Below, piece after piece: positions 1-64,000 of a stretch of DNA of 64,000 bases (the stretch's first letter is position 1; every line of letters begins with the position of its first letter). The DNA is taken from positions 123,194 to 187,193 of the forward strand of contig PHCB01000003.1 of the NCBI GenBank assembly GCA_002842095.1, in the 5' to 3' direction. The notes beneath the pieces were generated by a model that saw nothing but the letters and a program-made list of their open reading frames with translations, was not told the origin of the DNA and made no database searches. The position numbers were made by a program, and so were the translations under genes. This DNA comes from a candidate division BRC1 bacterium HGW-BRC1-1. Lineage in GTDB: Bacteria; Sumerlaeota; Sumerlaeia; Sumerlaeales; Sumerlaeaceae.

Positions 1-1575
1 GATGCACACCACTTCGCCGTTGCGAACCGCCTCGGCGGCGGTGCGAAGCGCGAGGATCATGGCGCGCGGGCCCATCTCTGCGTCGATCGGTATGGCGTGG
101 GTGATGCGCGCGATGGGGCGGATGAGCGGATGTTTATAGTAGTCGGAGTGCATGATGAAGCGCACATGGCGATCGGTGGAGGCGGTGATGAAGAGCGCGT
201 CGGCGAATGACATGTGGTTGGAAACAAATAGCGCGCCACCGTGGGCCGGCACATTGGCGCGTCCCAATATGCGGATGCGGTACACCGTGGAAGTGAGCAA
301 CCACAGCGCGAGGCGCAACACGGCGTCGGGCAATATCCACAAAAGATAAGCAGCCACCACGGCGATCATCAAGCCGAGCACGAGAAAGACGTTTTGGGAG
401 CTGAGCCCCAACGTCGTGAAACCGAGGAAAAGAAAACCGGCGGAGAGCGTGGAGGCGTTCGTGAGGAAGTAGGCCATCCCCTGTACGCCGCCCTTGTTGG
501 CGGGGTCGGGGCGGTGTTGCACGAGACTCTGCACCGGCACGAGGAAGAACCCGCCGCCCAGCCCGAGGATGGTAAGGGCAAACACCGTGGACCAAAGCGT
601 GGCGCCATCGGCGGCGAGGTACAGGCTCGAGCCGACCATTGCCAGAGCGCCCAGGGGGATGAAGCCGACCTCGATTTTTCCACGCGACATAACGCCCGCG
701 AGATAGCTGCCGCCACCGATGCCGACCATCACGCCCAGCCGCAGATAGGCCAGTTCGGTGGCTTGCTCCCCGGTGATGCCGAGGACGTGCTTGGCGTAGA
801 TGATGACGTTCTGGTAAATGATCGCGCCGGCAAACCAGAAGAAAGCGTTGCCGATCACCGCCAGCCAGAGAACGCGGTCGGCGCGGGCGTATTTGAGATA
901 ATGCCAGATCTGCCCCACCACGTTGACTGAGATGCGCCGCTCCGGCGCGGAAGCCGGCACGCGCGTGATGCCCAGCGAGAGCAGCGCTCCGATGACGGAG
1001 AGCACCAGCAGCGGAATGATGGCGGCGGGCAGGTGGTTTTGAAAATGTTTGAAGAGATAAATGCCCGCGATGGTGCCGCCCATGATGGCGGCAAAAACGG
1101 TCAACTCGATGACACCGTTGGCCCAGGAGAGCCGCCGCGTGGGGACAATCTCGGGGATGACGCCGTACTTGGCCGGACCAAAAATACCGGCCCGAATGCC
1201 CATGAGGCCCAGCACCATCAGCGAAACCCAGAACATGCCGGTGTAAAGCGCGGCGGCGGCGGCCACCATGATTAAAATTTCGAAGAACTTCACCACCACG
1301 CAAATGGTGCGCTTGCTGAACTTGTCGGCAAACTGGCCCCCGAAGGGAGAGGAGAGCATGAACGGGAGCGTGAAAATGATGAGAACGAAAGAGACATTCG
1401 CATCGGCGGCGGCGGTGGCCGCAGCACCGAAAATGGCCATCTGGACGAGAAGGTTCTCGTAGGCGTTGTCGTTGAAGGAGGCCTGAAACTGAGCAGCTAC
1501 CAGCGCCCAGAATCCACGGGGAGTTTCGACGGTTTCGGAGTCGTGTGAAGCAGCGTGGTGTTCAGATTGGTTCAT
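1..1575 (-). CDS. MFS transporter fused to PlsC-type acyltransferase (5' part, runs off window)
   Basis: The frame is open from an ATG at 1575 to the window edge, giving at least 525 residues. The first ~420 residues form many hydrophobic helices of an LplT-like major facilitator, with the loop GQFADKFSKR after the second or third helix. Around residue 450 the acyltransferase block NHMSFADALF appears, carrying the His and Asp of the PlsC NHx4D motif. Known fusions of this order (LplT-PlsC, often followed by an acyl-ACP synthetase) flip lysophospholipids across the inner membrane and re-acylate them. Whether the synthetase follows cannot be seen. The family call is secure and the full length is unknown. 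No good Shine-Dalgarno precedes the ATG. Confidence 0.85.
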   Translation of the reverse strand, partial: MNQSEHHAASHDSETVETPRGFWALVAAQFQASFNDNAYENLLVQMAIFGAAATAAADANVSFVLIIFTLPFMLSSPFGGQFADKFSKRTICVVVKFFEILIMVAAAAALYTGMFWVSLMVLGLMGIRAGIFGPAKYGVIPEIVPTRRLSWANGVIELTVFAAIMGGTIAGIYLFKHFQNHLPAAIIPLLVLSVIGALLSLGITRVPASAPERRISVNVVGQIWHYLKYARADRVLWLAVIGNAFFWFAGAIIYQNVIIYAKHVLGITGEQATELAYLRLGVMVGIGGGSYLAGVMSRGKIEVGFIPLGALAMVGSSLYLAADGATLWSTVFALTILGLGGGFFLVPVQSLVQHRPDPANKGGVQGMAYFLTNASTLSAGFLFLGFTTLGLSSQNVFLVLGLMIAVVAAYLLWILPDAVLRLALWLLTSTVYRIRILGRANVPAHGGALFVSNHMSFADALFITASTDRHVRFIMHSDYYKHPLIRPIARITHAIPIDAEMGPRAMILALRTAAEAVRNGEVVCI

Positions 1576-1877
1576 GGGAACGAGAATGTGGAGAAATCCA
1601 AGGGGCTTGGCAATGGCGTAGTGAGGGAACGGAAAAACAAAAAATACCGGGTCGACTCGTGAAATCGCCCTTCAACCTTCTCCGGACAAGAATTCTTGAC
1701 CTGAGCTGATTCCGAATTCTACTTAATCTCCGTCTGATCATTTCGCGCGAGACGCATCCTGGCAACAGGTACGTTTGCGGTTTCGGGAAAAAGCCGTCTG
1801 CGATTTTCTGCCAGACACATTTTATTATAATACGAGCCGCCTCTCGCGGGGCGACCCGCGGGAAAGAAGATCGTTCC
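1576..1877. other. Divergent intergenic region
   Basis: About 300 bp separate the divergent MFS-PlsC and phosphodiester glycosidase genes. The only clear signal is a TATAAT box on the + strand. An open frame across the region on the - strand has no recognisable protein character. I see no other gene here. Confidence 0.5.
1826..1831 (+). promoter_or_regulatory. Putative -10 box
   Basis: A perfect TATAAT lies 47 bp upstream of the ATG at 1878 in a locally AT-rich stretch. No convincing -35 box sits 16-18 bp upstream, so this is only a candidate promoter for the phosphodiester glycosidase gene. Confidence 0.35.
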
Positions 1878-3659
1878 ATGCTGCACCAACACTTTTATAA
1901 ATCCCTCACATCGGCAATTCGTGTGGGGGCTTTGCTCTCCCTCCTTGTCGCCCCGGCCCTGGCCGAAGACTTAAATACCGTCGATTGGTTTGAACGCGAG
2001 GTAGGCAACGGCGTTGTCTGGCGGTATTATCGCTTCGACAGCTTGTTTGGTTCCAAGCAGAGCATCACTTACATCGAAGCCGATCTCGGAAACCCTGCCG
2101 TTTCGGTAGAGTTCCCCTATCTGGCTGCAAGCCGTCAGGCTACCAGCTCCATGATACCAGGGCAGTTCCCCAATGCCGTGGCCGGTTGCAACGGCACATA
2201 CTTTGATACGGCCGCCGGTGGTGGCGGACACCGCTCCTATCTGCGTATTAACAATACGGAAATCCCCTGGGTCGAACCACGCTTCAGCGGCTGGGGCTGG
2301 GATTCCGGCATCGCCAAAACCGCCGCCGACGCAGTGAGCATCGTCACCAGGCCGGGAACCGCTGGAGGAACCGGATGGACACCGGATGTTACTCATCCCG
2401 ACATTCTGTCCTGCGGTCCTCAGTTGATAAAGGCCTCTGTCATCGACAGTTCCTATCTCACTGGCATCGGCTCGCACTGCACCGGACGCCACCCGCGTAC
2501 TGCGGCGGGCATCACTTCCACCAACAAACTGATCCTCGTGGTGGCCGATGGCCGCACCGATGATGCCGCCGGCATGACCTGCGTGGAAACTGGCCAGTTG
2601 CTTGAAATGCTGGGCGTTACCGACGGGTTCAACCTCGACGGCGGCGGCTCCAGCACGATCTGGGCAAAGGGCGAGCCGTATAGTGGTGTGGTAAATTATC
2701 CCAGCGACAACGGGGCATACGATCACCTCGGTCAGCGTTCCTGCAGCAACGCCATCGCCGTCGTCTCATCGGCGGCCACACCGGTGGCCCGCGACGCTCG
2801 CGTCAACTCGATAACATTCAACGGCACCATGATTAAGAACGAAACCCAGACGGTCACCATCTCCTATAAAAACATAGGTACAGAAACCTGGACCGCCGCC
2901 GACACGCGCATGGTCACGTCACGCCCCACGGCCCGCGTCAGCGCTTTCTATACCTCTGGCTCATGGGTCAGCACCTCAGTGCCCGCCACCATGACCCCGG
3001 CCAGCGTTGCCCCCAACGGCACCGCCACCTTCCAGTTCACGGTTACCGCGCCGGAGGTGGCGTTGTCCGCTATTTATGAGGAGAATTTCCAGCTCGAAAA
3101 GGTGGGCGTCGGCCGCTTTGGGCCTGCCAACAACGAAGCCCGGTTCAAAGTTGTCGTTTATCCGACCGATACCAGCGGAGCGACCAACTTCCTCATCGAA
3201 CCCCGCGTCGGCGGTCAGAACTTCACCTTGTACACCGACAGTGGCATGGCCGACACTGCGGCCAACTGCACGGCCCCCGGAGCCACTGGCACCATCGGCA
3301 TGCGTTACGGTTCAACCTACGTCAGTGTCGCTGGTTCCAAATATGCTCTCTGGAGCCCGACGTTCCCGCAGGCCGGGAATTATCGCGTTTACGTGGCCTG
3401 GGGATCGGGCTCCAACCGTCGTACTCCGATCACATATCATGTAACCCATGCCGGGGGAATTGACACATTCCAGTTGGACCAGTCCTCCACCTCCAATGTT
3501 TGGATGCAACTGGGCACCGAGTTTGCTTTCGCGGCGGGCGCTTCAGGTTCTGTCAGAATGACTAACGAAGATATCGACCTCAGTGGCTCCATGTACGCCG
3601 GACCGGTGAAGTTCGAGTTCGTTCCTGCGGCAGACGTTACGGATTGGTGCCTGTACTGA
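1878..3659 (+). CDS. Secreted phosphodiester glycosidase (NAGPA/DUF2233) with Ig-like and golvesin-like domains
   Basis: This 593-aa protein begins with a signal peptide (hydrophobic stretch ending VAPALA, about residue 29). Residues ~90-290 form the NAGPA phosphodiester glycosidase domain, shown by GTYFD, RTAAG and the signature NLDGGGSST near residue 250. Enzymes of this fold hydrolyse GlcNAc-1-phosphodiester or related sugar-phosphate links. Residues ~305-425 look like an NBR1-type Ig-like domain (KNIGTETWT). Residues ~435-590 resemble the golvesin C-terminal-like domain (YRVYVAW, HAGGIDTFQLDQ), a presumed carbohydrate-binding module. Export to periplasm or cell surface is inferred. The gene stands alone, with its own terminator downstream. 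The substrate is unknown. Confidence 0.88.
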   Translation: MLHQHFYKSLTSAIRVGALLSLLVAPALAEDLNTVDWFEREVGNGVVWRYYRFDSLFGSKQSITYIEADLGNPAVSVEFPYLAASRQATSSMIPGQFPNAVAGCNGTYFDTAAGGGGHRSYLRINNTEIPWVEPRFSGWGWDSGIAKTAADAVSIVTRPGTAGGTGWTPDVTHPDILSCGPQLIKASVIDSSYLTGIGSHCTGRHPRTAAGITSTNKLILVVADGRTDDAAGMTCVETGQLLEMLGVTDGFNLDGGGSSTIWAKGEPYSGVVNYPSDNGAYDHLGQRSCSNAIAVVSSAATPVARDARVNSITFNGTMIKNETQTVTISYKNIGTETWTAADTRMVTSRPTARVSAFYTSGSWVSTSVPATMTPASVAPNGTATFQFTVTAPEVALSAIYEENFQLEKVGVGRFGPANNEARFKVVVYPTDTSGATNFLIEPRVGGQNFTLYTDSGMADTAANCTAPGATGTIGMRYGSTYVSVAGSKYALWSPTFPQAGNYRVYVAWGSGSNRRTPITYHVTHAGGIDTFQLDQSSTSNVWMQLGTEFAFAAGASGSVRMTNEDIDLSGSMYAGPVKFEFVPAADVTDWCLY

Positions 3660-3681
3660 TCCGATAGTTGCGCGAATCTCG

Positions 3682-3721
3682 CCGCTGCCTTGTGGGGAAA
3701 CCCCGGGGCAGCGGTTTTTTT
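3682..3721 (+). terminator. Intrinsic terminator
   Basis: A perfect 8-bp stem CCGCTGCC/GGCAGCGG encloses an inner GGGG-AAA-CCCC stem and is followed by seven T residues. It lies 22 bp after the stop at 3659. The T run overlaps the last codon of the convergent gene, and no T run exists on the other strand, so it serves the + strand gene. Confidence 0.93.
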
Positions 3722-5594
3722 ATTGGTTGAACCCGAGGTTCTCGCGCAGACGGCGCATGCGCCCTTCGGTCTGCGGCGTTTCCTGTACCACCTGCCTGGC
3801 GTACTGGTACCAACGCTCGGCCTGATCGTTGCGCCCTCGCAGTTCGTACAACTCGGCCAGGCGGATGAACAATTCGGTCTGGCCGGGGGCGATGCGCAGC
3901 AGCGCCTGCTTCACGTGCCAGATGGCCAGTTCAATGCTGCCGCCCTGTTCCAGTTCGCGCACCAGCATCAGGCGCAGGATGAGGTCGTTGGGGTTGTTGC
4001 GCACCCCCTGCTTGAGCGTGGCGAGGGCCTTGGTGCCATCGTTGGTTTGGGTGTAAAGGTCATACAACAGGCTGTATGACCGGGGCGCGTAGGGGTTCAG
4101 ATCAATGGCGCGTTGATACGCCTGCTCAATACGGGGGACGTAAGGCAGAAGCTGGAGTGGGTCTGCGGCAAGTTGCTGAAAATGGTTCGCGAGCCGGATC
4201 CACAACGCGGGCGACAGGGGAAACAGCCGGACTGCACGCTCCAGACGCTGGCCCTCTGCTGCCTGCTGGGTGTTGTCCGTCGCCGCAATCGTCTCACCGG
4301 CAGTCGCTACCTGGGTGGGACGCGCGAGGCGGTCGGCTTGATAGGGGAGGCTTTCCAGCAATGTGAGAGCCGCCAGAATAACCGCCGCCACGCCGATCAA
4401 TCCTGCACCGCTCAGATGGCGCGTAAAGCTATGGGAAGTTCCGTCAGCAGCCGGGTTGGCGCGACGAATATCGAAAGGCATTTCGAAAATGCGCATGGGG
4501 TCGCGCACCACAACCAGGCTCATCAATAAACCCAGCACGGCCCACAGGATAAGCCAGACCGAAGGGGTGAACATGCCCGCAGTCACCAACCCGCGCACCA
4601 GCGCAAGAATCGTGAAGGAGAAAAAGATCACAATGGCCATGCGAAGCTGACGGTTGGGAAACAGTCTCCAGCGGCGCATGATGTAGATGGGCAGGCGCAC
4701 GGGCATGTAGAGCGCGAGGAGCAAACCCACCACGCCCATCTCCACAAGGATGCGGAAATACGAAGTGAAATTAACCGAAAAGGCGGCGGCCGGCGAAGGC
4801 TTGAAGGCATCGAACAATAGCGGATAAGTCCCCACGCCCCCGCCCATAATGGGAAAGGCCTGCACGATGCTCCACGCGGTTTGAAGAGTCAGAAACTGCG
4901 AGTGGCGCATTTCCACGGAAGAGGAGGTGTCCATGGGCTGGAAGAAGACTCCAACGCGCTGAAAAAGCAGCGGCGAGAAAACCGCGATAATCAGGACCAC
5001 ATAGACAAGGAAGACGATGTTGGAAGGCCGTCGCAGCCAGAGAAAAGGAAACGACAGGGCCAGGAATAGCGCGAATACGAGGGCGAAACTGCGAATCCCC
5101 TCCAGGCGCGAAAGCAGGGCTGCATCAGGAGGGAGAGCCCCGGCTGCGCCGGCATCCCCACCATTATGGGCAAGGAAGTAGGCGGCGATGAGCGACACGA
5201 TGGCCGCGGCGGCAAAGAGACGCACGCGACGAAAAAACAAAAGCCGCCCGAACAGAAAGGCCCCGAGAGAATCAAGAAACAGCGCAGCCTCCCGGTAGGA
5301 GACGCCGCGAACTTCGCTATAGTATATGCTCGCGATGAAGAAGGCGAAGAGCACCATTACCATGAGATCGAACCGTCCCCAGTACAGCGGAGGGCGGCCC
5401 TCGCGCACACGTTTCACCAACAGCGCAAGCACACCACCATTGATCAGCAGATGGGGAAGCATGGCCCATCCGGACGCAGCGGAATCGAGGCGGACCATAA
5501 ACAGGAAAGCCCCAAAGAACGCAACAAAAAGGGCGGTCTCAACAAAGACAGCCACCGGGTATCGCTCGACTATAGGAATGCGGCTCGGTTCCAC
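3720..5594 (-). CDS. O-antigen ligase-like membrane protein with C-terminal TPR repeats
   Basis: This 624-aa protein has about ten to twelve hydrophobic helices in residues 10-430. The block around residues 230-260 (HSQFLTLQTAWSIVQ, then MGGGVGTYPLLF) fits the Wzy/WaaL O-antigen ligase superfamily, whose members join or polymerise undecaprenyl-linked glycans at the periplasmic face. Residues ~430-620 form TPR-like helical pairs (LNPYAPRSYSLLYDLY, AERWYQYARQV). Such ligase-TPR fusions are frequent in PVC-like bacteria. The start is a GTG directly after an in-frame stop, so nothing longer is possible. The exact substrate (LPS, exopolysaccharide or glycoprotein) cannot be told. Confidence 0.85.
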   Translation of the reverse strand: MEPSRIPIVERYPVAVFVETALFVAFFGAFLFMVRLDSAASGWAMLPHLLINGGVLALLVKRVREGRPPLYWGRFDLMVMVLFAFFIASIYYSEVRGVSYREAALFLDSLGAFLFGRLLFFRRVRLFAAAAIVSLIAAYFLAHNGGDAGAAGALPPDAALLSRLEGIRSFALVFALFLALSFPFLWLRRPSNIVFLVYVVLIIAVFSPLLFQRVGVFFQPMDTSSSVEMRHSQFLTLQTAWSIVQAFPIMGGGVGTYPLLFDAFKPSPAAAFSVNFTSYFRILVEMGVVGLLLALYMPVRLPIYIMRRWRLFPNRQLRMAIVIFFSFTILALVRGLVTAGMFTPSVWLILWAVLGLLMSLVVVRDPMRIFEMPFDIRRANPAADGTSHSFTRHLSGAGLIGVAAVILAALTLLESLPYQADRLARPTQVATAGETIAATDNTQQAAEGQRLERAVRLFPLSPALWIRLANHFQQLAADPLQLLPYVPRIEQAYQRAIDLNPYAPRSYSLLYDLYTQTNDGTKALATLKQGVRNNPNDLILRLMLVRELEQGGSIELAIWHVKQALLRIAPGQTELFIRLAELYELRGRNDQAERWYQYARQVVQETPQTEGRMRRLRENLGFNQ

Positions 5595-5642
5595 GCGTCG
5601 TCATACATGGCAGATGAGGGTTTCATGGCAAGGAAAACCGCT

Positions 5643-5672
5643 AATGAACGCAAATGAACGCAAATGAACGCA
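5643..5672. repeat. Three tandem copies of a 10-bp unit
   Basis: The unit AATGAACGCA occurs three times head to tail, followed by AAATAAAAG, in the AT-rich gap between the O-antigen ligase start and the PolB2 stop. It may be a protein-binding iteron-like site or simple slippage. No function is supported. Confidence 0.6.
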
Positions 5673-5729
5673 AATAAAAGAAAGCATTATATTTCTTTAA
5701 AAGGCTAAAAAGATGATCGACGCGCTTTG

Positions 5730-5744
5730 GTCCATAGTGTCCAT
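5730..5744 (-). repeat. Period-9 (ATGGACNNN) repeat, 2 units
   Basis: GTCCAT recurs at 5730 and 5739, which is ATGGAC at 9-bp spacing on the - strand. It lies 8 bp beyond the stop of the PolB2 gene and belongs to a family also seen at 10141, 23769, 31713 and 40554. Confidence 0.6.
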
Positions 5745-5751
5745 CCCACTC

Positions 5752-8079
5752 TCACACCGCTTCGCTATAAGCCGCGTCCCACAGCGTCAGTTGTTTCATT
5801 GTCTCCCTCGGCTTTGCCTTTGGTTTCGCTTTGGTGGGGGTTTCGTCCAGTTGGTGGCCGCTGGGCCATAGCAGGCAGTTCATGGCCCGGCGCAGCAGTG
5901 TGATGTAGGCGTCGGGGTCGGCGGTTGTCTCGGGGTCGATCAACTGCATTAAGCGCACCCGGCGGTTGGGGTCGGTGTTGGCCTTGTCGGTCAGGATGTA
6001 GCGGATCGGCTGCCCCGCGTGATATTCCAGACCGGCCTTGATGGACTGCCGCGCCGCCAGCGCCGACGCGCTGTTGCCGCGGTATTCGGCGGGTTCGCGG
6101 CTCAGCATGGTGGTGATCATCAGTTGCTCCAGCGGCACCTCGCAGCGGCGCAGCATCCCTTCGTATTCCTCCATGCGGCTGCGCATGGCCAGCACCCGGC
6201 GGCGATATTCGTCGGCCGTGGGGGCGGCGGCCAGTTCCGTCAGCAGTTCCTCCTGCACCGTGGCGATGAACGCGGGCGAATCGCCGCGCCGGCATTCGAT
6301 GCCGCGAAACTTGGTTTTTCCGTCGACGAACGCCCCGTAGTAGCGCGTGGGCACGGGGCGGTCGGCCACCTGTCGCGATGGCAGAAACGCCAGCCACTTG
6401 TAGATCCCCTCGAGTACGATGGTCAGCCCCGTGGCCGTGTTGATTTTCCCGATGAGGTCGTCGATCTCCCCGCGCTCCCATTGCGGCTTGAGGATCCACA
6501 CGCAGTCCACGTTGCCGTGCAGCACGCTCCAGCCGTGGTCGAGGCAGAGGTCCTTCACGCGCAGCAATATCTCGCGGGCGAAGGCGGACACCGCCTCGTG
6601 GGCCTCGATGCGTCCGAAGCGGGCGTTGCGGTAGCCGAGATAGCCGAAGCTGCACACGAGCATCCACTTCAGCGCGTTCTGGCGGTGGTCGAAGGATTGC
6701 CGCGCCTCCTCGTCGCCCTCGACTTCGGCGCGTTTGCGCAGGGCTTTGAAGGCCAGACGCCGCTCGATAACCGGCCGCAGCGCCTCCGACACCAATCCCG
6801 GCCGGTCGCAGATGCGATAGCCGATCTCCGGCACCGACCGGCGCGGGTGGGCGCAGCAGGGGCAGTTGATGGTTTCCGGCGAAACGTTGAAATTGGTCAT
6901 GATGGACGGGTACATGGCGGCGAAATCCAGCTCCACCACGTTCTCGTAAATGCCCGGACGGGGCGCGTAGACCAGTCCGCCGCGGTCGGTTTTCAGCAGC
7001 ATGGGCACCGGTTTCCACACCTCGGGCTGGGCCTTTTTCCACGGCACGAGAACCCCCCGGCGCCACGCCTCGGCCAGTTGCACGGACGTGATGCCGGTGC
7101 CGATGGAGCGGCGCGACCCGCGCTGGACCGGGTAGCGCCCCACGCGGGCAGCCTCGATCATGCCGTGAAAGCCGGTGTGTGAGACCATGAACGAGTTGCC
7201 GCCATCGAGATGCCACCGCCCGAAAAGCTCGCAGTCGGGCTCCTGAAAAAGGATTCGACCATAAGAGAAAAACGAACGCCCCTCGGTGCGCACCTTGCGC
7301 CCGCCGGGGGCGGGATCGCGGTCGAGGCGCAACACCGTGTCGCGCCGCGCCGCGCACGTCAGCAGCAGCGGCAGCAGGAAACCGTCGCCGTGTTGCGTCA
7401 CCACCACGTCGGGGTCGATGTCGTCCATCGCCCGCTGGAAACCGCCGAGGATGCCGTCGGCGCTGCGCCACTGATACGTGCGCCCATCGTGGGTGAGCGA
7501 GAGCGACTCGATGCGCGGGTTTTTCGCGTCGAGGAATCCGCGCCCCTCCAGATGCACCTGCCGCAGGGGCGGCATGGGGTAGTCGCGGTCCCACACGTCG
7601 TCGAGAATCTTGAACTCGGTGAGACGGCCGTCGGCGATAACCCCCGCGCACTGCGCCAGCGGGAAGGCGTTGTTTTCGTAAAACCAAACCTGGGCCGGCA
7701 ACAGATCGGCGTTGAACCACGAGAGATCAGGGAACTTTCGCGCAATGGCGGGCAGCGTACGCTGTTTCCAGGTTTCCACATGGAGAACCCGCATGGCGAA
7801 AACCCGCATGGGCTTGCCGGTCCACAGGTCGTTGCGTTCGGTCCAGCCCACCAGTTCCACCTCGCCCGCCTGATGGAGTCGGTCGGCGCAGCGCTCCACC
7901 TCCACGGAGGTCGCTCCGGCCAGATACACCGGCATGGGAAACGCCACCGCAACCCGCAGCGGCACACCCTCGGGCGTGATGAACCACAGCACCATATCTC
8001 CCCCCCGCGGATAAATATCAAACAACCACCCGCGAAAAGGTGCGCTTTTCATACTTCCCATATTTCCCATCCTACTCAC
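5752..8079 (-). CDS. PolB2-like family B DNA polymerase
   Basis: This 775-aa protein carries family B polymerase motif A (LDFAAMYPS, ~residue 385), a motif B region (LKWMLVCSFGYLGY, ~470, where the usual KxxxNSxYG is altered) and a motif C HGNVDC (~522) in place of YGDTDS, so only one Asp of the DTD pair remains. The FDIE exonuclease motif is absent, so proofreading is probably lost. A Cys-rich insert (CPCC...C) follows motif A. These traits match the archaeal/bacterial PolB2 group, implicated in lesion bypass in archaea. The Lys/Ala/Pro-rich C-terminus ends with QLTLW (residues 763-767), resembling a sliding-clamp binding motif. The GTG start overlaps the upstream stop as GTGA. The assignment to family B is firm. 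The PolB2 placement and role are inferred. Confidence 0.9.
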   Translation of the reverse strand: MSRMGNMGSMKSAPFRGWLFDIYPRGGDMVLWFITPEGVPLRVAVAFPMPVYLAGATSVEVERCADRLHQAGEVELVGWTERNDLWTGKPMRVFAMRVLHVETWKQRTLPAIARKFPDLSWFNADLLPAQVWFYENNAFPLAQCAGVIADGRLTEFKILDDVWDRDYPMPPLRQVHLEGRGFLDAKNPRIESLSLTHDGRTYQWRSADGILGGFQRAMDDIDPDVVVTQHGDGFLLPLLLTCAARRDTVLRLDRDPAPGGRKVRTEGRSFFSYGRILFQEPDCELFGRWHLDGGNSFMVSHTGFHGMIEAARVGRYPVQRGSRRSIGTGITSVQLAEAWRRGVLVPWKKAQPEVWKPVPMLLKTDRGGLVYAPRPGIYENVVELDFAAMYPSIMTNFNVSPETINCPCCAHPRRSVPEIGYRICDRPGLVSEALRPVIERRLAFKALRKRAEVEGDEEARQSFDHRQNALKWMLVCSFGYLGYRNARFGRIEAHEAVSAFAREILLRVKDLCLDHGWSVLHGNVDCVWILKPQWERGEIDDLIGKINTATGLTIVLEGIYKWLAFLPSRQVADRPVPTRYYGAFVDGKTKFRGIECRRGDSPAFIATVQEELLTELAAAPTADEYRRRVLAMRSRMEEYEGMLRRCEVPLEQLMITTMLSREPAEYRGNSASALAARQSIKAGLEYHAGQPIRYILTDKANTDPNRRVRLMQLIDPETTADPDAYITLLRRAMNCLLWPSGHQLDETPTKAKPKAKPRETMKQLTLWDAAYSEAV

Positions 8080-8345
8080 GGCGCGTCATCCTCGCGGTGC
8101 TCGTCCAGGCGCTGGCGCAGTTCGGCCAGTTCCATTTGCTGACCCAGAGCCACAGCCATCAGGATGGCCTCGAAGGGCAGCGGACGGGCCACGTTGGTCG
8201 CCTCGGCCGCATAGGTGCGCGCAAGGGTGAACAGGTGGTCGAAGGCGTCTCGTTCCTCGCGCGAGCGCAGCGCCCGGCGGAAGGGCGCCCAGGCGGCTTC
8301 CTGGGCCTGAAGGTAGGTGTTAAAGGTCGGCAGTGTTCGTCCCAT
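8076..8345 (-). CDS. Small conserved protein of the PolB2 cassette
   Basis: This 89-aa soluble helical protein starts MGRTLPTF and ends in an acidic tail. It has no transmembrane segment and no known catalytic motif. The ATG at 8345 is preceded by GAGGTAAC at good spacing. It lies 9 nt after the RadA-like gene and overlaps the polymerase gene by GTGA, so the three are almost certainly co-translated. Similar small proteins beginning MGRTLP occur, from memory, next to PolB2 genes in archaea. A role as polymerase partner or adaptor is inference only. Confidence 0.8.
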   Translation of the reverse strand: MGRTLPTFNTYLQAQEAAWAPFRRALRSREERDAFDHLFTLARTYAAEATNVARPLPFEAILMAVALGQQMELAELRQRLDEHREDDAP

Positions 8346-8354
8346 GATTGGGGG

Positions 8355-8918
8355 TTACCTCGTTGACTCGTTTTGTGGATGCCAGGGTCGCGCTTCGTTG
8401 CATGCGGCACCCACGATGCCGACCCACCAGTCGCGGCGCGGGTTGGTGGTGGGTTCATAGGTGACGGCGACGGGTAGTTTCCGGGCGGTTGTTTGGGTGA
8501 GGGATTGCATGGTTTTCGTGAGCGTATGTTTTTTCTCCCATAGCGGGATGGTTTCTTCTTTGAACAAATGTTCTATGCCCAGGACAAGAAAAAAAGGACG
8601 AGGCGACAACAAAACCAGACCCGGCACCAACTGCGCCACGGCGGCTTCAAGCTGGTGGATGGTGAAGGCCCGCGACACAAAAACGCGGTCCAGCGCCCAC
8701 GGCGCGCCCACCGTGTGGGAGAAGGCGTAGGCATCGAAACGGTTGGCGGCGTCGAGCACATAAACGTCGCGCCCCTCGGTCTCGGGCAGCGGAGCCAGGC
8801 GGCGCTGCAGAGCAGAAAGGTTGGCGTCGGCCGTTTCAATGGCCAGCAGCGCCCCCTCCCGCACCGGCAGAAACCAGTCGGGCGAAGGTGATGGTGAGGA
8901 TGAAGCGTAAGAGTTCAT
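8355..8918 (-). CDS. RecA/RadA-fold protein lacking a Walker A motif
   Basis: The 187-aa product (ATG at 8918; an in-frame TTG at 8942 would add 8 residues) carries blocks that fit the RecA/Rad51 core: a strand VYVLDAANRFDAYAF, then VFVSRAFTIHQLEAAV, then the hydrophobic strand FFLVLGIEHLF where Walker B would lie. No GxxxxGKT P-loop is present, so ATP hydrolysis is unlikely. It resembles degenerate RadA paralogues and, in logic, ImuA of the ImuA-ImuB-DnaE2 mutasome. It is the first gene of a tight operon ending with the PolB2-like polymerase. An accessory role that docks the polymerase at RecA filaments is a hypothesis. Confidence 0.7.
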   Translation of the reverse strand: MNSYASSSPSPSPDWFLPVREGALLAIETADANLSALQRRLAPLPETEGRDVYVLDAANRFDAYAFSHTVGAPWALDRVFVSRAFTIHQLEAAVAQLVPGLVLLSPRPFFLVLGIEHLFKEETIPLWEKKHTLTKTMQSLTQTTARKLPVAVTYEPTTNPRRDWWVGIVGAACNEARPWHPQNESTR

Positions 8919-9023
8919 AATGAAAGAATGGCAAAGCAGCAAAGGGCCGCCGTGTCAATGGCCATGAAGTCGACCTCGATCCACTACTTTATTGTTATTT
9001 AAATAATTAGCTTTATTTTTTAA

Positions 9024-9045
9024 AATCCGCATTCTTTAGCGGATT
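9024..9045. promoter_or_regulatory. Dyad 1 upstream of PolB2 cassette
   Basis: Perfect 7-bp arms AATCCGC and GCGGATT are separated by 8 bp in the AT-rich divergent region between the RadA-like gene and the beta-propeller gene. No T run follows on either strand in terminator position. It matches dyad 2 in arm length, spacing and sequence, so an operator is more likely than a terminator. Confidence 0.5.
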
Positions 9046-9058
9046 GAACCATAAAGAG

Positions 9059-9080
9059 AACCCGCTTGTAATCGCGGGTT
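9059..9080. promoter_or_regulatory. Dyad 2 upstream of PolB2 cassette
   Basis: Perfect arms AACCCGC and GCGGGTT are again separated by 8 bp. The centre lies 35 bp from that of dyad 1. The shared form AAYCCGC-N8-GCGGRTT suggests two sites for one regulator. The site is 24 bp before the ATG of the beta-propeller gene. Confidence 0.5.
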
Positions 9081-9104
9081 TATCCGTCGCAACTTCCTTG
9101 TCGA

Positions 9105-10115
9105 ATGAAGCGGTTTGAACTCATACTTGGCGGCGCGGCGATCACGGTACTCAGCATTAGTGCTGCGGTTTACGTGGCCAATCACCCGTTGCGCAAATCC
9201 AGCGATCCCAACGCAATCGTGGTGGGCGCGGCCGAGCACGCGGTGAACGTGTCGCCCCTTGATGTATTGGAAAAGGCCACGCCCGCCGTGATGGCCGGAG
9301 CCAACGATGCGGGCACCTCGCCCACGGGGCCGAGGGAACGGTTTCGCCGCGAGCCGGTGGTGTATCCCGACTGGCGCCCCGGCTCCACGCGCATCGAAAC
9401 GGCGACTGTGCGTCGCGTGACCGAGCCGGCGGATTACATCTCTCCCGTGTGGTCGCCCGTGGGGTTGGACATCGCATTCACCCGCGACGGCGCCGACGGA
9501 CTTTTCGTATCAGGCCCGGGCGGGCAGGCTGCGCGCATGTTGACCGATGATCCGGGCACGGGTTCGAGCTTCATGTGGAACCACGATGGCATGTCGGTTT
9601 ATCTGCGCGAACCCGACGGCAGCTACGCGGAGCTTATGATAACCGGGGAAAAATATCCCGCCGCCGATCGCGAACTCCACGTGTTCGAGCGCGACAACAT
9701 GATTTATTATCGACCCGAGGAGGGTGAGCCGGTGGCAGTTTCCGGCGCGACCGACCGGTTTTTGAATCCCGTGCTGGCCCCCAACGAATCACGCGTGGCG
9801 TTCAGCGGGCGCGAGACAGGGCTGTACATCGTTAATGTGGATGGCTCGTCGCTGATCAGTGTGGGGGCGGGAGAGAACCCGTCGTGGCTGCCCGATTCCA
9901 GCGGCATCGTGTTCAACGTGCCCGTGAGCGACGGCACGCGCACCCTCGACAGTGACCTGTGGTATGCCTCCACCGATGGACGCGAGCGTACCAACCTGAC
10001 CAACACGCCGCAGGTGGTCGAAACTCATCCGGCGGTTTCGCCCGATGGCCAGCGCATCGCCTACATCAGCGGCGGCGCAGTCTACGTGGCGCGGTTTGTA
10101 AAACTCGCCCGCTGA
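9105..10115 (+). CDS. TolB-like PD40 beta-propeller protein with N-terminal anchor
   Basis: This 336-aa protein has a hydrophobic segment at residues ~8-26 (signal anchor or signal peptide). It is followed by repeated PD40/WD40-like blades: SPVWSPVGLDIAF, NPVLAPNESRVAFSG, PSWLPDSSGIVFN and HPAVSPDGQRIAYISG. Such propellers are periplasmic interaction scaffolds, as in TolB. No pal or tol gene is nearby, and it is divergent from the PolB2 cassette. It could also be an inner-membrane-anchored sensor domain. The blade fold is clear and the partner is unknown. Confidence 0.78.
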   Translation: MKRFELILGGAAITVLSISAAVYVANHPLRKSSDPNAIVVGAAEHAVNVSPLDVLEKATPAVMAGANDAGTSPTGPRERFRREPVVYPDWRPGSTRIETATVRRVTEPADYISPVWSPVGLDIAFTRDGADGLFVSGPGGQAARMLTDDPGTGSSFMWNHDGMSVYLREPDGSYAELMITGEKYPAADRELHVFERDNMIYYRPEEGEPVAVSGATDRFLNPVLAPNESRVAFSGRETGLYIVNVDGSSLISVGAGENPSWLPDSSGIVFNVPVSDGTRTLDSDLWYASTDGRERTNLTNTPQVVETHPAVSPDGQRIAYISGGAVYVARFVKLAR

Positions 10116-10140
10116 TCAGTGGAAGAAGGTTGGGCCGCTT

Positions 10141-10173
10141 GTCCATTTCGTCCATATCGTCCATTACGTCCAT
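10141..10173 (-). repeat. Period-9 (ATGGACNNN) repeat, 4 units
   Basis: GTCCAT occurs at 10141, 10150, 10159 and 10168, exactly 9 bp apart, so ATGGACNNN repeats on the - strand. It lies between the convergent beta-propeller and HIT genes. The variable triplets differ between units. Confidence 0.85.
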
Positions 10174-10191
10174 CACCCCGCCCCACCAGCA

Positions 10192-10536
10192 TCACCCCGG
10201 AGGCCAGGTCATCTCCCGCCCGCCCAGCAGATGCAGATGGATCTGGAAAACCGTCTGGCCGGCGTCCTCGTTGCAGTTAAAAACGGTCCGGTATCCCCGC
10301 GTCGTCAGCCCCTCGTGCGCCGCAATTTTCTGGGCCGCGAGAAGCATGCGTCCCACCAGAGCGGCATCGTCGTCGGTCAGGTCGTTAAGGGTTGCGATGG
10401 GCTTCTTGGGCACAATCAACACATGGGTCGGGGCGGCCGGATTCAAATCCCGGAACGCAAAAACGTCGTCGTCCTCATAAACTTTATCGCAGGGAATTTT
10501 GCCGGCGATGATGTCCAGAAATACATTTTGCGCCAT
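10192..10536 (-). CDS. HIT family nucleotide hydrolase (HINT-like)
   Basis: The 114-aa product from the ATG at 10536 begins MAQNVFLDIIAGKIPCDKV, typical of HINT proteins, which hydrolyse purine nucleoside phosphoramidates. The C-terminal block FQIHLHLLGGR and terminal WPPG are diagnostic. The catalytic middle His is present. The first position of the HxHxH motif is Gln, an unusual replacement. An upstream in-frame extension to 10581 is unlikely because the family starts at the chosen Met. The gene is monocistronic, possibly following the tiny membrane protein gene. Confidence 0.93.
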   Translation of the reverse strand: MAQNVFLDIIAGKIPCDKVYEDDDVFAFRDLNPAAPTHVLIVPKKPIATLNDLTDDDAALVGRMLLAAQKIAAHEGLTTRGYRTVFNCNEDAGQTVFQIHLHLLGGREMTWPPG

Positions 10537-10633
10537 GGTCTGCCTCGCTTTTCGCTTCTGTGAAAACCGCACATCATGCAAACGCAGCGAAGCGCCCCAT
10601 GCAACGTGAAATGCGCCAACATGGGAAGGGGGC

Positions 10634-10753
10634 TCAGTTGCAGCCGCGCAGCAGGAAAATAATGATGAGGATCGGGATGGGAATTCCCAGCAGCCAGGCC
10701 AACAGATATCCGATTTTGCCTTCCTGGGGTTGTCGTGGTCGAAAGAATCTCAT
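10634..10753 (-). CDS. 39-aa single-pass membrane protein
   Basis: A short ORF starting at 10753 encodes a basic N-terminus (MRFFRPRQPQEGK), one hydrophobic helix (YLLAWLLGIPIPILIIIFLL) and a short tail RGCN. A strong Shine-Dalgarno GGAGGA sits 8 nt before the ATG. It lies about 100 bp upstream of the HIT gene on the same strand. Small proteins of this pattern are widespread but uncharacterised. A membrane location is supported by sequence. Function is unknown. Confidence 0.72.
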   Translation of the reverse strand: MRFFRPRQPQEGKIGYLLAWLLGIPIPILIIIFLLRGCN

Positions 10754-10949
10754 GATGGTTCCTCCAAAGAATGGGTTCCATGGTGCACTGTGTTATGGGT
10801 CGGTTAAGGCAGGTTTCGTGCCGTCGATTGAGGGGGCAGAGTGGCCGAAAATTGAACGGTTTTCCTGCGATTGGTCAGATATTCCTCGACCGCCCTGGCA
10901 ATCGGCAGGATGCTTTCCGCACAATTCCGGCAAACAGCAAAGGCGAGTC

Positions 10950-11528
10950 ATGGCGCAGGAGACAGAAGTAACGGTGGAGCAGGTCTGGAATCTGTTGGAT
11001 TTTTTCAACACCCACGGCGTGCGTGCATTGCTCCACGGTGGGTGGGCGCTGGATGCGCTGACAGGAGAAACGGTCCGCGCTCACAAGGATATTGATTTGC
11101 TGGTCGATGGGGCTGAACGGTCCCGACTGGCCGAGCTGTTGGGTGAGGCGGTTTTCGAGGAGCAGCCCCATAAGTTGGGTGTTAATTTCGAGGGCGCGGA
11201 GGTGGATTTGGTTTTTTATGAAATGGACAGCCGGGGCCGTGCGGTCACGTGGACCCCGCGGGTGCTGGTTCGCTGGGCGCCGGACGCGGTTAGCGGGGCA
11301 ACCGGCAAGCTGGCCGGGCGCGAAGCTCCCACGGTGGGTCTGCAGGCGTTGTATTGCGAGATAGCGAACCCCGTGCGCAAGAAGGCCGCGATGTTAAAAA
11401 AGAACCAGAGCGATCTCGCGCGCATCAAACCGCTCATGACCCCGAAATCCATGCGAGAAGCCGAGCAATGGTTCCCGCTGGAGAACACGCGCTGGAACCG
11501 GTTGCTGTGGCGGCTGGGCGTGAAATAG
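10950..11528 (+). CDS. Nucleotidyltransferase-fold protein (AadB/Lnu-like)
   Basis: The 192-aa product starts MAQETEVTVEQV at 10950, after AAAGGCGAG. The motif GGWALDALTGE followed by HKDIDLLV matches the antibiotic nucleotidyltransferase core (GGxxxD, then H-x-DID), as in aminoglycoside 2''-adenylyltransferases and lincosamide nucleotidyltransferases. A further acidic pair occurs at EVDLVFYEM. The C-terminal half (KKAAMLKKNQSDLARIKPL) is a typical helical region. Chromosomal members of this family often have unknown substrates, so antibiotic resistance should not be assumed. A longer frame from 10560 lacks protein character and overlaps the small membrane protein gene. Confidence 0.8.
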   Translation: MAQETEVTVEQVWNLLDFFNTHGVRALLHGGWALDALTGETVRAHKDIDLLVDGAERSRLAELLGEAVFEEQPHKLGVNFEGAEVDLVFYEMDSRGRAVTWTPRVLVRWAPDAVSGATGKLAGREAPTVGLQALYCEIANPVRKKAAMLKKNQSDLARIKPLMTPKSMREAEQWFPLENTRWNRLLWRLGVK

Positions 11529-11637
11529 AAGCGAAAACTTTGACGCAAAGATGCAAAGGCGCAAAGAAAAGCAGAAGAGAATAGAAGCAGAAACTTTGAC
11601 GCAAAGACGCCAAGGTCGCAAAGAAAAGCAGAAAAAT
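11527..11637. repeat. Two ~55-bp tandem copies of a CGCAAAG-rich repeat
   Basis: A unit of about 55 bp containing AAACTTTGACGCAAAGA and CGCAAAGAAAAGCAGA occurs twice head to tail directly after the nucleotidyltransferase stop. The copies differ at a few positions. Such CGCAAAG arrays are common interspersed elements in environmental bacterial genomes. There are no uniform spacers, so it is not CRISPR. Confidence 0.75.
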
Positions 11638-11701
11638 ATTGGGGTCTGCAACCACCAGAACTTGGAATAGCAATTCTGACCTGTCGCAAGATCAACATCT
11701 T
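11638..11701. other. Short spacer
   Basis: This stretch links the CGCAAAG repeats and palindromic repeat A. No gene or site was recognised. Confidence 0.4.
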
Positions 11702-11808
11702 TGCCCCCGGAGGGGGCGCGGCGAGTAGCCGGGCGGTGGAGGGAGCGCAGCGACCGGAACCCCCGGAACAGCCCAACCTGACATTCCGCCCCGGAGGGGC
11801 GGCGGAAT
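11702..11808 (-). repeat. Modular palindromic repeat, copy A
   Basis: Read on the - strand, this shows the order box CCCCTCCGGGG, a ~40-bp imperfect palindrome (CGGGGGTTCCGGTCGCTGCG...), then box GCCCCCTCCGGGGGC. Copies B (17352) and C (17648) have the same order and near-identical sequence. No ORF or transposase is present. Confidence 0.85.
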
Positions 11809-11853
11809 GTGGCCACGAAAACGGCCTATTGCTCCGCCCTGCGGCGAGAGCCT

Positions 11854-12696
11854 TTAACCCAATTCTGCGATGAACGCCGTCACCAGCTTGGTGAACTTTT
11901 CCTCGACCCGCCGGGAATTTTCCATGACTTCGTCGTGGGTGGTTTTGGCGGGGACGGTCAACAGGTTCGAGATGAACGAAATGCCCAGCACCTCGCGACC
12001 CATATGCGTGGCGGCCAGGGTTTCGGGGGCGGTGCTCATGCCCACGGCGTCGGCGCCCATCACGGTGCGCAGCATGCTGACTTCGGCGCGTGTTTCATAA
12101 CTCGGGCCCAACCCGGCCAGATATACCCCTTCGCGCACAGGCACCCCGGCTTTCAGCGCCGCCTCACGCGCCAACACCCGCAGCCGCGGCGAATACAGGG
12201 CGCTGGCGTCAGGAAAGCGCGGCCCCCAGTCGTCGCGGTTCGGGCCGATGAGAGGATTGCGGAAGGTCATGTTGATGTGGTCGCTGATGAGCATCAGGTC
12301 GCCCACTTCGAAGGTCGGGTTCAGGCCACCGGCGGCGTTGGACAGCACCACCACGGGAACCCCCGTGGCCAGCAAAATGGCGCGCAGCAGGGCCGTGTTC
12401 CTGGCGGCGGGCATTCCCTCGTAAAGGTGGCGACGCCCGTTCATGAGTAACAGCGGCGTGTTGCCCGTGCGTCCGCAAACCAGTGTCCCCGAGTGCCCTG
12501 CCACGGTGGACGAACCCACGCCGGGAAGCTCGGAGTAAGGGATGGTAAGGCGGGCGTCCACGCTGCGCGCGAAGCCCCCCAGGCCGCTGCCAGCGACCAC
12601 CAGAAGCCGTGGCGTTTCCTGCCCCGCAAGGCGTTCTTTCAGCGTTTCAGCAAGAGCCTCGGTGGGGTCGTCGGCCGTGGCGTCGAAACTTGTCAC
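11854..12696 (-). CDS. punA: Purine-nucleoside phosphorylase
   Basis: This 280-aa product belongs to the trimeric PNP family, which cleaves inosine and guanosine with phosphate to base plus ribose-1-phosphate. Motifs seen are GSGLGGF (phosphate loop), the block around GHSG, RRHLYEG, SNAAGGLNP and the C-terminal VGMSTAPE and TVPAKTTHDEV. The GTG start at 12696 overlaps the stop of the GHL10 gene as GTGA, so translation is coupled. With the ribokinase further along it suggests nucleoside and pentose salvage. Family identity is secure. The symbol follows the common name for this family. Confidence 0.95.
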   Translation of the reverse strand: MTSFDATADDPTEALAETLKERLAGQETPRLLVVAGSGLGGFARSVDARLTIPYSELPGVGSSTVAGHSGTLVCGRTGNTPLLLMNGRRHLYEGMPAARNTALLRAILLATGVPVVVLSNAAGGLNPTFEVGDLMLISDHINMTFRNPLIGPNRDDWGPRFPDASALYSPRLRVLAREAALKAGVPVREGVYLAGLGPSYETRAEVSMLRTVMGADAVGMSTAPETLAATHMGREVLGISFISNLLTVPAKTTHDEVMENSRRVEEKFTKLVTAFIAELG

Positions 12697-13844
12697 CGCG
12701 CGGCCCCGTAGCTTATGCCCGTGTTGTCTTCGACCACAATGTCGGGATCAATTTCACGCACGGTGCGGGTGGCTTCTGCGAAAAAATCGCGGATGGTTTT
12801 CGCCCGAAAGAAGAGCCAGTCGTCGAACAGGTGTCCCTCGGTGTAGTGGGGAATTCCATCGCCGCCCCGCTTCCACGTGAGGATGTCATCGGGCCAGTTC
12901 ACCACTTTTTGTCCGATCGATTTTTCAAACGCCTCGCGGGCCGCCGGCGAGAAATCGCTCTGGATATCGGCGAAGCGTAGCGAATCCAGAATGATGCCGT
13001 CGGGCTTGTAAGCCGCCAGTTCGCGGATGACCGCGAGTTGGTAATCTCTCACGGCCGGGTTGTGGGGCGAGAGATAAATGGCGAGAGACGTGGGCCGTTC
13101 CTGTGAGGGAACGATGTTCGCCGTTTCCGTGGTCTTTGAGGAGGAATTTTCCACTCGCGCGGCAAGGCCGTAGCTCCAGGCTTCCCAGTTCAGCTTGCCA
13201 TCAAACACCATGCCGAAGGTGGTGCCGGTATCGGGGTTGCGCAGCACGCCGCCCGTAAAAACATTCGCCAGCAGATACACTTTCTGTCCGCGGGCGTGGG
13301 TTTCTTTCACGGCCGTGGCCACCGGATCAAAATCCGGAGATGGGGTAAAACCCCGCCACGAGGTGAGGCGGGGCGCGGTTTTGCTGGCATAGGTCACGTA
13401 GCCATGCACCGGCTTCACCTCGATGATGAGGGTGTCGATGTTGCGCTCTTTCATGCGGTCGAGCATGAGCGTGAGACTGGTAGCCGACCCGAAGGCCGCG
13501 AAATTATTATCCACATCGGCCCAGAGCGAAAGTCGGGGGTGAGTTGCGGGCGGGGTTGTGGCGGCGTCTGCGGTGGCGGTTGCCGTGGTCGCATCGGACG
13601 CGGAACTCGCCTTGCTGGCGCTGGGGGTAATGTCCTTCGCACCCGGCAATGTTGCGGTTGTTTTGGCGGTTTCCTCGGGCATGAATGCCGTCGCGGAAAG
13701 GGGGGCGTCGGCCAGTGAAGTCGAAGCCGTGGTGACTGATTTTCCCATTGCGGGCGCGACCGCGCAGGCGATGAGCAGAAGGGCCCGGGCAGCGCTGAAG
13801 ATCCGGTGTCGACGAACTTCCTTTGCGGGAGGTTCGCCCGTCAT
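12693..13844 (-). CDS. GHL10-type glycosyl hydrolase-like exported protein, short at C-terminus
   Basis: The 383-aa product from ATG 13844 has a signal sequence (ALLLIACAVAPAMG), a Thr/Ala-rich linker to ~residue 110, then a family-10-like TIM-barrel segment: HPRLSLWADVDNN, NIDTLIIEVKPVHGYV, GQKVYLLANVF, DGIILDSLRFADI and EIDPDIVVEDNTG. The second such protein in the window (53712-55586) continues for more than 200 residues past the corresponding point, whereas this one stops almost at once. The barrel may be incomplete. The gene starts 10 bp after the EIIA stop and overlaps punA by 4 bp. Activity on a glycan is inferred from family only. Confidence 0.75.
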   Translation of the reverse strand: MTGEPPAKEVRRHRIFSAARALLLIACAVAPAMGKSVTTASTSLADAPLSATAFMPEETAKTTATLPGAKDITPSASKASSASDATTATATADAATTPPATHPRLSLWADVDNNFAAFGSATSLTLMLDRMKERNIDTLIIEVKPVHGYVTYASKTAPRLTSWRGFTPSPDFDPVATAVKETHARGQKVYLLANVFTGGVLRNPDTGTTFGMVFDGKLNWEAWSYGLAARVENSSSKTTETANIVPSQERPTSLAIYLSPHNPAVRDYQLAVIRELAAYKPDGIILDSLRFADIQSDFSPAAREAFEKSIGQKVVNWPDDILTWKRGGDGIPHYTEGHLFDDWLFFRAKTIRDFFAEATRTVREIDPDIVVEDNTGISYGAAR

Positions 13845-13854
13845 GTTGTTCACG

Positions 13855-14334
13855 TCATTCCTCGTCGTCGCCCGTGGTGTTGTCTGTCGGTCGGACGAAC
13901 ATCTGCTTGATACGAGCGGCGTCTTTCGCAAACATGACGCCCTTGCGGAAATTTTTATTTTTCAGCTTGAGCACCAATTGGGCCAGCACCTTGAGGAACT
14001 CTCCGGCCTGTTTGTCGTTGGCGCCGATCATCACTATTATATAGACGGGTTTTTCGTCGAGAGATTCAAAGTCAATGCCCCGGGTGCTGCGTCCGATGGC
14101 GATGACAAAGTCTTTCACCGACGCGATTTTAACATGGGGCAGGGCCACTTCAATGCCCACCCCGGTGGAAATGACCCGCTCGCGCTCAAGGATCGCCTCC
14201 ATCAGATCGTCCTTGTCGGTTACGTCGGGGGAGGTTGCGAGCACGTTGACCAACTCGCGCAGCGCCTCGTCTTTGGTGGAGGCTTTGAGGTCGATAATGC
14301 GCGATTCGTCGAGCATTTCATTGAAGTCTATCAT
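13855..14334 (-). CDS. ptsN: PTS EIIA domain protein (fructose/Ntr type)
   Basis: This 159-aa protein is a single EIIA-2 domain. His67 in ALPHVKI is the predicted phosphorylation site, and the flanking GVGIEVALPHVK and GANDKQAGEFLKVLAQL fit the family. GGAGAA sits 5 nt before the ATG. No permease (EIIB/EIIC) lies nearby, while an HPr gene occurs at 42092, so a regulatory PtsN-like role is more likely than sugar uptake. It leads a likely operon with the GHL10 protein and punA. The symbol is tentative. Confidence 0.88.
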   Translation of the reverse strand: MIDFNEMLDESRIIDLKASTKDEALRELVNVLATSPDVTDKDDLMEAILERERVISTGVGIEVALPHVKIASVKDFVIAIGRSTRGIDFESLDEKPVYIIVMIGANDKQAGEFLKVLAQLVLKLKNKNFRKGVMFAKDAARIKQMFVRPTDNTTGDDEE

Positions 14335-14469
14335 GGTTCTCCGGACTTTTCTGGTGCTGAATATGGATTAGACGGCGCGGCACCGACGCCTGTTCTTTTA
14401 TCTCGTTGGTTACTGACATCGGGTTGCAGCGAGCCGGTGTCAAGAACCGCACACAGGCTACCCCGCCCC

Positions 14470-16497
14470 TTAACGTATCATTCGCGCCGGTTCTGAGACG
14501 GTGGGGGAGGGTTCTGGAAGGGTTCGGAAGGAAAAACTGTAGGGGGGGCGTGAGATCGGCTCGCCATTGGCGGTGCGCACGTTGCGGGTGACGGTGACAG
14601 TGTAATCGCGATCGCGTTTTAATTCGGCAAACACAACGATGGTGCTCCACCCGGTGCCGGGTTGCGAATCGACCTGCAAGCGCGGCACCGACACGGGAGC
14701 CGGACGGATTCGAACGGAGCGGTCGGTGATGCTTTCTGACCGCAGCTTGGCGTTGAAATTAATAAGGATCGGCATCTGGAAAGAATCGGCGACGGCAGAC
14801 TGATCACCGTCGACCGGTCGTGTGGAAGTGATGCCAACGCCCCCGGTGCGGAACGAAAAGTTATAGTCGGCTTTCATGGGGGTGCCGTCGGTGTCGCTGG
14901 CGGTTCGCGCGATGGTAAAGTTGTAATTGGTCTGGTAGCGGATGGGCTGCTCGGCGCTGTCGTTGCTCAGCACCACCACCAGCACGTCATCCGCCGAGCG
15001 CGGGTGGGCGCCCTGACCGATGAATGTTTTTGCGGGGGTGGCGGGCTCGAAGGAAACCGCATCACGCACACTGGCGGGGTTCATCTTTTTGCTAAACTTG
15101 ACGATCACAGTCAGTTCGCCGGCCACCATTACATCATCGGCTCCGTTGGTGGGGCTGGTGGAAACCACGCGGGGGGAGTCGCGTTTGATTTCGAGACGAA
15201 TCTCGCCGGCATCCACCGTGGTGCCTGCGGTTACTTCCAGTCCGTCTTTGCGCGCCGGTTCGTAGCCTTCGCGACCCGCCACGACGTTTACCGTTCCGAT
15301 GGGGACCTTTTCCATGCGGAACCTGCCGTCTGCGGCGGTTAGCGCGACAAGCTGCGTGCCGGCCACGCCCACCGTCACGCCGCTGGCATCGGCGGCATTG
15401 CCCGGCTCGGTCAGGCCCGCTTCCAGCACCACGCGGCCTATGATGGTCCCCGAAGCCTCATCGATGGGTGTGCCTTCACTCAGCTTCAGCACCACCGCGA
15501 CCGTGCGCGAGGTTAACAGGTCCGCTGTTGTGCGAACCGGTTCCAGGCCGTCCAACACACCCATGACGGTGTACAGACCGGCCGGAAGGCGCTCGAAACT
15601 GAAACGGCCTCCTGCATCGGGCGTCACCACGTAGTCGCTGTTGTCGATCGAGATGGTCACGCGGCTATAATCGTTGATGGGTTTTCCCTCGGGGTCGCGC
15701 GCTTCCACCACGCCGCGAATGACGCGATCGCCGGTGAGATCGTTCTGCACGATGGGCCCCACGGGGGTGGGCACGGCGGTGGGCACCGGATCGGGATTCG
15801 GCGCGGCGGGTGCTTCGGGTTGTATGACCACGGGGCGCACGAGGGTGTCGCCGCCCGCTTCCACGGTGGCTGTGGCGCGCTCGGGTTGGTAGCCCGGCAT
15901 GGTGAAAAGCAATCGCACTTCGCCCACGTCCACATTGGGGAGGCGATACTGGCCTGCTTCGTCGCTTACGGTGACAACGTCGGTGCCGTCGATGCGCACG
16001 CGCACGTTCTCGCCGGTGGGGGCGCCAAAGGGTGTTACGATACCGTGGAGACTGCCCATCGCGCGCATGGAGCGCCCCGCAGTGGTCAGGCGACTGTCGT
16101 CGGGTTCGAGAATGCCGGTCTGCAATTCAAGCGGAGTGACGGCCGTGTGCATCGCCGGTGAGACGGTTTTGCGGTCGATGTTCAGGGTGGTGTAACCGGA
16201 TTTCTCGGCGATGAAACCGTATTCGCCGCCGGGCACACCGGAGATGATGTACGCGCCGTTTTCATCGGTGCGGGCGGCATAGCCGGTGCCCGCCACGTAT
16301 ACGAGGGTTCCCGCGTGGCCTTTCTCGGTGGTGTCGGCCAGCATCACGGAGCCTCGCACAAAACCCGTGGTGGCGGGCGCTTCGGATCCGGCAGCGCCGG
16401 TGGGCTGCTGGGGGCCGCAGCCCGGCATGAGGCAGACGCATGCTGCCACAAAGAAGCAGAAACGCAGAAAGGTTGAACTGAAAAAATGTCTGGTCAC
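14470..16497 (-). CDS. Lipoprotein with carboxypeptidase-regulatory-like and Ig-like repeats
   Basis: This 675-aa protein starts with a lipoprotein signal (LMPGC, Cys at ~27). It is followed by about four carboxypeptidase-D regulatory-like beta-sandwich repeats (YAARTDENGAYIISGVPGGEYGF type, residues ~45-430). Two Big_5-type Ig-like domains follow (STSPTNGADDVMVAGELTV and STRPVDGDQ, ~440-665), ending in FSFRTLPEP. These are structural or carbohydrate/protein-binding modules, so the product is probably a surface or periplasmic adhesion or scaffold lipoprotein. The start is GTG. It lies 135 bp upstream of the EIIA gene on the same strand and is divergent from rdgB. No enzyme motif is seen. Confidence 0.82.
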   Translation of the reverse strand: MTRHFFSSTFLRFCFFVAACVCLMPGCGPQQPTGAAGSEAPATTGFVRGSVMLADTTEKGHAGTLVYVAGTGYAARTDENGAYIISGVPGGEYGFIAEKSGYTTLNIDRKTVSPAMHTAVTPLELQTGILEPDDSRLTTAGRSMRAMGSLHGIVTPFGAPTGENVRVRIDGTDVVTVSDEAGQYRLPNVDVGEVRLLFTMPGYQPERATATVEAGGDTLVRPVVIQPEAPAAPNPDPVPTAVPTPVGPIVQNDLTGDRVIRGVVEARDPEGKPINDYSRVTISIDNSDYVVTPDAGGRFSFERLPAGLYTVMGVLDGLEPVRTTADLLTSRTVAVVLKLSEGTPIDEASGTIIGRVVLEAGLTEPGNAADASGVTVGVAGTQLVALTAADGRFRMEKVPIGTVNVVAGREGYEPARKDGLEVTAGTTVDAGEIRLEIKRDSPRVVSTSPTNGADDVMVAGELTVIVKFSKKMNPASVRDAVSFEPATPAKTFIGQGAHPRSADDVLVVVLSNDSAEQPIRYQTNYNFTIARTASDTDGTPMKADYNFSFRTGGVGITSTRPVDGDQSAVADSFQMPILINFNAKLRSESITDRSVRIRPAPVSVPRLQVDSQPGTGWSTIVVFAELKRDRDYTVTVTRNVRTANGEPISRPPYSFSFRTLPEPSPTVSEPARMIR

Positions 16498-16602
16498 GGC
16501 GCAATGTCTGCCTCAGACGATGGCAATCATCAAACCAAATGTGGACGTTCGGTCTGATAAAGGTTGAGGGTCTCGCCAACTGAAGACGCGGAAGGTGCGG
16601 AA

Positions 16603-17196
16603 ATGAAGCTGTTGCTGGCAACGAAGAACAAGCACAAGGTGGAGGAGATGCGCGCGCTGCTGAGCGATCTCGCGCAGGTGGAAGTGGTTTCGGCGGCAGA
16701 TTTTCCCGGGGTGGAGGAACCCGAGGAGACGGGCGAAACCTTTGAGGACAACGCCCGTTTGAAGGCGCGGTATTATGCAGAGGTGACCGGTTTGACCGCG
16801 CTGGCCGATGACTCGGGGCTGGTGGTGGATGCGCTGGATGGTCGTCCGGGAGTCATGTCGTCGCGTTATGGCGCAGACGATGCGGCGCGCATTGCGCGTC
16901 TGCTGGAAGAATTGCGCGACACGCATGACGCCCAGCGCACGGCCCGGTTCGAATGTGCCATGGTGTTGGTACGGCCCGGCGCGGGTGGCGATGCGGCGGC
17001 CACCCGCGGCACCCTGGAAGGAAGCATCGCGCGGGAGGCACGGGGGACGAACGGCTTCGGATACGACCCGGTCTTTCATCTGCCCGCGCGCGGCTTGCGT
17101 CTGGCAGAATTGTCGTCGGACGAAAAAAACGCCGTGAGCCACCGGGGCAACGCGCTGCGAGAAATGGTGAAAGCGTTGCGCGAAATGGTTGGATGA
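16603..17196 (+). CDS. rdgB: Non-canonical purine NTP pyrophosphatase (RdgB/HAM1)
   Basis: The 197-aa product from ATG 16603 begins MKLLLATKNKHKVEEM. It carries the RdgB signatures ETGETFEDNARLKA, ALADDSGLVVDAL, GTNGFGYDPVF and SHRGNAL. It hydrolyses dITP, ITP and XTP to monophosphates, keeping deaminated purines out of DNA. The upstream in-frame extension to 16564 lacks family similarity. The gene is followed by a probable intrinsic terminator, so it is a single-gene unit. Confidence 0.96.
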   Translation: MKLLLATKNKHKVEEMRALLSDLAQVEVVSAADFPGVEEPEETGETFEDNARLKARYYAEVTGLTALADDSGLVVDALDGRPGVMSSRYGADDAARIARLLEELRDTHDAQRTARFECAMVLVRPGAGGDAAATRGTLEGSIAREARGTNGFGYDPVFHLPARGLRLAELSSDEKNAVSHRGNALREMVKALREMVG

Positions 17197-17197
17197 A

Positions 17198-17226
17198 CCC
17201 GCGAGAATTACGTGGGCAGTTTTTTC
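17198..17226 (+). terminator. Probable terminator of rdgB
   Basis: A 6-bp stem CCCGCG/CGTGGG (one G-T wobble) with a 7-nt loop is followed after CAG by seven T residues, immediately after the rdgB stop. The stem is short, so strength is uncertain. Confidence 0.6.
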
Positions 17227-17272
17227 CGGCCTCAGTTACCCGCAAGTCCTCCATCTCCAAAACCAACCAATG

Positions 17273-17295
17273 TGGGACCGGCGCCCTCGCCGGTC
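17273..17295. repeat. GTGGGACCGGCG palindromic element
   Basis: ACCGGCG and CGCCGGT form a perfect 7-bp stem with a 4-nt loop. The 12-mer GTGGGACCGGCG recurs at 31739-31750 in another short hairpin, which suggests a small interspersed element. Confidence 0.5.
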
Positions 17296-17351
17296 GCAGT
17301 GAGGTGTGTGGCTCGCGCAACAATGTTTTTTTGGTTCGTTTTCGGATTCCG

Positions 17352-17452
17352 TCGCCCCTCCGGGGCTTTATGATCTCTCTGACCTTTCCTGGGGTTCCGG
17401 TCGCGGTGCGACCTGCACCCCAGGCTACTGGCCGCCGCCCCCTTCGGGGGCT
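17352..17452 (+). repeat. Modular palindromic repeat, copy B
   Basis: Order: GCCCCTCCGGGGC box, spacer, 40-bp central imperfect palindrome (17388-17427, CCTGGGGTTCC...CACCCCAGGCTA), then GCCCCCTTCGGGGGC box. It is nearly identical to copy C 300 bp downstream and inverted relative to copy A. Confidence 0.88.
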
Positions 17453-17647
17453 GACATCGGCGGCTCTTTTGTTCCCATTTTATCGACCCCTGCAACCAGA
17501 TCGTGGAACCAACGCCCAACCGTGAGCGAGACCCTCATATTCCCAACCAACAGAATGTGGGCCCTTGGGTGCCTTGATCGGACCGAACGGTTTTTCAGTC
17601 CGGCGACATCAAATCTGTGGAAATCTGTGACATCTGTGGATGACTTC

Positions 17648-17748
17648 CGCCGCCCCTCCGGGGCTTGATAATTTGTCGTTCGGTTCCTGGGGTTCCGGTC
17701 GCTTCGCTCCCTTCACCCCAGGCTACTTGCCGCCGCCCCCTCTGGGGT
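17648..17748 (+). repeat. Modular palindromic repeat, copy C
   Basis: Same box-palindrome-box order as copy B; the central palindrome is at 17686-17725 with core TCGCTTCGCTC. It is direct to B, ending about 150 bp before the ribokinase start. Confidence 0.88.
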
Positions 17749-17897
17749 CGAAAAGACTCCGTTCTGGCTTCGCTCCTTTCACCCCCGGCAATTTGCTCAC
17801 CGACCCTGCTTTCTGTGTCGACAATGCTCGCTTGGGGCGATTGGTTTGCTGATTGAACTTTGCGGTATTTGCCTCCCGGGAGGAACGGACTGACATC

Positions 17898-18848
17898 ATG
17901 AAAAAATTGCTGGTTGTAGGTAGCGTCAACACGGACCTCGTGGTGCGGGCGGCGCAGCTTCCGTCGCCGGGGCACACTGTGATGGGTCGCGATTTTCGTT
18001 CTTATGGTGGCGGCAAGGGGGCCAATCAGGCGGTGGCCGCGGCGCGGGCCGGTGCCGCTGTAACTTTTGCCGGTTGCGTGGGGGATGATGCTTTTGGAAC
18101 GGAGCGCCGCGCGGAATTGGCCGCAGAAGGAATCGACGTATCAGCCCTGACCACCATCAAAGATGTCGCCACGGGTGTGGGGTTGATCGTGATCGACGAT
18201 GCTGCGGAGAACCAGATTGCCGTGGCACCCGGGGCCAATGCCCACATGACGCCGTCGATGCTCGACCATCTGGATTTCATTCAGTTTGGGGTCGTGCTGC
18301 TGCAACTGGAAATCCCGCTGGAGACGGTGGAGGCGGCGCTGCGAAAAGGGCGTGCGGCGGGTTGTTTGACAATCCTCAATCCCGCTCCGGCGATCTCGGA
18401 AGCGCGGGCTTTTTTATCGCACGTGGATGTGCTGCTGCCCAATGAACACGAGGCGGCACTGCTGGCAGGTGAACCGTCTGCCGGTACGGTTCACGATCCC
18501 GAACTGGTTAAATTGCAAGTCAGGCATCTCATCGGTCAGGGAGCCGGCAAGGTCGTGGTGACCCGCGGCCGGCGCGGTGCTCTGATTGCAGAGCCGGGCA
18601 ACGGAGATTCCGTTCGTATCGTCGAAATGGATGCCGTTCCCGTGGAACCTCTCGACACCGTGGGCGCGGGAGATTGCTTTGCCGGATGGGTTGCGGCGAA
18701 GCTGGCGGAAGGCTGCACGTTGCAAGACGCAGTGAACCACGCGCGGCACGCGGCAGCACTGTCGGTTACGCGCAACGGGGCCATGGCCTCCATGCCCACG
18801 CGCGCAGAAGTTGCCGCGATGATGGAACGCGTTGCGCCGGCCAGATGA
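17898..18848 (+). CDS. rbsK: Ribokinase (PfkB family)
   Basis: The 316-aa product from ATG 17898 (GGGAGGAAC upstream) shows the PfkB signatures: VGSVNTDLV, YGGGKGANQAVAAARAG and the C-terminal DTVGAGDCFAGWVAAKLA with the catalytic Asp and anion hole. Length and motifs fit ribokinase, which phosphorylates D-ribose at O5. The DPE-type inhibitor loops of fructokinases are not evident. It may act with purine nucleoside phosphorylase in ribose salvage, although the two are 5 kb apart. No ribose ABC transporter genes are present in the window. Another sugar substrate within the family remains possible. Confidence 0.9.
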   Translation: MKKLLVVGSVNTDLVVRAAQLPSPGHTVMGRDFRSYGGGKGANQAVAAARAGAAVTFAGCVGDDAFGTERRAELAAEGIDVSALTTIKDVATGVGLIVIDDAAENQIAVAPGANAHMTPSMLDHLDFIQFGVVLLQLEIPLETVEAALRKGRAAGCLTILNPAPAISEARAFLSHVDVLLPNEHEAALLAGEPSAGTVHDPELVKLQVRHLIGQGAGKVVVTRGRRGALIAEPGNGDSVRIVEMDAVPVEPLDTVGAGDCFAGWVAAKLAEGCTLQDAVNHARHAAALSVTRNGAMASMPTRAEVAAMMERVAPAR

Positions 18849-18869
18849 TGCGCTGCCGCCGGGCGCAGA

Positions 18870-19946
18870 TCAAATAACCAGTTCGCCGCCTTCGGGCGCA
18901 AAGCGGATTTCTCCGAGCATGCCCGCGTAAGCCAGATACGCGCGCTGGGCGGGAGTTTTCTCGATGTAGGCGCTGATGGGAATGTGGTTATCGTCACTGC
19001 CCGAATCTTGCAGCACATAGTGATCCACTTCCACCACGCCAACCTTCAGCCGTTCCTCGCCCACAAATCTCAGGGTTCGCACGAAGTGTCGATTGAAGCC
19101 AAGTATGCGGTGATTGGACGACAGCGTATATTCCGTTTCGCCGCGCTCGTTCTGCATGCTCGAGATGGTGATGATGCCCGTGCCCACACCCATGCCGCGC
19201 CAATATACTTTGGACGTCTGCTGCATTTCGATGGGTGGGCCAACTCGCAGCGGACGTCGCGATTCGTCCTTGGTTTCGGACGAGGCCTCGGAGGTCTGAC
19301 CTTGATCGCCGCTGCCCAGCAGCCGCGATTCAACCATCTCTTCGTCGCTCTCGATGTGCGTTTGTTCCTTCAGGCGTTTCAGCACCAGGGCACACATTTC
19401 GCGCAGAGTGTCGCGTACACCGTCGCCATCCACAGCCACGGCCTCGAAACTTTTCAGCCGACCATGGGGGTTGAAGGTCGCCTCAAGTTTCTCGATGGAA
19501 ACCGAGTCGGGCAGGTCGCGCTTGTTATATTGCAGCACGATGGGAACTTCATCCATGTCCAGACCCAGTTCGCGCAGGTTGTCCGCCAGATTGCGGAAGC
19601 TGTCGATGCTGTCCTGATAGCGCGTCTCCTGCGAATCGGCGACAAACACCACGCCGTCCACATTGCGCAGCACCAGCTTGCGCGTGGCGTTATAGTAAAC
19701 CTGACCGGGCACCGTGTAGAGCTGAAATTTGGTTTTGTAACCCTTCACCTCGCCCACATCCACGGGGAGAAAATCGAAAAAGAGGGTTCGATCCTGTTCG
19801 GTGGCCAGCGACACGAGGTCGCCACGGTAATCGGACGGGATATGCCCATGAACGACTTGCAGGTTGGTGGTTTTTCCACCGGAGCCTGGACCGTAATAGA
19901 CGATCTTGCAGACTATCTCCCGAAAAGCCTGATTGATGTTTGGCAT
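18870..19946 (-). CDS. mglA: MglA-like small GTPase with C-terminal extension
   Basis: The 358-aa product from ATG 19946 is preceded by a near-perfect AGGAGG. Residues ~10-190 form an MglA/Ras-like GTPase: P-loop GPGSGGKTTN, switch region YTVPGQVYYNATRKLVLRN and NKRD for guanine specificity. Myxococcus MglA, about 195 aa, controls polarity and motility. Here ~165 further residues follow (from about RRPLRVGPPIEM) and form a predicted mixed alpha/beta region I do not recognise. Its GAP partner MglB is not adjacent. A role in polar placement of type IV pili would fit the pilB gene in this window but is inferred. The in-frame extension to 20003 is unlikely. Confidence 0.87.
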   Translation of the reverse strand: MPNINQAFREIVCKIVYYGPGSGGKTTNLQVVHGHIPSDYRGDLVSLATEQDRTLFFDFLPVDVGEVKGYKTKFQLYTVPGQVYYNATRKLVLRNVDGVVFVADSQETRYQDSIDSFRNLADNLRELGLDMDEVPIVLQYNKRDLPDSVSIEKLEATFNPHGRLKSFEAVAVDGDGVRDTLREMCALVLKRLKEQTHIESDEEMVESRLLGSGDQGQTSEASSETKDESRRPLRVGPPIEMQQTSKVYWRGMGVGTGIITISSMQNERGETEYTLSSNHRILGFNRHFVRTLRFVGEERLKVGVVEVDHYVLQDSGSDDNHIPISAYIEKTPAQRAYLAYAGMLGEIRFAPEGGELVI

Positions 19947-20046
19947 GGGTCCTCCTGAACAAGCCCGATAAGATGAGAATTTAATACGAAGCGCACTCAG
20001 CAAGGATGCTCAACTGAAATAAACGGCGCAGAATTAATGGGCGGTT

Positions 20047-20988
20047 TCACTTCGGTTGGGAAAGAGCTGTAAGGGCTCGCACGGCCAGCATTTCGCCGAG
20101 AGCGGGTGAGGAGCCGAGAAAGGGGGCGAGATGGAATTCGACATTGGGGTGGTGCGTCGCTGCACCCATGAGCAGATCGGGGACGTCGAGAATCACGTGG
20201 CGTCCGGTGTGGAGGAAAAAGGGGAGCGCAACCACGCTGCGGGCATCGGAAGCGGCGGCCGCGTGGGCCGCTGTGGGGATGTCGGGCTGGGCGCAGTCGA
20301 GGAATCCGGTGTGGACGCCGGCATATTGTCGGGAGTCGCGGAGAAGAACGGCGAGTTCGTGAACCGCGGCGTTGGCCGCCTCGCGGGGGCTGCCGTGGGC
20401 GAGGACGAGTAGCGACGGCCGGTCGTCGTCGGGAACCGCATTGGCCGGGGATATTCTCGGTGAAGGAACAGGGGTGGAGGGTGAACGTGGTTCCCCGGAG
20501 CAAAGTCCGTCCTCGCGCAAGGGGCAGCGAGGTTTGCCTTCGCAGCCGGCGATCACTTGCGCAATGGTGGCGGCCCGGGATTCTGCCGTGAGCGGAGAGG
20601 CCATCGCCGCCAATTGCGCGATGGGTGCAAGCCAGTCGGCGCCGGTTCCCAGAGGGGCTGCTTCGAGGAAGGTGACGCCGGGATGTGCCTCGCGAGCAGC
20701 GGCCAGCGCGTTGCGCAGGTCGTGGGTGACGAATCGCCCCGGCACGAGAAAATACGGAACGACGACGATCGTGTCGATGGATGCGTTCTCCAGCGTGATT
20801 TGCACCGCTTCTGCAAACGTGGGCGCATCGTAATTCATCCATCCGATGCGCACCTGCGACCAATCGCCACTGCGGCGAAGAAAATCCGCATGAGCCTCCA
20901 GTGCGCGGGCGGCTCCGCAGACCAGCGAGCCGTGGGAAAAAAGAATCAGCGCCGGGGCAGGTGAATGGATCATGGTTTCTGTTACCAT
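20047..20988 (-). CDS. CbiX/SirB-type chelatase, tandem domains
   Basis: The product (313 aa from ATG 20988; 20973 is another candidate) contains two CbiX half-domains: ALILFSHGSLVCGAARALE with VVVPYFLVPGRFVTHDL, and LLVLAHGSPREAANAAV with VVALPFFLHTGRHVILDV. The paired His in SHGS/AHGS and GRFVTHD/GRHV are the expected metal and tetrapyrrole ligands. Such proteins insert cobalt, iron or nickel into sirohydrochlorin. No other cobalamin or siroheme gene is present here, so the metal is undetermined. GAGGAA lies about 9 nt before ATG 20988. A Cys-containing linker (CEGKPRCPLREDGLC) joins the domains and may bind metal or an iron-sulfur cluster. Confidence 0.87.
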   Translation of the reverse strand: MVTETMIHSPAPALILFSHGSLVCGAARALEAHADFLRRSGDWSQVRIGWMNYDAPTFAEAVQITLENASIDTIVVVPYFLVPGRFVTHDLRNALAAAREAHPGVTFLEAAPLGTGADWLAPIAQLAAMASPLTAESRAATIAQVIAGCEGKPRCPLREDGLCSGEPRSPSTPVPSPRISPANAVPDDDRPSLLVLAHGSPREAANAAVHELAVLLRDSRQYAGVHTGFLDCAQPDIPTAAHAAAASDARSVVALPFFLHTGRHVILDVPDLLMGAATHHPNVEFHLAPFLGSSPALGEMLAVRALTALSQPK

Positions 20989-21091
20989 CCTGCGCGTTTC
21001 CTCGCCAAATCTCATACGTTATTTTTCCGCTTTATGGCCCCACCTTGTTGTGTGTAATCTTCATAATTGTGCAAGAAAAGGGTGACGAAAA

Positions 21092-23749
21092 ATGACTCTC
21101 GAAAAATCTGCGGAACCGGCTCTCGATTTTGAACTGAACGGACGCGCCATGTCGGTTCATGCAGAAGCGGACCTGACGCTGCTGGATCTTTTGAGAGATC
21201 AGTTGGGTGTGATGTCGCCCAAGAATGGCTGCCAACCCATGGGGCAGTGTGGCTGCTGCACCGTGCTGCTGGACGACCGCCCGATTCTCTCCTGCGTAAC
21301 GCCGGCCAGGAAGGTGGCGGGTCGGCGAGTGACCACCATCGAGGGGCTCGACCCGGATTTTCAAGCCGCCGTGAGCCAGAGTTTCTCCGCCGCGGGCGCG
21401 GTGCAGTGCGGCTTCTGCACGCCGGGCATCGTGGTGCGCACCCATGCGCTGCTGGAGAAAACGCCGGATCCCTCGCGCGAGGAAGCGTCGCGCGCGCTGG
21501 TACCGCACCTCTGCCGTTGCACCGGCTACCATCAGATAATCGATGGCATTGTCGACACCGCCGCCGTGTTGCGTGGCGAGCGTGAGTTGCCCGTGCCCGA
21601 CGTAAGCGGGCGGGTTGGCACATCATTGCCGAAGTATCAGGCGACCGAAACGGCGCTTGGGCGGCGCCCTTTTATCGACGACATCCATCCCGACGGCGTG
21701 GTGTTTGGCGTACCGGTTTTCACGGCCCACGCGCGCGCCGTTATCAAAGCGATTGATGCATCAGCGGCCGAGGCGATGCCGGGCGTGGTGCGCGTTTTGA
21801 TAGCAACAGACATTCCCGGCGCGCGGCGTCAGGGGTTGGTGTACGCCGACTGGCCCCAGATGATTGCCGTGGGCGAGACGACGCATTGCGTGGGCGACAT
21901 CGTGGCGCTGGTGGTGGCGGAGGATGCCCGCACTGCGCGCCGCGCGGTTGAAGCTGTGAAGGTGACGTATGACGTGCTTGAACCCGTGACCGACCCCGAG
22001 GCAGCCCTGGCGGACGACGCGCCGGTGGTGCATCCCGACACCCACCCGCAGGGGAATCTGCTGTCACGCTCCTGCATACGTCAGGGCGAGGATGTTGAAA
22101 CGGTTTTCGCGCGCTGCGAGCATGTGGTGGAGGAATCGTTTGCCACCCAGCGCATCGAGCACGCGTTTCTCGAACCCGAGTCCGCCATCGCGTTTCCGTG
22201 GAACGCGGACGGTGTCATGGAAGTCCTCTCGCAGGGTCAGGGCGTGTTCGATGATCGCCGCCAGATCGCATCGTTGCTGGGCGTGGAAACCGAGCGCGTG
22301 CGAGTGACGCTGGTCGCGAACGGTGGCGCGTTTGGCGGCAAGGAAGATTTGTCGATTCAGGGTCACGCAGCCCTCATTGCGCACCACGTGGGGCGACCGG
22401 CGAAGATCACGCTCACCCGACTGGAGAGCATGCGCCTGCATCCCAAGCGTCACGCCATCCGCATGAAATACAAAGTGGGTTGCGACGCCGACGGGCATAT
22501 CCTCGCGGTGCACGGACGGATGATCGGCGACAAGGGCGCGTATGCGAGTGTGGGTTCGAAGGTGCTGGAACGCGCCGGTGGCCACGCGACGGGTGCCTAC
22601 CGTGTGCCGAACCTCGACATCGAGGCGCTGGCCGTGTACACGAACAATCCGCCCTGCGGAGCCATGCGCGGGTTCGGCGCAAACCAGGCGGCGTTTGCCA
22701 TCGAGGGATGCCTCGACCGGCTTGCGGAGCGCGTGGGCATCGACGGCTGGGAGATCCGCTGGCGCAACGCGCTGGAGCAGGGCGACACATTTTGTAGCGG
22801 GCAGGTGCTGGACAAACCCTTTGGTCTGAAAAAAACGCTGGAAGCCGTGCGTGACGTATACCGTGGCGCGAAGCTGGCGGGCATTGCGTGCGGCATCAAG
22901 AATGTGGGCATCGGCAACGGCATGCCGGACCAGGGCCAGGCGGTGATCCGCGTGGAGGACGGCGAAGGTGCATTCACCATTTTCAGCGGTTTCACGGAGA
23001 TGGGACAGGGGCTGCTGACGTTGCTGATTCAATCGGCCTGCGAGGTGGTGCCGACCCTCAACTCGCAGCGTGGCACGGTGATAATCGACACGTCCCATGC
23101 GACCCCCTGCGGCATGACCACCGCTTCGCGCGCCACCGTGCTGGGATGCCTTGCCGTGCAGCGGGCGGCGCGCAAGCTGGCGGCCGAACTCGAGCGCGGC
23201 GCGACTCTGACCTCGCTGGCGGGACGCGAATTTCTCGGCGAAGTGAGCTTCGACTACACTGTGCCGCTGGGCGACACGGTGGGCAAAAACGGCGGACCCG
23301 TTCGCACGCACATCACGTTTGGTTTCGCCACGCAGGTGGTGATTTTGAACGACGACGGCACCCTGGAGCGCGTGGTGGCGGCGCACGACGTGGGCCGCGT
23401 AATGAACCCGACGCTTCTGCGCGGGCAGATTGTGGGCAGTGTTCACATGGGTCTGGGCTATGCGCTCACCGAGGACTTTCCCTGCGATGAGAATGGCGTG
23501 CCCACGGCGAAACGCTTCAACGATCTCGGCATTTTGCGATCGACTCACATGCCCGAGGTGGACTGCATCTTCATCGAGGAGCAGGACCCCGAATGCCCCT
23601 GGGGCGCGAAGGGCGTGGGCGAGATCGGGTTGGTCCCCACGGCCCCGGCAGTGGCCGCTGCCCTCCACGCCCACGACGGCCAGTGGCGCACCACGCTGCC
23701 CATGCGCGAAAGCGCCGCCGCGAGGAAGATCCTCGGCAAAAAGAGTTGA
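21092..23749 (+). CDS. Molybdenum hydroxylase, fused [2Fe-2S] and molybdopterin domains (Se-dependent XDH-like)
   Basis: This 885-aa protein begins with a plant-type [2Fe-2S] domain (Cys in CQPMGQCGCC and a later Cys) and the second cluster domain (QCGFCTPG, LCRCTGY). From ~residue 175 it is an aldehyde oxidase/xanthine dehydrogenase molybdopterin subunit with GGAFGGKED, CGAMRGFGANQAAFA and the catalytic Glu in KGVGEIGLVP (~839). The FAD domain is absent, so another protein must pass electrons on. The fusion order and CGAMRGFGANQ block resemble the selenium-dependent molybdenum hydroxylase group, and no in-frame TGA is needed because that selenium is a cofactor. Substrate (purine or other N-heterocycle) is uncertain. 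Confidence 0.88.
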   Translation: MTLEKSAEPALDFELNGRAMSVHAEADLTLLDLLRDQLGVMSPKNGCQPMGQCGCCTVLLDDRPILSCVTPARKVAGRRVTTIEGLDPDFQAAVSQSFSAAGAVQCGFCTPGIVVRTHALLEKTPDPSREEASRALVPHLCRCTGYHQIIDGIVDTAAVLRGERELPVPDVSGRVGTSLPKYQATETALGRRPFIDDIHPDGVVFGVPVFTAHARAVIKAIDASAAEAMPGVVRVLIATDIPGARRQGLVYADWPQMIAVGETTHCVGDIVALVVAEDARTARRAVEAVKVTYDVLEPVTDPEAALADDAPVVHPDTHPQGNLLSRSCIRQGEDVETVFARCEHVVEESFATQRIEHAFLEPESAIAFPWNADGVMEVLSQGQGVFDDRRQIASLLGVETERVRVTLVANGGAFGGKEDLSIQGHAALIAHHVGRPAKITLTRLESMRLHPKRHAIRMKYKVGCDADGHILAVHGRMIGDKGAYASVGSKVLERAGGHATGAYRVPNLDIEALAVYTNNPPCGAMRGFGANQAAFAIEGCLDRLAERVGIDGWEIRWRNALEQGDTFCSGQVLDKPFGLKKTLEAVRDVYRGAKLAGIACGIKNVGIGNGMPDQGQAVIRVEDGEGAFTIFSGFTEMGQGLLTLLIQSACEVVPTLNSQRGTVIIDTSHATPCGMTTASRATVLGCLAVQRAARKLAAELERGATLTSLAGREFLGEVSFDYTVPLGDTVGKNGGPVRTHITFGFATQVVILNDDGTLERVVAAHDVGRVMNPTLLRGQIVGSVHMGLGYALTEDFPCDENGVPTAKRFNDLGILRSTHMPEVDCIFIEEQDPECPWGAKGVGEIGLVPTAPAVAAALHAHDGQWRTTLPMRESAAARKILGKKS

Positions 23750-23768
23750 GTGAATGCGTGGCGGTTGA

Positions 23769-23801
23769 ATGGACGTAATGGACCAGATGGACACAATGGA
23801 C
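23769..23801 (+). repeat. Period-9 (ATGGACNNN) repeat, 4 units
   Basis: ATGGAC occurs at 23769, 23778, 23787 and 23796, exactly 9 bp apart with variable triplets, 20 bp after the molybdenum hydroxylase stop and in the gap to the convergent helicase gene. Confidence 0.88.
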
Positions 23802-23857
23802 GTTTCGACCAGATTGGTGGACAGAGTTACCAGTTCCGGCGTGCGCCACTGCTTTTG

Positions 23858-23958
23858 ACACCCCACAGGGGATTCAAATAAAACACCCGGGGTAAAGATC
23901 GACTGGCGACCCGAACCCCGGGCTCCCACCCGGAACTTGATCCACCCCAGCGGGGTGG
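23858..23958 (+). repeat. Palindromic repeat E, divergent relative of A-C
   Basis: A CCCCACAGGGG box, a central imperfect palindrome (ACCCGGGGT...ACCCCGGGCT) and a CCACCCCAGCGGGGTGG box follow the same box-palindrome-box order as repeats A-C, but the bases differ in many places. It ends about 25 bp before the AddA-like stop. Confidence 0.6.
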
Positions 23959-23984
23959 CAGAGTTAAAACTCGTTACGGCACGC

Positions 23985-26900
23985 TCACCAAACGCGCGAC
24001 GCTTTCATAAGCGGGAAATACAGGCATCGGCGCACGCTGTCTGGATCCACGCCACGCTTCGCTGCCAGCAGCACCGCATAGCGGTCCAGCTGCGCCCGGT
24101 AATATTCCCACTTCCCATCGATGAACTCCTCACCGCCCGAGCCCTCGCGGTAGCTGGTTTTGTAGTCCACAACCCACGGCACGCCGTCCTTATCCACGAA
24201 CCAACGGTCGAGAATCACGTTCACCACTTCGCCATTCACCAGCCCACTCAGCGGGTCTTCGCTGCCCTGCTCGGCGTGTTGCCCGAGGATCTTGCGACCC
24301 ACGTCATCCGTACACGCAAACAGCAGTGCATCCGTAATTCGTTCCACCGCCGCATCGAAAGCCTCGCCCTTGGCCACGCCCAGTTGCCGTAGGATCAACT
24401 CATACTGCGGTTTTCCTTTTATCACCCGCGCCGGGGTCCACGCCTTCACCCCATCCGCTGCAATGCGACACAGCATCCGGTGCGCCACGGTGCCGGCGCA
24501 GCGCGTGGCAGAGGCCGCGTGTCGCGGAATGTATTCCGTGGAAGCGACGGTTGATTCCGCGGCAACCTCCATATCATCCGTGGCAACCCGAGCACCCGGC
24601 GGCGTGTCTTCCCCTGCAAGATGCAAAGTGCCTTCTCGTGCGTTTGCCTCATCGTCACTCTTCGGAAAGACCGGCATCGATCCCACAGGCATGCGTCGGA
24701 TGTCATATTGATTGAGGGGTGGATGCAGGATCGGCGCGTCGGCAATGTTGCGTTCGGCCGCCTCGGCCCATTCCCGCAAGTCATCGTCCGGATCACCAGA
24801 AATAATGTCGATGCGTGCGTCGATTTCACAATCGGGCGCTTCTGACCCCGAATCCTGGGTGTCCCGCTCTCCATCATTTTCATCGCTGACCAGAATCCCC
24901 GCTGCTTCGAGTTCCTCCCGGGTTTTTTCCACGTACGCGTCGAGCTCCGCTTTCAGATCCTTCTCCACCAGTTGCGTCAGGGCGCCTCCCCACAGGTGCT
25001 TCAGCAGAGAATGCGAGTGGGGTTTCTGCAGGTAGCCGGTGGGAATCTTTTTTGAAGTTTCCGGTTTCATCGTGCCGAGAAGGAACAGCCGCTCGCGCGC
25101 CCGGGTGAGTGCCACATAGAACAATCGCTGAACCTCGAAAGCTTCCTTGGCCTTGTTGATCGCTCCGAAAAAGTCTGCCATGGAATCGTTTTTCGCACCC
25201 CGCGGCTGCACGGGCATCAACGTCAGCAAGTGGTCTCCAGATGCGGGGTCGCCACCTTCCAACCATGTGAGGAGTTGTTTCGTTGACGAGCGGGGTTGTT
25301 GGGCCAGACCCGGCAGGATAACCGTGTCGAACTCCAGACCCTTGGCCTTGTGGATGGTCATCACCTGCAGCGAGGCATCCGCTTCGAGGTCGGGGGGCGC
25401 GAACAATTTGCCGAGGCTTTCCGTGAGACGGTCGAAGTCGGGCGACAGGCCGCTATCCTCCAGCGAATCGAGCAGATCGAAATACTCCCGGGCTTCCACA
25501 TGGGCGGAGGTCTCGGTCACACAAGCCGGACCGCCGATGCAGTACCAGGTCGACTCCACCAGTGCCCGCATGGCCACGCGCCCGCGCTTTTGTAAAGCCG
25601 GAGCCAATCGATCTGCAAGAGCCTGCAGTCTTGCCCGCCCATCGGGGGAGAGGGGGCATTCGTCAGCGTTCGCGGCGAGGGCCGCTTGTATGTTGTCCCA
25701 CATGGCGGTGCGTGGTGCACGCCTGTCGCGCGTGGGCATCACCGTCAGCAGATCGCTCAGCGAGAGCCCGCACCAGGGGGCCCGCAGCAAGCCGCACCAA
25801 GCGACAGAATCCAACGGATGCGCGAGGGCCCGCGTCAGGGCGAGAAGATCCTGCACCACCGGACGCTCGCCCAACTGGTCAATTTCCACCGCCTGATAAC
25901 GAATGTCCGCCGTGCGCAGCGCGAGCAGGATGGACGGCAGGTGTGTGCGTGCCCTCACAAGAATTCCCGTCGTGGTGGCGCTGCCGCCCCCGGCTTGTTG
26001 CATGGCGCTGCGGCGCAGTTCGCGCTGCACCAACTTCACCACCATCTCCGCTTCCTTCTTCTTCCCGCTGCCATCGGAGTCCAAAATGATTTTCGCCCGG
26101 ATGATGGGTCCATCGCATATATCCCGCGTATCCACGCTGGTGTTGAAGGTCACAGCACCGGTCAACGGATCCTGCTCGTGCTCGGTGGGGAAAACGCTCG
26201 CCATGTTGTCGTTCACCCAGCGGACAAGGTCCGGTCGCGAGCGGAAATTGCGTTTCAGTTTTAGCTCTTCGAGGTTCGTGTCGCCGATGCGCTTTTGAAT
26301 GCCCGCCTGCAGGAACAAGCCCACATCCGCCTCGCGAAATCTATAGATCGATTGCATGGGGTCGCCCACCACGAAGAGGGTCGGTTCCGCGCCGTCATCT
26401 TTGGTAGAGCTGCGGCGCATGAGCAATTCCACCAGACGATATTGCGAGTAAGAGGTGTCCTGAAATTCATCCACGAGCAGATGGCGCAGTGGAGGCGAGA
26501 AGAGGTTTGCCCCGCCCCCGGCCCGCGCCAGGGCTTCGATGGCCCGGCTGCTGATTTCAGAGTAATCAACCTGACCCTGTCCGTTGAAGACTTGTTGAAG
26601 TTCCTCGGTCGCCGCTGGCAGCACGACAAACAATGCCTTCAGGGCTTCCCACTGTTCGTCATCGTAGCAGGGGTTGGGTGTCGTGCGCAGGATGCACAAC
26701 GCTTCGAGAAGGTGCTTCTCACCGGCGAGCGCGCCCACCACTTCAGCGGCGGCGGCCTTCATCTCTTTGTAACCTTTGACGGTCGTTGGGAACCCTACTG
26801 CTACGGTAAAGCTTTTGCGCCAGTCGTTCGAAGATTTCGTGGTCAGCAGTTCGAGAAGTCCGCGCCAGACATCCCAGTCTTTGGCGTCTGGATCGGGAAA

Positions 26901-27752
26901 GCGCTTCGCCCCGCGCAAGGCAGCGACCAGTGAATCTTCGGGGCAGTTACACCCGACGAAGTCCATGATGCCGAGCAAACCCAGTTTGGTGCAGATGTCC
27001 CACGGCATCAAGTCGTGCAATTTTTTCAGACGCTGGTTGATGAAGCGACACAGGGATTTCTCAAGAAACGCGCGGTACTCGTCGAGAGATCCGTCGGGCA
27101 GATGGCGTTTCCACTGCTCGCGCGCTGTCAGCATTTTCTGAATCAGTTCATGCAGCGCGCCGAAATTGTTGTCGAGGCGTTCAAGGAGAAGTTTCAGGGC
27201 ATCGCCCAGATCCCCCTCTTCCTCCAGGCGACCTATCACGGCGCCGGACGCTGCCGCATAGGCTTCCTCGGCGCGGTCCATCAACTCGGGTTGAATGCCA
27301 AGGCTTGTTCCCACGGGAGCGAGGCGTGTGACGCTGCCGCAAAGCGAGTCGATGGTCTGCACCCGCAACCGGCGCGGCATCATGCTTTTCTCCCATCCGC
27401 GATGCGCGGCATGGGTGACTGCAGCGGAAGCGAGGTCGTACGTCAGCTTCTTGTGGGGCTGCGTCGGCACGGGCCCCTCGGCCATTTCCAGAGCGCCCAA
27501 TATGCGGTTCACCATTTCCCCCGCAGCCTTGCGGGTGAAGGTCAGCGCGACGATTTCTTCCGGCTCATCCACGGTTGCCAGCAACGCGAGGAAGCGTTGC
27601 GTGAGCAATTCGGTCTTGCCGGACCCCGCCGGGGCCTGCACCAGAAAGGAGCGACTGATGTCGAGGGCAGCAGCGCGCGAGGCGGTGTCCTGCTTCAATG
27701 CCTTCTGTAGTTCCTTGTCAGCATTGGTTTCTTTCGGATTCTTTGACATCAT
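23985..27752 (-). CDS. UvrD/AddA-like helicase-nuclease
   Basis: The 1255-aa product from ATG 27752 overlaps the AddB-like gene stop as ATGA. Superfamily 1A helicase motifs are clear: APAGSGKTELL (~45), LTFTRKAA, LLVDEFQDTSYSQ (~427), GDPMQSIYRFREAD and MTIHKAKGLEFDTVILPGL (~804), followed by LTRARERLFLL. The C-terminus holds a RecB-family PD-(D/E)XK nuclease core with VDYKTS near residue 1197. With its partner it should resect double-strand ends for RecA loading. Very long frames on the opposite strand are codon-bias shadows. Confidence in the class is high; which of AddA, RecB or a related subgroup it belongs to is less certain. Confidence 0.93.
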   Translation of the reverse strand: MMSKNPKETNADKELQKALKQDTASRAAALDISRSFLVQAPAGSGKTELLTQRFLALLATVDEPEEIVALTFTRKAAGEMVNRILGALEMAEGPVPTQPHKKLTYDLASAAVTHAAHRGWEKSMMPRRLRVQTIDSLCGSVTRLAPVGTSLGIQPELMDRAEEAYAAASGAVIGRLEEEGDLGDALKLLLERLDNNFGALHELIQKMLTAREQWKRHLPDGSLDEYRAFLEKSLCRFINQRLKKLHDLMPWDICTKLGLLGIMDFVGCNCPEDSLVAALRGAKRFPDPDAKDWDVWRGLLELLTTKSSNDWRKSFTVAVGFPTTVKGYKEMKAAAAEVVGALAGEKHLLEALCILRTTPNPCYDDEQWEALKALFVVLPAATEELQQVFNGQGQVDYSEISSRAIEALARAGGGANLFSPPLRHLLVDEFQDTSYSQYRLVELLMRRSSTKDDGAEPTLFVVGDPMQSIYRFREADVGLFLQAGIQKRIGDTNLEELKLKRNFRSRPDLVRWVNDNMASVFPTEHEQDPLTGAVTFNTSVDTRDICDGPIIRAKIILDSDGSGKKKEAEMVVKLVQRELRRSAMQQAGGGSATTTGILVRARTHLPSILLALRTADIRYQAVEIDQLGERPVVQDLLALTRALAHPLDSVAWCGLLRAPWCGLSLSDLLTVMPTRDRRAPRTAMWDNIQAALAANADECPLSPDGRARLQALADRLAPALQKRGRVAMRALVESTWYCIGGPACVTETSAHVEAREYFDLLDSLEDSGLSPDFDRLTESLGKLFAPPDLEADASLQVMTIHKAKGLEFDTVILPGLAQQPRSSTKQLLTWLEGGDPASGDHLLTLMPVQPRGAKNDSMADFFGAINKAKEAFEVQRLFYVALTRARERLFLLGTMKPETSKKIPTGYLQKPHSHSLLKHLWGGALTQLVEKDLKAELDAYVEKTREELEAAGILVSDENDGERDTQDSGSEAPDCEIDARIDIISGDPDDDLREWAEAAERNIADAPILHPPLNQYDIRRMPVGSMPVFPKSDDEANAREGTLHLAGEDTPPGARVATDDMEVAAESTVASTEYIPRHAASATRCAGTVAHRMLCRIAADGVKAWTPARVIKGKPQYELILRQLGVAKGEAFDAAVERITDALLFACTDDVGRKILGQHAEQGSEDPLSGLVNGEVVNVILDRWFVDKDGVPWVVDYKTSYREGSGGEEFIDGKWEYYRAQLDRYAVLLAAKRGVDPDSVRRCLYFPLMKASRVW

Positions 27753-30580
27753 GCATTTTCCTCCCCGGTTGTCCATTCATCCGCCCCGTCGTTACTGTCA
27801 TCGTCTGAGATCGCATCGGCATTTTCCCGCTCATGGATGCGGCAGAACATCGGCAGCGGGCAATAATCGCACGCTTTAGGAACGCGCGGATTTACCTCGG
27901 CCAGCCCCGTTTGAAATTCCGTGCCCAGACGTTGCAACGTCCCGGTCCAGGAAGCCACCTTTGCATCCCAATCGTCCGCTGCCTTGAAGGTGCTCCTCTG
28001 CCGCGCGTTGAGCTTGGTGATCCTCAACTCCTCCCGCCCCAATCCCTGAAACCGGCATTCGCCTTTTCGAACCTTGGCAAGGGCGATGAAATCTACCGGC
28101 TCCACCGTGCCCGCGATGTATGCGAGAAGCTGGGGTTCGGTGGGCTGCTCCTCATCCCAGGCTTTCGTCACGCTGTCAATATTGCCGGTCTTGTAATCAA
28201 TAACCAGATACTTGGGCGCTTCCATGGCCGGGTCATCGTCGCCATAAACGCTGTCCACGCGGTCGCGCTGGGCGTGAATTTTGATGGCTCCAAGGTCCAC
28301 AACGATTCTCTCGTTTCTCAGGCTCGCGTCGCTCTCGTCCATCGGTGCATTCTGCGGTGCCGCCTCACCCACCGCGTGGTCTTCCACCATCTCCACGCGG
28401 AATGGTTGTTCGCGGCGTCGTTCCCACTCCATCCATTCCATAACCACTTCTATGGTGCGCCGCGTCTCCAGGGTCCGTGCGGTCTTCGCCAGGTCCAGAC
28501 GCTCCGCCAAACGGCTTTCCACGGCTTTGGAGGTTATACCAGCCACCAATTCGCGAAGCGCCTCATCGGTCGTTTTTTGCAGGGTATCGCTGTCTTCCAG
28601 TGCGCTCCACACCTGCTCCAGCACATCGTGAACGATGGAGCCCCGCGCACGTGGATCCATTCCCATGCTGGGCGATGGCAGTTCTTCGGCGCCGAGGCGA
28701 TGGGTCGCAAACGCACGGAACGGACACTCGGACTGATCCTTCAACAATTTCGTGCCGCCGGAGACAAGGACCCCCTTCACGAGGGCGGGACCGACGGGGT
28801 CGGGGAATATCTCCATTTGCGGCGCCCCCTGCAGCAGGGCGGTTTCCAGCGCCGTGCGGGGAGGAATCTTCAGGGCATCCATGGTTGTCTCGTCGAGGCT
28901 GGCGAGGAACGGACTGGGGCGCAGTTCAGCCGTGTCATCGCGTCGCGGCCAGCTTGCGATGATCGTAGGCGCGCTCGCCATCAGGCGGTCCGTGATCGAT
29001 TTGGCAAAGTTGTACGCCAGCGCCGGCGTGGCGTTTCCCATGTTATGGCGCACCTGCAACCGCAGCGGCAGAAACGGCGTGGGCGATGCTCCCGGAGGCC
29101 AGACACCATCGTGCATCCCCACCACCCAAAGGTGCGTGAAACTGAGATTGTTGGCTTCCAGCAGACCCATGATCTGCACCCGCGCGCTGCTGCCTTCGGG
29201 TTGGAAAATGCGCTGCGTGCAAAAGCGCACGAGACGATTGAGCGTCTCTTCCATGGATTCCGGTTCCACGACATCATCGAGCTGTTCCAGCCGCGCCAGC
29301 TCGCCGCGCCAGGCGTCCACGGCTTGCTGCTCGCGCGAGTCCAGCCGCGCGCCGATTGTCCACGCACCGGCTTCCAGGGTGAGCAGGAACCGCTCCATCC
29401 ACACTCCGGGCAACTGGACTTCGTCATCCGGGGGGATCGGGATCGCCCCGATGTTCTGCACTTTCCTCGCCGCACTCATCGCGCCACTGGAATTCAGGAG
29501 GGATGCGATGGTTCTGAAGTTGGTTTCGATTCCGCCCTGATCGCGCAGAACGAAGTCCGTCAACCCGCGCTGGGCGTCATTCACCTCGCCACCAAACAGA
29601 TACGGGGTCAGAAGCAGGCGCGAGGCCGTCTCGAAGGGAATGATCGGTGAGGCGGTTGCCTCCAGAAGCAGGAGTGCCGCGCGAACCACCGGCTCGTCGA
29701 TCAACGCTCCGCCATAGGAAATGTTAAATGCCGTTTGCCGCGGCACGCGTCCGCAGGCGACTGCCTCGGGGTGGAATTCCTCCAGAAAGGCGCGCCTCAC
29801 CGGCGCTGCGCACTTGTGCAACTCGGGCACCACGATGCCGATCTGCGCGTCGTGTTGGTCTCGCGCCACGCTGTGCGCCCACGCCGCCGCCGCGCCGAGT
29901 TCATCTTTTTCCGTGGGAAAAGAGATGCGTGCACGCGAAGAAGCGGCCACTGGTTGAGGCTGCCATTCCCCCACGTTGATCCATCTGGCGCGCATCACCT
30001 CACGCAGGCGATTATTCACGGGAGTCACCCGGTCGAAACCAGCAAACCAGACGTCGCGACCCACATCGATAGAACCGCTCGCGATGAGTTCGGCAATGCG
30101 CGCGGGCAGGTCTGCGGCTGATTGCCGTCCCATCTCCGCGCAGCGGCGCTCAAAAGCTTCAGCCCAGGCGCGGAAATATGCCGGCTCGCTGCTGCCGAGG
30201 TTCGTCAAATTTTTGAGTGTGAGACCGTACTGGCGTAGCAACGCATAAGCCTTGCACGCGGCTTCGGCCGCACCCGAAACCTGCAGCAACATTTTCCCCG
30301 CCTCTGTGGAGGCAACCACCGCTTCCCACACGGCGTTTTCCTGGGCGGGGTCCAGCGGAAGCGTCAACTCCTCCGGCAGGTCCGCTGGCAGGTGATCCAG
30401 GTAGGTGTCCCAGGCCCGCGCGATCCACTGCTTCATCGACAACACGTTCGGCGTAGCCCACGCCCGTTTTTCCTGTGCGTTCATCCGCGAGGCATACTGC
30501 ATACGCACCAAGCGCGCCAAACGGCTGTTAACGGTAACAACCGTTGCCCCCGACTCCAAAGCCTTCAAAAGTGCATCCAT
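27749..30580 (-). CDS. AddB-like PD-(D/E)XK nuclease
   Basis: This 943-aa protein starts MDALLKALESGATVVTVNSRLARLVR, a beginning typical of the 'probable DNA repair protein' group (TIGR03623-like) that pairs with a UvrD helicase. No intact Walker A is seen. The C-terminus has a RecB nuclease core (YLVIDYKTG, ~793) framed by four Cys (SECPFRAFA ~618 and CDYCPLPMFC ~903), matching the AddB-type iron-sulfur staple. CAGGAGG precedes the ATG at 30580. It is translationally coupled to the helicase gene. A role in double-strand break processing is inferred from the pair. Confidence 0.88.
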   Translation of the reverse strand: MDALLKALESGATVVTVNSRLARLVRMQYASRMNAQEKRAWATPNVLSMKQWIARAWDTYLDHLPADLPEELTLPLDPAQENAVWEAVVASTEAGKMLLQVSGAAEAACKAYALLRQYGLTLKNLTNLGSSEPAYFRAWAEAFERRCAEMGRQSAADLPARIAELIASGSIDVGRDVWFAGFDRVTPVNNRLREVMRARWINVGEWQPQPVAASSRARISFPTEKDELGAAAAWAHSVARDQHDAQIGIVVPELHKCAAPVRRAFLEEFHPEAVACGRVPRQTAFNISYGGALIDEPVVRAALLLLEATASPIIPFETASRLLLTPYLFGGEVNDAQRGLTDFVLRDQGGIETNFRTIASLLNSSGAMSAARKVQNIGAIPIPPDDEVQLPGVWMERFLLTLEAGAWTIGARLDSREQQAVDAWRGELARLEQLDDVVEPESMEETLNRLVRFCTQRIFQPEGSSARVQIMGLLEANNLSFTHLWVVGMHDGVWPPGASPTPFLPLRLQVRHNMGNATPALAYNFAKSITDRLMASAPTIIASWPRRDDTAELRPSPFLASLDETTMDALKIPPRTALETALLQGAPQMEIFPDPVGPALVKGVLVSGGTKLLKDQSECPFRAFATHRLGAEELPSPSMGMDPRARGSIVHDVLEQVWSALEDSDTLQKTTDEALRELVAGITSKAVESRLAERLDLAKTARTLETRRTIEVVMEWMEWERRREQPFRVEMVEDHAVGEAAPQNAPMDESDASLRNERIVVDLGAIKIHAQRDRVDSVYGDDDPAMEAPKYLVIDYKTGNIDSVTKAWDEEQPTEPQLLAYIAGTVEPVDFIALAKVRKGECRFQGLGREELRITKLNARQRSTFKAADDWDAKVASWTGTLQRLGTEFQTGLAEVNPRVPKACDYCPLPMFCRIHERENADAISDDDSNDGADEWTTGEENA

Positions 30581-30651
30581 TTGCTGATAGCCTCCTGAGC
30601 TTCGCCTTGTGACTCTCTCTCGGTTCTTCTGAGATAGAGAACATCACCTCA

Positions 30652-30668
30652 GTGACAGAACCGGTCAC
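30652..30668. promoter_or_regulatory. GTGAC-N7-GTCAC dyad upstream of the addB-like gene
   Basis: A perfect 5-bp inverted repeat with a 7-bp spacer lies 72 bp upstream of the AddB-like ATG on the - strand, inside the 150-bp gap after surE. It could be an operator for the repair operon. The arms are short, so chance is possible. Confidence 0.25.
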
Positions 30669-30730
30669 ACAATCGGTGGGGGGCAAAAAAAACGATTATT
30701 TCACGATAGGGGGATTGTTTTGACCTCCGG

Positions 30731-31627
30731 CTATTGCACCTCTGCATTCAGGTCCTGCGATAGCTGGTGGGCCACGGCCTCATCGGTGGCGCGCGCTTCC
30801 GCGTCATCCTCGGCCATCCAGCGCTTCAGTTCCTCCAGGAAATGGTGGTGGGTCATGTCGTAATGCAACGGGGTGATGGATGTTTTGTTTTGCTTCAACA
30901 CGATGTCGTCCCAGTCGTCTCCCTCGTCCGAGTACACGAGCTTGTCACCCACGTTCTGGTACGTTGTCACCCCGGCGGATTCGTTCACCATGCGGAAGTT
31001 GTCTTCGAAAATGGAATGTCCCATTTTCGAAATGACCACACCCCGCAGGAGTTCCTGCTCGATCGCGGGCACGTTCACATTCAGGAGAATGCCCCGGGGC
31101 AGGCCGCGTTGCGCCACTGACTTTGCGAGGCGGGCCGCGATGGTTGCGGCGTGGGCGTAGTCGTTCGGATTCTGTCCCAGCTTGCGCAGCTTCATGGGGT
31201 CGTCGTCCGGCAGGTTGACGGGGGGCTTGAAGGCCACCGCAAGCGACACCGCTATGGCGGGCAGGCCGGCCATCGTTGCTTCGAGGGCCGCCGCCACCGT
31301 GCCAGAATAGAGAATGCTGGTGCCCGTGTTCTGACCACGGTTGATGCCGGAGATCACGAGGTCCGGCGGGGAGTCTTTCATCAGCACCGTGAGGGCCATT
31401 TTCACGCAATCGGCGGGGGTGCCGTCGATGCCGTAGCCCCACGCCTTTTCCTCGCGGATGTGGCGTCGGGCGGTGATTTCATTGAACACGCTGATGGCGT
31501 GGCCCGTGGCGCTGCGCTCGGAAATGGGTGCCACCACGACCGCATCGGCAAACGTGGAAATATGCTGATACAACGCCCAGATACCAGGCGCATCCACGCC
31601 GTCGTCGTTCGTAATGAGAACCCGCAT
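30731..31627 (-). CDS. surE: 5'-nucleotidase SurE
   Basis: This 298-aa product begins MRVLITNDDGVDAPGIWAL with the metal-binding Asp pair. It continues with VVVAPISERSATGHAIS and ISGINRGQNTGTSILYSGTVAAA, all hallmark SurE segments. SurE removes the 5' (or 3') phosphate from nucleoside monophosphates and acts in nucleotide surveillance. GGGAG precedes the ATG. The ~40-residue C-terminal extension rich in Asp/Glu/Ala (WMAEDDAEARATDEAVAHQ) is longer than in E. coli SurE. It sits between the EamA transporter and the repair nuclease genes on the same strand. Confidence 0.96.
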   Translation of the reverse strand: MRVLITNDDGVDAPGIWALYQHISTFADAVVVAPISERSATGHAISVFNEITARRHIREEKAWGYGIDGTPADCVKMALTVLMKDSPPDLVISGINRGQNTGTSILYSGTVAAALEATMAGLPAIAVSLAVAFKPPVNLPDDDPMKLRKLGQNPNDYAHAATIAARLAKSVAQRGLPRGILLNVNVPAIEQELLRGVVISKMGHSIFEDNFRMVNESAGVTTYQNVGDKLVYSDEGDDWDDIVLKQNKTSITPLHYDMTHHHFLEELKRWMAEDDAEARATDEAVAHQLSQDLNAEVQ

Positions 31628-31712
31628 AAGCTAACTCCCGAGGTTGGTTTGTCTGATTGTTCAGGATAATGAATGACGGGTTGGCGATTCGAAACAAAAA
31701 AAAGGTGGGTGG

Positions 31713-31727
31713 ATGGACGGGATGGAC
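31713..31727 (+). repeat. Period-9 (ATGGACNNN) repeat, 2 units
   Basis: ATGGACGGG occurs twice, at 31713 and 31722, between the surE start and the EamA stop. The next 25 bp carry the GTGGGACCGGCG 12-mer (31739-31750) shared with 17273. Confidence 0.6.
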
Positions 31728-31778
31728 GGGAAGCGGGGGTGGGACCGGCGAGTGTGCCAGCCCCACAATAGAAACTAA

Positions 31779-32723
31779 TTACGCCGCCACATCCAAGTGA
31801 CCATGGTCTGGCTCGCTGGGGGTGGGGCGGTTTCTGTCGGTCAGGTCCACCGTCACGGTTTGGGCCACGTCGGCGTCGCTCATGGTCAGGCATAGCAACG
31901 CGCAGGCTCCGAGCACCAGAGCGCCTCCAAGCAGGAATCTCACCGACATCATTTCGCCGAGAAAGACGACCGCCAGAGCCGCGCTCAGGGGAACCGTGGC
32001 CAGACTCATCACGCTGCCTTCCACGGCGGAGAGCGCCTTGTACGCCTCCGTCATGGCCATTTGCGAGACCATGGCAGTCAGCGCCGCGCCACCCAACAGC
32101 AGCCACGCAATGCCTTGGGGCATTACGAAGCGCGACCACATGAACGGCACCGAGGCCAGTACCGACGCGGCAAGAAACGCGATAACGATCCACGTGCTGC
32201 TTTCCGTGCGACGCAGTTTTCGTATGCTGGTGACGGCAGCGCCCGATAAAACGCCCGAGGCCAAACCGGCGATCTCTCCGGCGGACATCTGCGGTTGCAT
32301 CCCCTGCATGTTCAGCGTGAGGAGCGTGCCCAGCACCGCCACCGCCAGCGCCGCCATGGTGGCGCGTCCGGGGCGCTCGCCCAAGTCAAACCACGCAAAC
32401 ACCACCGCAAACAGCGGATAGGTGTACGAATACAGCATCGCTTTGGTAAGGCCCGCTGTATCGATGGCGTAAAAAAAGAGCAACAACGCTGCGGCCCCAA
32501 ACGCTCCCCGCCAGACCAATCCCCTTACATTGACGGGCCGCGAAGGCCACGCCTTGCGGGCTGCAATCCAGGCCACAAGGGCCATCAGACCCAGCAGGCT
32601 GCGGAAGAAAACCTTCTCGTGGCTGGAAATGGTCGCCGGCACCAGTTTCACGAAAAGCCCCATGAGGGCAAACCCCGCCGCAGATGCGATCATAAGCAAT
32701 CGCCCGCGCGTGGCTGCATTCAT
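31779..32723 (-). CDS. EamA-family (DMT) transporter
   Basis: From ATG 32723 the 314-aa product has about ten transmembrane helices in two EamA repeats (IASAAGFALMGLFVKLV..., then LASGVLSGAAVTSI...), as in drug/metabolite exporters. The final ~35 residues are hydrophilic. An earlier ATG at 32870 overlaps the upstream glycosyltransferase stop as ATGA and would add 49 polar residues not expected of the family; neither start has a clear Shine-Dalgarno, so the start is uncertain. Substrate is unknown. Confidence 0.85.
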   Translation of the reverse strand: MNAATRGRLLMIASAAGFALMGLFVKLVPATISSHEKVFFRSLLGLMALVAWIAARKAWPSRPVNVRGLVWRGAFGAAALLLFFYAIDTAGLTKAMLYSYTYPLFAVVFAWFDLGERPGRATMAALAVAVLGTLLTLNMQGMQPQMSAGEIAGLASGVLSGAAVTSIRKLRRTESSTWIVIAFLAASVLASVPFMWSRFVMPQGIAWLLLGGAALTAMVSQMAMTEAYKALSAVEGSVMSLATVPLSAALAVVFLGEMMSVRFLLGGALVLGACALLCLTMSDADVAQTVTVDLTDRNRPTPSEPDHGHLDVAA

Positions 32724-32866
32724 GCCAGAAAAAAGGGTGAGGGCCGGGAGGTGAAAACCGGAACGGAAGTGAAGCGAAATGCCTCGGGGTGAAACCGGCT
32801 CGACGGAATTCGAGGCCATAGCTCCGTCGGCCATCAGACAGGGACCGCAGTCCCCGGACGACTCAT

Positions 32867-34570
32867 TCATGTCTTTGTGTCAAAACCCTCTACGACGCGC
32901 GCCCGGGCGATATTGCCCGCGGATGGCGGAGCCACCGGGCGGTACAGATAATAATTCCACAAACCGGCCCCTTCTATTCGCCCCACAATACGATAATTCA
33001 TACGCATGGCCTGCAGCATCTCGGGTGTGTAGACATTGGTGGGGTCGGGCGAGGCGATGTCGAAGGCCGTTACAATGAGCGCGAACCTGCCCCGGGCGAG
33101 ATCGTCGAGGAATGGTTTCTGGTCCCACACGCCCTGACGCGCCAGCTCGCTCATGATGAAAGGCTGCAGCAGGGGCGAGCGGTTGGCGAGAAGGTTGAAC
33201 ATGGCCAACTCGCACCACGTTTCGCCGCGCTCGCCACGCACCTGCTGAGCCACGGAACTCCACACGGCGGCTTGGTCGGTTCTGATTTCTCCGCGACTGA
33301 AGGCCCAGTCTTTGCGCCGGTTCATGTGCACGGCCTGGGCAGCGAGGGCCGAGCAAACGAAGAGCGCGACGGCGCGTGCAAAGATAAGGCGGCGTCGTGA
33401 AGTGAACGCGGTGGCAGTAGCCTGCGCGCGGAGCAAGCCCGCGAGCAAATCGCCGGTGCCCAGCGCCCACGCCGCCAACGGTTCCAGCAGGTAATTTTCC
33501 GCAGATCCTTCCTTGCCGATCGCCACCACCTGAATGAGCGAGGTGAGCATGTACCAGGGCAGCGGCGAGCCTTGCCACGAGAGCAGGACTGGCGTGGCTT
33601 TGTTTTCCGATTCAGCGACCGGCCAGTCGCGCAGAACAAATGACGCGATGAGCAGGGTAATCCCGGCCGTCACCAGCCCGGGATAAAACCGCCATATGTG
33701 CGGCAACCAGATCGCCCACAAATCGCGCGGGTGATACGTGTTCACATTGTACGAAACCGTGTTGAGGAAAAACTGCCCGTGGGTGGCCACGGCAAGCCCC
33801 GCGAGAATCAACGCCACGGCTGCGGCAAAACCGAGAAAAAACCGGGCACCACCGCGCCAACCCTCGCGCGCCAGCAGCCACAGGATGATGGCCATGGGGG
33901 CCGCCAACTGGGTCTGTTTGGTGAAGAACGCGAGGACGAACATCGTCGCCACCACAATGCGCACCGGCGTGGAAAATCGTTTGGCGGCGGCGGCCACCAT
34001 CACACCACCCGCAGAGAGGGCCACGGCCAGCATGTCGACGCGGAAATATCCGCCCCAGTTGTTCACCTCCAGCGTGCACAAAAAAAGCAGCGCCGCGACC
34101 CATGCAATAAACAGATTGCGCCGCCGCATGAGAAGCGTGACCGCAATGCCCAGCGTGATAAACATCGCGGACCAGGTGGAAATCGCACGACCCGCCAGCA
34201 GACTTGGAGCTTCGCGATCCACAAACGGCGCGGCCATGGCCATGAAGAGTGGCGGGTATGTACCGACCACGAAAGGTTCCTGATCCAGCTTGCGATAAAT
34301 GGAGCGTCCCTCCGCCAGTTCCATCGACTGCCACAGCAGCGCGCCCTCCTCGTTGTCGAGCTGTATCCATGGCGCGGCCATGGCCGAGGCCATGCGTTGC
34401 ATGGGATAGCGCACGAGAGGAGTATACGCAAATGCGGCCCAGCCGAGAAGCACCAGGCAGACCAGCACAACGACCTTACCACCCCAGGCTTTTGAGGGGG
34501 CGGGTGTTGGGGCCGCTGCCGGCTCAGACGTCGCCTCGACGTCCGGCGCTGGCGTCAGTTCATCCGCCAT
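32867..34570 (-). CDS. GT39/ArnT-like membrane glycosyltransferase
   Basis: This 567-aa integral membrane protein has a Pro/Ala-rich cytoplasmic N-terminus (~30 aa), about ten helices to residue ~390, and a soluble C-terminal domain (~180 aa). The acidic loop after helix 1 (LDNEEGALLWQ) fits the catalytic Asp/Glu loop of GT-C glycosyltransferases that use polyprenyl-phosphate sugars, and the YPPLF motif after the second region is also typical. It probably adds a sugar to an envelope glycan in the periplasm. It overlaps the GT9 gene by 11 bp, which ties it to the same pathway. Confidence 0.8.
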   Translation of the reverse strand: MADELTPAPDVEATSEPAAAPTPAPSKAWGGKVVVLVCLVLLGWAAFAYTPLVRYPMQRMASAMAAPWIQLDNEEGALLWQSMELAEGRSIYRKLDQEPFVVGTYPPLFMAMAAPFVDREAPSLLAGRAISTWSAMFITLGIAVTLLMRRRNLFIAWVAALLFLCTLEVNNWGGYFRVDMLAVALSAGGVMVAAAAKRFSTPVRIVVATMFVLAFFTKQTQLAAPMAIILWLLAREGWRGGARFFLGFAAAVALILAGLAVATHGQFFLNTVSYNVNTYHPRDLWAIWLPHIWRFYPGLVTAGITLLIASFVLRDWPVAESENKATPVLLSWQGSPLPWYMLTSLIQVVAIGKEGSAENYLLEPLAAWALGTGDLLAGLLRAQATATAFTSRRRLIFARAVALFVCSALAAQAVHMNRRKDWAFSRGEIRTDQAAVWSSVAQQVRGERGETWCELAMFNLLANRSPLLQPFIMSELARQGVWDQKPFLDDLARGRFALIVTAFDIASPDPTNVYTPEMLQAMRMNYRIVGRIEGAGLWNYYLYRPVAPPSAGNIARARVVEGFDTKT

Positions 34571-35798
34571 TGGCCGCCAGCCCGCGCATCACGGCCTCGC
34601 CCAGCAACGAGCCGCGCATCGCTTCCATGCAGGTGGGCGTCTTGTCGCAAACCTTCAGGTAGCATGGGCTGCATGCAAAGTCGGTGATAATTTTCTCGCC
34701 CCGATTGAACAGGTCCACTTCCACGGCCGAGGTGCTGCCGAAAATTGCTCCGACCCATTTCTCAAGCGCCACGGCAATGTGCATGGCCAGACTGTCACTG
34801 CTCACCACCAGATCGCACGCCTGCACCACCCCGAAAAACTCTTCGAGGGAATTGTCCGAGCCTGTGGTCAGAAGCGACGTGTAGCGCGCCGCGAGTCGCT
34901 GGTTCATCTCTTCCTCGGCCGGTCCGCCCAGCAGCAGAAGTTGCGCCCGGGGGGCGTTTTCTTTCAGAAAATCGATCAACTCCATCCAACCATCGATGGG
35001 CCATTGCTTCGTGCGAAAGACCGAACCGCAGCCGGTATTGAGCCCGATGCGGGCCGGGCGCTGCGAGACACTGTCTATTTCTGACGAATCACCCACCGAT
35101 TGAAGCGCAGCTGCGTTCGCACACAACTCTTCAATCTCCGCGCACCGGCGTTCTGCCTCCGCCCCAAGGCGCAAAATATAGGGATCGCGCACCCACGGCA
35201 GGCCCGCCATTTCGGCGATAATCTGCGGATAACTTTTGGTGTTCACGCGGAACTTCAACTCGTCGCTCAACCCCAGCAACAAACCATATTGCGCCTCGGG
35301 GTTGAACACCGTCGACGCGCCCCAGAGGGTGGGCGCGAAACCCACCTTCGCGTCGGATTCGAGGTCGCCCGCCAGACTGAGTTGCGCGCGATCCTTCTCG
35401 TAGTTCATCACCAGATTCCAACGGTTGCCTTGCAGCGATTTCACCTGCTCGGGGTTGAAGGGGAGCAACTCGTCGATGAACGGATTATTGCGCAGCAGCG
35501 GCAGTGCCGCCGCCTCGGTGATCCAGGTGACGCTTGCATCGGGATGGGCGCGCTTCAGCGGGGCAAGCAGCGAGGTGGTGCGCAGCACGTCGCCCATGGC
35601 ACCGGTCTTGATGATGAGCACATTGAAACCATCGCCTCGCAGGGGCAGCACACCCGGCCGTTGCGGGAAACCGCTTTGGGCATCGGGCGGCATAAGCGGC
35701 GAATAGTGCGGGCAATCGAGACATTCGTTGCCGTACTTGCAGGGCTTGTACCCGTTATACAGGGAACAATCGAAGCGGATATCCTCGAAGCGCAGCAC
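34560..35798 (-). CDS. GT9 heptosyltransferase-like protein with N-terminal Cys cluster
   Basis: This 412-aa product starts at GTG 35798, supported by GGGAGGT 7 nt upstream. The first 35 residues contain CSLYNGYKPCKYGNECLDC, a likely metal-binding four-Cys module. The ADP-heptose:LPS heptosyltransferase fold follows: VLIIKTGAMGDVLRTTSLL, then IGLNTGCGSVFRTKQWP and ACDLVVSSDSLAMHIAVAL with the Ser/Asp donor-binding loop and GSTSAVE. A second Cys group (CSPCYLKVC, C) lies near the C-terminus. GT9 enzymes build LPS inner core. The Cys cluster is known from relatives in PVC-type bacteria, but its role is unknown. Confidence 0.9.
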   Translation of the reverse strand: MLRFEDIRFDCSLYNGYKPCKYGNECLDCPHYSPLMPPDAQSGFPQRPGVLPLRGDGFNVLIIKTGAMGDVLRTTSLLAPLKRAHPDASVTWITEAAALPLLRNNPFIDELLPFNPEQVKSLQGNRWNLVMNYEKDRAQLSLAGDLESDAKVGFAPTLWGASTVFNPEAQYGLLLGLSDELKFRVNTKSYPQIIAEMAGLPWVRDPYILRLGAEAERRCAEIEELCANAAALQSVGDSSEIDSVSQRPARIGLNTGCGSVFRTKQWPIDGWMELIDFLKENAPRAQLLLLGGPAEEEMNQRLAARYTSLLTTGSDNSLEEFFGVVQACDLVVSSDSLAMHIAVALEKWVGAIFGSTSAVEVDLFNRGEKIITDFACSPCYLKVCDKTPTCMEAMRGSLLGEAVMRGLAANGG

Positions 35799-35903
35799 GC
35801 CTGACCTCCCGGAAATAGGGTTGCGTGGGTGAGAATGCGCTCACTCCCGCTGAGAAAAATCTGGTGGCTCCATCAGATGCTCGGGAGCGGGTGAATCGCT
35901 GAA

Positions 35904-37898
35904 TTACGAATCGGCCGGTTTGGTGCCCGACTCCTCGCTCCACGGCTCGGTACCGCTCAAATCGCTCATGGAAATGTTCTCACCCGGCGCATTACCCGTA
36001 CCGGATTCCGGAGTCTTGCCGATGGTCTGTTCCAGCATTTCCTCCATCTCGTTCTTAATCTGCTCGGCCGTCTCGCGCGGTGTGTGCTTGGCCACTTCTT
36101 CAAACGTTGTGATGCCTGCGCAGATTTTCAACCAGCCGTCCTGCCGCATGGTTTTCATTCCCTGCTTCAGCGCCATCGCATGGATTTCGTCGGTGGAGGC
36201 GTGGTTATAAATCTGGTCGCGAATTTCCTCGGAGATCGGTAGAAGCTCGAAAATGCCCAGTCGCCCACGGTAGCCCGAGTGGGAGCATTCGTCGCAACCG
36301 GTGCCCTTAAAGAAGGTCAGGTCGGTCACATCGGCGGGCTTCACGCCGAAATCCTCGAGTTCCTCCGCCGTGGGCGTATAGGGCTTTTTGCATCCCGAAC
36401 AAACCGTACGCACGAGACGCTGACCAATGATGCCTTCCAGCGTGGAGTTGATAAGGAATGGCTCGATACCCATGTCGACGAGTCGCGTCACGCAGCCGGC
36501 AGCGCTGTTGGTGTGCAACGTGGAGAACACAAGGTGGCCCGTGAGAGACGCCTGAATGGCGATCTGCGCAGTCTCCGCATCGCGGATTTCACCCACCAGA
36601 ATAACGTCGGGATCCTGGCGCAAAATAGCGCGCAGACACCGCGAAAAAGTCAGATCGACCGCTGTGTTGATGTTAATCTGGATGATGCCGTCGAGCTGAT
36701 ATTCCACGGGGTCTTCCGTGGTGATGATCTTTTCGGTGGGGTCGTTGATCTCGTTGAGGGCGGCATACAGAGTTGTGGTTTTGCCGCAACCCGTGGGGCC
36801 GGTAACCAGCAGAATGCCGTTGGGCCGCTCGATCATCTTCAGAAAGCGATCGAGAACGTCCTGCGTCATGCCGATCTGATGCACGCCGATGCGCATCATG
36901 TTCTTGTCCAGCAGACGCATGGCCATGGCCTCGCCGTAAACCACGGGCAGTGTCGAAAGACGAATGTCCACGTCGCGCCCGTCCACGGTCAGTTTCATAC
37001 GCCCGTCCTGGGGGCGGCGGGTTTCAGAAATATCGAGGTTCGACATAACCTTGAAGCGCGAGAGAATGCCGATTTGCCACGACTTCGGCGGGCTGGGAAT
37101 CTCGCGCAACACACCGTCCACGCGGTAACGGATGCGGAGTACGTTGCTGAAAGGTTCGAGGTGAATATCACTCGCGCGCTCCTTGATGGCTTGCAGAAGG
37201 AGCAGGCTGCAGAAACGGATAATGGGCTGGTCGGCACTGATCTGTTCGAGGTCGCTCAGGTCAATGGCGCCGGCTGTTGTTACAAGCGATCCGTCGTCGT
37301 CATCCCTCTCGAAGTCGTCCACCAGATCCTGCAGGTTCACGTCGCCCACACCGTAGTGCAGGTTGATGTAATCGACGATCTCTTCCTCGTGGGCAACCAC
37401 GGCTTCCAGATCCTTCACCTCGCCCCCGGCGAGGGTCAGGCGTAGATCGTCCATGATGCGCACGTTCAGCGGATCGCTGATGGCCACCACCAGCACGCCG
37501 TTGGGGCGCAACTGCACGGGAAACACTTTATAGAAACGGGCGGTCGCGGCAGGGACAAGCTTCAAAAGCTTCGGGGTCAGGTGGCCCTTGGTGGCCTCGG
37601 AAAGTTTAACATAGGGGAGTCCGGCCTGCTCGCTGAGCATCTGCAGCATATTCATGCTGCCGCCCATGGCCATGTCGCCGCTGTAAGACTGCTGGTTTAC
37701 TCTTCCGCCCGCTTCCTCGCTGGACGCAACGGGGTCTTTGCGCAGGGCTTTGGCCAGTTCGGCTTGAAGAACCGGGTCGATGGGACCATCGCGTTTCGCG
37801 CCGCCCTTGTTCTGGTCAGCGCGTTTGGCGGCCTCCCCTTCGAGGGGGTCGTTGCTACCATTGCCCTTGCCGGGCACCAATTTCTTGAAGAATGCCAT
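35904..37898 (-). CDS. pilB: Type IV pilus assembly ATPase PilB/GspE
   Basis: This 664-aa hexameric secretion ATPase has an N-terminal GspE/MshEN domain (LPYVKLSEATKG, ~95-180), RASDIHLEP, Walker A GPTGCGKTTT (~368), the Asp box EDPVEYQ, Walker B ILVGEIRDAETAQIA and the His box STLHTNSA. A four-Cys zinc module (CSGC ... CDEC, ~503-535) is typical of PilB and GspE. It powers pilin extension at the inner membrane. GGAGTG precedes the ATG. No pilT or pilC adjoins, but a prepilin lies at 59741. The acidic/Ser-rich C-tail of ~60 residues is longer than usual. It could equally serve a type II secretion pseudopilus. Confidence 0.95.
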   Translation of the reverse strand: MAFFKKLVPGKGNGSNDPLEGEAAKRADQNKGGAKRDGPIDPVLQAELAKALRKDPVASSEEAGGRVNQQSYSGDMAMGGSMNMLQMLSEQAGLPYVKLSEATKGHLTPKLLKLVPAATARFYKVFPVQLRPNGVLVVAISDPLNVRIMDDLRLTLAGGEVKDLEAVVAHEEEIVDYINLHYGVGDVNLQDLVDDFERDDDDGSLVTTAGAIDLSDLEQISADQPIIRFCSLLLLQAIKERASDIHLEPFSNVLRIRYRVDGVLREIPSPPKSWQIGILSRFKVMSNLDISETRRPQDGRMKLTVDGRDVDIRLSTLPVVYGEAMAMRLLDKNMMRIGVHQIGMTQDVLDRFLKMIERPNGILLVTGPTGCGKTTTLYAALNEINDPTEKIITTEDPVEYQLDGIIQININTAVDLTFSRCLRAILRQDPDVILVGEIRDAETAQIAIQASLTGHLVFSTLHTNSAAGCVTRLVDMGIEPFLINSTLEGIIGQRLVRTVCSGCKKPYTPTAEELEDFGVKPADVTDLTFFKGTGCDECSHSGYRGRLGIFELLPISEEIRDQIYNHASTDEIHAMALKQGMKTMRQDGWLKICAGITTFEEVAKHTPRETAEQIKNEMEEMLEQTIGKTPESGTGNAPGENISMSDLSGTEPWSEESGTKPADS

Positions 37899-38123
37899 GA
37901 TTTAAACACTCCGTAGGGGTCGGCATGCCGCAGGCGCGGAAGATACCTGATGCCCCACAACATAAATCCGGTGATCATCTACAAACAGAAACAAGCAGCG
38001 ACCCCGCACCAACAGTTATGCTTCAAGAAACGCCCAGCGCTGCGAACAATTCAAGCGTGAAGATGACCCCACCGGCGAGAGGCGGACGAAAATGACCACG
38101 CGAGCCATCTTGCCGGCGCGATT

Positions 38124-39107
38124 TCAGGTTGTGCGATTGATGACGTATTCGCTGATTTCCTGCAAGAAATCACGGGTCGTACCCCCGGGCAGGGTTTCCA
38201 GCTGGGCGGCTGCCGAGGTTGCAAACGTGCGCGCTTCTTCCAGTGCATTTTCAATGCCGTGGTATTTGCGGATCATGCCCATGATCAGTTCCGGGTCGCG
38301 GCCGCTTTTCCAAACTGCGGTAAGCTCCGCTCTGTCCGCGTCGCTGGCTGCAGAAAGGGCCAGGATGAGGGGCAGTGTTTGTTTGCCGTTACGGATATCG
38401 GCGCCGTGCTGTTTGCCCGTATCCACCGCGGACGCAGCCATGTCCAGCGTGTCATCGGTAATCTGGAAAGCGATACCGAAGTTCATCCCGTAGCCGGCCA
38501 ACAAACGTGTTTCTTCTTCGTCGGCCCGGGCCAGCAAACCACCCAGCGTGGTGCAGGCGCTGAAAAGATAGGCCGTCTTGCTGCGCACGATGCGCAGATA
38601 ATCTTCGCGGGTCAGGAAAACGTCGCGCTTCTCAATCTGGAATAGTTCGCCCTCGGCCATCTGCGCGGTAACTTTGCACAGCAGGCGCACGACATCCGAC
38701 GAGAGAGCGTCATGGGCCAGATTGAAGGCTTCGGCATACAAATAGTCGGCAATCAGAATAGCCACATCATCGCCCCATTTGGCGTTTACCGTGGGCACAC
38801 CCCGGCGGAGGGGTGCGCAGTCGATGACATCATCATGCAGCAGCGTCGCTGTGTGAAGAAGCTCCAGCGCAGCGCCCATTTTTACATGGTCTTTGCCGGT
38901 GTAACCCATCATGCGGGCCGCTAAAATAGTAAGGATGGGACGCAGACGCTTGCCCTGCCCCGTCTTCAGGTAATCCCCAACCTCGCGCACCAGACGGGTG
39001 TCGCTGGTCAACATCGCCCCTAAATGCTGATCCACGCCGAGAAGGTCCTTGGCGAGGAACTTGTTCAGCCGCACGATGAGGTCTTCTTTATGTGTGACGC
39101 TCGTCAT
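38124..39107 (-). CDS. ispB: Polyprenyl synthetase (octaprenyl-diphosphate synthase-like)
   Basis: This 327-aa trans-prenyltransferase has LRPILTILAARMMGY, the first Asp-rich motif LLHDDVID (~92, with RRGVPTVN after it) and the second motif QITDDTLDM (~218), both DDxxD and therefore catalytic for Mg-diphosphate binding. It condenses IPP onto an allylic diphosphate to build the quinone side chain. Small residues before the first motif suggest a long-chain product but do not fix its length. It is flanked by pilB and sat with gaps of more than 150 bp and is probably monocistronic. Confidence 0.93.
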   Translation of the reverse strand: MTSVTHKEDLIVRLNKFLAKDLLGVDQHLGAMLTSDTRLVREVGDYLKTGQGKRLRPILTILAARMMGYTGKDHVKMGAALELLHTATLLHDDVIDCAPLRRGVPTVNAKWGDDVAILIADYLYAEAFNLAHDALSSDVVRLLCKVTAQMAEGELFQIEKRDVFLTREDYLRIVRSKTAYLFSACTTLGGLLARADEEETRLLAGYGMNFGIAFQITDDTLDMAASAVDTGKQHGADIRNGKQTLPLILALSAASDADRAELTAVWKSGRDPELIMGMIRKYHGIENALEEARTFATSAAAQLETLPGGTTRDFLQEISEYVINRTT

Positions 39108-39190
39108 CTTTTTCTATGCTCATGGCGATGCCACATCGCGGCATGGCGCTTCAACAACTATTGCCCGTTTTGGGCTCAGATTCACCATTT

Positions 39191-39250
39191 GCCCAAGCAT
39201 CCACCCGAACCACACACAAATTCAATGGGGTTCGGGTGGGGCATGGGCTT
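39191..39250. repeat. Long hairpin between ispB and sat
   Basis: CCACCCGAACC (39201-39211) pairs perfectly with GGTTCGGGTGG (39229-39239) around a 17-nt loop, and the flanks pair imperfectly (GCCCAAGCAT with GCATGGGC). No T run follows on either strand. It could be an RNA hairpin at the sat 3' end or a mobile palindromic element. Confidence 0.55.
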
Positions 39251-39262
39251 TAGGTCAGGGCG

Positions 39263-40450
39263 TCAGGACTGGTTGCTGTAGCCGCGGATGAGGATTTCGG
39301 CCACTTCCGCGCGGCTGAATTCCGCGGGAGGAACCTGGCCGGCCACCAGCATCTCGCGAACCTTTGTGCCGCTGAGGGTCACGTGGTGCGATTTGTCGTG
39401 CGGGCAGGTCTTCACGCTGGCCATGTTACCGCACTCGCGGCAGAAGAACGTGTAGTCGAAGAACAAGGGCGTGATGCCCAGTTCAGCCGCCTCGAAGTTG
39501 TCGAAGATGTGATGCGCGTCGAACGTGCCGTAGTAGTTGCCCACCCCGGCGTGGTCGCGTCCCACGATGAAGTGGGTGCAGCCGTAGTTCTTGCGGATGA
39601 GGGCGTGGAAGACCGCCTCGCGGGGGCCGGCATAGCGCATGGCCGCCGGGTTCACACCAATCACCACGCGGTCGGCGGGGTAGTAGGTGCTCACGATTTT
39701 CTCATAGGTCTCCATGCGCAATTCGGGACTCACGTCGTCGCCCTTTGTTGCCCCCACCAGCGGATGCAGGAACAGGCCGTCGCAGATTTCCATCGCCACC
39801 TTTTGCATGTACTCGTGGGCCCGATGAATCGGGTTGCGCGTTTGAAACGCCACGATGCGGCGCCAGCCGCGGTTGAGGAACTCCGCGCGGGATTGCTCGG
39901 GCGTGAGGCGGTATTGCTCGAAATCGTCATGGGCCGGAAGATTAACAACATCGATGGGGCCGCCGAGAAGGAAGTCGCCCTTCGTATAAATTGCGGCCAC
40001 GCCCGGGTGGGCCTGATCCTCGGTGCCATAAACGTGCTTCGCCTCGTGGGCCTTGTCGTGGCGGAATTTGCTCTCCACATGGAGGATCGCCAGTAACACG
40101 CCGGAGCCATCGTAAAGTGCCACGCGGGAGCCTTCCTTGATGGAGGCGGCCTGATCGCCCGCGGTGGAAACCGTCAGGGGAATGGACCATGGCAGGCCAT
40201 TGGCCAGGCGCATGTTATCCACCACACCGCGATAATCGTCGGCGTTGAAAAAACCGGTAATGGGCGACACGGCGCCGACGGCGATAATCTCAACGTCGCT
40301 CGCCTCGCGCTCGTCGAGCACGATCCGCGGTAGCTCGGCGGCTGCGGCAATGGCTTCGGTGCGGGCATCGCCGGTCAGCAGGCGGTTAACAAGTTTCCCG
40401 CCATGGGGGGCAATCTGCCGGATGGGTGCCGGTGTAAGGGTGGTGGCCAT
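39263..40450 (-). CDS. sat: Sulfate adenylyltransferase
   Basis: The 395-aa product from ATG 40450 (AAGGAGAT ~13 nt upstream) is a homo-oligomeric ATP sulfurylase: QTRNPIHRAHEYMQ (HxxH motif, ~207), GRDHAGVGNYYG (~297) and a CRECGN...C...H group (~340) that can bind zinc, as in dissimilatory-type and thermophile enzymes. It forms APS from ATP and sulfate, or the reverse. No APS kinase domain is fused and no apr, cys or dsr gene adjoins, so the direction is undetermined. Upstream in-frame codons to 40618 are translation of the period-9 repeat and not coding. Confidence 0.96.
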   Translation of the reverse strand: MATTLTPAPIRQIAPHGGKLVNRLLTGDARTEAIAAAAELPRIVLDEREASDVEIIAVGAVSPITGFFNADDYRGVVDNMRLANGLPWSIPLTVSTAGDQAASIKEGSRVALYDGSGVLLAILHVESKFRHDKAHEAKHVYGTEDQAHPGVAAIYTKGDFLLGGPIDVVNLPAHDDFEQYRLTPEQSRAEFLNRGWRRIVAFQTRNPIHRAHEYMQKVAMEICDGLFLHPLVGATKGDDVSPELRMETYEKIVSTYYPADRVVIGVNPAAMRYAGPREAVFHALIRKNYGCTHFIVGRDHAGVGNYYGTFDAHHIFDNFEAAELGITPLFFDYTFFCRECGNMASVKTCPHDKSHHVTLSGTKVREMLVAGQVPPAEFSRAEVAEILIRGYSNQS

Positions 40451-40508
40451 GATGTTCTGGGTGATCTCCTTGGGAGTGTGTAAGTGCTTGGTTTTGTATG
40501 GTTCGAGG

Positions 40509-40535
40509 AAACGTCTATCTGGTAGGTAGACGTTT
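40509..40535. promoter_or_regulatory. 27-bp perfect dyad upstream of sat
   Basis: Arms AAACGTCTA and TAGACGTTT (9 bp each) flank a 9-bp centre, 59 bp upstream of the sat ATG. On the - strand it overlaps a weak promoter-like pair, TTGGAA and GATAGA, spaced by 17 bp. An operator for sulfate-responsive control, or an mRNA leader hairpin, is possible. Confidence 0.55.
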
Positions 40536-40553
40536 ATTCCAAAAAAAGGAGAG

Positions 40554-40586
40554 ATGGACGATATGGACAAAATGGACGATATGGAC
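40554..40586 (+). repeat. Period-9 (ATGGACNNN) repeat, 4 units
   Basis: ATGGAC occurs at 40554, 40563, 40572 and 40581 with triplets GAT, AAA, GAT, TGC. It lies between the glmU stop and sat. Confidence 0.88.
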
Positions 40587-40660
40587 TGCGCTAACCCGAC
40601 CTCCCCGGGCCAGGTCAATACACCATTCTTCCCATCCCTCCCATTCCCGGCCCCCGGCCC

Positions 40661-42025
40661 TTACTTCTTTTTCTTCGGTCGGGCCTTCGCTTTCACCGGC
40701 GCTTTCTTAGCGCTTTTCGGCGCGTCGTTCTTCACATCGCCGGTCAGCACCGCATTATGCGGGAATCGCATGTCGGCGTCCACGGTTACGGGTGCCACCA
40801 GGCTCGTCTTGCTGCCGAGAAAAACGTCGTCGCCCAGCGTGGTTTCGCGTTTGCGTTTGCCGTCGAAATTAACCGTTAAGCTGCCGGTGCCGATGGAGCA
40901 GCGCTCGCCGATGTGGGCATCGCCAATGTAGCTCAGGTGGAGGATGTCGCTGTTGTCTCCAATTTCGCTGCGGGTTACTTCCACGAAGGTGCCCACCCGC
41001 ACATTGTCACCAATGGTGCATCCGGGGCGGATGCTGCTGTAGGGCCCCACGGTCACGTCTGCGCCCAGTTGGGCATTGTCGATGCAGCAAAACCGCGTGT
41101 GGCTGCGGGGGCCGATAACGCTGTCGGTTATGTGTGCGTGGGGGCCGATGTCGCCGCCCTCGCCAATCTCGCACCGCCCTTTCAAAACGCTGAAGGGATG
41201 GATCACGGTGTCGCGTCCGATGCGCACCTGTTTGTCGATGTATGTCGTGTCGGGATCGATAACCGTCACGCCCGCCTCCATCACGCTGAGAGCGATGCGG
41301 TGGCGCAGATACGCCTCGGCGCGGGCCAGTTCGGCGCGGGAGTTGACGCCCATGGTTTCGGTGGAATCTTCGCCCATCACGGGCTCTACTTCGCCGCCCA
41401 GACGACCCAGGATTTCGACGGTATCCGTCAGGTAATATTCTTTCTGGGCGTTCTTGTTACGCACCAGACGCAGCGCGGCCAGTAGTTGCTTGTTGTCGAA
41501 AACGTAAATGCCGGTGTTAATTTCCTGGATGGCAGCTTCGTAAATGTTGGTGTCTTTTTCTTCCACGATTTTGCGCACGGTGGCATCGCGGTTGCGCACG
41601 ATTCGCCCGTAGCCCGTGGGGTCCTCAAGCTCGGTGGTGGCCACGGTGGCGGCCACCTGGTGGGCGCGGCGTCGCTTGATGAGTTCGCGCAGCGTCTCGG
41701 TGCGGATGAGGGGTGCATCGCCCACGGTGATGAGCACCTCACCGTCAAAATTTTCCAGATACGGCACCACCTGTTTCACCGCGTGGGCGGTGCCGAGGCG
41801 CTTTTCCTGCGTGACACAGATGGCCCGCTTGCCGACGTGATCGCGTACCACGTCGCCCATGAACCCGGTCACGACGAAAATTTTCGAGGGTTCGAGGGCT
41901 TCAATGGCTTCCAGAACGTGGTCGAGCATGGGCTGACCGGCTACATTGTGAAGCACCTTGGGCAGACCCGAGTACATGCGCGTGCCCTGGCCGGCGGCGA
42001 GGATGATCGCCATGAGGTCTTTCAT
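40661..42025 (-). CDS. glmU: GlmU-type UDP-GlcNAc pyrophosphorylase/acetyltransferase
   Basis: This 454-aa bifunctional enzyme has the uridylyltransferase half (IILAAGQGTRMYSGLPKVLH; GDAPLI) and a left-handed beta-helix acetyltransferase half. The catalytic His is kept in DILHLSYIGDAHIG (~362), with NFDGKRK after it. It makes UDP-GlcNAc for peptidoglycan and LPS. The normal acetyl-CoA-binding tail is shortened: after TLGDDVFLGSKTSLVAPVTV the usual GATI-AAGT segment is replaced by DADMRFPHNAVL and a Lys/Pro/Ala-rich tail. ACGGGAGCAATC precedes the ATG. The HPr gene lies 66 bp upstream in the same direction. Confidence 0.93.
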   Translation of the reverse strand: MKDLMAIILAAGQGTRMYSGLPKVLHNVAGQPMLDHVLEAIEALEPSKIFVVTGFMGDVVRDHVGKRAICVTQEKRLGTAHAVKQVVPYLENFDGEVLITVGDAPLIRTETLRELIKRRRAHQVAATVATTELEDPTGYGRIVRNRDATVRKIVEEKDTNIYEAAIQEINTGIYVFDNKQLLAALRLVRNKNAQKEYYLTDTVEILGRLGGEVEPVMGEDSTETMGVNSRAELARAEAYLRHRIALSVMEAGVTVIDPDTTYIDKQVRIGRDTVIHPFSVLKGRCEIGEGGDIGPHAHITDSVIGPRSHTRFCCIDNAQLGADVTVGPYSSIRPGCTIGDNVRVGTFVEVTRSEIGDNSDILHLSYIGDAHIGERCSIGTGSLTVNFDGKRKRETTLGDDVFLGSKTSLVAPVTVDADMRFPHNAVLTGDVKNDAPKSAKKAPVKAKARPKKKK

Positions 42026-42091
42026 GATTGCTCCCGTGGATGATTAATTTTTAGTGTGGTGGCGCGGGGCAACGGGAGCCCGTCGGGCGGG

Positions 42092-42370
42092 CTAACTGTC
42101 GATGCCGAATTTGTTTTCGATGAGCAGGCAGAGTTCTTCAAGGGCGTTGTTTGCCCCTTCGCCGTTGCACTCAATCATAAGAACCGTATCTTTGGCTGCG
42201 GCGAGCATGACCAGACCCATAATGCTTTTGCCGTTTACGCGCTGGCCATCGCGCGTAACAAAAATGTCACAGCCCTTGTGTTTGTTGGCGGTTTGAACAA
42301 ACGCCGCAGCGGGCCGCAGGTGCATCCCGGACGCGTTCACCACTTTCACTTCGCGTTTGGCTGTGTTCAT
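42092..42370 (-). CDS. ptsH: Phosphocarrier protein HPr
   Basis: The 92-aa product from ATG 42370 carries the HPr active site GMHLRPAA with His17 and the HPr-kinase site GKSIMGLVML with Ser49. Both sites intact suggests the HprK/P-regulated type rather than a pure sugar-transport HPr. No EI or permease gene is seen in the window; a PtsN-like EIIA occurs at 13855. A frame extending to 42502 lacks family similarity. It is probably co-transcribed with glmU. Confidence 0.95.
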   Translation of the reverse strand: MNTAKREVKVVNASGMHLRPAAAFVQTANKHKGCDIFVTRDGQRVNGKSIMGLVMLAAAKDTVLMIECNGEGANNALEELCLLIENKFGIDS

Positions 42371-42768
42371 GCGTCTTTCGTCGGCACTATCAAAGTTGGT
42401 CGAAACTCCGTGTCGGGATTGGCGCCCACCCCGCCGAAAAAGCGGAATGGCCGTGTTGAGACAATAAATCCCCATACTTCCCAAACACGCAAAGGGGGGC
42501 AATTATTTCCTGTTGAGGCCATGGAAATGGCAACAATGAAATTGAAGCATGGAACCGGGACCGCAGTTTTCAACCAGAATAACAGGTTGGCAGGAGAGCG
42601 TTTCAACCGCAAATCAGGGAGTTTCAGGAGCTTGAAATTATTTTGCGCCCAGCCTCATTTTCAGGCTTCTGGTCAGCGTTTTTGCTTTGACTTTTCAACA
42701 CGCCGGACGTTGCGTTTCAATGCATTGCAGGATGCTGTCATTCTCGTTTGAGGACGGAGGTGATTGTC
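42371..42768. other. Intergenic region, ptsH to small basic peptide gene
   Basis: About 400 bp of lower G+C. Frames here show no protein family character. A TTGACT hexamer at 42687-42692 could be a -35 box for the small gene at 42769, but no good -10 follows at 16-18 bp. Nothing else was recognised. Confidence 0.5.
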
Positions 42769-42849
42769 ATGGCAACGGCCAAGAAGCCCGTAGCAAAGAA
42801 GCCGGCGGCGAAGAAACCCGCGGCAAAGAAGCCCGCAGCAAAGAAGTAG
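42769..42849 (+). CDS. 26-aa Lys/Ala/Pro repeat peptide (histone H1-tail-like)
   Basis: The ORF reads MATAKKPVAKKPAAKK and continues with KPAAKK repeats to a TAG. GGAGGTGAT, an almost ideal Shine-Dalgarno, stands 5 nt before the ATG, which strongly supports translation. Composition matches the disordered DNA-binding tails of bacterial H1-like proteins (Hc1, AlgP), but as a stand-alone peptide. It may bind DNA or RNA. The repeat is built from near-identical codons, so expansion by slippage is likely. A Leu/Cys-rich frame on the opposite strand is its shadow. Confidence 0.75.
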   Translation: MATAKKPVAKKPAAKKPAAKKPAAKK

Positions 42850-42983
42850 CATCACCTTAAGGCTGTGCCCCGGGTGCCAATTTGCTTTCTTGATTTACTG
42901 TGAACGACCGCGGTTCTCTGTTAGGTATGTTCTTTTTCCGAGTGAAACAATTGTGGTGTGCATCTCGATATGATGCATCTGAT

Positions 42984-43265
42984 ATGCCGCTGAAAGTTGC
43001 GCAGAGGCGACTGGCTGCAAGCCTGCTTCTGTGGATCGGGTCAGCGGTTTTTGTTGGGGGCGGTTTGGTTCTGAGTGGATGTGATCGCTCGGCCCCGCCA
43101 TCCATTGCCGATGTTCCTGCCGCCGAAGGCGCGGGAATGAGCCTCGATGTGGCGGCCATGGAAACCACCTCCACCGGGGCAGTTCAAACAACATTCTCCA
43201 CAGATGAGACCTCGCCCTCCGACGCCGACACAACGACAGCTTCAGCGGCGGCGCCGATTTTCTAA
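42984..43265 (+). CDS. Small predicted lipoprotein
   Basis: The 93-aa product from ATG 42984 has a basic start, a hydrophobic signal (LLLWIGSAVFVGGGLVLSGC) with lipobox LSGC, and a low-complexity Thr/Ser/Ala tail. Upstream starts (GTG 42900, ATG 42927) are possible. No family is recognised. It precedes the amidase-like gene by 150 bp. Confidence 0.65.
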   Translation: MPLKVAQRRLAASLLLWIGSAVFVGGGLVLSGCDRSAPPSIADVPAAEGAGMSLDVAAMETTSTGAVQTTFSTDETSPSDADTTTASAAAPIF

Positions 43266-43415
43266 AACGCCCCGATGACGCCCATTTCCCTTCCCGAAAC
43301 ACCCCGCACTTGAGGTCCGTGTGCATTTGCGCATTCATCTGCCATTGAAAACCTTGCATGTTTCTTTCCCGCCCTTGTTAATCTGCCACGCGAGAATTGA
43401 ACGGTCCCCTTAACT

Positions 43416-44843
43416 TTGAAACTTTTTCCCCATAGCGGATTGCGTCCCGGCGTTGTGGCCCTTGCGGCTATGCTGGTGCTTGGCATGTCTTTGTCTGTTG
43501 TCGCGCAACCGGGTGACACCGGACCGGGCGATGAGGTGGTTTCTGCCTCCGATCTTTCCGCGCAACTTCGCAAAATTGACCCCGACGCGAAGATCGATTG
43601 GGACGGTGAGAGTCGTTTGCGAATCGAAGTGAAGGGCCAGAAGTTCACGTTTTTTACCACCGGAAACAACATGGTGATCAATGGCAACATGGAACGGGTG
43701 GACCGCCCCCTGAAGGTTTATCGCGGCGAAATTTATATCCCGCAGGCAACCATATCTCGGGTGGGAACCCAGCTTGAAACCGCCGCTCCTCCTGCCACGC
43801 CAACGCCGTTGGCAACGCCCGCCGATGGCGCCACTCCCACGCCCAATCCTGACATTTTGCCGATGCTGACACCCGGCCCGATGGCAACACCGGCGGCGAC
43901 TCCATTGTTGCCCGCACCCACGCCAATCGCCATGCCCGCCACCCCTGCTCCCGTGGCAACACCTACTCCGCCCCCCGCCGCCACTCAACCCCCCAACGTA
44001 CCCACGCCGGCGGTTCCCACGCCCGCACCCACGGCCACGCCCACCCCGCCGCCTACGCCCACACCACGGCCCACCGAAAAGCCGGTGGCGGTGCAAACCA
44101 CGGGTCGCGATTATTACACCGTGGCCAACACCGACCGCACTGAGATGGAGCGCTTCCGCATCGCAACATTCACGGCCGACCAGTTGAAGGCCGCTGCCGT
44201 ACGCAAGGATGTTATCAGGGTAATTCTGGATCCCGATGACGGCGACTTTTTCGTGGGCAGCGGACGCGGCAAAGATGTGAGTGCCATGACGCTGAACATT
44301 GCCCAGCGGGTGAAGGCGCAGCTGGAGTTGCGCGGCATGCAGGTGGAACTTACCCGCAGCGTTGCCAATCGGACGCCACTGGGTCGCAAACTTGAAATCA
44401 TAACCAAAAGCGATGCTCAGGCTCTGGTTTCCATTCGCCTCGCTTCCAGCGAAATGGCTGAAACCGGCGGATTCCGCCTGATGACCATGACCGAGGCTGT
44501 TGACGCCAACGCCCGTACGCCGCTTCCCCAGGATGCCGGACAAGCGGTTCCCATGGAAATGAATTACCGTCCCTTTGAAGACCGTAGCCGCCTGCTGGCA
44601 ACCGCGCTGTCCACCACCATGAAGCGCCACGTAAACAAAGATGGCAACGGAACCATCCCCGCGCCCATTTATCTTTTGCGCCGCAGCCCCATGCCGTCGG
44701 CCGTGCTGGTGGCGGGCTATGTAAGCAATGTGGATGACATGAAACGCCTGCGCGATGACGCCCAACTCGATGTCCTGGCCGCCACCGTGGCCGAGGGCAT
44801 CGCCCAGTATGCACGCAATCTTGGCGAGGAGGTCGCCCGATGA
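43416..44843 (+). CDS. Amidase_3-like protein lacking zinc ligands, with stalk domain
   Basis: The 475-aa product starts at TTG 43416, giving a signal peptide (VALAAMLVLGMSLSVVA). Residues ~45-115 look like a copper-amine-oxidase-type stalk domain (VINGNMERVDRPLKVYRGEIYIP). Residues ~125-230 are a Pro/Thr/Ala linker. Residues ~255-475 align with N-acetylmuramoyl-L-alanine amidase family 3 by pattern (VIRVILDP, RVKAQLELRGMQVELTRS, PSAVLVAGYVSN), but the zinc His positions read DPDDGD and SIRLAS, and the catalytic Glu of VLVELG is VLVAG. It is probably catalytically dead and may bind peptidoglycan. It overlaps the GerMN gene by ATGA. Confidence 0.8.
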   Translation: MKLFPHSGLRPGVVALAAMLVLGMSLSVVAQPGDTGPGDEVVSASDLSAQLRKIDPDAKIDWDGESRLRIEVKGQKFTFFTTGNNMVINGNMERVDRPLKVYRGEIYIPQATISRVGTQLETAAPPATPTPLATPADGATPTPNPDILPMLTPGPMATPAATPLLPAPTPIAMPATPAPVATPTPPPAATQPPNVPTPAVPTPAPTATPTPPPTPTPRPTEKPVAVQTTGRDYYTVANTDRTEMERFRIATFTADQLKAAAVRKDVIRVILDPDDGDFFVGSGRGKDVSAMTLNIAQRVKAQLELRGMQVELTRSVANRTPLGRKLEIITKSDAQALVSIRLASSEMAETGGFRLMTMTEAVDANARTPLPQDAGQAVPMEMNYRPFEDRSRLLATALSTTMKRHVNKDGNGTIPAPIYLLRRSPMPSAVLVAGYVSNVDDMKRLRDDAQLDVLAATVAEGIAQYARNLGEEVAR

Positions 44844-45448
44844 GTCCACGCCGCGATCCCTATTTCGGACGTTTCGTTTTCTCGGTTTCGGTGGTGGGTA
44901 TCATAGCCATCGTGCTTGGTCTGGCCGGGATGTGGTATTATTTTCAGGGCGGCGGAGCACGCCCGGCAGTGACGGGTGAGGCCGGATCTCTGACCGCCGG
45001 CGCAGCACTTAATCGACTGCCACCCAACAAGGCCATGCTCTATTACACCAAGGATGGCAAATCGCTGACCGGGTCCATCGCCGAGATTGGCCCGCCGGGC
45101 ACTTCCCCAGGCGACCGTGCGCAAATAATTATCAAGCACCTCATTGCAGGCGACGAGCGGGCTTTTTTAAAGACCCCCATTCCCGCCGGAACAAAAGTGA
45201 ATGCGGTATTTGTCAATGATCGCATGGTCATCGTGGACCTCTCGCGAGAATACATGAACAACCTGCGAGGAGGCGTTGAGGCCGAAATGCTGGCCGTGTT
45301 CAGTGTGGTGAACAGCCTGCTGTACAACATCGACAACGTCGACAGCGTCCAGATCGTGATCGACAACGCAACGGTGCCGACACTAAACGGCAACGTGGAC
45401 ATAAGCCTGCCCCTGATCGCCAACGCCGCACTAACCCAGACGAACTGA
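44840..45448 (+). CDS. GerMN-domain membrane protein
   Basis: This 202-aa protein has one N-terminal transmembrane helix (~residues 13-36) and a GerMN domain (~60-195). Evidence includes MLYYTKDGKSL, IIIKHLIAGDE, PAGTKVNAVFVNDRMVIVDLS and VNSLLYNIDNVDSVQIVIDN. In Firmicutes GerM acts in spore peptidoglycan remodelling, while in other phyla its role is unknown. Translational coupling (ATGA) to the amidase-like pseudoenzyme suggests a shared envelope function. Confidence 0.85.
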   Translation: MSPRRDPYFGRFVFSVSVVGIIAIVLGLAGMWYYFQGGGARPAVTGEAGSLTAGAALNRLPPNKAMLYYTKDGKSLTGSIAEIGPPGTSPGDRAQIIIKHLIAGDERAFLKTPIPAGTKVNAVFVNDRMVIVDLSREYMNNLRGGVEAEMLAVFSVVNSLLYNIDNVDSVQIVIDNATVPTLNGNVDISLPLIANAALTQTN

Positions 45449-45461
45449 CGGGGCGCGCGGG

Positions 45462-45932
45462 TCAGGCGCGCTGGCCGCGCTTTACGGCTTCGGCCATGCC
45501 GGGGTGACGGGTCAGGCTACCGCCTTCGCCACGATAAAAGGCGACGTTGTTATCATTCTCCCAGACGCGGATTTCAAACAGCCTGGCCGAACCCTCAAGC
45601 CTTGCTTCCATCATCTCCCAAAATGCCACGGTGATGTTTTCAGCCGTGGGAATCACACCGTCCATGTATTCCACGTCCAGATTGAAATGGCGGTGGTCCA
45701 CCTTTGAGATGATCACTTCTTCCATCAGCTCCTTCAACACCTTCAGATCCATCACCATGCCCGTCTTCGGGTCCACGTCACCGCACACCGTTACCTCGAC
45801 CTTGTAATTGTGGCCATGGCCGTGGGGGTTGTTGCACAGGCCGTAGATGTCACAGTTTTCCTCATCGGAAAGGGTGGGATTGTGCAGGCGGTGACTGGCG
45901 CAAAACTCAGCGCGGCGGGAGATGTAAACCAT
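45462..45932 (-). CDS. 6-pyruvoyl-tetrahydropterin synthase / QueD family
   Basis: The 156-aa product from ATG 45932 has zinc His residues in FCASHRL (His14) and in HGHGHNY (His39, His41) and the catalytic Cys33 in GLCNNPHGHGH. The LSDEEN segment and GMVMDLKVLKELMEE resemble animal PTPS more closely than E. coli QueD. The enzyme acts on 7,8-dihydroneopterin triphosphate, giving 6-pyruvoyl-tetrahydropterin or the queuosine precursor. No queC, queE or folE lies nearby, so the pathway is undecided. Confidence 0.92.
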   Translation of the reverse strand: MVYISRRAEFCASHRLHNPTLSDEENCDIYGLCNNPHGHGHNYKVEVTVCGDVDPKTGMVMDLKVLKELMEEVIISKVDHRHFNLDVEYMDGVIPTAENITVAFWEMMEARLEGSARLFEIRVWENDNNVAFYRGEGGSLTRHPGMAEAVKRGQRA

Positions 45933-46049
45933 TGCGATTGGATCCTGTCTCGGGACGTGATTTAAGGCCGACGCGGAGCAACAAAAGCCCATGCGCCGAC
46001 CCAGACCATTAGTCGCAATGGGCGGGAATTAGTCACAAATGCCCCATGC

Positions 46050-48074
46050 TTAATACGTCTCGGTGCCCATCCCCGGCCAGTCATCCGTGCGGAAGGGTAG
46101 CATCGGCAGTCCGTCGACGTTATAAACCGAAAGAACCGGGTTGCCATCCCAGCCGTAGCGAACGGCCACAGGCTCGGGCACGTCCTTGCTGCTCACCGTC
46201 ACCTTGTTGTCTTTCAACGTCGCTTTGTCAGCCCAGTGGAATACTCGGTCCTTACCCGCCACGGCAAATCCCCGGGCCTCGCCTTCGCCCTCTATCTGCA
46301 GGCCGTCTGTGGCGTGATCAAACGCAAGCGTGACCTTTTTGCCTTCAGTTTTCATGGAATCCTTTTTCAGAACCGGTCCGCTGAATTCGAGACCCTTCTC
46401 GCCATAAACCGTGCCCCGGGCGACCAGTGCCAGACGTCGGCCCACTTCCATCTTATTTTTGGGATGGATGTCATCCGCCTCGCCGATATCAATGGCCGTG
46501 GCCATGCCGGTGTTTTTCAAGTCAAGCGTCATGGCTTGCGCTTCGCGCAATTCCGCCCAATGATTTTCACGAGGCTGGGTTGTCTGTTGAGTAAAGCTTG
46601 CAAGCTGGACAAATAGGAATGGGAAGTCGCCCTGTTCGGGATTTTCCGCATTCCATTTCTCGCGCCAGTCCGTGATCATGTTCGGGAAAAGCCTCCGGTA
46701 TAATTGCGCCCGGGAGGCATCGCTCTCGCCCTGATACCAGATAGCACCCCGAATACCAAAGGGTTTGAGTGGTTCTATCATTCCATTGTAAAGCCCGGCA
46801 AGACGATGAGGGCTGACCGATGAGATTGGCTTTGGGGACAAGTCTTTCGCGTTTACGGTTTCCTTGGCGAACCATTTGCCCACCAGCGTGATTGTGGTCC
46901 CGTCGCCGCCGGGGATGAGATACATATCTTTCGGATCATCCAGAAAGCCTCCCGCGCCGCCGGTGTCCACCACGCGCACGACGATTGAATTATGCCCCTC
47001 GCGCAGAACGCCATCGGGGATCGCGACGTTGATGGGCGTTCCGTAGGTGTCGGACGAGCCCAACTCAACTCCATTCATCCAGACCGTATAGGCGTCGTCC
47101 ACAGAGGCCAGGCTCAGATGCGCGTCCTCTGTTTTTGCAGCCTGCGCGGTGAGCTGTACGTCTCGCCGGAACCACACGATACCGTCAAACCCCGGGAGGA
47201 TCGAATCCTCCCACATGCCCGGGAGGTTCATTGTGTGCCAACCGGTTGTGTCAAGGTTAAGAGCCGACCATTCGGCTCCCTCCTTTAGACCCGCATCTTT
47301 GTTGGTGAATTCGCTGTTCCAGGCTGCGAGCTTCTTCTCGTAATCGGCTGCTAATGTCGCAGAGTCGGATGTGGATCGGTCCAGACTTGCCAGTCGCTGG
47401 GCTAACTCCGGGATGCGCTTCAGGCCTTCGGTGCTGGTCCACGAAGCGGCGGGGGTTCCCCCCCAGGAGGAGTGGATGATGCCAACCGGCACACCCAGTT
47501 CTTTTTGTAAATCGGCACCGAAAAAATAACCAACGGCAGAAAAATCAGCCAGTGACTCGGCGTTGGCCACGGCCCACCCGGTGTTCTTCACGCGCTTTTG
47601 CGGAGAGTAGCCGACGGTACGGTCGACTTGAAGGACGCGCAGCGCGGGGTTGTTTATGAGAGCTAACTGGTCCGCAAGGTTGTTGAGCCTCAGGGTCAGT
47701 TTCAGCGTCATGGCCATGTTGCTCTGGCCCGAAGCGAGCCAGACTTCGCCCACCATCACATTGTTAAGGATGGTGGAGGTGGCGTCGGTCTGCACCGAGA
47801 AAGTGAAAGGTCCGCCCGCAGCACCGGTGGTAATATTAGTGCGCCAGGCCCCCTCGGCATCGGCCGTGGCAACGGCCTTCTCACCGCGAAATTCCAGCGT
47901 AACCTTGGCCCCCGGATCGCTCCATCCCCATACAGGCGCAGCCATTTCGCGTTGCAACACCATGTTGTCGCTGAATGGCGGAGCCATCTCAAGGGTTGCG
48001 GTTGTGGCGATGGTGGGCAGCGCGGAAAAGAATAAGGCGCAACCTGCTGCGACGATGATAGAGCGCGTGAGCAT
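46050..48074 (-). CDS. Sialate O-acetylesterase-like exported SGNH esterase
   Basis: The 674-aa product from ATG 48074 has a signal peptide (IIVAAGCALFFSALPTIATTA). The SGNH/DUF303 esterase is split: block I GEVWLASGQSNMAM with the nucleophile Ser (~113), HSSWGGTPAASW, and the later GAIWYQGESDASRA (~446). Between them a jelly-roll domain (~290-400) contains VWMNGVELG and VVRVVDTGG. The C-terminus has a beta-domain near ALAFDHATDGL. Such enzymes remove acetyl groups from sialic acid or xylan-type glycans. AAAGG precedes the ATG. No sialidase is nearby, so the substrate is open. Confidence 0.9.
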   Translation of the reverse strand: MLTRSIIVAAGCALFFSALPTIATTATLEMAPPFSDNMVLQREMAAPVWGWSDPGAKVTLEFRGEKAVATADAEGAWRTNITTGAAGGPFTFSVQTDATSTILNNVMVGEVWLASGQSNMAMTLKLTLRLNNLADQLALINNPALRVLQVDRTVGYSPQKRVKNTGWAVANAESLADFSAVGYFFGADLQKELGVPVGIIHSSWGGTPAASWTSTEGLKRIPELAQRLASLDRSTSDSATLAADYEKKLAAWNSEFTNKDAGLKEGAEWSALNLDTTGWHTMNLPGMWEDSILPGFDGIVWFRRDVQLTAQAAKTEDAHLSLASVDDAYTVWMNGVELGSSDTYGTPINVAIPDGVLREGHNSIVVRVVDTGGAGGFLDDPKDMYLIPGGDGTTITLVGKWFAKETVNAKDLSPKPISSVSPHRLAGLYNGMIEPLKPFGIRGAIWYQGESDASRAQLYRRLFPNMITDWREKWNAENPEQGDFPFLFVQLASFTQQTTQPRENHWAELREAQAMTLDLKNTGMATAIDIGEADDIHPKNKMEVGRRLALVARGTVYGEKGLEFSGPVLKKDSMKTEGKKVTLAFDHATDGLQIEGEGEARGFAVAGKDRVFHWADKATLKDNKVTVSSKDVPEPVAVRYGWDGNPVLSVYNVDGLPMLPFRTDDWPGMGTETY

Positions 48075-48187
48075 GGGAAAAACCTTTCGCGTAAAGGGGT
48101 TGATGACCTTCAACCGAAAGATCAAATCAGGTGGAATTCAAGCAGAATTACAGGGGAGGGAGCAAAGACATCACAACGTGAGCGTTC

Positions 48188-49987
48188 TTATCCGTCAACC
48201 TTGAGGACAGCCATGAACGCTTCCTGGGGGATTTCCACGCGACCGACCTGCTTCATGCGCTTCTTGCCCTCTTTTTGCTTCTCGAGCAACTTGCGCTTGC
48301 GGGAGATGTCGCCGCCGTAGCACTTGGCGGTAACGTTCTTGCGCAGAGCTTTCACGGTTTCGCGGGCCAGGATCTTGCCACCGATGGCCGCCTGAATGGC
48401 GACATCGTACATCTGCCGGGGGACGAGTTCCTTCAGCTTCTCCACCAGGTTGCGCCCGCGGTGGTAGGAGTTGTCGCGATGGACAATGTTGGAAAGGGCG
48501 TCAACGATCTCGCCATTTATCAAGATATCCAGCTTGACCATGTTGGTCGGGCGGTAGTCTCGAATGTCATAGTCAAAGCTCGCATAGCCCTGTGACACGC
48601 TTTTTAACTTGTCGTAGAAATCCAGGATGACTTCACCGAGGGGGAGATCGTACTCCAGCAGCACCCGCTTCTCGCCGATGTATGACAGATGCTTCTGGGT
48701 GCCGCGGCGATTTTGACAAAGCGTCATGATGGTGCCGACATATTGCGGCGGCGCCATGATGCGCGCCTCTATGTACGGCTCATCGATGTGTTCGATGGAC
48801 CCCGGGTCGGGCAGGTGGCTCGGATTGTCGATGGGAACCATCGCGCCATCACGCGTGAAAACATGATACACCACGCTGGGGGCGGTGGTGAGCAGGCTGA
48901 TCCCGAACTCGCGCTCAAGGCGTTCCTGGACAATCTCCATGTGGAGCAGACCGAGGAAGCCGCAACGGAAGCCGAAACCGAGTGCCTGGGAGTTTTCCGC
49001 CTCGGAGAAGAAGCTCGAATCGTTGAGCCGCAGCTTTTCGATGGCATCCTTCAGGTTGTCATAGTCGTCGACATTAATGGGGTAAAGTCCCGCAAAGACC
49101 ACCGGAAGGGCCGGTTGGTAGCCAGGCAGGGGAGCCGTGGAGGGGCGCTTGGCGGTGGTGACAGTGTCGCCGACCCGCACGGCGGCGATTTCCTTAATGG
49201 ATGCGATTACGTAACCCACTTCGCCCGAGGTTAGCTCGGGGGTTTGAACCATCTTGGGGGTGAAATAGCCAAGCTCGTCAACCAAAAAATCTTGTCCCGT
49301 GCTCATGATCCGCATCCGGTCACCCTTGCGGATGCGTCCGTCCACAATGCGGATGTAGGTTACAACACCACGGAAGCTATCGTATTTGCTGTCGAAGATG
49401 AGCGCCCGGAGTGGGTTATCGGCGACGCCCCGGGGATGGGGAACTTTTGCGACGATGGCCTCAAGAATTTCGTGACTTCCAAGGCCGGTCTTTGCGCTGG
49501 CAGGAATCGCCTCGCTTGCGTCAATGCCAATAACTTGCTCAATCTGCTCTTTAGCAGATTCCACATCAGCTCCAGGCAGGTCAACCTTGTTGACAACTGG
49601 AATGATCTCAAGATTTCCGGATATCGCCAGATAGGCATTGGCCAGTGTTTGAGCCTCAACACCTTGAACGGCATCTACGACAAGTATCGCTCCTTCACAT
49701 GCAGCGAGACTGCGCGAAACTTCGTAAGTGAAATCAACGTGGCCGGGAGTGTCGATGAGATTCAACTCATACATCTCACCATTGTCGGCGAGGTAGTTGA
49801 GACGCACCGCTTGCGCTTTAATGGTGATCCCGCGCTCACGCTCCAGATCCATATTGTCGAGAAGCTGTTCGCGCATCTCGCGTTGAACGACAGTCTGCGT
49901 GTATTCCATCAGCCGATCGGCAAGGGTGGATTTCCCGTGGTCGATGTGGGCGATGATAGAAAAATTTCGTATGTGGTCTTGCTCCAT
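48188..49987 (-). CDS. lepA: Elongation factor 4 (LepA)
   Basis: The 599-aa product from ATG 49987 has the exact LepA length and all GTPase boxes: [33 protein letters not shown]. The LepA-specific C-terminal domain is shown by [31 protein letters not shown] and terminal [25 protein letters not shown]. It acts on the ribosome in initiation or back-translocation. An extension to 50155 is not supported. It is divergent from the YprB-like gene. Confidence 0.98.
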
Positions 49988-50109
49988 GGCCGCGCGTAAA
50001 TACGATTCGGAGGGTAAAGGATTCAAACATCTCGAACCATGGGATGCGGCGCACCGGACTAAAATGCGCACGGGCAGCATATTTTGAGGGGGTAAAATCG
50101 AGAGACCGA

Positions 50110-51582
50110 ATGAACGAGCGGGACAAAATGGATGAGCAGGCGCGGAAGGTGGCAATGGCGCGCCGCGCGGAACTGGACCGCCTGCTGGCGGAGCGGCCCG
50201 ACCGGCTGACCCGCGGCTGGCCCGGCCTGACGAAGACGGATGGCGTGGGCGTTACGCCAGCATCGGCGGCGCAACTCGAACGCCTGCTGGCGGAGAGCGA
50301 CTGGGCCGAGGGCCCCCGGGGTCGCGTGCGGCGCTGGACCACGCGCATTGCCGTGGAGACGCCTGGCGGCGGACCGGTGGCGATCCATGAACGCGGTTAT
50401 GCGTTTTTGCCCGTAGCCCGGCGCCCGGCCTACAGTGTCGCCTATGTTGCGGAATCGTTCGAGCTTTTGGGTGTCGATTTCATTCCGATGCGGGGCGAGG
50501 CGGGATGGCGGCCTTCGCTGCGGGACCTTCTTTTTTTGGACACAGAGACCACCGGAGTGATGGGGTCCACGGGCACGGTGGCCTTTCTGGTGGGGCTCGG
50601 ATGGTTCGAGGGCGAGACCGACGCAGACGGCCAGATGCAGCCCCGCGAGTTTGTGGTGGAGCAGTTGTTCATTGATGACTTTTGTGGCGAAGAGGCGTTG
50701 CTGGCGTTGGTGGCCGAGCGCATCGCGGCCAGCGAGGCGCTGGTGACCTACAACGGACGCGGCTACGACATGCCGCTGCTGGAGGGGCGCTTCGTGATGA
50801 ACCGGATGCGCCCGGCGGCGGCGCGGCCCCATCTGGATTTGCTGCATCCAGCGCGCGCGGTTTTTCGTGCGGCGGTGGGTTCGTGTTCCTTGCGCAACAT
50901 CGAGCGCAACGTGCTCGGCATTGCGCGCACGCACGATGTGGATGGCGCGCTGATTCCGCAGATCTTTTTCGATTACGTGCGCGGCACACGGCGCGAGCGC
51001 ATGGTGCCGGTTGTGGATCACAATGTGCAGGATATCGTAAGCTTGGGGGCGCTGCTGCTGGATCTGGGCGACCGCATGAGCGATGCCCAGGAGCCATCTT
51101 TTGAGGGGCAGGCAGCCATGGCGGCGGGGTTTGGGAAGCTGCTGCGTCGGCGAGGGCAGGGTGAGCGGTCGGTGGCATTTTTCGAGCGCGCCGTGGCCGA
51201 GTCTCGCGATGCGAACCTCACGCGGTCGTGTCTGGCGGCGCTGGCCGATTTGTATCGGCGCGGTGGACGGGCCGAAGAGGCGGCGGAAATTTGGCGCAAC
51301 GAATGGAAGCGCCGCGGCACGCGCGATCCCGAGGCCTGCATGCAACTGGTCAAGGTGTACGAGCGGCATCTGGGCGATGCGGCGGCGGCGTTGGAGTTGG
51401 TGCGAGACGCCGAGCGGCAATCGAAGCTGTCGATGGATCTGGGAGCGTTGACCGGTTCGAGTGGGGGAGCGAAGCCGCCGGTGGATTTTAAGGAGTGGTT
51501 GGTGCGCCGGCGGTTACGGCTGGAGCGCAAGCTGGAAAAGGCCGCACCCCGGCAGAAAAAGCGCGACAAGGGCACGGGTTAA
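50110..51582 (+). CDS. YprB-type RNase H-like nuclease domain protein with TPRs
   Basis: The 490-aa product from ATG 50110 (another ATG at 50128) contains an RNase_H_2/YprB exonuclease-like domain: FLDTETTG (~145, DxE), [17 protein letters not shown] (~213) and [11 protein letters not shown] (~304), so the DEDD acidic set appears complete. Residues ~330-460 form TPR-like helical repeats. Bacterial YprB proteins are uncharacterised 3'-5' exonuclease homologues. It is divergent from lepA with a 120-bp gap. Function in RNA or DNA processing is inferred from fold only. Confidence 0.82.
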
Positions 51583-51672
51583 AACGCGGTTAAGGATATA
51601 TGGGTTCTCGGGGTGGAAGCGTTCAACGAGAGAAACAGTTCTTTCCGCAGATAGCTTTGTTGCCGGAGGTAC

Positions 51673-51776
51673 GGCAAATGGGTTACACCGCGTCCGGCGG
51701 CTACGGGCGTACCTCCGGGGTCATCCCGGAGGGATGTCAGCTATTAGCCGGGGGTTGAGCGTAGCGATACCCCCGG
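51673..51776 (+). repeat. Palindromic repeat D1 (GAGCGTAGCGA core)
   Basis: A GGAGGTAC/GTACCTCC pair and a CATCCCGGAGGGATG box precede TTAGCCGGGGGTTGAGCG and its palindromic completion AGCGATACCCCCGG (51744-51776). The core GAGCGNAGCGA and GGGGGT/ACCCCC arms match the plan of repeats A-C. Confidence 0.75.
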
Positions 51777-51867
51777 ATCCAGGATGAAACAGTATTGACC
51801 CCGGCAGGGGTCGCAGAAACAGCCTGGCATCCCTGCAGGATGCGGACGTTAAAGGCGCGGTGGTCCT

Positions 51868-51897
51868 GTGGTGTCGCTGCGCTCAACCACCGGCTAA
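51868..51897 (-). repeat. Palindromic repeat D2, inverted copy
   Basis: On the - strand this reads TTAGCCGGTGGTTGAGCGCA followed by GCGACACCAC, the same element as D1 with compensating changes in both arms (GGGGGT/ACCCCC becomes GGTGGT/ACCAC). It is inverted relative to D1 about 100 bp away. Confidence 0.75.
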
Positions 51898-52068
51898 GAG
51901 CTCGCGCCCCCTCCAAAGGCTAAACGCGACGCTGCCGGAGAAACGGTCAGGCCTGAGACGCAACGAGCAACGGCCCAGGCAACCGGCGAGGGAGGTGGTC
52001 TTAAGATAATTCGTCTGAAAGGCGGCGGGCTGTTGGCGGGCGGTGGATGACTACGTTCGCCAGATTTG

Positions 52069-52851
52069 TTACCTCAGCGACCAGACGCCGGTCTTGGCGT
52101 TGCGGGCGATGTCTTCGGCTTGCTTCAATTCGTCGAGGCGCCGGGCATCTATGGCTTCCTCTGCGTCGAGCCAGGCGAAACCCTGTTCGAGCATCTGTTT
52201 GCCAAGATCTGTGCCGTCAGCCAGAGAAACCTTCGCCGTCAGCGTGCCGATGCGATTGCGTAGCGGTGACTGGAAATTTACCACCACGGGAGCCGAATAG
52301 GTCAGTTCGCGCAGGGTGCGCACGCCCTCGCGGGCGTAGTAGGCCAGCACGGGGTTGGTGTCTTGTTGGGTGGGCAATCGTACGCCGCGCAGCTTGATTT
52401 CTTCACCGGTGTCGGCCAGCAGGCCTCCGCGGTCCAGAATGTCGAGCACGTTGACACTCACGGTGGGGTAATTTTTTGCGCCATCAGGGCCCACCTTTTC
52501 TTCAACCACTGTGCGATTGGAGTTGTTGATGGTGAGGGGGGTTGAGGATTGGGCGTCAAGCATGCGCGTTACGAGGGCACCGTATTCCACCTCAGAAAAC
52601 TGCCGGGAAGGCCCGAGAACGACCGGTGTGCGGTTTACCATGGGCGCGACGATAAACGGTGATAAGCGCCATCCGTTTACGTTGGAATAAGGATTGTTCC
52701 AGCTATCAGGAAGTTTGGTGCTGGCTCCACTGCTGACGCTGTATTCGCTGCGCGGCACGGTGGTTTTGCCACGGGGAATACTCTGGGCAAATACAGGGAA
52801 GGTGAGCACGGAAGCCAGGGCAACCGTGAGGAAAATGAGTTTCGAGGTCAT
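52069..52851 (-). CDS. Exported SNase-like (thermonuclease-fold) protein, probably inactive
   Basis: The 260-aa product from ATG 52851 (GGAGG upstream) has a signal peptide (LIFLTVALASVLTFPVFA). The C-terminal ~110 residues follow the staphylococcal nuclease pattern: IKLRGVRLP, then NRIGTLTAKVSLADGTDLGKQMLEQGFAW and ELKQAEDIARNAKTGVWS. Where active enzymes have VDTPE, this reads RLPTQQ, so the metal Asp and catalytic Glu appear absent. The N-terminal ~130 residues are unrecognised. It may be a protein-binding Tudor/SNase-like module. In-frame codons up to 52992 look non-coding. Confidence 0.65.
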   Translation of the reverse strand: MTSKLIFLTVALASVLTFPVFAQSIPRGKTTVPRSEYSVSSGASTKLPDSWNNPYSNVNGWRLSPFIVAPMVNRTPVVLGPSRQFSEVEYGALVTRMLDAQSSTPLTINNSNRTVVEEKVGPDGAKNYPTVSVNVLDILDRGGLLADTGEEIKLRGVRLPTQQDTNPVLAYYAREGVRTLRELTYSAPVVVNFQSPLRNRIGTLTAKVSLADGTDLGKQMLEQGFAWLDAEEAIDARRLDELKQAEDIARNAKTGVWSLR

Positions 52852-53080
52852 GGGTGTAAAGTCCTCCGCGGTGGTTTTGGTCATTATTGTTACAGGATAT
52901 GACAACATGAATAGCAAATGAATGCACGACGGTATGTGCGAGTCAACATCGGGGAATGAGCAGGATAATCGTGAAAAAATACTGATGAGCATAAGAGAAA
53001 TGCAATTTTAGAAATTGCAAAAATGGCGGTGTGTTGTTTGGGATTGACGGTGGCAGGTTGGGCATTTTGTTGATGGGGGT

Positions 53081-53677
53081 ATGAGCCATTTATACAGGAT
53101 GAACTCGGGCTGGATCGAAGTGATCGCGGGATGCATGTTCAGCGGCAAGAGTGAGGAATTGATCCGGCGGGTGCGCCGGGCGCAGATTGCGCGACAGGAA
53201 GTGGTGGTCTTCAAGCCGCGCATAGATAACCGCTATGCGGATGATTTTGTAGCCTCGCACAGTGCCCAGCGTTTTGAGTGTGTGGGGGTGGATAAGGCGG
53301 AAGAGATTCTCTCGCTGCTGCCGCCCAACGTGGAGGTTGTGGCCATTGATGAGGCCCAGTTTCTGGGGGCGGGACTGGTGGAGGTTTGTCAGACACTGGC
53401 CAACCGTGGCGTGCGGGTGATTGTGGCGGCGCTGGATCAGGATTATCGCGGCGCGCCATGGCATCCGGTGCCCGAGCTGTTAGCCAGTGCCGAGATGGTG
53501 ACCAAAATGCTGGCGATCTGCATCGTCTGTGGTGCTCCGGCCAGCCGCACCCAACGCACCGTGGCCGATGGTGAGCGCGTGCTGATCGGCAGTGGTGACG
53601 CGTATGAGGCGCGTTGCAGGGCATGCCACACGGTGGACGAGGGCGAGCAACTTCAGTTGCTCGACCCCGCCCCGTGA
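53081..53677 (+). CDS. tdk: Thymidine kinase (type II)
   Basis: This 198-aa product has P-loop GCMFSGKSEE, AIDEAQFLG with the catalytic Glu, ALDQDYRGAPW and a four-Cys zinc finger (CIVC ... CRAC), all standard for TK1-like enzymes. It phosphorylates thymidine in the salvage route to dTTP. A second possible start is ATG 53099. It is convergent with the GHL10 gene, with a 34-bp gap. Confidence 0.96.
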   Translation: MSHLYRMNSGWIEVIAGCMFSGKSEELIRRVRRAQIARQEVVVFKPRIDNRYADDFVASHSAQRFECVGVDKAEEILSLLPPNVEVVAIDEAQFLGAGLVEVCQTLANRGVRVIVAALDQDYRGAPWHPVPELLASAEMVTKMLAICIVCGAPASRTQRTVADGERVLIGSGDAYEARCRACHTVDEGEQLQLLDPAP

Positions 53678-53711
53678 ATGACCGTTGCCGGCCCCCATGG
53701 CCCGCAGCGGG

Positions 53712-55586
53712 TTAGTTGAACTTCAGTTCGATGTCGGCGGATTTGCCCTTTTCCACTGTCAGATTCTTCGTGGCGGTTACACCGGGAGTGCCGGGCTTCT
53801 CGGCGGTTATCGTAATCTCTTTGCCCAGGGGCGCTGAGATGAACGAGCAAAAGCCATCCGCAGAACTGAAGGTGAGTTGGGGCTTGTCGCCGGATATGCG
53901 GACGGGGGCGTTCATGACGGGGGCTCCCTGAGCGTCGCGCACAACGACGAGCACGATCCCGACTTCAGGATTATCGCGCCAGGGCATGGCGGGCATTTCC
54001 ACGCGGTCGGGATAGATTGCGCTTTTATACAAGGGGGCGCTCTCGGTGTCGTAAACGCGGTTAAGGGTGAAGGGGCAGGAACCCTGGGCACCCACGAGAA
54101 TCGATGCCGCAGTTTCGCGCAGCATTTCTGCCGGTGTAAAGACGCGCTGTCCGCCGATGATGTGACGTTCGTTTGTCGTCAGATTCACGAACGAAGCCAG
54201 CACCTCGTCAAAGTCGGGTTTGTCCTCGCCCATGTTCCAGTAAATCATGGGAACGAGCATGTCCATGCAGCCGCGGTTGATCCAATCGATGGAATCCTGA
54301 TGATAATCCTGCAGCCCGCTGCTGGTCCATGAGTAGCCCACATTTCTGTCGGCTCCGGCGGGCAGTTTGGTTTTGTCGTAAATACCCCAGACGGCGGCGG
54401 AGACGCGCACCTTCGGGCGCATGGTTACAGCGGCGGCATAAATGTCGGTAAGGAGTTGGGCGAGGTTCTCGCGTTGCCAGGCGTTGTAGTCGAGGCTGTT
54501 GGGATTCGTGATCGCAAAGCGGGCCTTGCTCCATGGGTCATCGCTGGTGCCCCCGCTGGGGAAGCGCACGCGGTCGTAGTGGATGCCATCCACGTTATAG
54601 CGATGGATAAAATCCACGGCGGCCCGGCGGATGTGGGTCTGCACTTCGGGCAGGTTGGTGTTCAGCCACCAGTATTCTTCGAAGCCGAGGGGGGCACCCT
54701 CTTTATAAACCAGCCAGTTAGGGTTGGACCCCTCCACGCAATGTTGCTGAAAAATGTGGTTGGGGTTGGTGGGGCCTCCGCGCTTTTCACTCGCCGTGGA
54801 GATGTTGAAATAGGCGTGGAAGGCGATGGAGCGTTTATGCGCTTCCTCGATGGCAAAGGCCACGGGGTCCCAATCGAGACGTCCGCCGAGAAGATCGGAA
54901 ACGGGTTCGAGTTCGCTGGGATAGAGGGTTGTGCAATCGCCCCGTACCTGAAAGAAAATGGTGTTGAGGTTAATCTCCTTGGCGCGATCGAGGAGGGTGA
55001 TGATTTTATTGCGAGCAATGGTTTGGTCGAGACTGGCCCAATCCATGCGCGTGATCCACGCGGCGCGATATTCAGGTTTGCCGAGCTGGGTTTTGCGCAG
55101 AGCAACCAGCGATGCTTCGTCGAGGGGCATGTTTTCTGTGGCCGGAGTTGCTCCGCCTTTGCCGCCGTTGCTGGTGGGAAGGACGCCCACGGCAGGAGAC
55201 GCGCTCGTAGCTGACGAAGCGGCGGGCGAGGCTCCTGCGGTGGGTGTCGCGGTGGCGGTCGGGGCGGTTGTTGTGGTGGATGGATAAGGTGTTACGACGA
55301 CGGCGGCAACGGGTGCGGCGGGGCGAAATTTCGGGGCTTCCAGATCACGAAGGTGCTTCTCGGCTTTGGCATTATTTTGATCGGTTTGCAGAGCTTTTTG
55401 GAAGAATTCTCGAGCTTCATCGATCTGGTTTTCCGCCAGTCGAGCTTCGCCTTGTTCCACCAGGAGAACGGCGGCGTAGCCAGAAGATGCCGGTGACGGT
55501 TTGGGCTGGGCGAAAAGCACGGGCGAAAGAAAACAGAAAGAGAACATCAGCGCGGCCAGCGCGCGTGGGGGTGAGTGTAGTCTCAT
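53712..55586 (-). CDS. Exported GHL10-family glycosyl hydrolase with TPR and Ig-like domains
   Basis: This 624-aa protein has a signal peptide (ALMFSFCFLSPVLFA), a TPR-like segment (~38-82, EARLAENQIDEAREFFQKAL), a Thr/Ala/Pro linker, and a DUF187/GHL10 barrel (~165-500): EYRAAWITRMDWAS, NTIFFQVRGDCTTLYPSELEP, SIAFHAYFNIS, VDGIHYDRVRFPS, VSAAVWGIYD and MLVPMIYWN. A transthyretin/Ig-like domain ends the protein. GHL10 members (YngK-like) probably cleave cell-wall or extracellular glycans. It is complete, unlike the shorter relative at 12693-13844. Confidence 0.88.
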   Translation of the reverse strand: MRLHSPPRALAALMFSFCFLSPVLFAQPKPSPASSGYAAVLLVEQGEARLAENQIDEAREFFQKALQTDQNNAKAEKHLRDLEAPKFRPAAPVAAVVVTPYPSTTTTAPTATATPTAGASPAASSATSASPAVGVLPTSNGGKGGATPATENMPLDEASLVALRKTQLGKPEYRAAWITRMDWASLDQTIARNKIITLLDRAKEINLNTIFFQVRGDCTTLYPSELEPVSDLLGGRLDWDPVAFAIEEAHKRSIAFHAYFNISTASEKRGGPTNPNHIFQQHCVEGSNPNWLVYKEGAPLGFEEYWWLNTNLPEVQTHIRRAAVDFIHRYNVDGIHYDRVRFPSGGTSDDPWSKARFAITNPNSLDYNAWQRENLAQLLTDIYAAAVTMRPKVRVSAAVWGIYDKTKLPAGADRNVGYSWTSSGLQDYHQDSIDWINRGCMDMLVPMIYWNMGEDKPDFDEVLASFVNLTTNERHIIGGQRVFTPAEMLRETAASILVGAQGSCPFTLNRVYDTESAPLYKSAIYPDRVEMPAMPWRDNPEVGIVLVVVRDAQGAPVMNAPVRISGDKPQLTFSSADGFCSFISAPLGKEITITAEKPGTPGVTATKNLTVEKGKSADIELKFN

Positions 55587-55678
55587 GGCGTCTAAAACAT
55601 GAGTTTGGTTTTTGAATAGTCAAAAAAGAAAAACAGGGGACATGGAATTATTGGAGCCGCAGGGGAATGCGGCGCATC

Positions 55679-56782
55679 TCACATGATGCGCTTTTGGAAG
55701 CGCATGGCGCTGATGGTCAGCAATGCCACGCCGAAACCCGCCAGGGCGAGGGTCTGCGGCCAAAGGGCGGAGAAGCCCGCTCCTCTCAGAATAATGCCGC
55801 GGAGAATCTGGACGTAATACGTCACCGGTATGCCGAAGCTGAGCCAGTAGATCGGCAGCGGCATCGTTTCGCGGGGAAAGGCGAAACCCGACAGCAGCAC
55901 GCTGGGCAAAATCACCAGCAGCGCCAGTTGCATTGCCTCGGCCTGGTTGTGGGCGAAGGTGCTGATGAGCAACCCGAGAGCCAGAGCGGGCAACAGGAAC
56001 AGGAACGACAACGCCAGAAGCAATGCGAGGTCGCCCTGGATGTGTACGCCAAAAACAAACCGCATGAGAAGCAACACGCCGAGGGTTTGGACGACTCCGA
56101 TGAGCGCGTATGGGATGAGCTTCCCGATGATGATGGCCGAGCGCGAGACCGGGGTGACGCTGAGTTGCTCAAGGGTTCCCCGCTCACGCTCTCGCACCAC
56201 GGCGAACGACGTGAGCAACACGGTAACGATTTGAAGGATGATACCAACCAGCCCCGGAACATAAAAGTGCGAGCTTTCGAGGGCGGGATTGAACAGCACC
56301 CGTGGGCGCACTTCGAGCTGTTGTTGGTCCAACCCAACGCCGGCCCGCTGCAGTGACTGTAGCAGCCCGATGCTGCCGCCGGTTTGCATGGCGTTCAGCG
56401 CGATGGAGCTGTCGGAGCCGTCGATGAGCACCTGCACGGCGACTTGTTCGTTGCGCAGAATGCGTGCGGTGTAGTCGGAGGGAATGATGATGCCCACCTT
56501 GGCGCGGCCGTCCACGATGGCGCGCCGCACTTCGGCTTCGCCGGAGGCCACGTCCACCAGATCGAAGGCGCCGGTGTTGACGAAGCGCTCCACGAGACGG
56601 CGGCTCTCGACCGAGTGGTTCATGTCGAGGACGATGGTCGGGATGTGTTGGATATCCATGTCGATGGCAAAGCCGAAGATGAAGGTCTGGATCACCGGGA
56701 TAAGAAAGATGAAGCGCGTGCTGGGGTCGCGGCGCACCTGCAGGAGTTCTTTGAGGATGATCGCCCACAGGCCGCGGAACAT
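55679..56782 (-). CDS. ABC-2 type permease
   Basis: This 367-aa protein shows the YhhJ/YbhR plan: an N-terminal helix (IFLIPVIQTFIFGFAIDMDI), a ~140-residue periplasmic domain, then five helices starting at LVGIILQIVTVLLTSFAVVRERERGTLEQLSVTPV, the motif typical of ABC-2 exporters. It lies 3 bp after the ATPase gene, so the pair forms one operon with the HlyD protein. Only one permease is present where YbhFSR systems have two, so a homodimer is likely. Confidence 0.92.
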   Translation of the reverse strand: MFRGLWAIILKELLQVRRDPSTRFIFLIPVIQTFIFGFAIDMDIQHIPTIVLDMNHSVESRRLVERFVNTGAFDLVDVASGEAEVRRAIVDGRAKVGIIIPSDYTARILRNEQVAVQVLIDGSDSSIALNAMQTGGSIGLLQSLQRAGVGLDQQQLEVRPRVLFNPALESSHFYVPGLVGIILQIVTVLLTSFAVVRERERGTLEQLSVTPVSRSAIIIGKLIPYALIGVVQTLGVLLLMRFVFGVHIQGDLALLLALSFLFLLPALALGLLISTFAHNQAEAMQLALLVILPSVLLSGFAFPRETMPLPIYWLSFGIPVTYYVQILRGIILRGAGFSALWPQTLALAGFGVALLTISAMRFQKRIM

Positions 56783-56785
56783 GGC

Positions 56786-57787
56786 TTATCGCTCCAGAGC
56801 GACGGCGACGCCGGAGGTCGCTTGTTGTTCGAGAGCGAGGCGCGTGTGGTTGCGGGTCAGCATCACGAACACGTCTTCGAGGGTGGGTTCGGCGGGGCGC
56901 ACTTCACGGACTGTCATGTTGTGCAACGCGAGTGTCCGCGCAATGTCGACTTCGTGAATCTGGTTGGAAACAAGAAGATGGATTTCCTGCCCGAAGAGGG
57001 TGGCGTCGTTCAGGCCGTCCATGCGGCGCAGGGCCTCCAGCGCGCGCCGGCTGTCGTCCACGGCCACGGTGAGCCGGTGCGTTCCGGCGGGGTTCACTTC
57101 GGGCAGAGCCTTCAGATCCTCAGGGCGTCCGAGGGTCATGATGCGCGATTGATAGATGTAGGCCACGTCGCTGCAACGCTCGGCTTCGTCCATGTAGTGG
57201 GTGGTTACGAAGAGCGTGGTGCCGCCGCTGGAGAGCCGAAAGAGAAGATCCCACAAGTCGCGCCGCGCCACGGGGTCGATGCCGGCTGTGGGTTCGTCGA
57301 GAAAGATGATGCCGGGATTGTGGACGAGTGAGCAGACGAGGGAGAGACGCTGTTTCCATCCGCCGGACAGGTTTCGGGCAAGGCGGCTGGTGTAGGGTTG
57401 CAAGCCCACGAGTTCAACAAGTTCGTCGCGGCGGGTGCGCAGCGCGGTCCCGTGGAGGCCGTAAATGCGCCCGAAAAAGAAGAGGTTTTCGTCGACGGTG
57501 AGATCTTCGTAAAGGCTGAATTTTTGCGACATGTAACCGATGCGACGCTTCACCTGTTCGGGGTCACGAGTCACGTCGATGGAGTCGAGGGTCGCGGTTC
57601 CCTCGCTGGGTCGCAGTAGGCCGCAGAGCATTCGGATAACGGTGCTCTTGCCCGACCCGTTGGGGCCGAGAAAACCGAAGATCGCCCCCCGGGAGATATC
57701 GAAAGATACGTCATCAACGGCGGTAAAATGACCGAAGCGCCGGGTGAGACCGCGGGCGCTGATGGCAGGGGCGGCGGGATCAATCAC
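56786..57787 (-). CDS. ABC transporter ATP-binding protein
   Basis: This 333-aa ATPase has Walker A GPNGSGKST (~38), signature LSGGWKQRLSL, Walker B IIFLDEPTAGID and the switch His in TTHYMDEAERC, matching the CcmA/YbhF class that drives ABC-2 exporters. The GTG start overlaps the HlyD gene by 8 bp. The ~100-residue C-terminus after the nucleotide domain ends with LEDVFVMLTR. It energises export of an unknown substrate. Confidence 0.95.
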   Translation of the reverse strand: MIDPAAPAISARGLTRRFGHFTAVDDVSFDISRGAIFGFLGPNGSGKSTVIRMLCGLLRPSEGTATLDSIDVTRDPEQVKRRIGYMSQKFSLYEDLTVDENLFFFGRIYGLHGTALRTRRDELVELVGLQPYTSRLARNLSGGWKQRLSLVCSLVHNPGIIFLDEPTAGIDPVARRDLWDLLFRLSSGGTTLFVTTHYMDEAERCSDVAYIYQSRIMTLGRPEDLKALPEVNPAGTHRLTVAVDDSRRALEALRRMDGLNDATLFGQEIHLLVSNQIHEVDIARTLALHNMTVREVRPAEPTLEDVFVMLTRNHTRLALEQQATSGVAVALER

Positions 57788-58937
57788 GGAGATTGATCGC
57801 CTCGAAATGCACGTCGGCGTACATGCCTGCTCGCAGGGTTTCCGTGCCGTCGGTCATGTCGACTTTTGTTTCGAAAACCAGTTCGCTGCGCTTCTCGGTG
57901 GATTGCACATTGCGCGGCGTGAACTCGCCCTGCGCGCTGACATGCCGCACGCGTCCGTGAAAAATCTTTGAGTCGGGGGCGTCGATGGTCACCCCGACCG
58001 GCAGCCCGATGGTGACATTGGCCAGACGGTTTTCGGGGACGTAGCAGCGCACGTACAGCGAGGTGAGGAGATTGACGATGGCAACGGTCTCGCCCGCGCG
58101 GACCAGGTCTCCGGGGTGGAGGTCAAGCGTTTCGACCACGCCATCTGCCGGGGCGAGAATGTGCGACTCGGCCAGTTGCGCGGCTATGCGCTGCTCGTTC
58201 GCGACGGCGGCTTCCACGGCGGCGGCTTGCGCGGTAATCTCCTGGGGTCGGGCACCGTTGCGCAAGCGCTCGAGGTCGAACTCCGCTTTTTCCAGGGCGG
58301 CCTTTGCAGCTTCGATTTCCTCGACTCGTGATCCGCTTTTCACCAGCGCCTCCTGCTGGGCGGCGGCATCATAGCGCGCCTGAGCGGTGGAAAAATCTGC
58401 ATGGCGCATGTCGAGGTCGCGCTGTTCCACGGCGCCCGATTTACGCAGGGTTTCGGCGCGATCGAGTTCCTTCTGCGCGAGATCAAGGGCAATGCGTGTG
58501 CGCGAGACCTCCGCTTCGGCGGTGCGCACTTCCTCGGGTCGCGAACCCTTCACGCGCAGTTGCCAGTCCGCGCGACGGGCCGCGACAAAGGCGGCGGCGG
58601 CCGAGGTATCTTCATCGCGCGATCCGGCCTTCAAGAGATCGAGTTGCGCCGTGGCTTGACGTTTGGCGGCGCGAGCCTGTTCCAGTTGGGCCGAAACCTC
58701 GGCCTCATCCAGGAGGACGATGATCTGGCCGGAGGTGACCCGGTCGCCCTCGGCCACGTGAACATCGGTGACGCGCCCGCCGATTTTGGAACCGATGCGC
58801 ACGTCGTGGGCTTCCACGCGGCCGCTCACTACCAGGGGTTCGGGAGCCTCGCCGTTGCAGGCCGCGAGGGTGAGGGTTAAACTGGCGGCGGCGGCCAGCG
58901 CACAGCGCAGCACCAGATGGGAAGAGTCAGGTCTCAT
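57780..58937 (-). CDS. HlyD-family membrane fusion lipoprotein
   Basis: The 385-aa product from ATG 58937 has a lipoprotein signal (LTLTLAAC). A biotinyl-lipoyl half (VVSGRVEAHDVRIGSKIGGRV) is followed by a long coiled-coil hairpin (~90-230) with repeated KSGSR..EE and KAGSRDED turns, the second lipoyl half (ILAPADGVVETLDLHPGDLV) and a beta-barrel. It resembles YbhG/YhiI adaptors and links the ABC exporter to the outer membrane. No TolC-like gene is in the window. The frame can be extended to 59786 but runs antisense to the STAS gene. Confidence 0.93.
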   Translation of the reverse strand: MRPDSSHLVLRCALAAAASLTLTLAACNGEAPEPLVVSGRVEAHDVRIGSKIGGRVTDVHVAEGDRVTSGQIIVLLDEAEVSAQLEQARAAKRQATAQLDLLKAGSRDEDTSAAAAFVAARRADWQLRVKGSRPEEVRTAEAEVSRTRIALDLAQKELDRAETLRKSGAVEQRDLDMRHADFSTAQARYDAAAQQEALVKSGSRVEEIEAAKAALEKAEFDLERLRNGARPQEITAQAAAVEAAVANEQRIAAQLAESHILAPADGVVETLDLHPGDLVRAGETVAIVNLLTSLYVRCYVPENRLANVTIGLPVGVTIDAPDSKIFHGRVRHVSAQGEFTPRNVQSTEKRSELVFETKVDMTDGTETLRAGMYADVHFEAINLRD

Positions 58938-59174
58938 GGGAAAAAGGATGGGGAACGGAGTGTAAATTGCAAGGGGGAGTGCGTCCCGACCACGCTGTTG
59001 CGAATGGGCGAAGCTCAGTGGCGTAGTTAAGGGTTGAAAAATTATGCGCCGCGCATTCGCTGCCATTGCATGCATCCAAGCGACCCCCTCGAAATTTCCT
59101 GTTGAAGGAAGGCGATTTTCGTGGAGGGTGGAAATCGTTCTGTCCTCAACCCCAATAGGGGTGATGCACCAAAC

Positions 59175-59735
59175 ATGCCCACAGGTAAAACAGTGACCAA
59201 TCCGTCCCAATCCTCCGGGGACACCATCAGTTTTGCAGAACTCCCCGATGGCGTTATCGTCATTCGTGTAATTGGACGCGGCAGCTTCGCCAACAGCGTG
59301 GAGTTCAAGCGGCTCACAGATCTGTTTGTCGAGCGCTTCAGCAACGCATGCCAGTTTGTTTTGGATCTGGAGCAGTGCGTGACCATGGACTCGACTTTCA
59401 TGGGCGTGCTGGCCAGCGTGGGGTTGCGCCAGCGGCGCGATACCAAGGAAACCATGACCCTCGTGAACGTGAATGAACAGAACGAGCGGTTGCTGCACAC
59501 GCTGGGTCTGGCGCACTTCCTGAACGTGCGGACGATAGGGCAGGATGCCCATCCGGCCACGGAAGCGGCGACGGATTTTCGCACCGCAGAAGCCCCGAAG
59601 GTTTCCAAGACCGACCGTATCGTTCACATGATCGAAGCGCACGAAAATCTCGTGGAGAGTGATTCCGCCAACGCGGTGCGTTTCGAGAGTGTGCTGAAGT
59701 ATCTGAACGAAAGCCTCAAAAAAGAACAGGAGTGA
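59175..59735 (+). CDS. STAS-domain anti-sigma antagonist-like protein
   Basis: The 186-aa product from ATG 59175 (AGGGGTGAT upstream; GTG 59121 with GGAAGG is an alternative) has a STAS domain at ~15-125: VIVIRVIGRGSF, FVLDLEQCVTMDSTFMGVLASVG with the Asp-Ser phospho-site and LVNVNEQNERLLHTLGL. The C-terminal ~50 residues are a helical, charged tail. SpoIIAA-like proteins release sigma factors or control partner kinases. Its stop overlaps a possible GTG of the prepilin gene, so the two are linked. Confidence 0.88.
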   Translation: MPTGKTVTNPSQSSGDTISFAELPDGVIVIRVIGRGSFANSVEFKRLTDLFVERFSNACQFVLDLEQCVTMDSTFMGVLASVGLRQRRDTKETMTLVNVNEQNERLLHTLGLAHFLNVRTIGQDAHPATEAATDFRTAEAPKVSKTDRIVHMIEAHENLVESDSANAVRFESVLKYLNESLKKEQE

Positions 59736-59740
59736 GGCGC

Positions 59741-60439
59741 GTGGCTTCGCTGCGTTGTGGTCGCGGAGTTGGGGGCGGGGGCGCATTCACGTTGATCGAA
59801 TTGCTGATCGTGGTGGCGATCATTGCGATTCTCGCGGCCATCGCGGTTCCGAATTTTCTCGAGGCGCAGGTGCGCTCGAAAGTGGCGCGGGCGAAAACGG
59901 ACATGCGAAGTGTGGCGACGGCGCTGGAAGCGTATGCGGTGGACAACAACACGCCGCCCTGGGCGCCGGATTCATCGCGCGACACGGATGGTTATGGCGA
60001 GCTGCGATCGTACGCGTTTCTCACGGTGCCGGATAGTTTGACGACGCCAATTGGATATATCACCAGCCACGTGCCCGATCCGTTCCGTGTGGGCAAGCGG
60101 GTGAACATTGGTAATAATCAGGGCAAGCCCTATCAGTCCGGCGATCCGCAGGATATAACGTTCTGGTACCTCTGCACACGACAGGGTCCCACGCCGGATT
60201 ACTCGTTTTTTCCGCCGGTGAATCTGGATGCCGTGCTTGAGCTGGATGGCGAATGGCGTCTGGGAGCCATGGGCCCGCAGGGTCTGTATCCGCTGGCGGC
60301 CGGCGGAGGGACGCTGTATGATCCGCGCAGCGTGTACGACGCAACAAACGGCAGCGTGAGTCGGGGGATGATCTTCCGCACGCAGAAAAAGACCGAGGCA
60401 AATAACGCAGGAGCGGATGCGGCGTTGCTGAACGGGTAG
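59741..60439 (+). CDS. Type IV prepilin-like protein
   Basis: From GTG 59741 (AGGAG 8 nt upstream; GTG 59732 is an alternative) the 232-aa product has a short basic, Gly-rich leader and the prepilin segment AFTLIELLIVVAIIAILAAIAVPNFLEAQ. The residue before Phe is Ala (GGGGAFTLIE), so PilD would cut after Ala rather than Gly, or one residue earlier. The globular part contains a GspG-like start (SKVARAKTDMRSVATALEAYAVDNN). It could be a major pseudopilin of a type II system or a pilin. pilB at 35904 may drive its assembly. Confidence 0.9.
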   Translation: MASLRCGRGVGGGGAFTLIELLIVVAIIAILAAIAVPNFLEAQVRSKVARAKTDMRSVATALEAYAVDNNTPPWAPDSSRDTDGYGELRSYAFLTVPDSLTTPIGYITSHVPDPFRVGKRVNIGNNQGKPYQSGDPQDITFWYLCTRQGPTPDYSFFPPVNLDAVLELDGEWRLGAMGPQGLYPLAAGGGTLYDPRSVYDATNGSVSRGMIFRTQKKTEANNAGADAALLNG

Positions 60440-60458
60440 CCGGTGGCACCTCCTCGGA

Positions 60459-60476
60459 ACGCCAATCTCCTGATTG
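60459..60476. repeat. GCCAAT palindrome, copy F1
   Basis: GCCAAT-CTCCTG-ATTGGC, a 6-bp perfect stem with a 6-nt loop, stands 20 bp after the prepilin stop. Its context GGAACGCCAATCTCC matches the inverted copy at 60568 (GGAGCGCCAATCTCC). No T run follows. Confidence 0.7.
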
Positions 60477-60562
60477 GCAGACACAATTCGACTGCTAAGG
60501 AGAAACGGTTTTTTCGACAGCTCGCCTTTTCGCTATTGTTCAGATATGCTGCCCAGTAAGGT

Positions 60563-60590
60563 AAAAAGCGCCAATCGGGAGATTGGCGCT
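60563..60590 (-). terminator. nadB terminator formed by inverted GCCAAT palindrome (copy F2)
   Basis: On the - strand AGCGCCAAT-CTCCCG-ATTGGCGCT forms a 9-bp perfect stem followed by a T run (five T counting the last stem base onward). It lies 24 bp after the nadB stop. It is the inverted counterpart of F1, so an interspersed palindrome appears to serve as terminator. Confidence 0.75.
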
Positions 60591-60613
60591 CCCGGGAGAA
60601 GCGTCTGGTGATA

Positions 60614-62179
60614 TCAATCCGACCGGTAATGCGCGCCGTGGCTGGTGCGGTTTTCCATGGCGGCGAAGAGGACCGCGAGGGCGGCCTGGCAGCCGTTGCG
60701 CAGGCCGATGATTTCATCGGTCAGTCTCGCCCGTTCGTAGAAATACTCGATCTCGGTTTGCAACTCGCGCAAAATGGCGCGGGCGCGTTTCATGCGCTTG
60801 GTGGTGCGCACCAATCCCACGTAATTCCACATGGTGTATTTGATCGTGTTCCAATCCTGCAACACCAACGCCGGGTCCACGGTTTCATCCTCGTAGCGCC
60901 AGGGGGCAATTTCGGGGAAATAGGCGGGGGCGGTTTGTTTCAGATTTTCGGCTGCGCTCTTGCCGGCCTCCATGCCCCATACAAGCCCTTCCAGCAGCGA
61001 CGTGCTGGCCAGGCGGTTCGCGCCATGCACACCGGTGCATGATACTTCGCCCACGGCACGCAGTCGCGCCATGGAGGTGCGCCCCAGCAGATCCACGGCT
61101 ACGCCGCCGCAGCAGTAGTGTGCGGCCGGCACCACGGGAATGGGCTGGCGGGTCAGGTCGATTCCCTCGCGGAGGCACTCGGCGTGGATGTTGGGGAAGC
61201 GCTGGCGAATCCAGTCGGCGTCCTTGTGGGTCAGGTCCAGCACCACGTGGGGTTCTTTGTTCTCCAGCATCTCGGTGTGGATGGCCCGGGCCACAACGTC
61301 GCGCGGGGCCAGGCTGCCGCGCGGGTCGTACTTCTCCATGAATTCGGTTCCGTCGCGCAGTTTGAGAACGCCGCCCTCTCCGCGCATGCTTTCGCTGATG
61401 AGGAAGGCGGAGCCGTCACCGTCGCCGTGGGGTGTGTAAAGGGCCGTGGGATGGAACTGGATGTACTCCATGTTGAGGAGGCGCACACCGGCGCGATAAG
61501 CCATGGCGATGCCGTCGCCGCGGGCGCCGCGGGGGTTGGTCGTGTGGAGAAAAAGCTGCCCCACGCCGCCGGTTGCCAGTATGGTCTCGCCCGCCGGCAC
61601 GGCTTCCACGCGGCCGCTTTCCTGCATGAGGATGTTCGCGCCAATGCACGTGGGGGGAGCGTATAAATCGGCCGGGTTGAGAGAGTGGTGCGAAAGCGTG
61701 AGAAGATCCAGCACGGTGGCATCGGTGATGATGCGCACATTGGGCATCTTTTTCAGATGCGCGATGAACTGTTCCTCGATGGCGCGCCCCGTGAGGTCCT
61801 CCACGTGGATGATACGCCGCACACTGTGGGCGCCTTCCTCGGTGATGTCCAACTCGCTTGCGGTGGTGCGGTCGAAGGGGACCTGCAGGCGGTTGATGAG
61901 GATATCTTCAACGTAGCGCGGGCCGAGGTTGGCCAGTTGTTGGATGGCGGGCATCCAGCCAATCTCGCCGCCGGCGCGAAAGACGTCTTCGGACAGAAGA
62001 TCGGGGGAGTCGCCCTCGCCCTGATAAATAATGCCGCCCTGGGCCCAACTGGTGGAGGTGCTTTTTTCGGGGGTTGCGGCGCGGGTTACGATGGTCACGT
62101 GCAGGCCCGCATCGGCGGCTGCAAGAGCGGCGGCGCATCCGGCGATCCCTGAGCCAATGATGAGGAGGTCGGTTTTCAT
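60614..62179 (-). CDS. nadB: L-aspartate oxidase
   Basis: This 521-aa flavoprotein begins MKTDLLIIGSGIAGCAAAL (FAD dinucleotide-binding loop). It contains SWAQGGIIYQGEGDSP, the substrate-side YIQFHPTALY, RGEGGVL, and the GEVSCTGVHGANRLASTSLLEGLVWG block conserved in NadB and succinate dehydrogenase flavoproteins. It oxidises L-aspartate to iminoaspartate for NAD synthesis. The partners nadA and nadC are not adjacent. It ends in its own terminator. Confidence 0.96.
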   Translation of the reverse strand: MKTDLLIIGSGIAGCAAALAAADAGLHVTIVTRAATPEKSTSTSWAQGGIIYQGEGDSPDLLSEDVFRAGGEIGWMPAIQQLANLGPRYVEDILINRLQVPFDRTTASELDITEEGAHSVRRIIHVEDLTGRAIEEQFIAHLKKMPNVRIITDATVLDLLTLSHHSLNPADLYAPPTCIGANILMQESGRVEAVPAGETILATGGVGQLFLHTTNPRGARGDGIAMAYRAGVRLLNMEYIQFHPTALYTPHGDGDGSAFLISESMRGEGGVLKLRDGTEFMEKYDPRGSLAPRDVVARAIHTEMLENKEPHVVLDLTHKDADWIRQRFPNIHAECLREGIDLTRQPIPVVPAAHYCCGGVAVDLLGRTSMARLRAVGEVSCTGVHGANRLASTSLLEGLVWGMEAGKSAAENLKQTAPAYFPEIAPWRYEDETVDPALVLQDWNTIKYTMWNYVGLVRTTKRMKRARAILRELQTEIEYFYERARLTDEIIGLRNGCQAALAVLFAAMENRTSHGAHYRSD

Positions 62180-62300
62180 GATGGAGGAAGGCGATCCAGA
62201 TTAAAAAAATGACGCGGTTCCGGGCGGTGTGCAACCGTTGACGGAACCGCGTGAAAAAAGGAGCATTGAAGCGCCGGCCGCGCGATGGCGGTTGCCCGGA

Positions 62301-62627
62301 TTATTTGTCGATGATCTCGTCGCGCGACGGTCTCGGCTGGGCCGGGGCCACTGCGGAGGGCGGTTGATAGCCGGCCGGAGGAGCCGAGTAAACCGGCGCC
62401 GCGGGGGCCACGCTGATGGTGCCGGCGCCCTTGCCATAGGCGGGAGCCATGGGGGCAGGGGGCATTTCAAACTCGGGATACGGCACAGGGCCCATGCGGG
62501 TGCCCGTGTCGGGTTTGTTAAAGGTGTGTTCCCACACCACGTTCTCGCGCATGCAACCGCGGCATCCCACTGCCACCACTGCCATTGCGCCAAACAAAAG
62601 GGCTAAACGCCCCATGCGAGCAGACAT
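62301..62627 (-). CDS. Small Pro/Ala-rich lipoprotein
   Basis: This 108-aa product has a lipoprotein signal (LLFGAMAVVAVGC) and a second nearby Cys (RGC). The remainder is a disordered Pro/Ala/Tyr-rich region. GGAGGT precedes the ATG. It lies upstream of nadB on the same strand with a 120-bp gap. No family is recognised. It may be a periplasmic spacer lipoprotein. Confidence 0.72.
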   Translation of the reverse strand: MSARMGRLALLFGAMAVVAVGCRGCMRENVVWEHTFNKPDTGTRMGPVPYPEFEMPPAPMAPAYGKGAGTISVAPAAPVYSAPPAGYQPPSAVAPAQPRPSRDEIIDK

Positions 62628-62759
62628 GTTAATAAAACCTCCAAAACGTAAAACCTCAGATAACTTCAGCCATGGGTTAGGATGGTGATTGCACGGGGAG
62701 GGTCAATAAGAAAAACGGAGCAGCCGCGCTTCACTGAAAGCGGCTGCCCATCATACGTT

Positions 62760-63506
62760 TCAGATTTTCACGAGCTGGCATTCCAGCCCGTTGGGCACGA
62801 CCAGCAGATAGCCCTCGGGGATTTCCTTCCACGCGTCGTCGGTCAGCGGTTCCGACGCAACCACCACGGATTGTTCGGCGGCAAGACCCTGCGATTCGTG
62901 CAGCGTCTGCATCTCTTGCCCGCGAAGCGAGAAGGGCTGACCTTCGGGACGCTCCAGATAGTAAAGGCTTGCGGGGGCGGCGTCTCGAAATGCGTACAGC
63001 GTGTTGAGATTGGTCAGTACAAAGTTGCGCGTGCCGCCGTCGATTTCGGTGCGGCGCATGGCTGTGCGAATACCGTCCACGGCTTCGAGATCGTGCTCGC
63101 GGATACACTGCACGATGTAGTGGAAAAAGATCTCGTGGCTCGAATCGCCCCCGATGGACGCCTGACGCTTGGCCACCAGCTTTTCGTGCAGCAATGCCGC
63201 GTTGTTCAGTGTGCCGTCGTGGGCGAACATCCATTGTTTGTAAATGAACGGCTGACAATCCTTCTCGCTGCCTGCGGGGGTATCGCAAAGGCCCATGTGG
63301 CTCAGTACCACGCGGCTGTTCATGCCTACCGAAATTGGTTCGGCGCTTGCGGCGGCCGCAAGCTGACCTTTTTGCAGTGCGGGCCCTTCCTTGGTGTACC
63401 AGCCCAGCCCGCGGCAAATGGGTTTCTGCTCTTCATCGGTTGCTGTGTTGACGGAAAAGGTCAGATCGACCCGGTTGTTGGCTTTCAATGCGAAGATTCG
63501 GCACAT
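62760..63506 (-). CDS. Class II glutamine amidotransferase (YafJ-like)
   Basis: The 248-aa product from ATG 63506 starts MCRIFALKA, placing Cys2 as N-terminal nucleophile after Met removal, which decides this start over 63521. The Ntn features VVLSHMG, FIYKQWMFAHDGTLNN and GGDSSHEIFFHYIV are typical of the Gn_AT_II_2/YafJ group. The domain releases ammonia from glutamine. No fused synthase domain is present, so the acceptor is unknown. Some YafJ-group proteins may act on gamma-glutamyl compounds. Confidence 0.9.
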   Translation of the reverse strand: MCRIFALKANNRVDLTFSVNTATDEEQKPICRGLGWYTKEGPALQKGQLAAAASAEPISVGMNSRVVLSHMGLCDTPAGSEKDCQPFIYKQWMFAHDGTLNNAALLHEKLVAKRQASIGGDSSHEIFFHYIVQCIREHDLEAVDGIRTAMRRTEIDGGTRNFVLTNLNTLYAFRDAAPASLYYLERPEGQPFSLRGQEMQTLHESQGLAAEQSVVVASEPLTDDAWKEIPEGYLLVVPNGLECQLVKI

Positions 63507-63708
63507 AGGTTCTTGTGGCACTCCTGACGGTTTGATTGTCGATGGCGCGTGTGTCCGTGGAACGCTATTTAAGCGTCACCCCGTGTTGGCAACTCTCACA
63601 GGTCAAGCCAATCAAAATCTGCAACGAGGCGCGGAATCTATAATTCGTAAGCTCTGATATGCGCGGAGGGCCTTGATTTTAAGGGGTGTGAGGCTCGTCG
63701 CGAAATCA

Positions 63709-64000
63709 CTAAATCAGGTCCAATAGCACGAGAATCAGGAAAATGCACGCGGCGCTGAAGACGACGACGGAGATGGTGGCCACCCAAAACATGGGGCGTG
63801 AAAGGAGAGGGGTGTCGTCGTTGACTTCGACCACGGGAACTTTGGTGGGTACCGGTGTGCCGCCCGAGGGCGTGGTTGTTGGCGATTTTGGTTTCAGCAG
63901 CGCCGACTTGCCGGGGGGCGGGGCGGTTTTGGGCGCGGCGGGTGTGTTCGGTTGGGCCGCAGGCGTACCGCGTCGGGGTGTAGACGACGATGGGAAGGGT
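63709..64000 (-). CDS. C-terminal part of a Pro-rich tail-anchored membrane protein (partial)
   Basis: The frame enters from the window edge and ends at a TAG at 63709. About 97 residues are visible. A Pro/Ala/Thr-rich segment (AAPKTAPPPGKSALL) leads to VPVVEVNDDTPLLSRP and then one hydrophobic helix (MFWVATISVVVFSAACIFL and ILVLLDLI) at the very end. It looks like a cytoplasmic low-complexity region with a C-terminal anchor. The N-terminus lies outside the window, so the protein cannot be identified. Confidence 0.65.
   Translation of the reverse strand, partial: PFPSSSTPRRGTPAAQPNTPAAPKTAPPPGKSALLKPKSPTTTPSGGTPVPTKVPVVEVNDDTPLLSRPMFWVATISVVVFSAACIFLILVLLDLI

Follow-up and report, generated by a model that had tools for sequence, protein, structure and literature searches.

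In bacteria, the family B DNA polymerase PolB2 is encoded in an operon that has already been described (Makarova 2014, PMC4104785; Timinskas 2025, PMC11791011) and that is listed as group G2 in PMC12926913. According to Timinskas 2025 (PMC11791011), iRadA-PPB2-PolB2 is the only gene order found in bacteria; the same paper models a heteropentamer with a PPB2 trimer and likens it to Pol V. A translesion role was suggested in part by Makarova 2014 (PMC4104785) and proposed by Timinskas 2025 (PMC11791011), in which the PolB2 of Sulfolobus is stated to be damage-induced and to extend mismatched primers. E. coli Pol II, another family B enzyme of bacteria, falls in PolB group G1 and has been connected with translesion synthesis (PMC12926913).

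The DNA analysed here, referred to as the window, is a stretch of 64,000 nucleotides from candidate division BRC1 bacterium HGW-BRC1-1, and it carries an operon that belongs to the known bacterial iRadA-PPB2-PolB2 system. All three genes lie on the minus strand between positions 5752 and 8918. iRadA occupies 8355–8918 and encodes 187 aa counted from its ATG, or 195 aa from an alternative TTG start eight codons 5' of it; PPB2 (8076–8345) encodes a small three-helix protein of 89 aa; and PolB2 (5752–8079) starts with GTG and encodes a family B DNA polymerase of 775 aa from the PolB2 group. The first-pass annotation had taken the three genes as one cassette, and the gene coordinates bear this out, with a 9-nt spacer between iRadA and PPB2 (8346–8354) and a 4-bp overlap between PPB2 and PolB2 (8076–8079; GTGA on the minus strand). 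The G+C content is 64.4% for the operon and 60.3% for the window. The annotation had also guessed that PolB2 neighbourhoods might be known in archaea, which they are, as well as in bacteria (PMC4104785, PMC11791011), and its idea of a bacterial translesion or repair module matches the role proposed in those two papers, a function that is predicted.

With the described bacterial operon this locus shares its gene order, a RadA-like protein without an ATPase site, the MGRT arm, a substituted DxD, a decayed exonuclease, a clamp-like motif and, in some relatives, DUF72 neighbours. It differs in that the window has no intact LexA operator upstream, in that its host has no detectable Y-family polymerase, and in that the clamp-like motif is in PolB2, whereas Timinskas 2025 (PMC11791011) reports that iRadA carries it in more cases and that both proteins seldom do. 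Like the Pol V mutasome (UmuC, UmuD' and RecA), the system combines a polymerase, a RecA-family protein and small subunits with N-terminal arms (PMC11791011), but the window's polymerase belongs to family B and that of Pol V to family Y, the RadA homologue here is inactive where RecA is active, and PPB2 is found here where Pol V has UmuD'. The first-pass annotation had instead invoked the logic of the ImuA-ImuB-DnaE2 mutasome. In that mutasome a RecA-like protein is encoded beside a specialised polymerase, and the parallel holds as an analogy only. The comparison made in print is to Pol V; a Y-family ImuB was not found in the window's genome, and the polymerase is of family B, not C.

Among the searches tried, iRadA was identified by fold search alone. 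Its predicted model gave a confident match to the RadA/Rad51 core fold, without the N-terminal domain or the ATPase site, and Walker A (GxxxxGK[ST]) is absent from the 187-aa protein when the sequence is read by eye, in agreement with the earlier description of a RecA/RadA-like protein lacking Walker A. Nothing exceeded the curated cut-offs in Pfam or NCBIfam (weak Pfam rows only, E 0.047 or worse), and a PDB sequence search gave no match. PPB2 likewise had nothing over the curated cut-offs in Pfam or NCBIfam. Its single-chain prediction (pLDDT 85.1) has helices at residues 8–25, 29–51 and 58–86, and its N-terminal arm carries the family's diagnostic MGRT motif (8334–8345, minus strand), described in PMC11791011, with M1 to T4 invariant in 11 of 11 aligned rows. 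No PDB entry matched PPB2 at E 0.001; the top row came from a mycobacterial transcription initiation entry (chain F, E 1.4) and was too weak to be used as evidence for a sigma-factor-like fold. Such a fold is reported for PPB2 in PMC11791011.

The polymerase was correctly recognised as PolB2-like in the first pass, and it matches Pfam DNA_pol_B at 7.6e-28. The best NCBIfam model was NF004418 (type B polymerase) at 373.9 bits, below its cut-off of 692. In alignment with GDTDS of PDB 5mdn, NVD (residues 523–525; 6505–6513, minus strand) replaces the catalytic DTD, and the active site reads xVD in 12 of 12 PolB2 rows. Makarova 2014 (PMC4104785) took this replacement of the first catalytic Asp as inactivation, and under the 2014 proposal the polymerase would be catalytically dead and the three proteins would control replication or aid in the clearance of stalled forks. 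However, Sulfolobus PolB2, which carries the same replacement, is reported to be active and to be required for targeted mutagenesis (PMC11791011), and the second Asp, the YxG-like region and the fingers region are conserved over the 12 rows. We therefore regard a dead polymerase as improbable. We give very little credence to an accurate repair polymerase acting alone in the manner of Pol II, which has an active exonuclease and works as a single subunit. Membership of family B, a bacterial host and a tail resembling a beta-clamp motif would suit that role, but no Pol II model scored above 54.5 bits, compared with 373.9 for the archaeal-type model; the DTD active site and active DnaQ-like exonuclease of Pol II are lacking in the window's PolB2, whose exonuclease is decayed as judged on two motifs (the Exo II Asp is lost and Exo I did not align); and PolB2 is linked with iRadA and PPB2.

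Two further motifs in PolB2 are those of the published system. SIGTGITS (7084–7107, minus strand), with S325 to I330 and S332 invariant over 12 rows, begins a segment that is predicted to mimic RadA oligomerisation and so to bind iRadA (PMC11791011), and the D(K/R) motif described in the same paper is present as DR (residues 365–366; 6982–6987, minus strand), also invariant over 12 rows. The tail contains a beta-clamp-like motif by sequence pattern, QLTLW (5779–5793, minus strand). In 10 of the 12 PolB2 rows (10 of 10 from the phylum; not G040 or G041) the pattern Q[LMP]x[FLM][LFWM] occurs within the final 30 residues, compared with 0.1–2.3% of shuffled tails, the pattern having been picked after the tails were seen. 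With a looser pattern, a clamp-like motif was found in iRadA in two of nine relatives (L008 and L013).

We consider it likely that the three products form one translesion DNA polymerase, as predicted for the family. iRadA, PPB2 and PolB2 would assemble and extend primer ends past damaged bases. By the published models, PolB2 would grip iRadA through the segment that imitates RadA oligomerisation, the PPB2 trimer would push one MGRT arm toward the active site, and the PolB2 tail would hold the sliding clamp.

Of 40 genomes of the phylum, 12 have PolB2; each of these also has PPB2, which is present in 13 genomes altogether. In the other 11 genomes with PolB2, PPB2 lies upstream of it on the same strand in 10 and iRadA precedes it in 9, and the three-gene arrangement is found in the phylum more often than expected by chance. 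The gap between PPB2 and PolB2 is variable, reaching about 0.3 kb in L010. The shortfalls at L004 and L012 arise because contigs end there: the G020 contig (L004) stops directly after PPB2, and in G024 (L012) a contig end cuts PolB2, with a fragment of PPB2 at the edge of a second contig. Downstream of PolB2, a DUF72 gene is present in four of the 11 (L004, L005, L010 and L011; seen in the fetched flank, two of them checked by Pfam), and DUF72 neighbours are reported in other genomes (PMC11791011). Retention of both neighbours by PolB2 relatives, which the first-pass annotation had expected, thus held within the phylum but not in G040 and G041 (L002 and L003), where PolB2 has no adjoining iRadA or PPB2 and the pair is at another locus, so adjacency is common rather than universal. 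G011 has an iRadA-PPB2 pair, with iRadA cut by a contig end, and no PolB2 within 6 kb; PolB2 was not found in this genome, which is 81% complete. Split iRadA-PPB2 pairs (L099, L100 and L157) are not among the bacterial variants described in the published text consulted.

Both PolB2 and PPB2 are absent from the seven other genomes of the window's family. In a PolB2 tree of 12 rows, the window joins G020 and G021, of another family, with support 100/99. Given the absence of PolB2 from the other family members, the sequences suggest that the operon was probably gained laterally by the window's lineage; at 60–62% identity to the PolB2 of G020 and G021, such a gain would not be recent. Loss of the operon from the other family members may be an alternative.

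Upstream of iRadA, the relatives have a candidate LexA operator. A direct repeat, TTCG-N7-TTCG, occurs within 60 nt before iRadA in eight of nine relatives, compared with a frequency of 0.65% in random 60-mers drawn from those loci; it is absent from these 60 nt at L013. TTGAC stands 35–36 nt before the iRadA start in seven of the nine. Direct-repeat LexA operators with an 11-bp period are known in alphaproteobacteria. We surveyed lexA itself at fetched loci, 30 in all. Of 26 lexA genes from other families than the window's, 12 have the exact repeat in front of them (2.9% of random stretches) and 14 do not; when one mismatch is allowed, 22 of 26 have it (18% of random stretches). The more specific TTCGCTTN4TTCG gave 27 sites in four relatives versus nine for the reversed control (11 versus 5 in G019, 7 versus 1 in G021, 7 versus 0 in G018, and 2 versus 3 in G027, where it is not commoner than the control). 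Four of the 27 sites are those of the PolB2 operons and two others have no locus. Among the remaining 21, one lies before recA and two before recN, all in G019, and one further site precedes a DinB-superfamily hydrolase-like gene; no SOS gene was recognised at the rest. In G019, Pfam identified RecA at 8.4e-129, and the gene we read as recN has a RecF/RecN/SMC N-terminal domain at 8e-14.

As the repeat found before iRadA also stands before many lexA genes and, in G019, before recA and recN, SOS control of the relatives' operon through LexA bound at the direct repeat is likely. LexA would repress the operon at the repeat abutting the start codon, and the operon would be switched on in the SOS response. 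In the open literature searched, we found no report of bacterial PolB2 operons with LexA operator sites, and the main text of Timinskas 2025 (PMC11791011) does not contain the words 'operator', 'SOS box' or 'promoter'. This repeat also bears on the idea that the polymerase replicates an integrated mobile element and is not part of a damage-response module of the host, which the patchy distribution (none in seven of seven other family members), the placement of the window's PolB2 with another family and distant relatives on haloarchaeal plasmids, among the matches listed, would favour, but which is highly improbable with a repeat that the relatives' operon shares with lexA, recA and recN and an active site of PolB2 type.

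The window's own genome presents a different picture. Within its family, GAACN4GTTC precedes lexA at four of four fetched loci, including its own, versus 6.8% of random stretches (six genomes gave a match above the cut-off, and the four loci come from these), and it precedes only one of 26 lexA loci outside the family. LexA operators appear to vary within the phylum, with the direct repeat in most families and GAACN4GTTC in the window's family and G004. Upstream of the genome's recA stands AAACCTTTGTTC, which by eye differs from this box at one position. Before the window's iRadA there is no GAACN4GTTC within two mismatches. The best direct-repeat score there is 4.2, which does not rise above background (95th percentile 4.5), and that site is not at the relatives' operator position. 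At the equivalent place before the start, TTTG-N7-TTCA (8921–8935, minus strand), with mismatches at two of eight positions to TTCG-N7-TTCG, is a possible remnant operator, and TTGACA (8953–8958, minus strand) a possible -35 element comparable to the relatives' TTGAC. With the operator degraded and the host's lexA box absent upstream, the operon would be free of direct LexA control; from the sequences, we judge the chances of such a release to be evenly balanced. The genome also has a second LexA-like gene (L091, G000:C1:102500-106500), which in our reading adjoins an apparent serine recombinase.

Inside iRadA, the 12 bases GAACAAATGTTC (8562–8573) are identical to the genome's own lexA box. 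This is probably a coincidence, and we did not take the box as good evidence for regulation. GAACN4GTTC occurs 56 times per strand in the genome versus 49 for the reversed control; 29 of 30 examined sites (all but L137) lie within stop-to-stop frames of at least 120 aa on either strand, a loose criterion; and for the conserved EHLF codons, a hand calculation from codon frequencies puts the probability of fitting the pattern at about 0.2.

Neither IMS (PF00817) nor IMS_C (PF11799) has a match in the assembly of the window's genome (3.77 Mb in 34 contigs, 94.8% complete). IMS is found in 37 of 40 phylum genomes, including all seven other members of the window's family, and the other two without it, G023 and G025, are 75% and 80% complete. 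At 94.8% completeness, the assembly may lack a Y-family gene that the cell has. A search of the genome with PolB2 at E 0.001 matched PolB2 alone, so there was no sign of another close polymerase of family B. Allowing for what the assembly lacks, we lean toward PolB2 being the only dedicated translesion polymerase of the cell. A second DnaE-like protein of 1075 aa (L158/L156; G000:C3, match 12905–13663) retains a DnaE-like N-terminus and a clamp-like QTNLF and, in an alignment of 26% identity, lacks the PDIDID of the main DnaE; the protein is probably not an active polymerase. PolB2-like family B polymerases also occur on 110 plasmid records, of which the ten listed are haloarchaeal and 29.5–35.2% identical. 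We do not claim a trade-off between PolB2 and a second Y-family gene: two IMS matches were found in none of 12 PolB2-positive genomes versus eight of 28 PolB2-negative ones (Fisher two-sided p 0.079, uncorrected for kinship).

A broader scenario would have a laterally acquired PolB2 mutasome replace the Y-family polymerases and escape LexA, to act as a constitutive sole translesion polymerase or to be recaptured through the box in iRadA, its old operator having decayed as the host's LexA reads a different palindrome. We put this forward tentatively and think it rather doubtful as a whole. The relatives' direct repeat, the window's differing lexA box and the missing Y-family polymerase go beyond the published account, as far as it was consulted. 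Altogether, the PolB2 mutasome is now placed in a further bacterial group; there is sequence evidence that PolB2 operons of bacteria carry an SOS operator, for which we found none in print in the open literature; and the window's organism is a natural host in which PolB2 may act without a Y-family polymerase, which would make its role directly testable.
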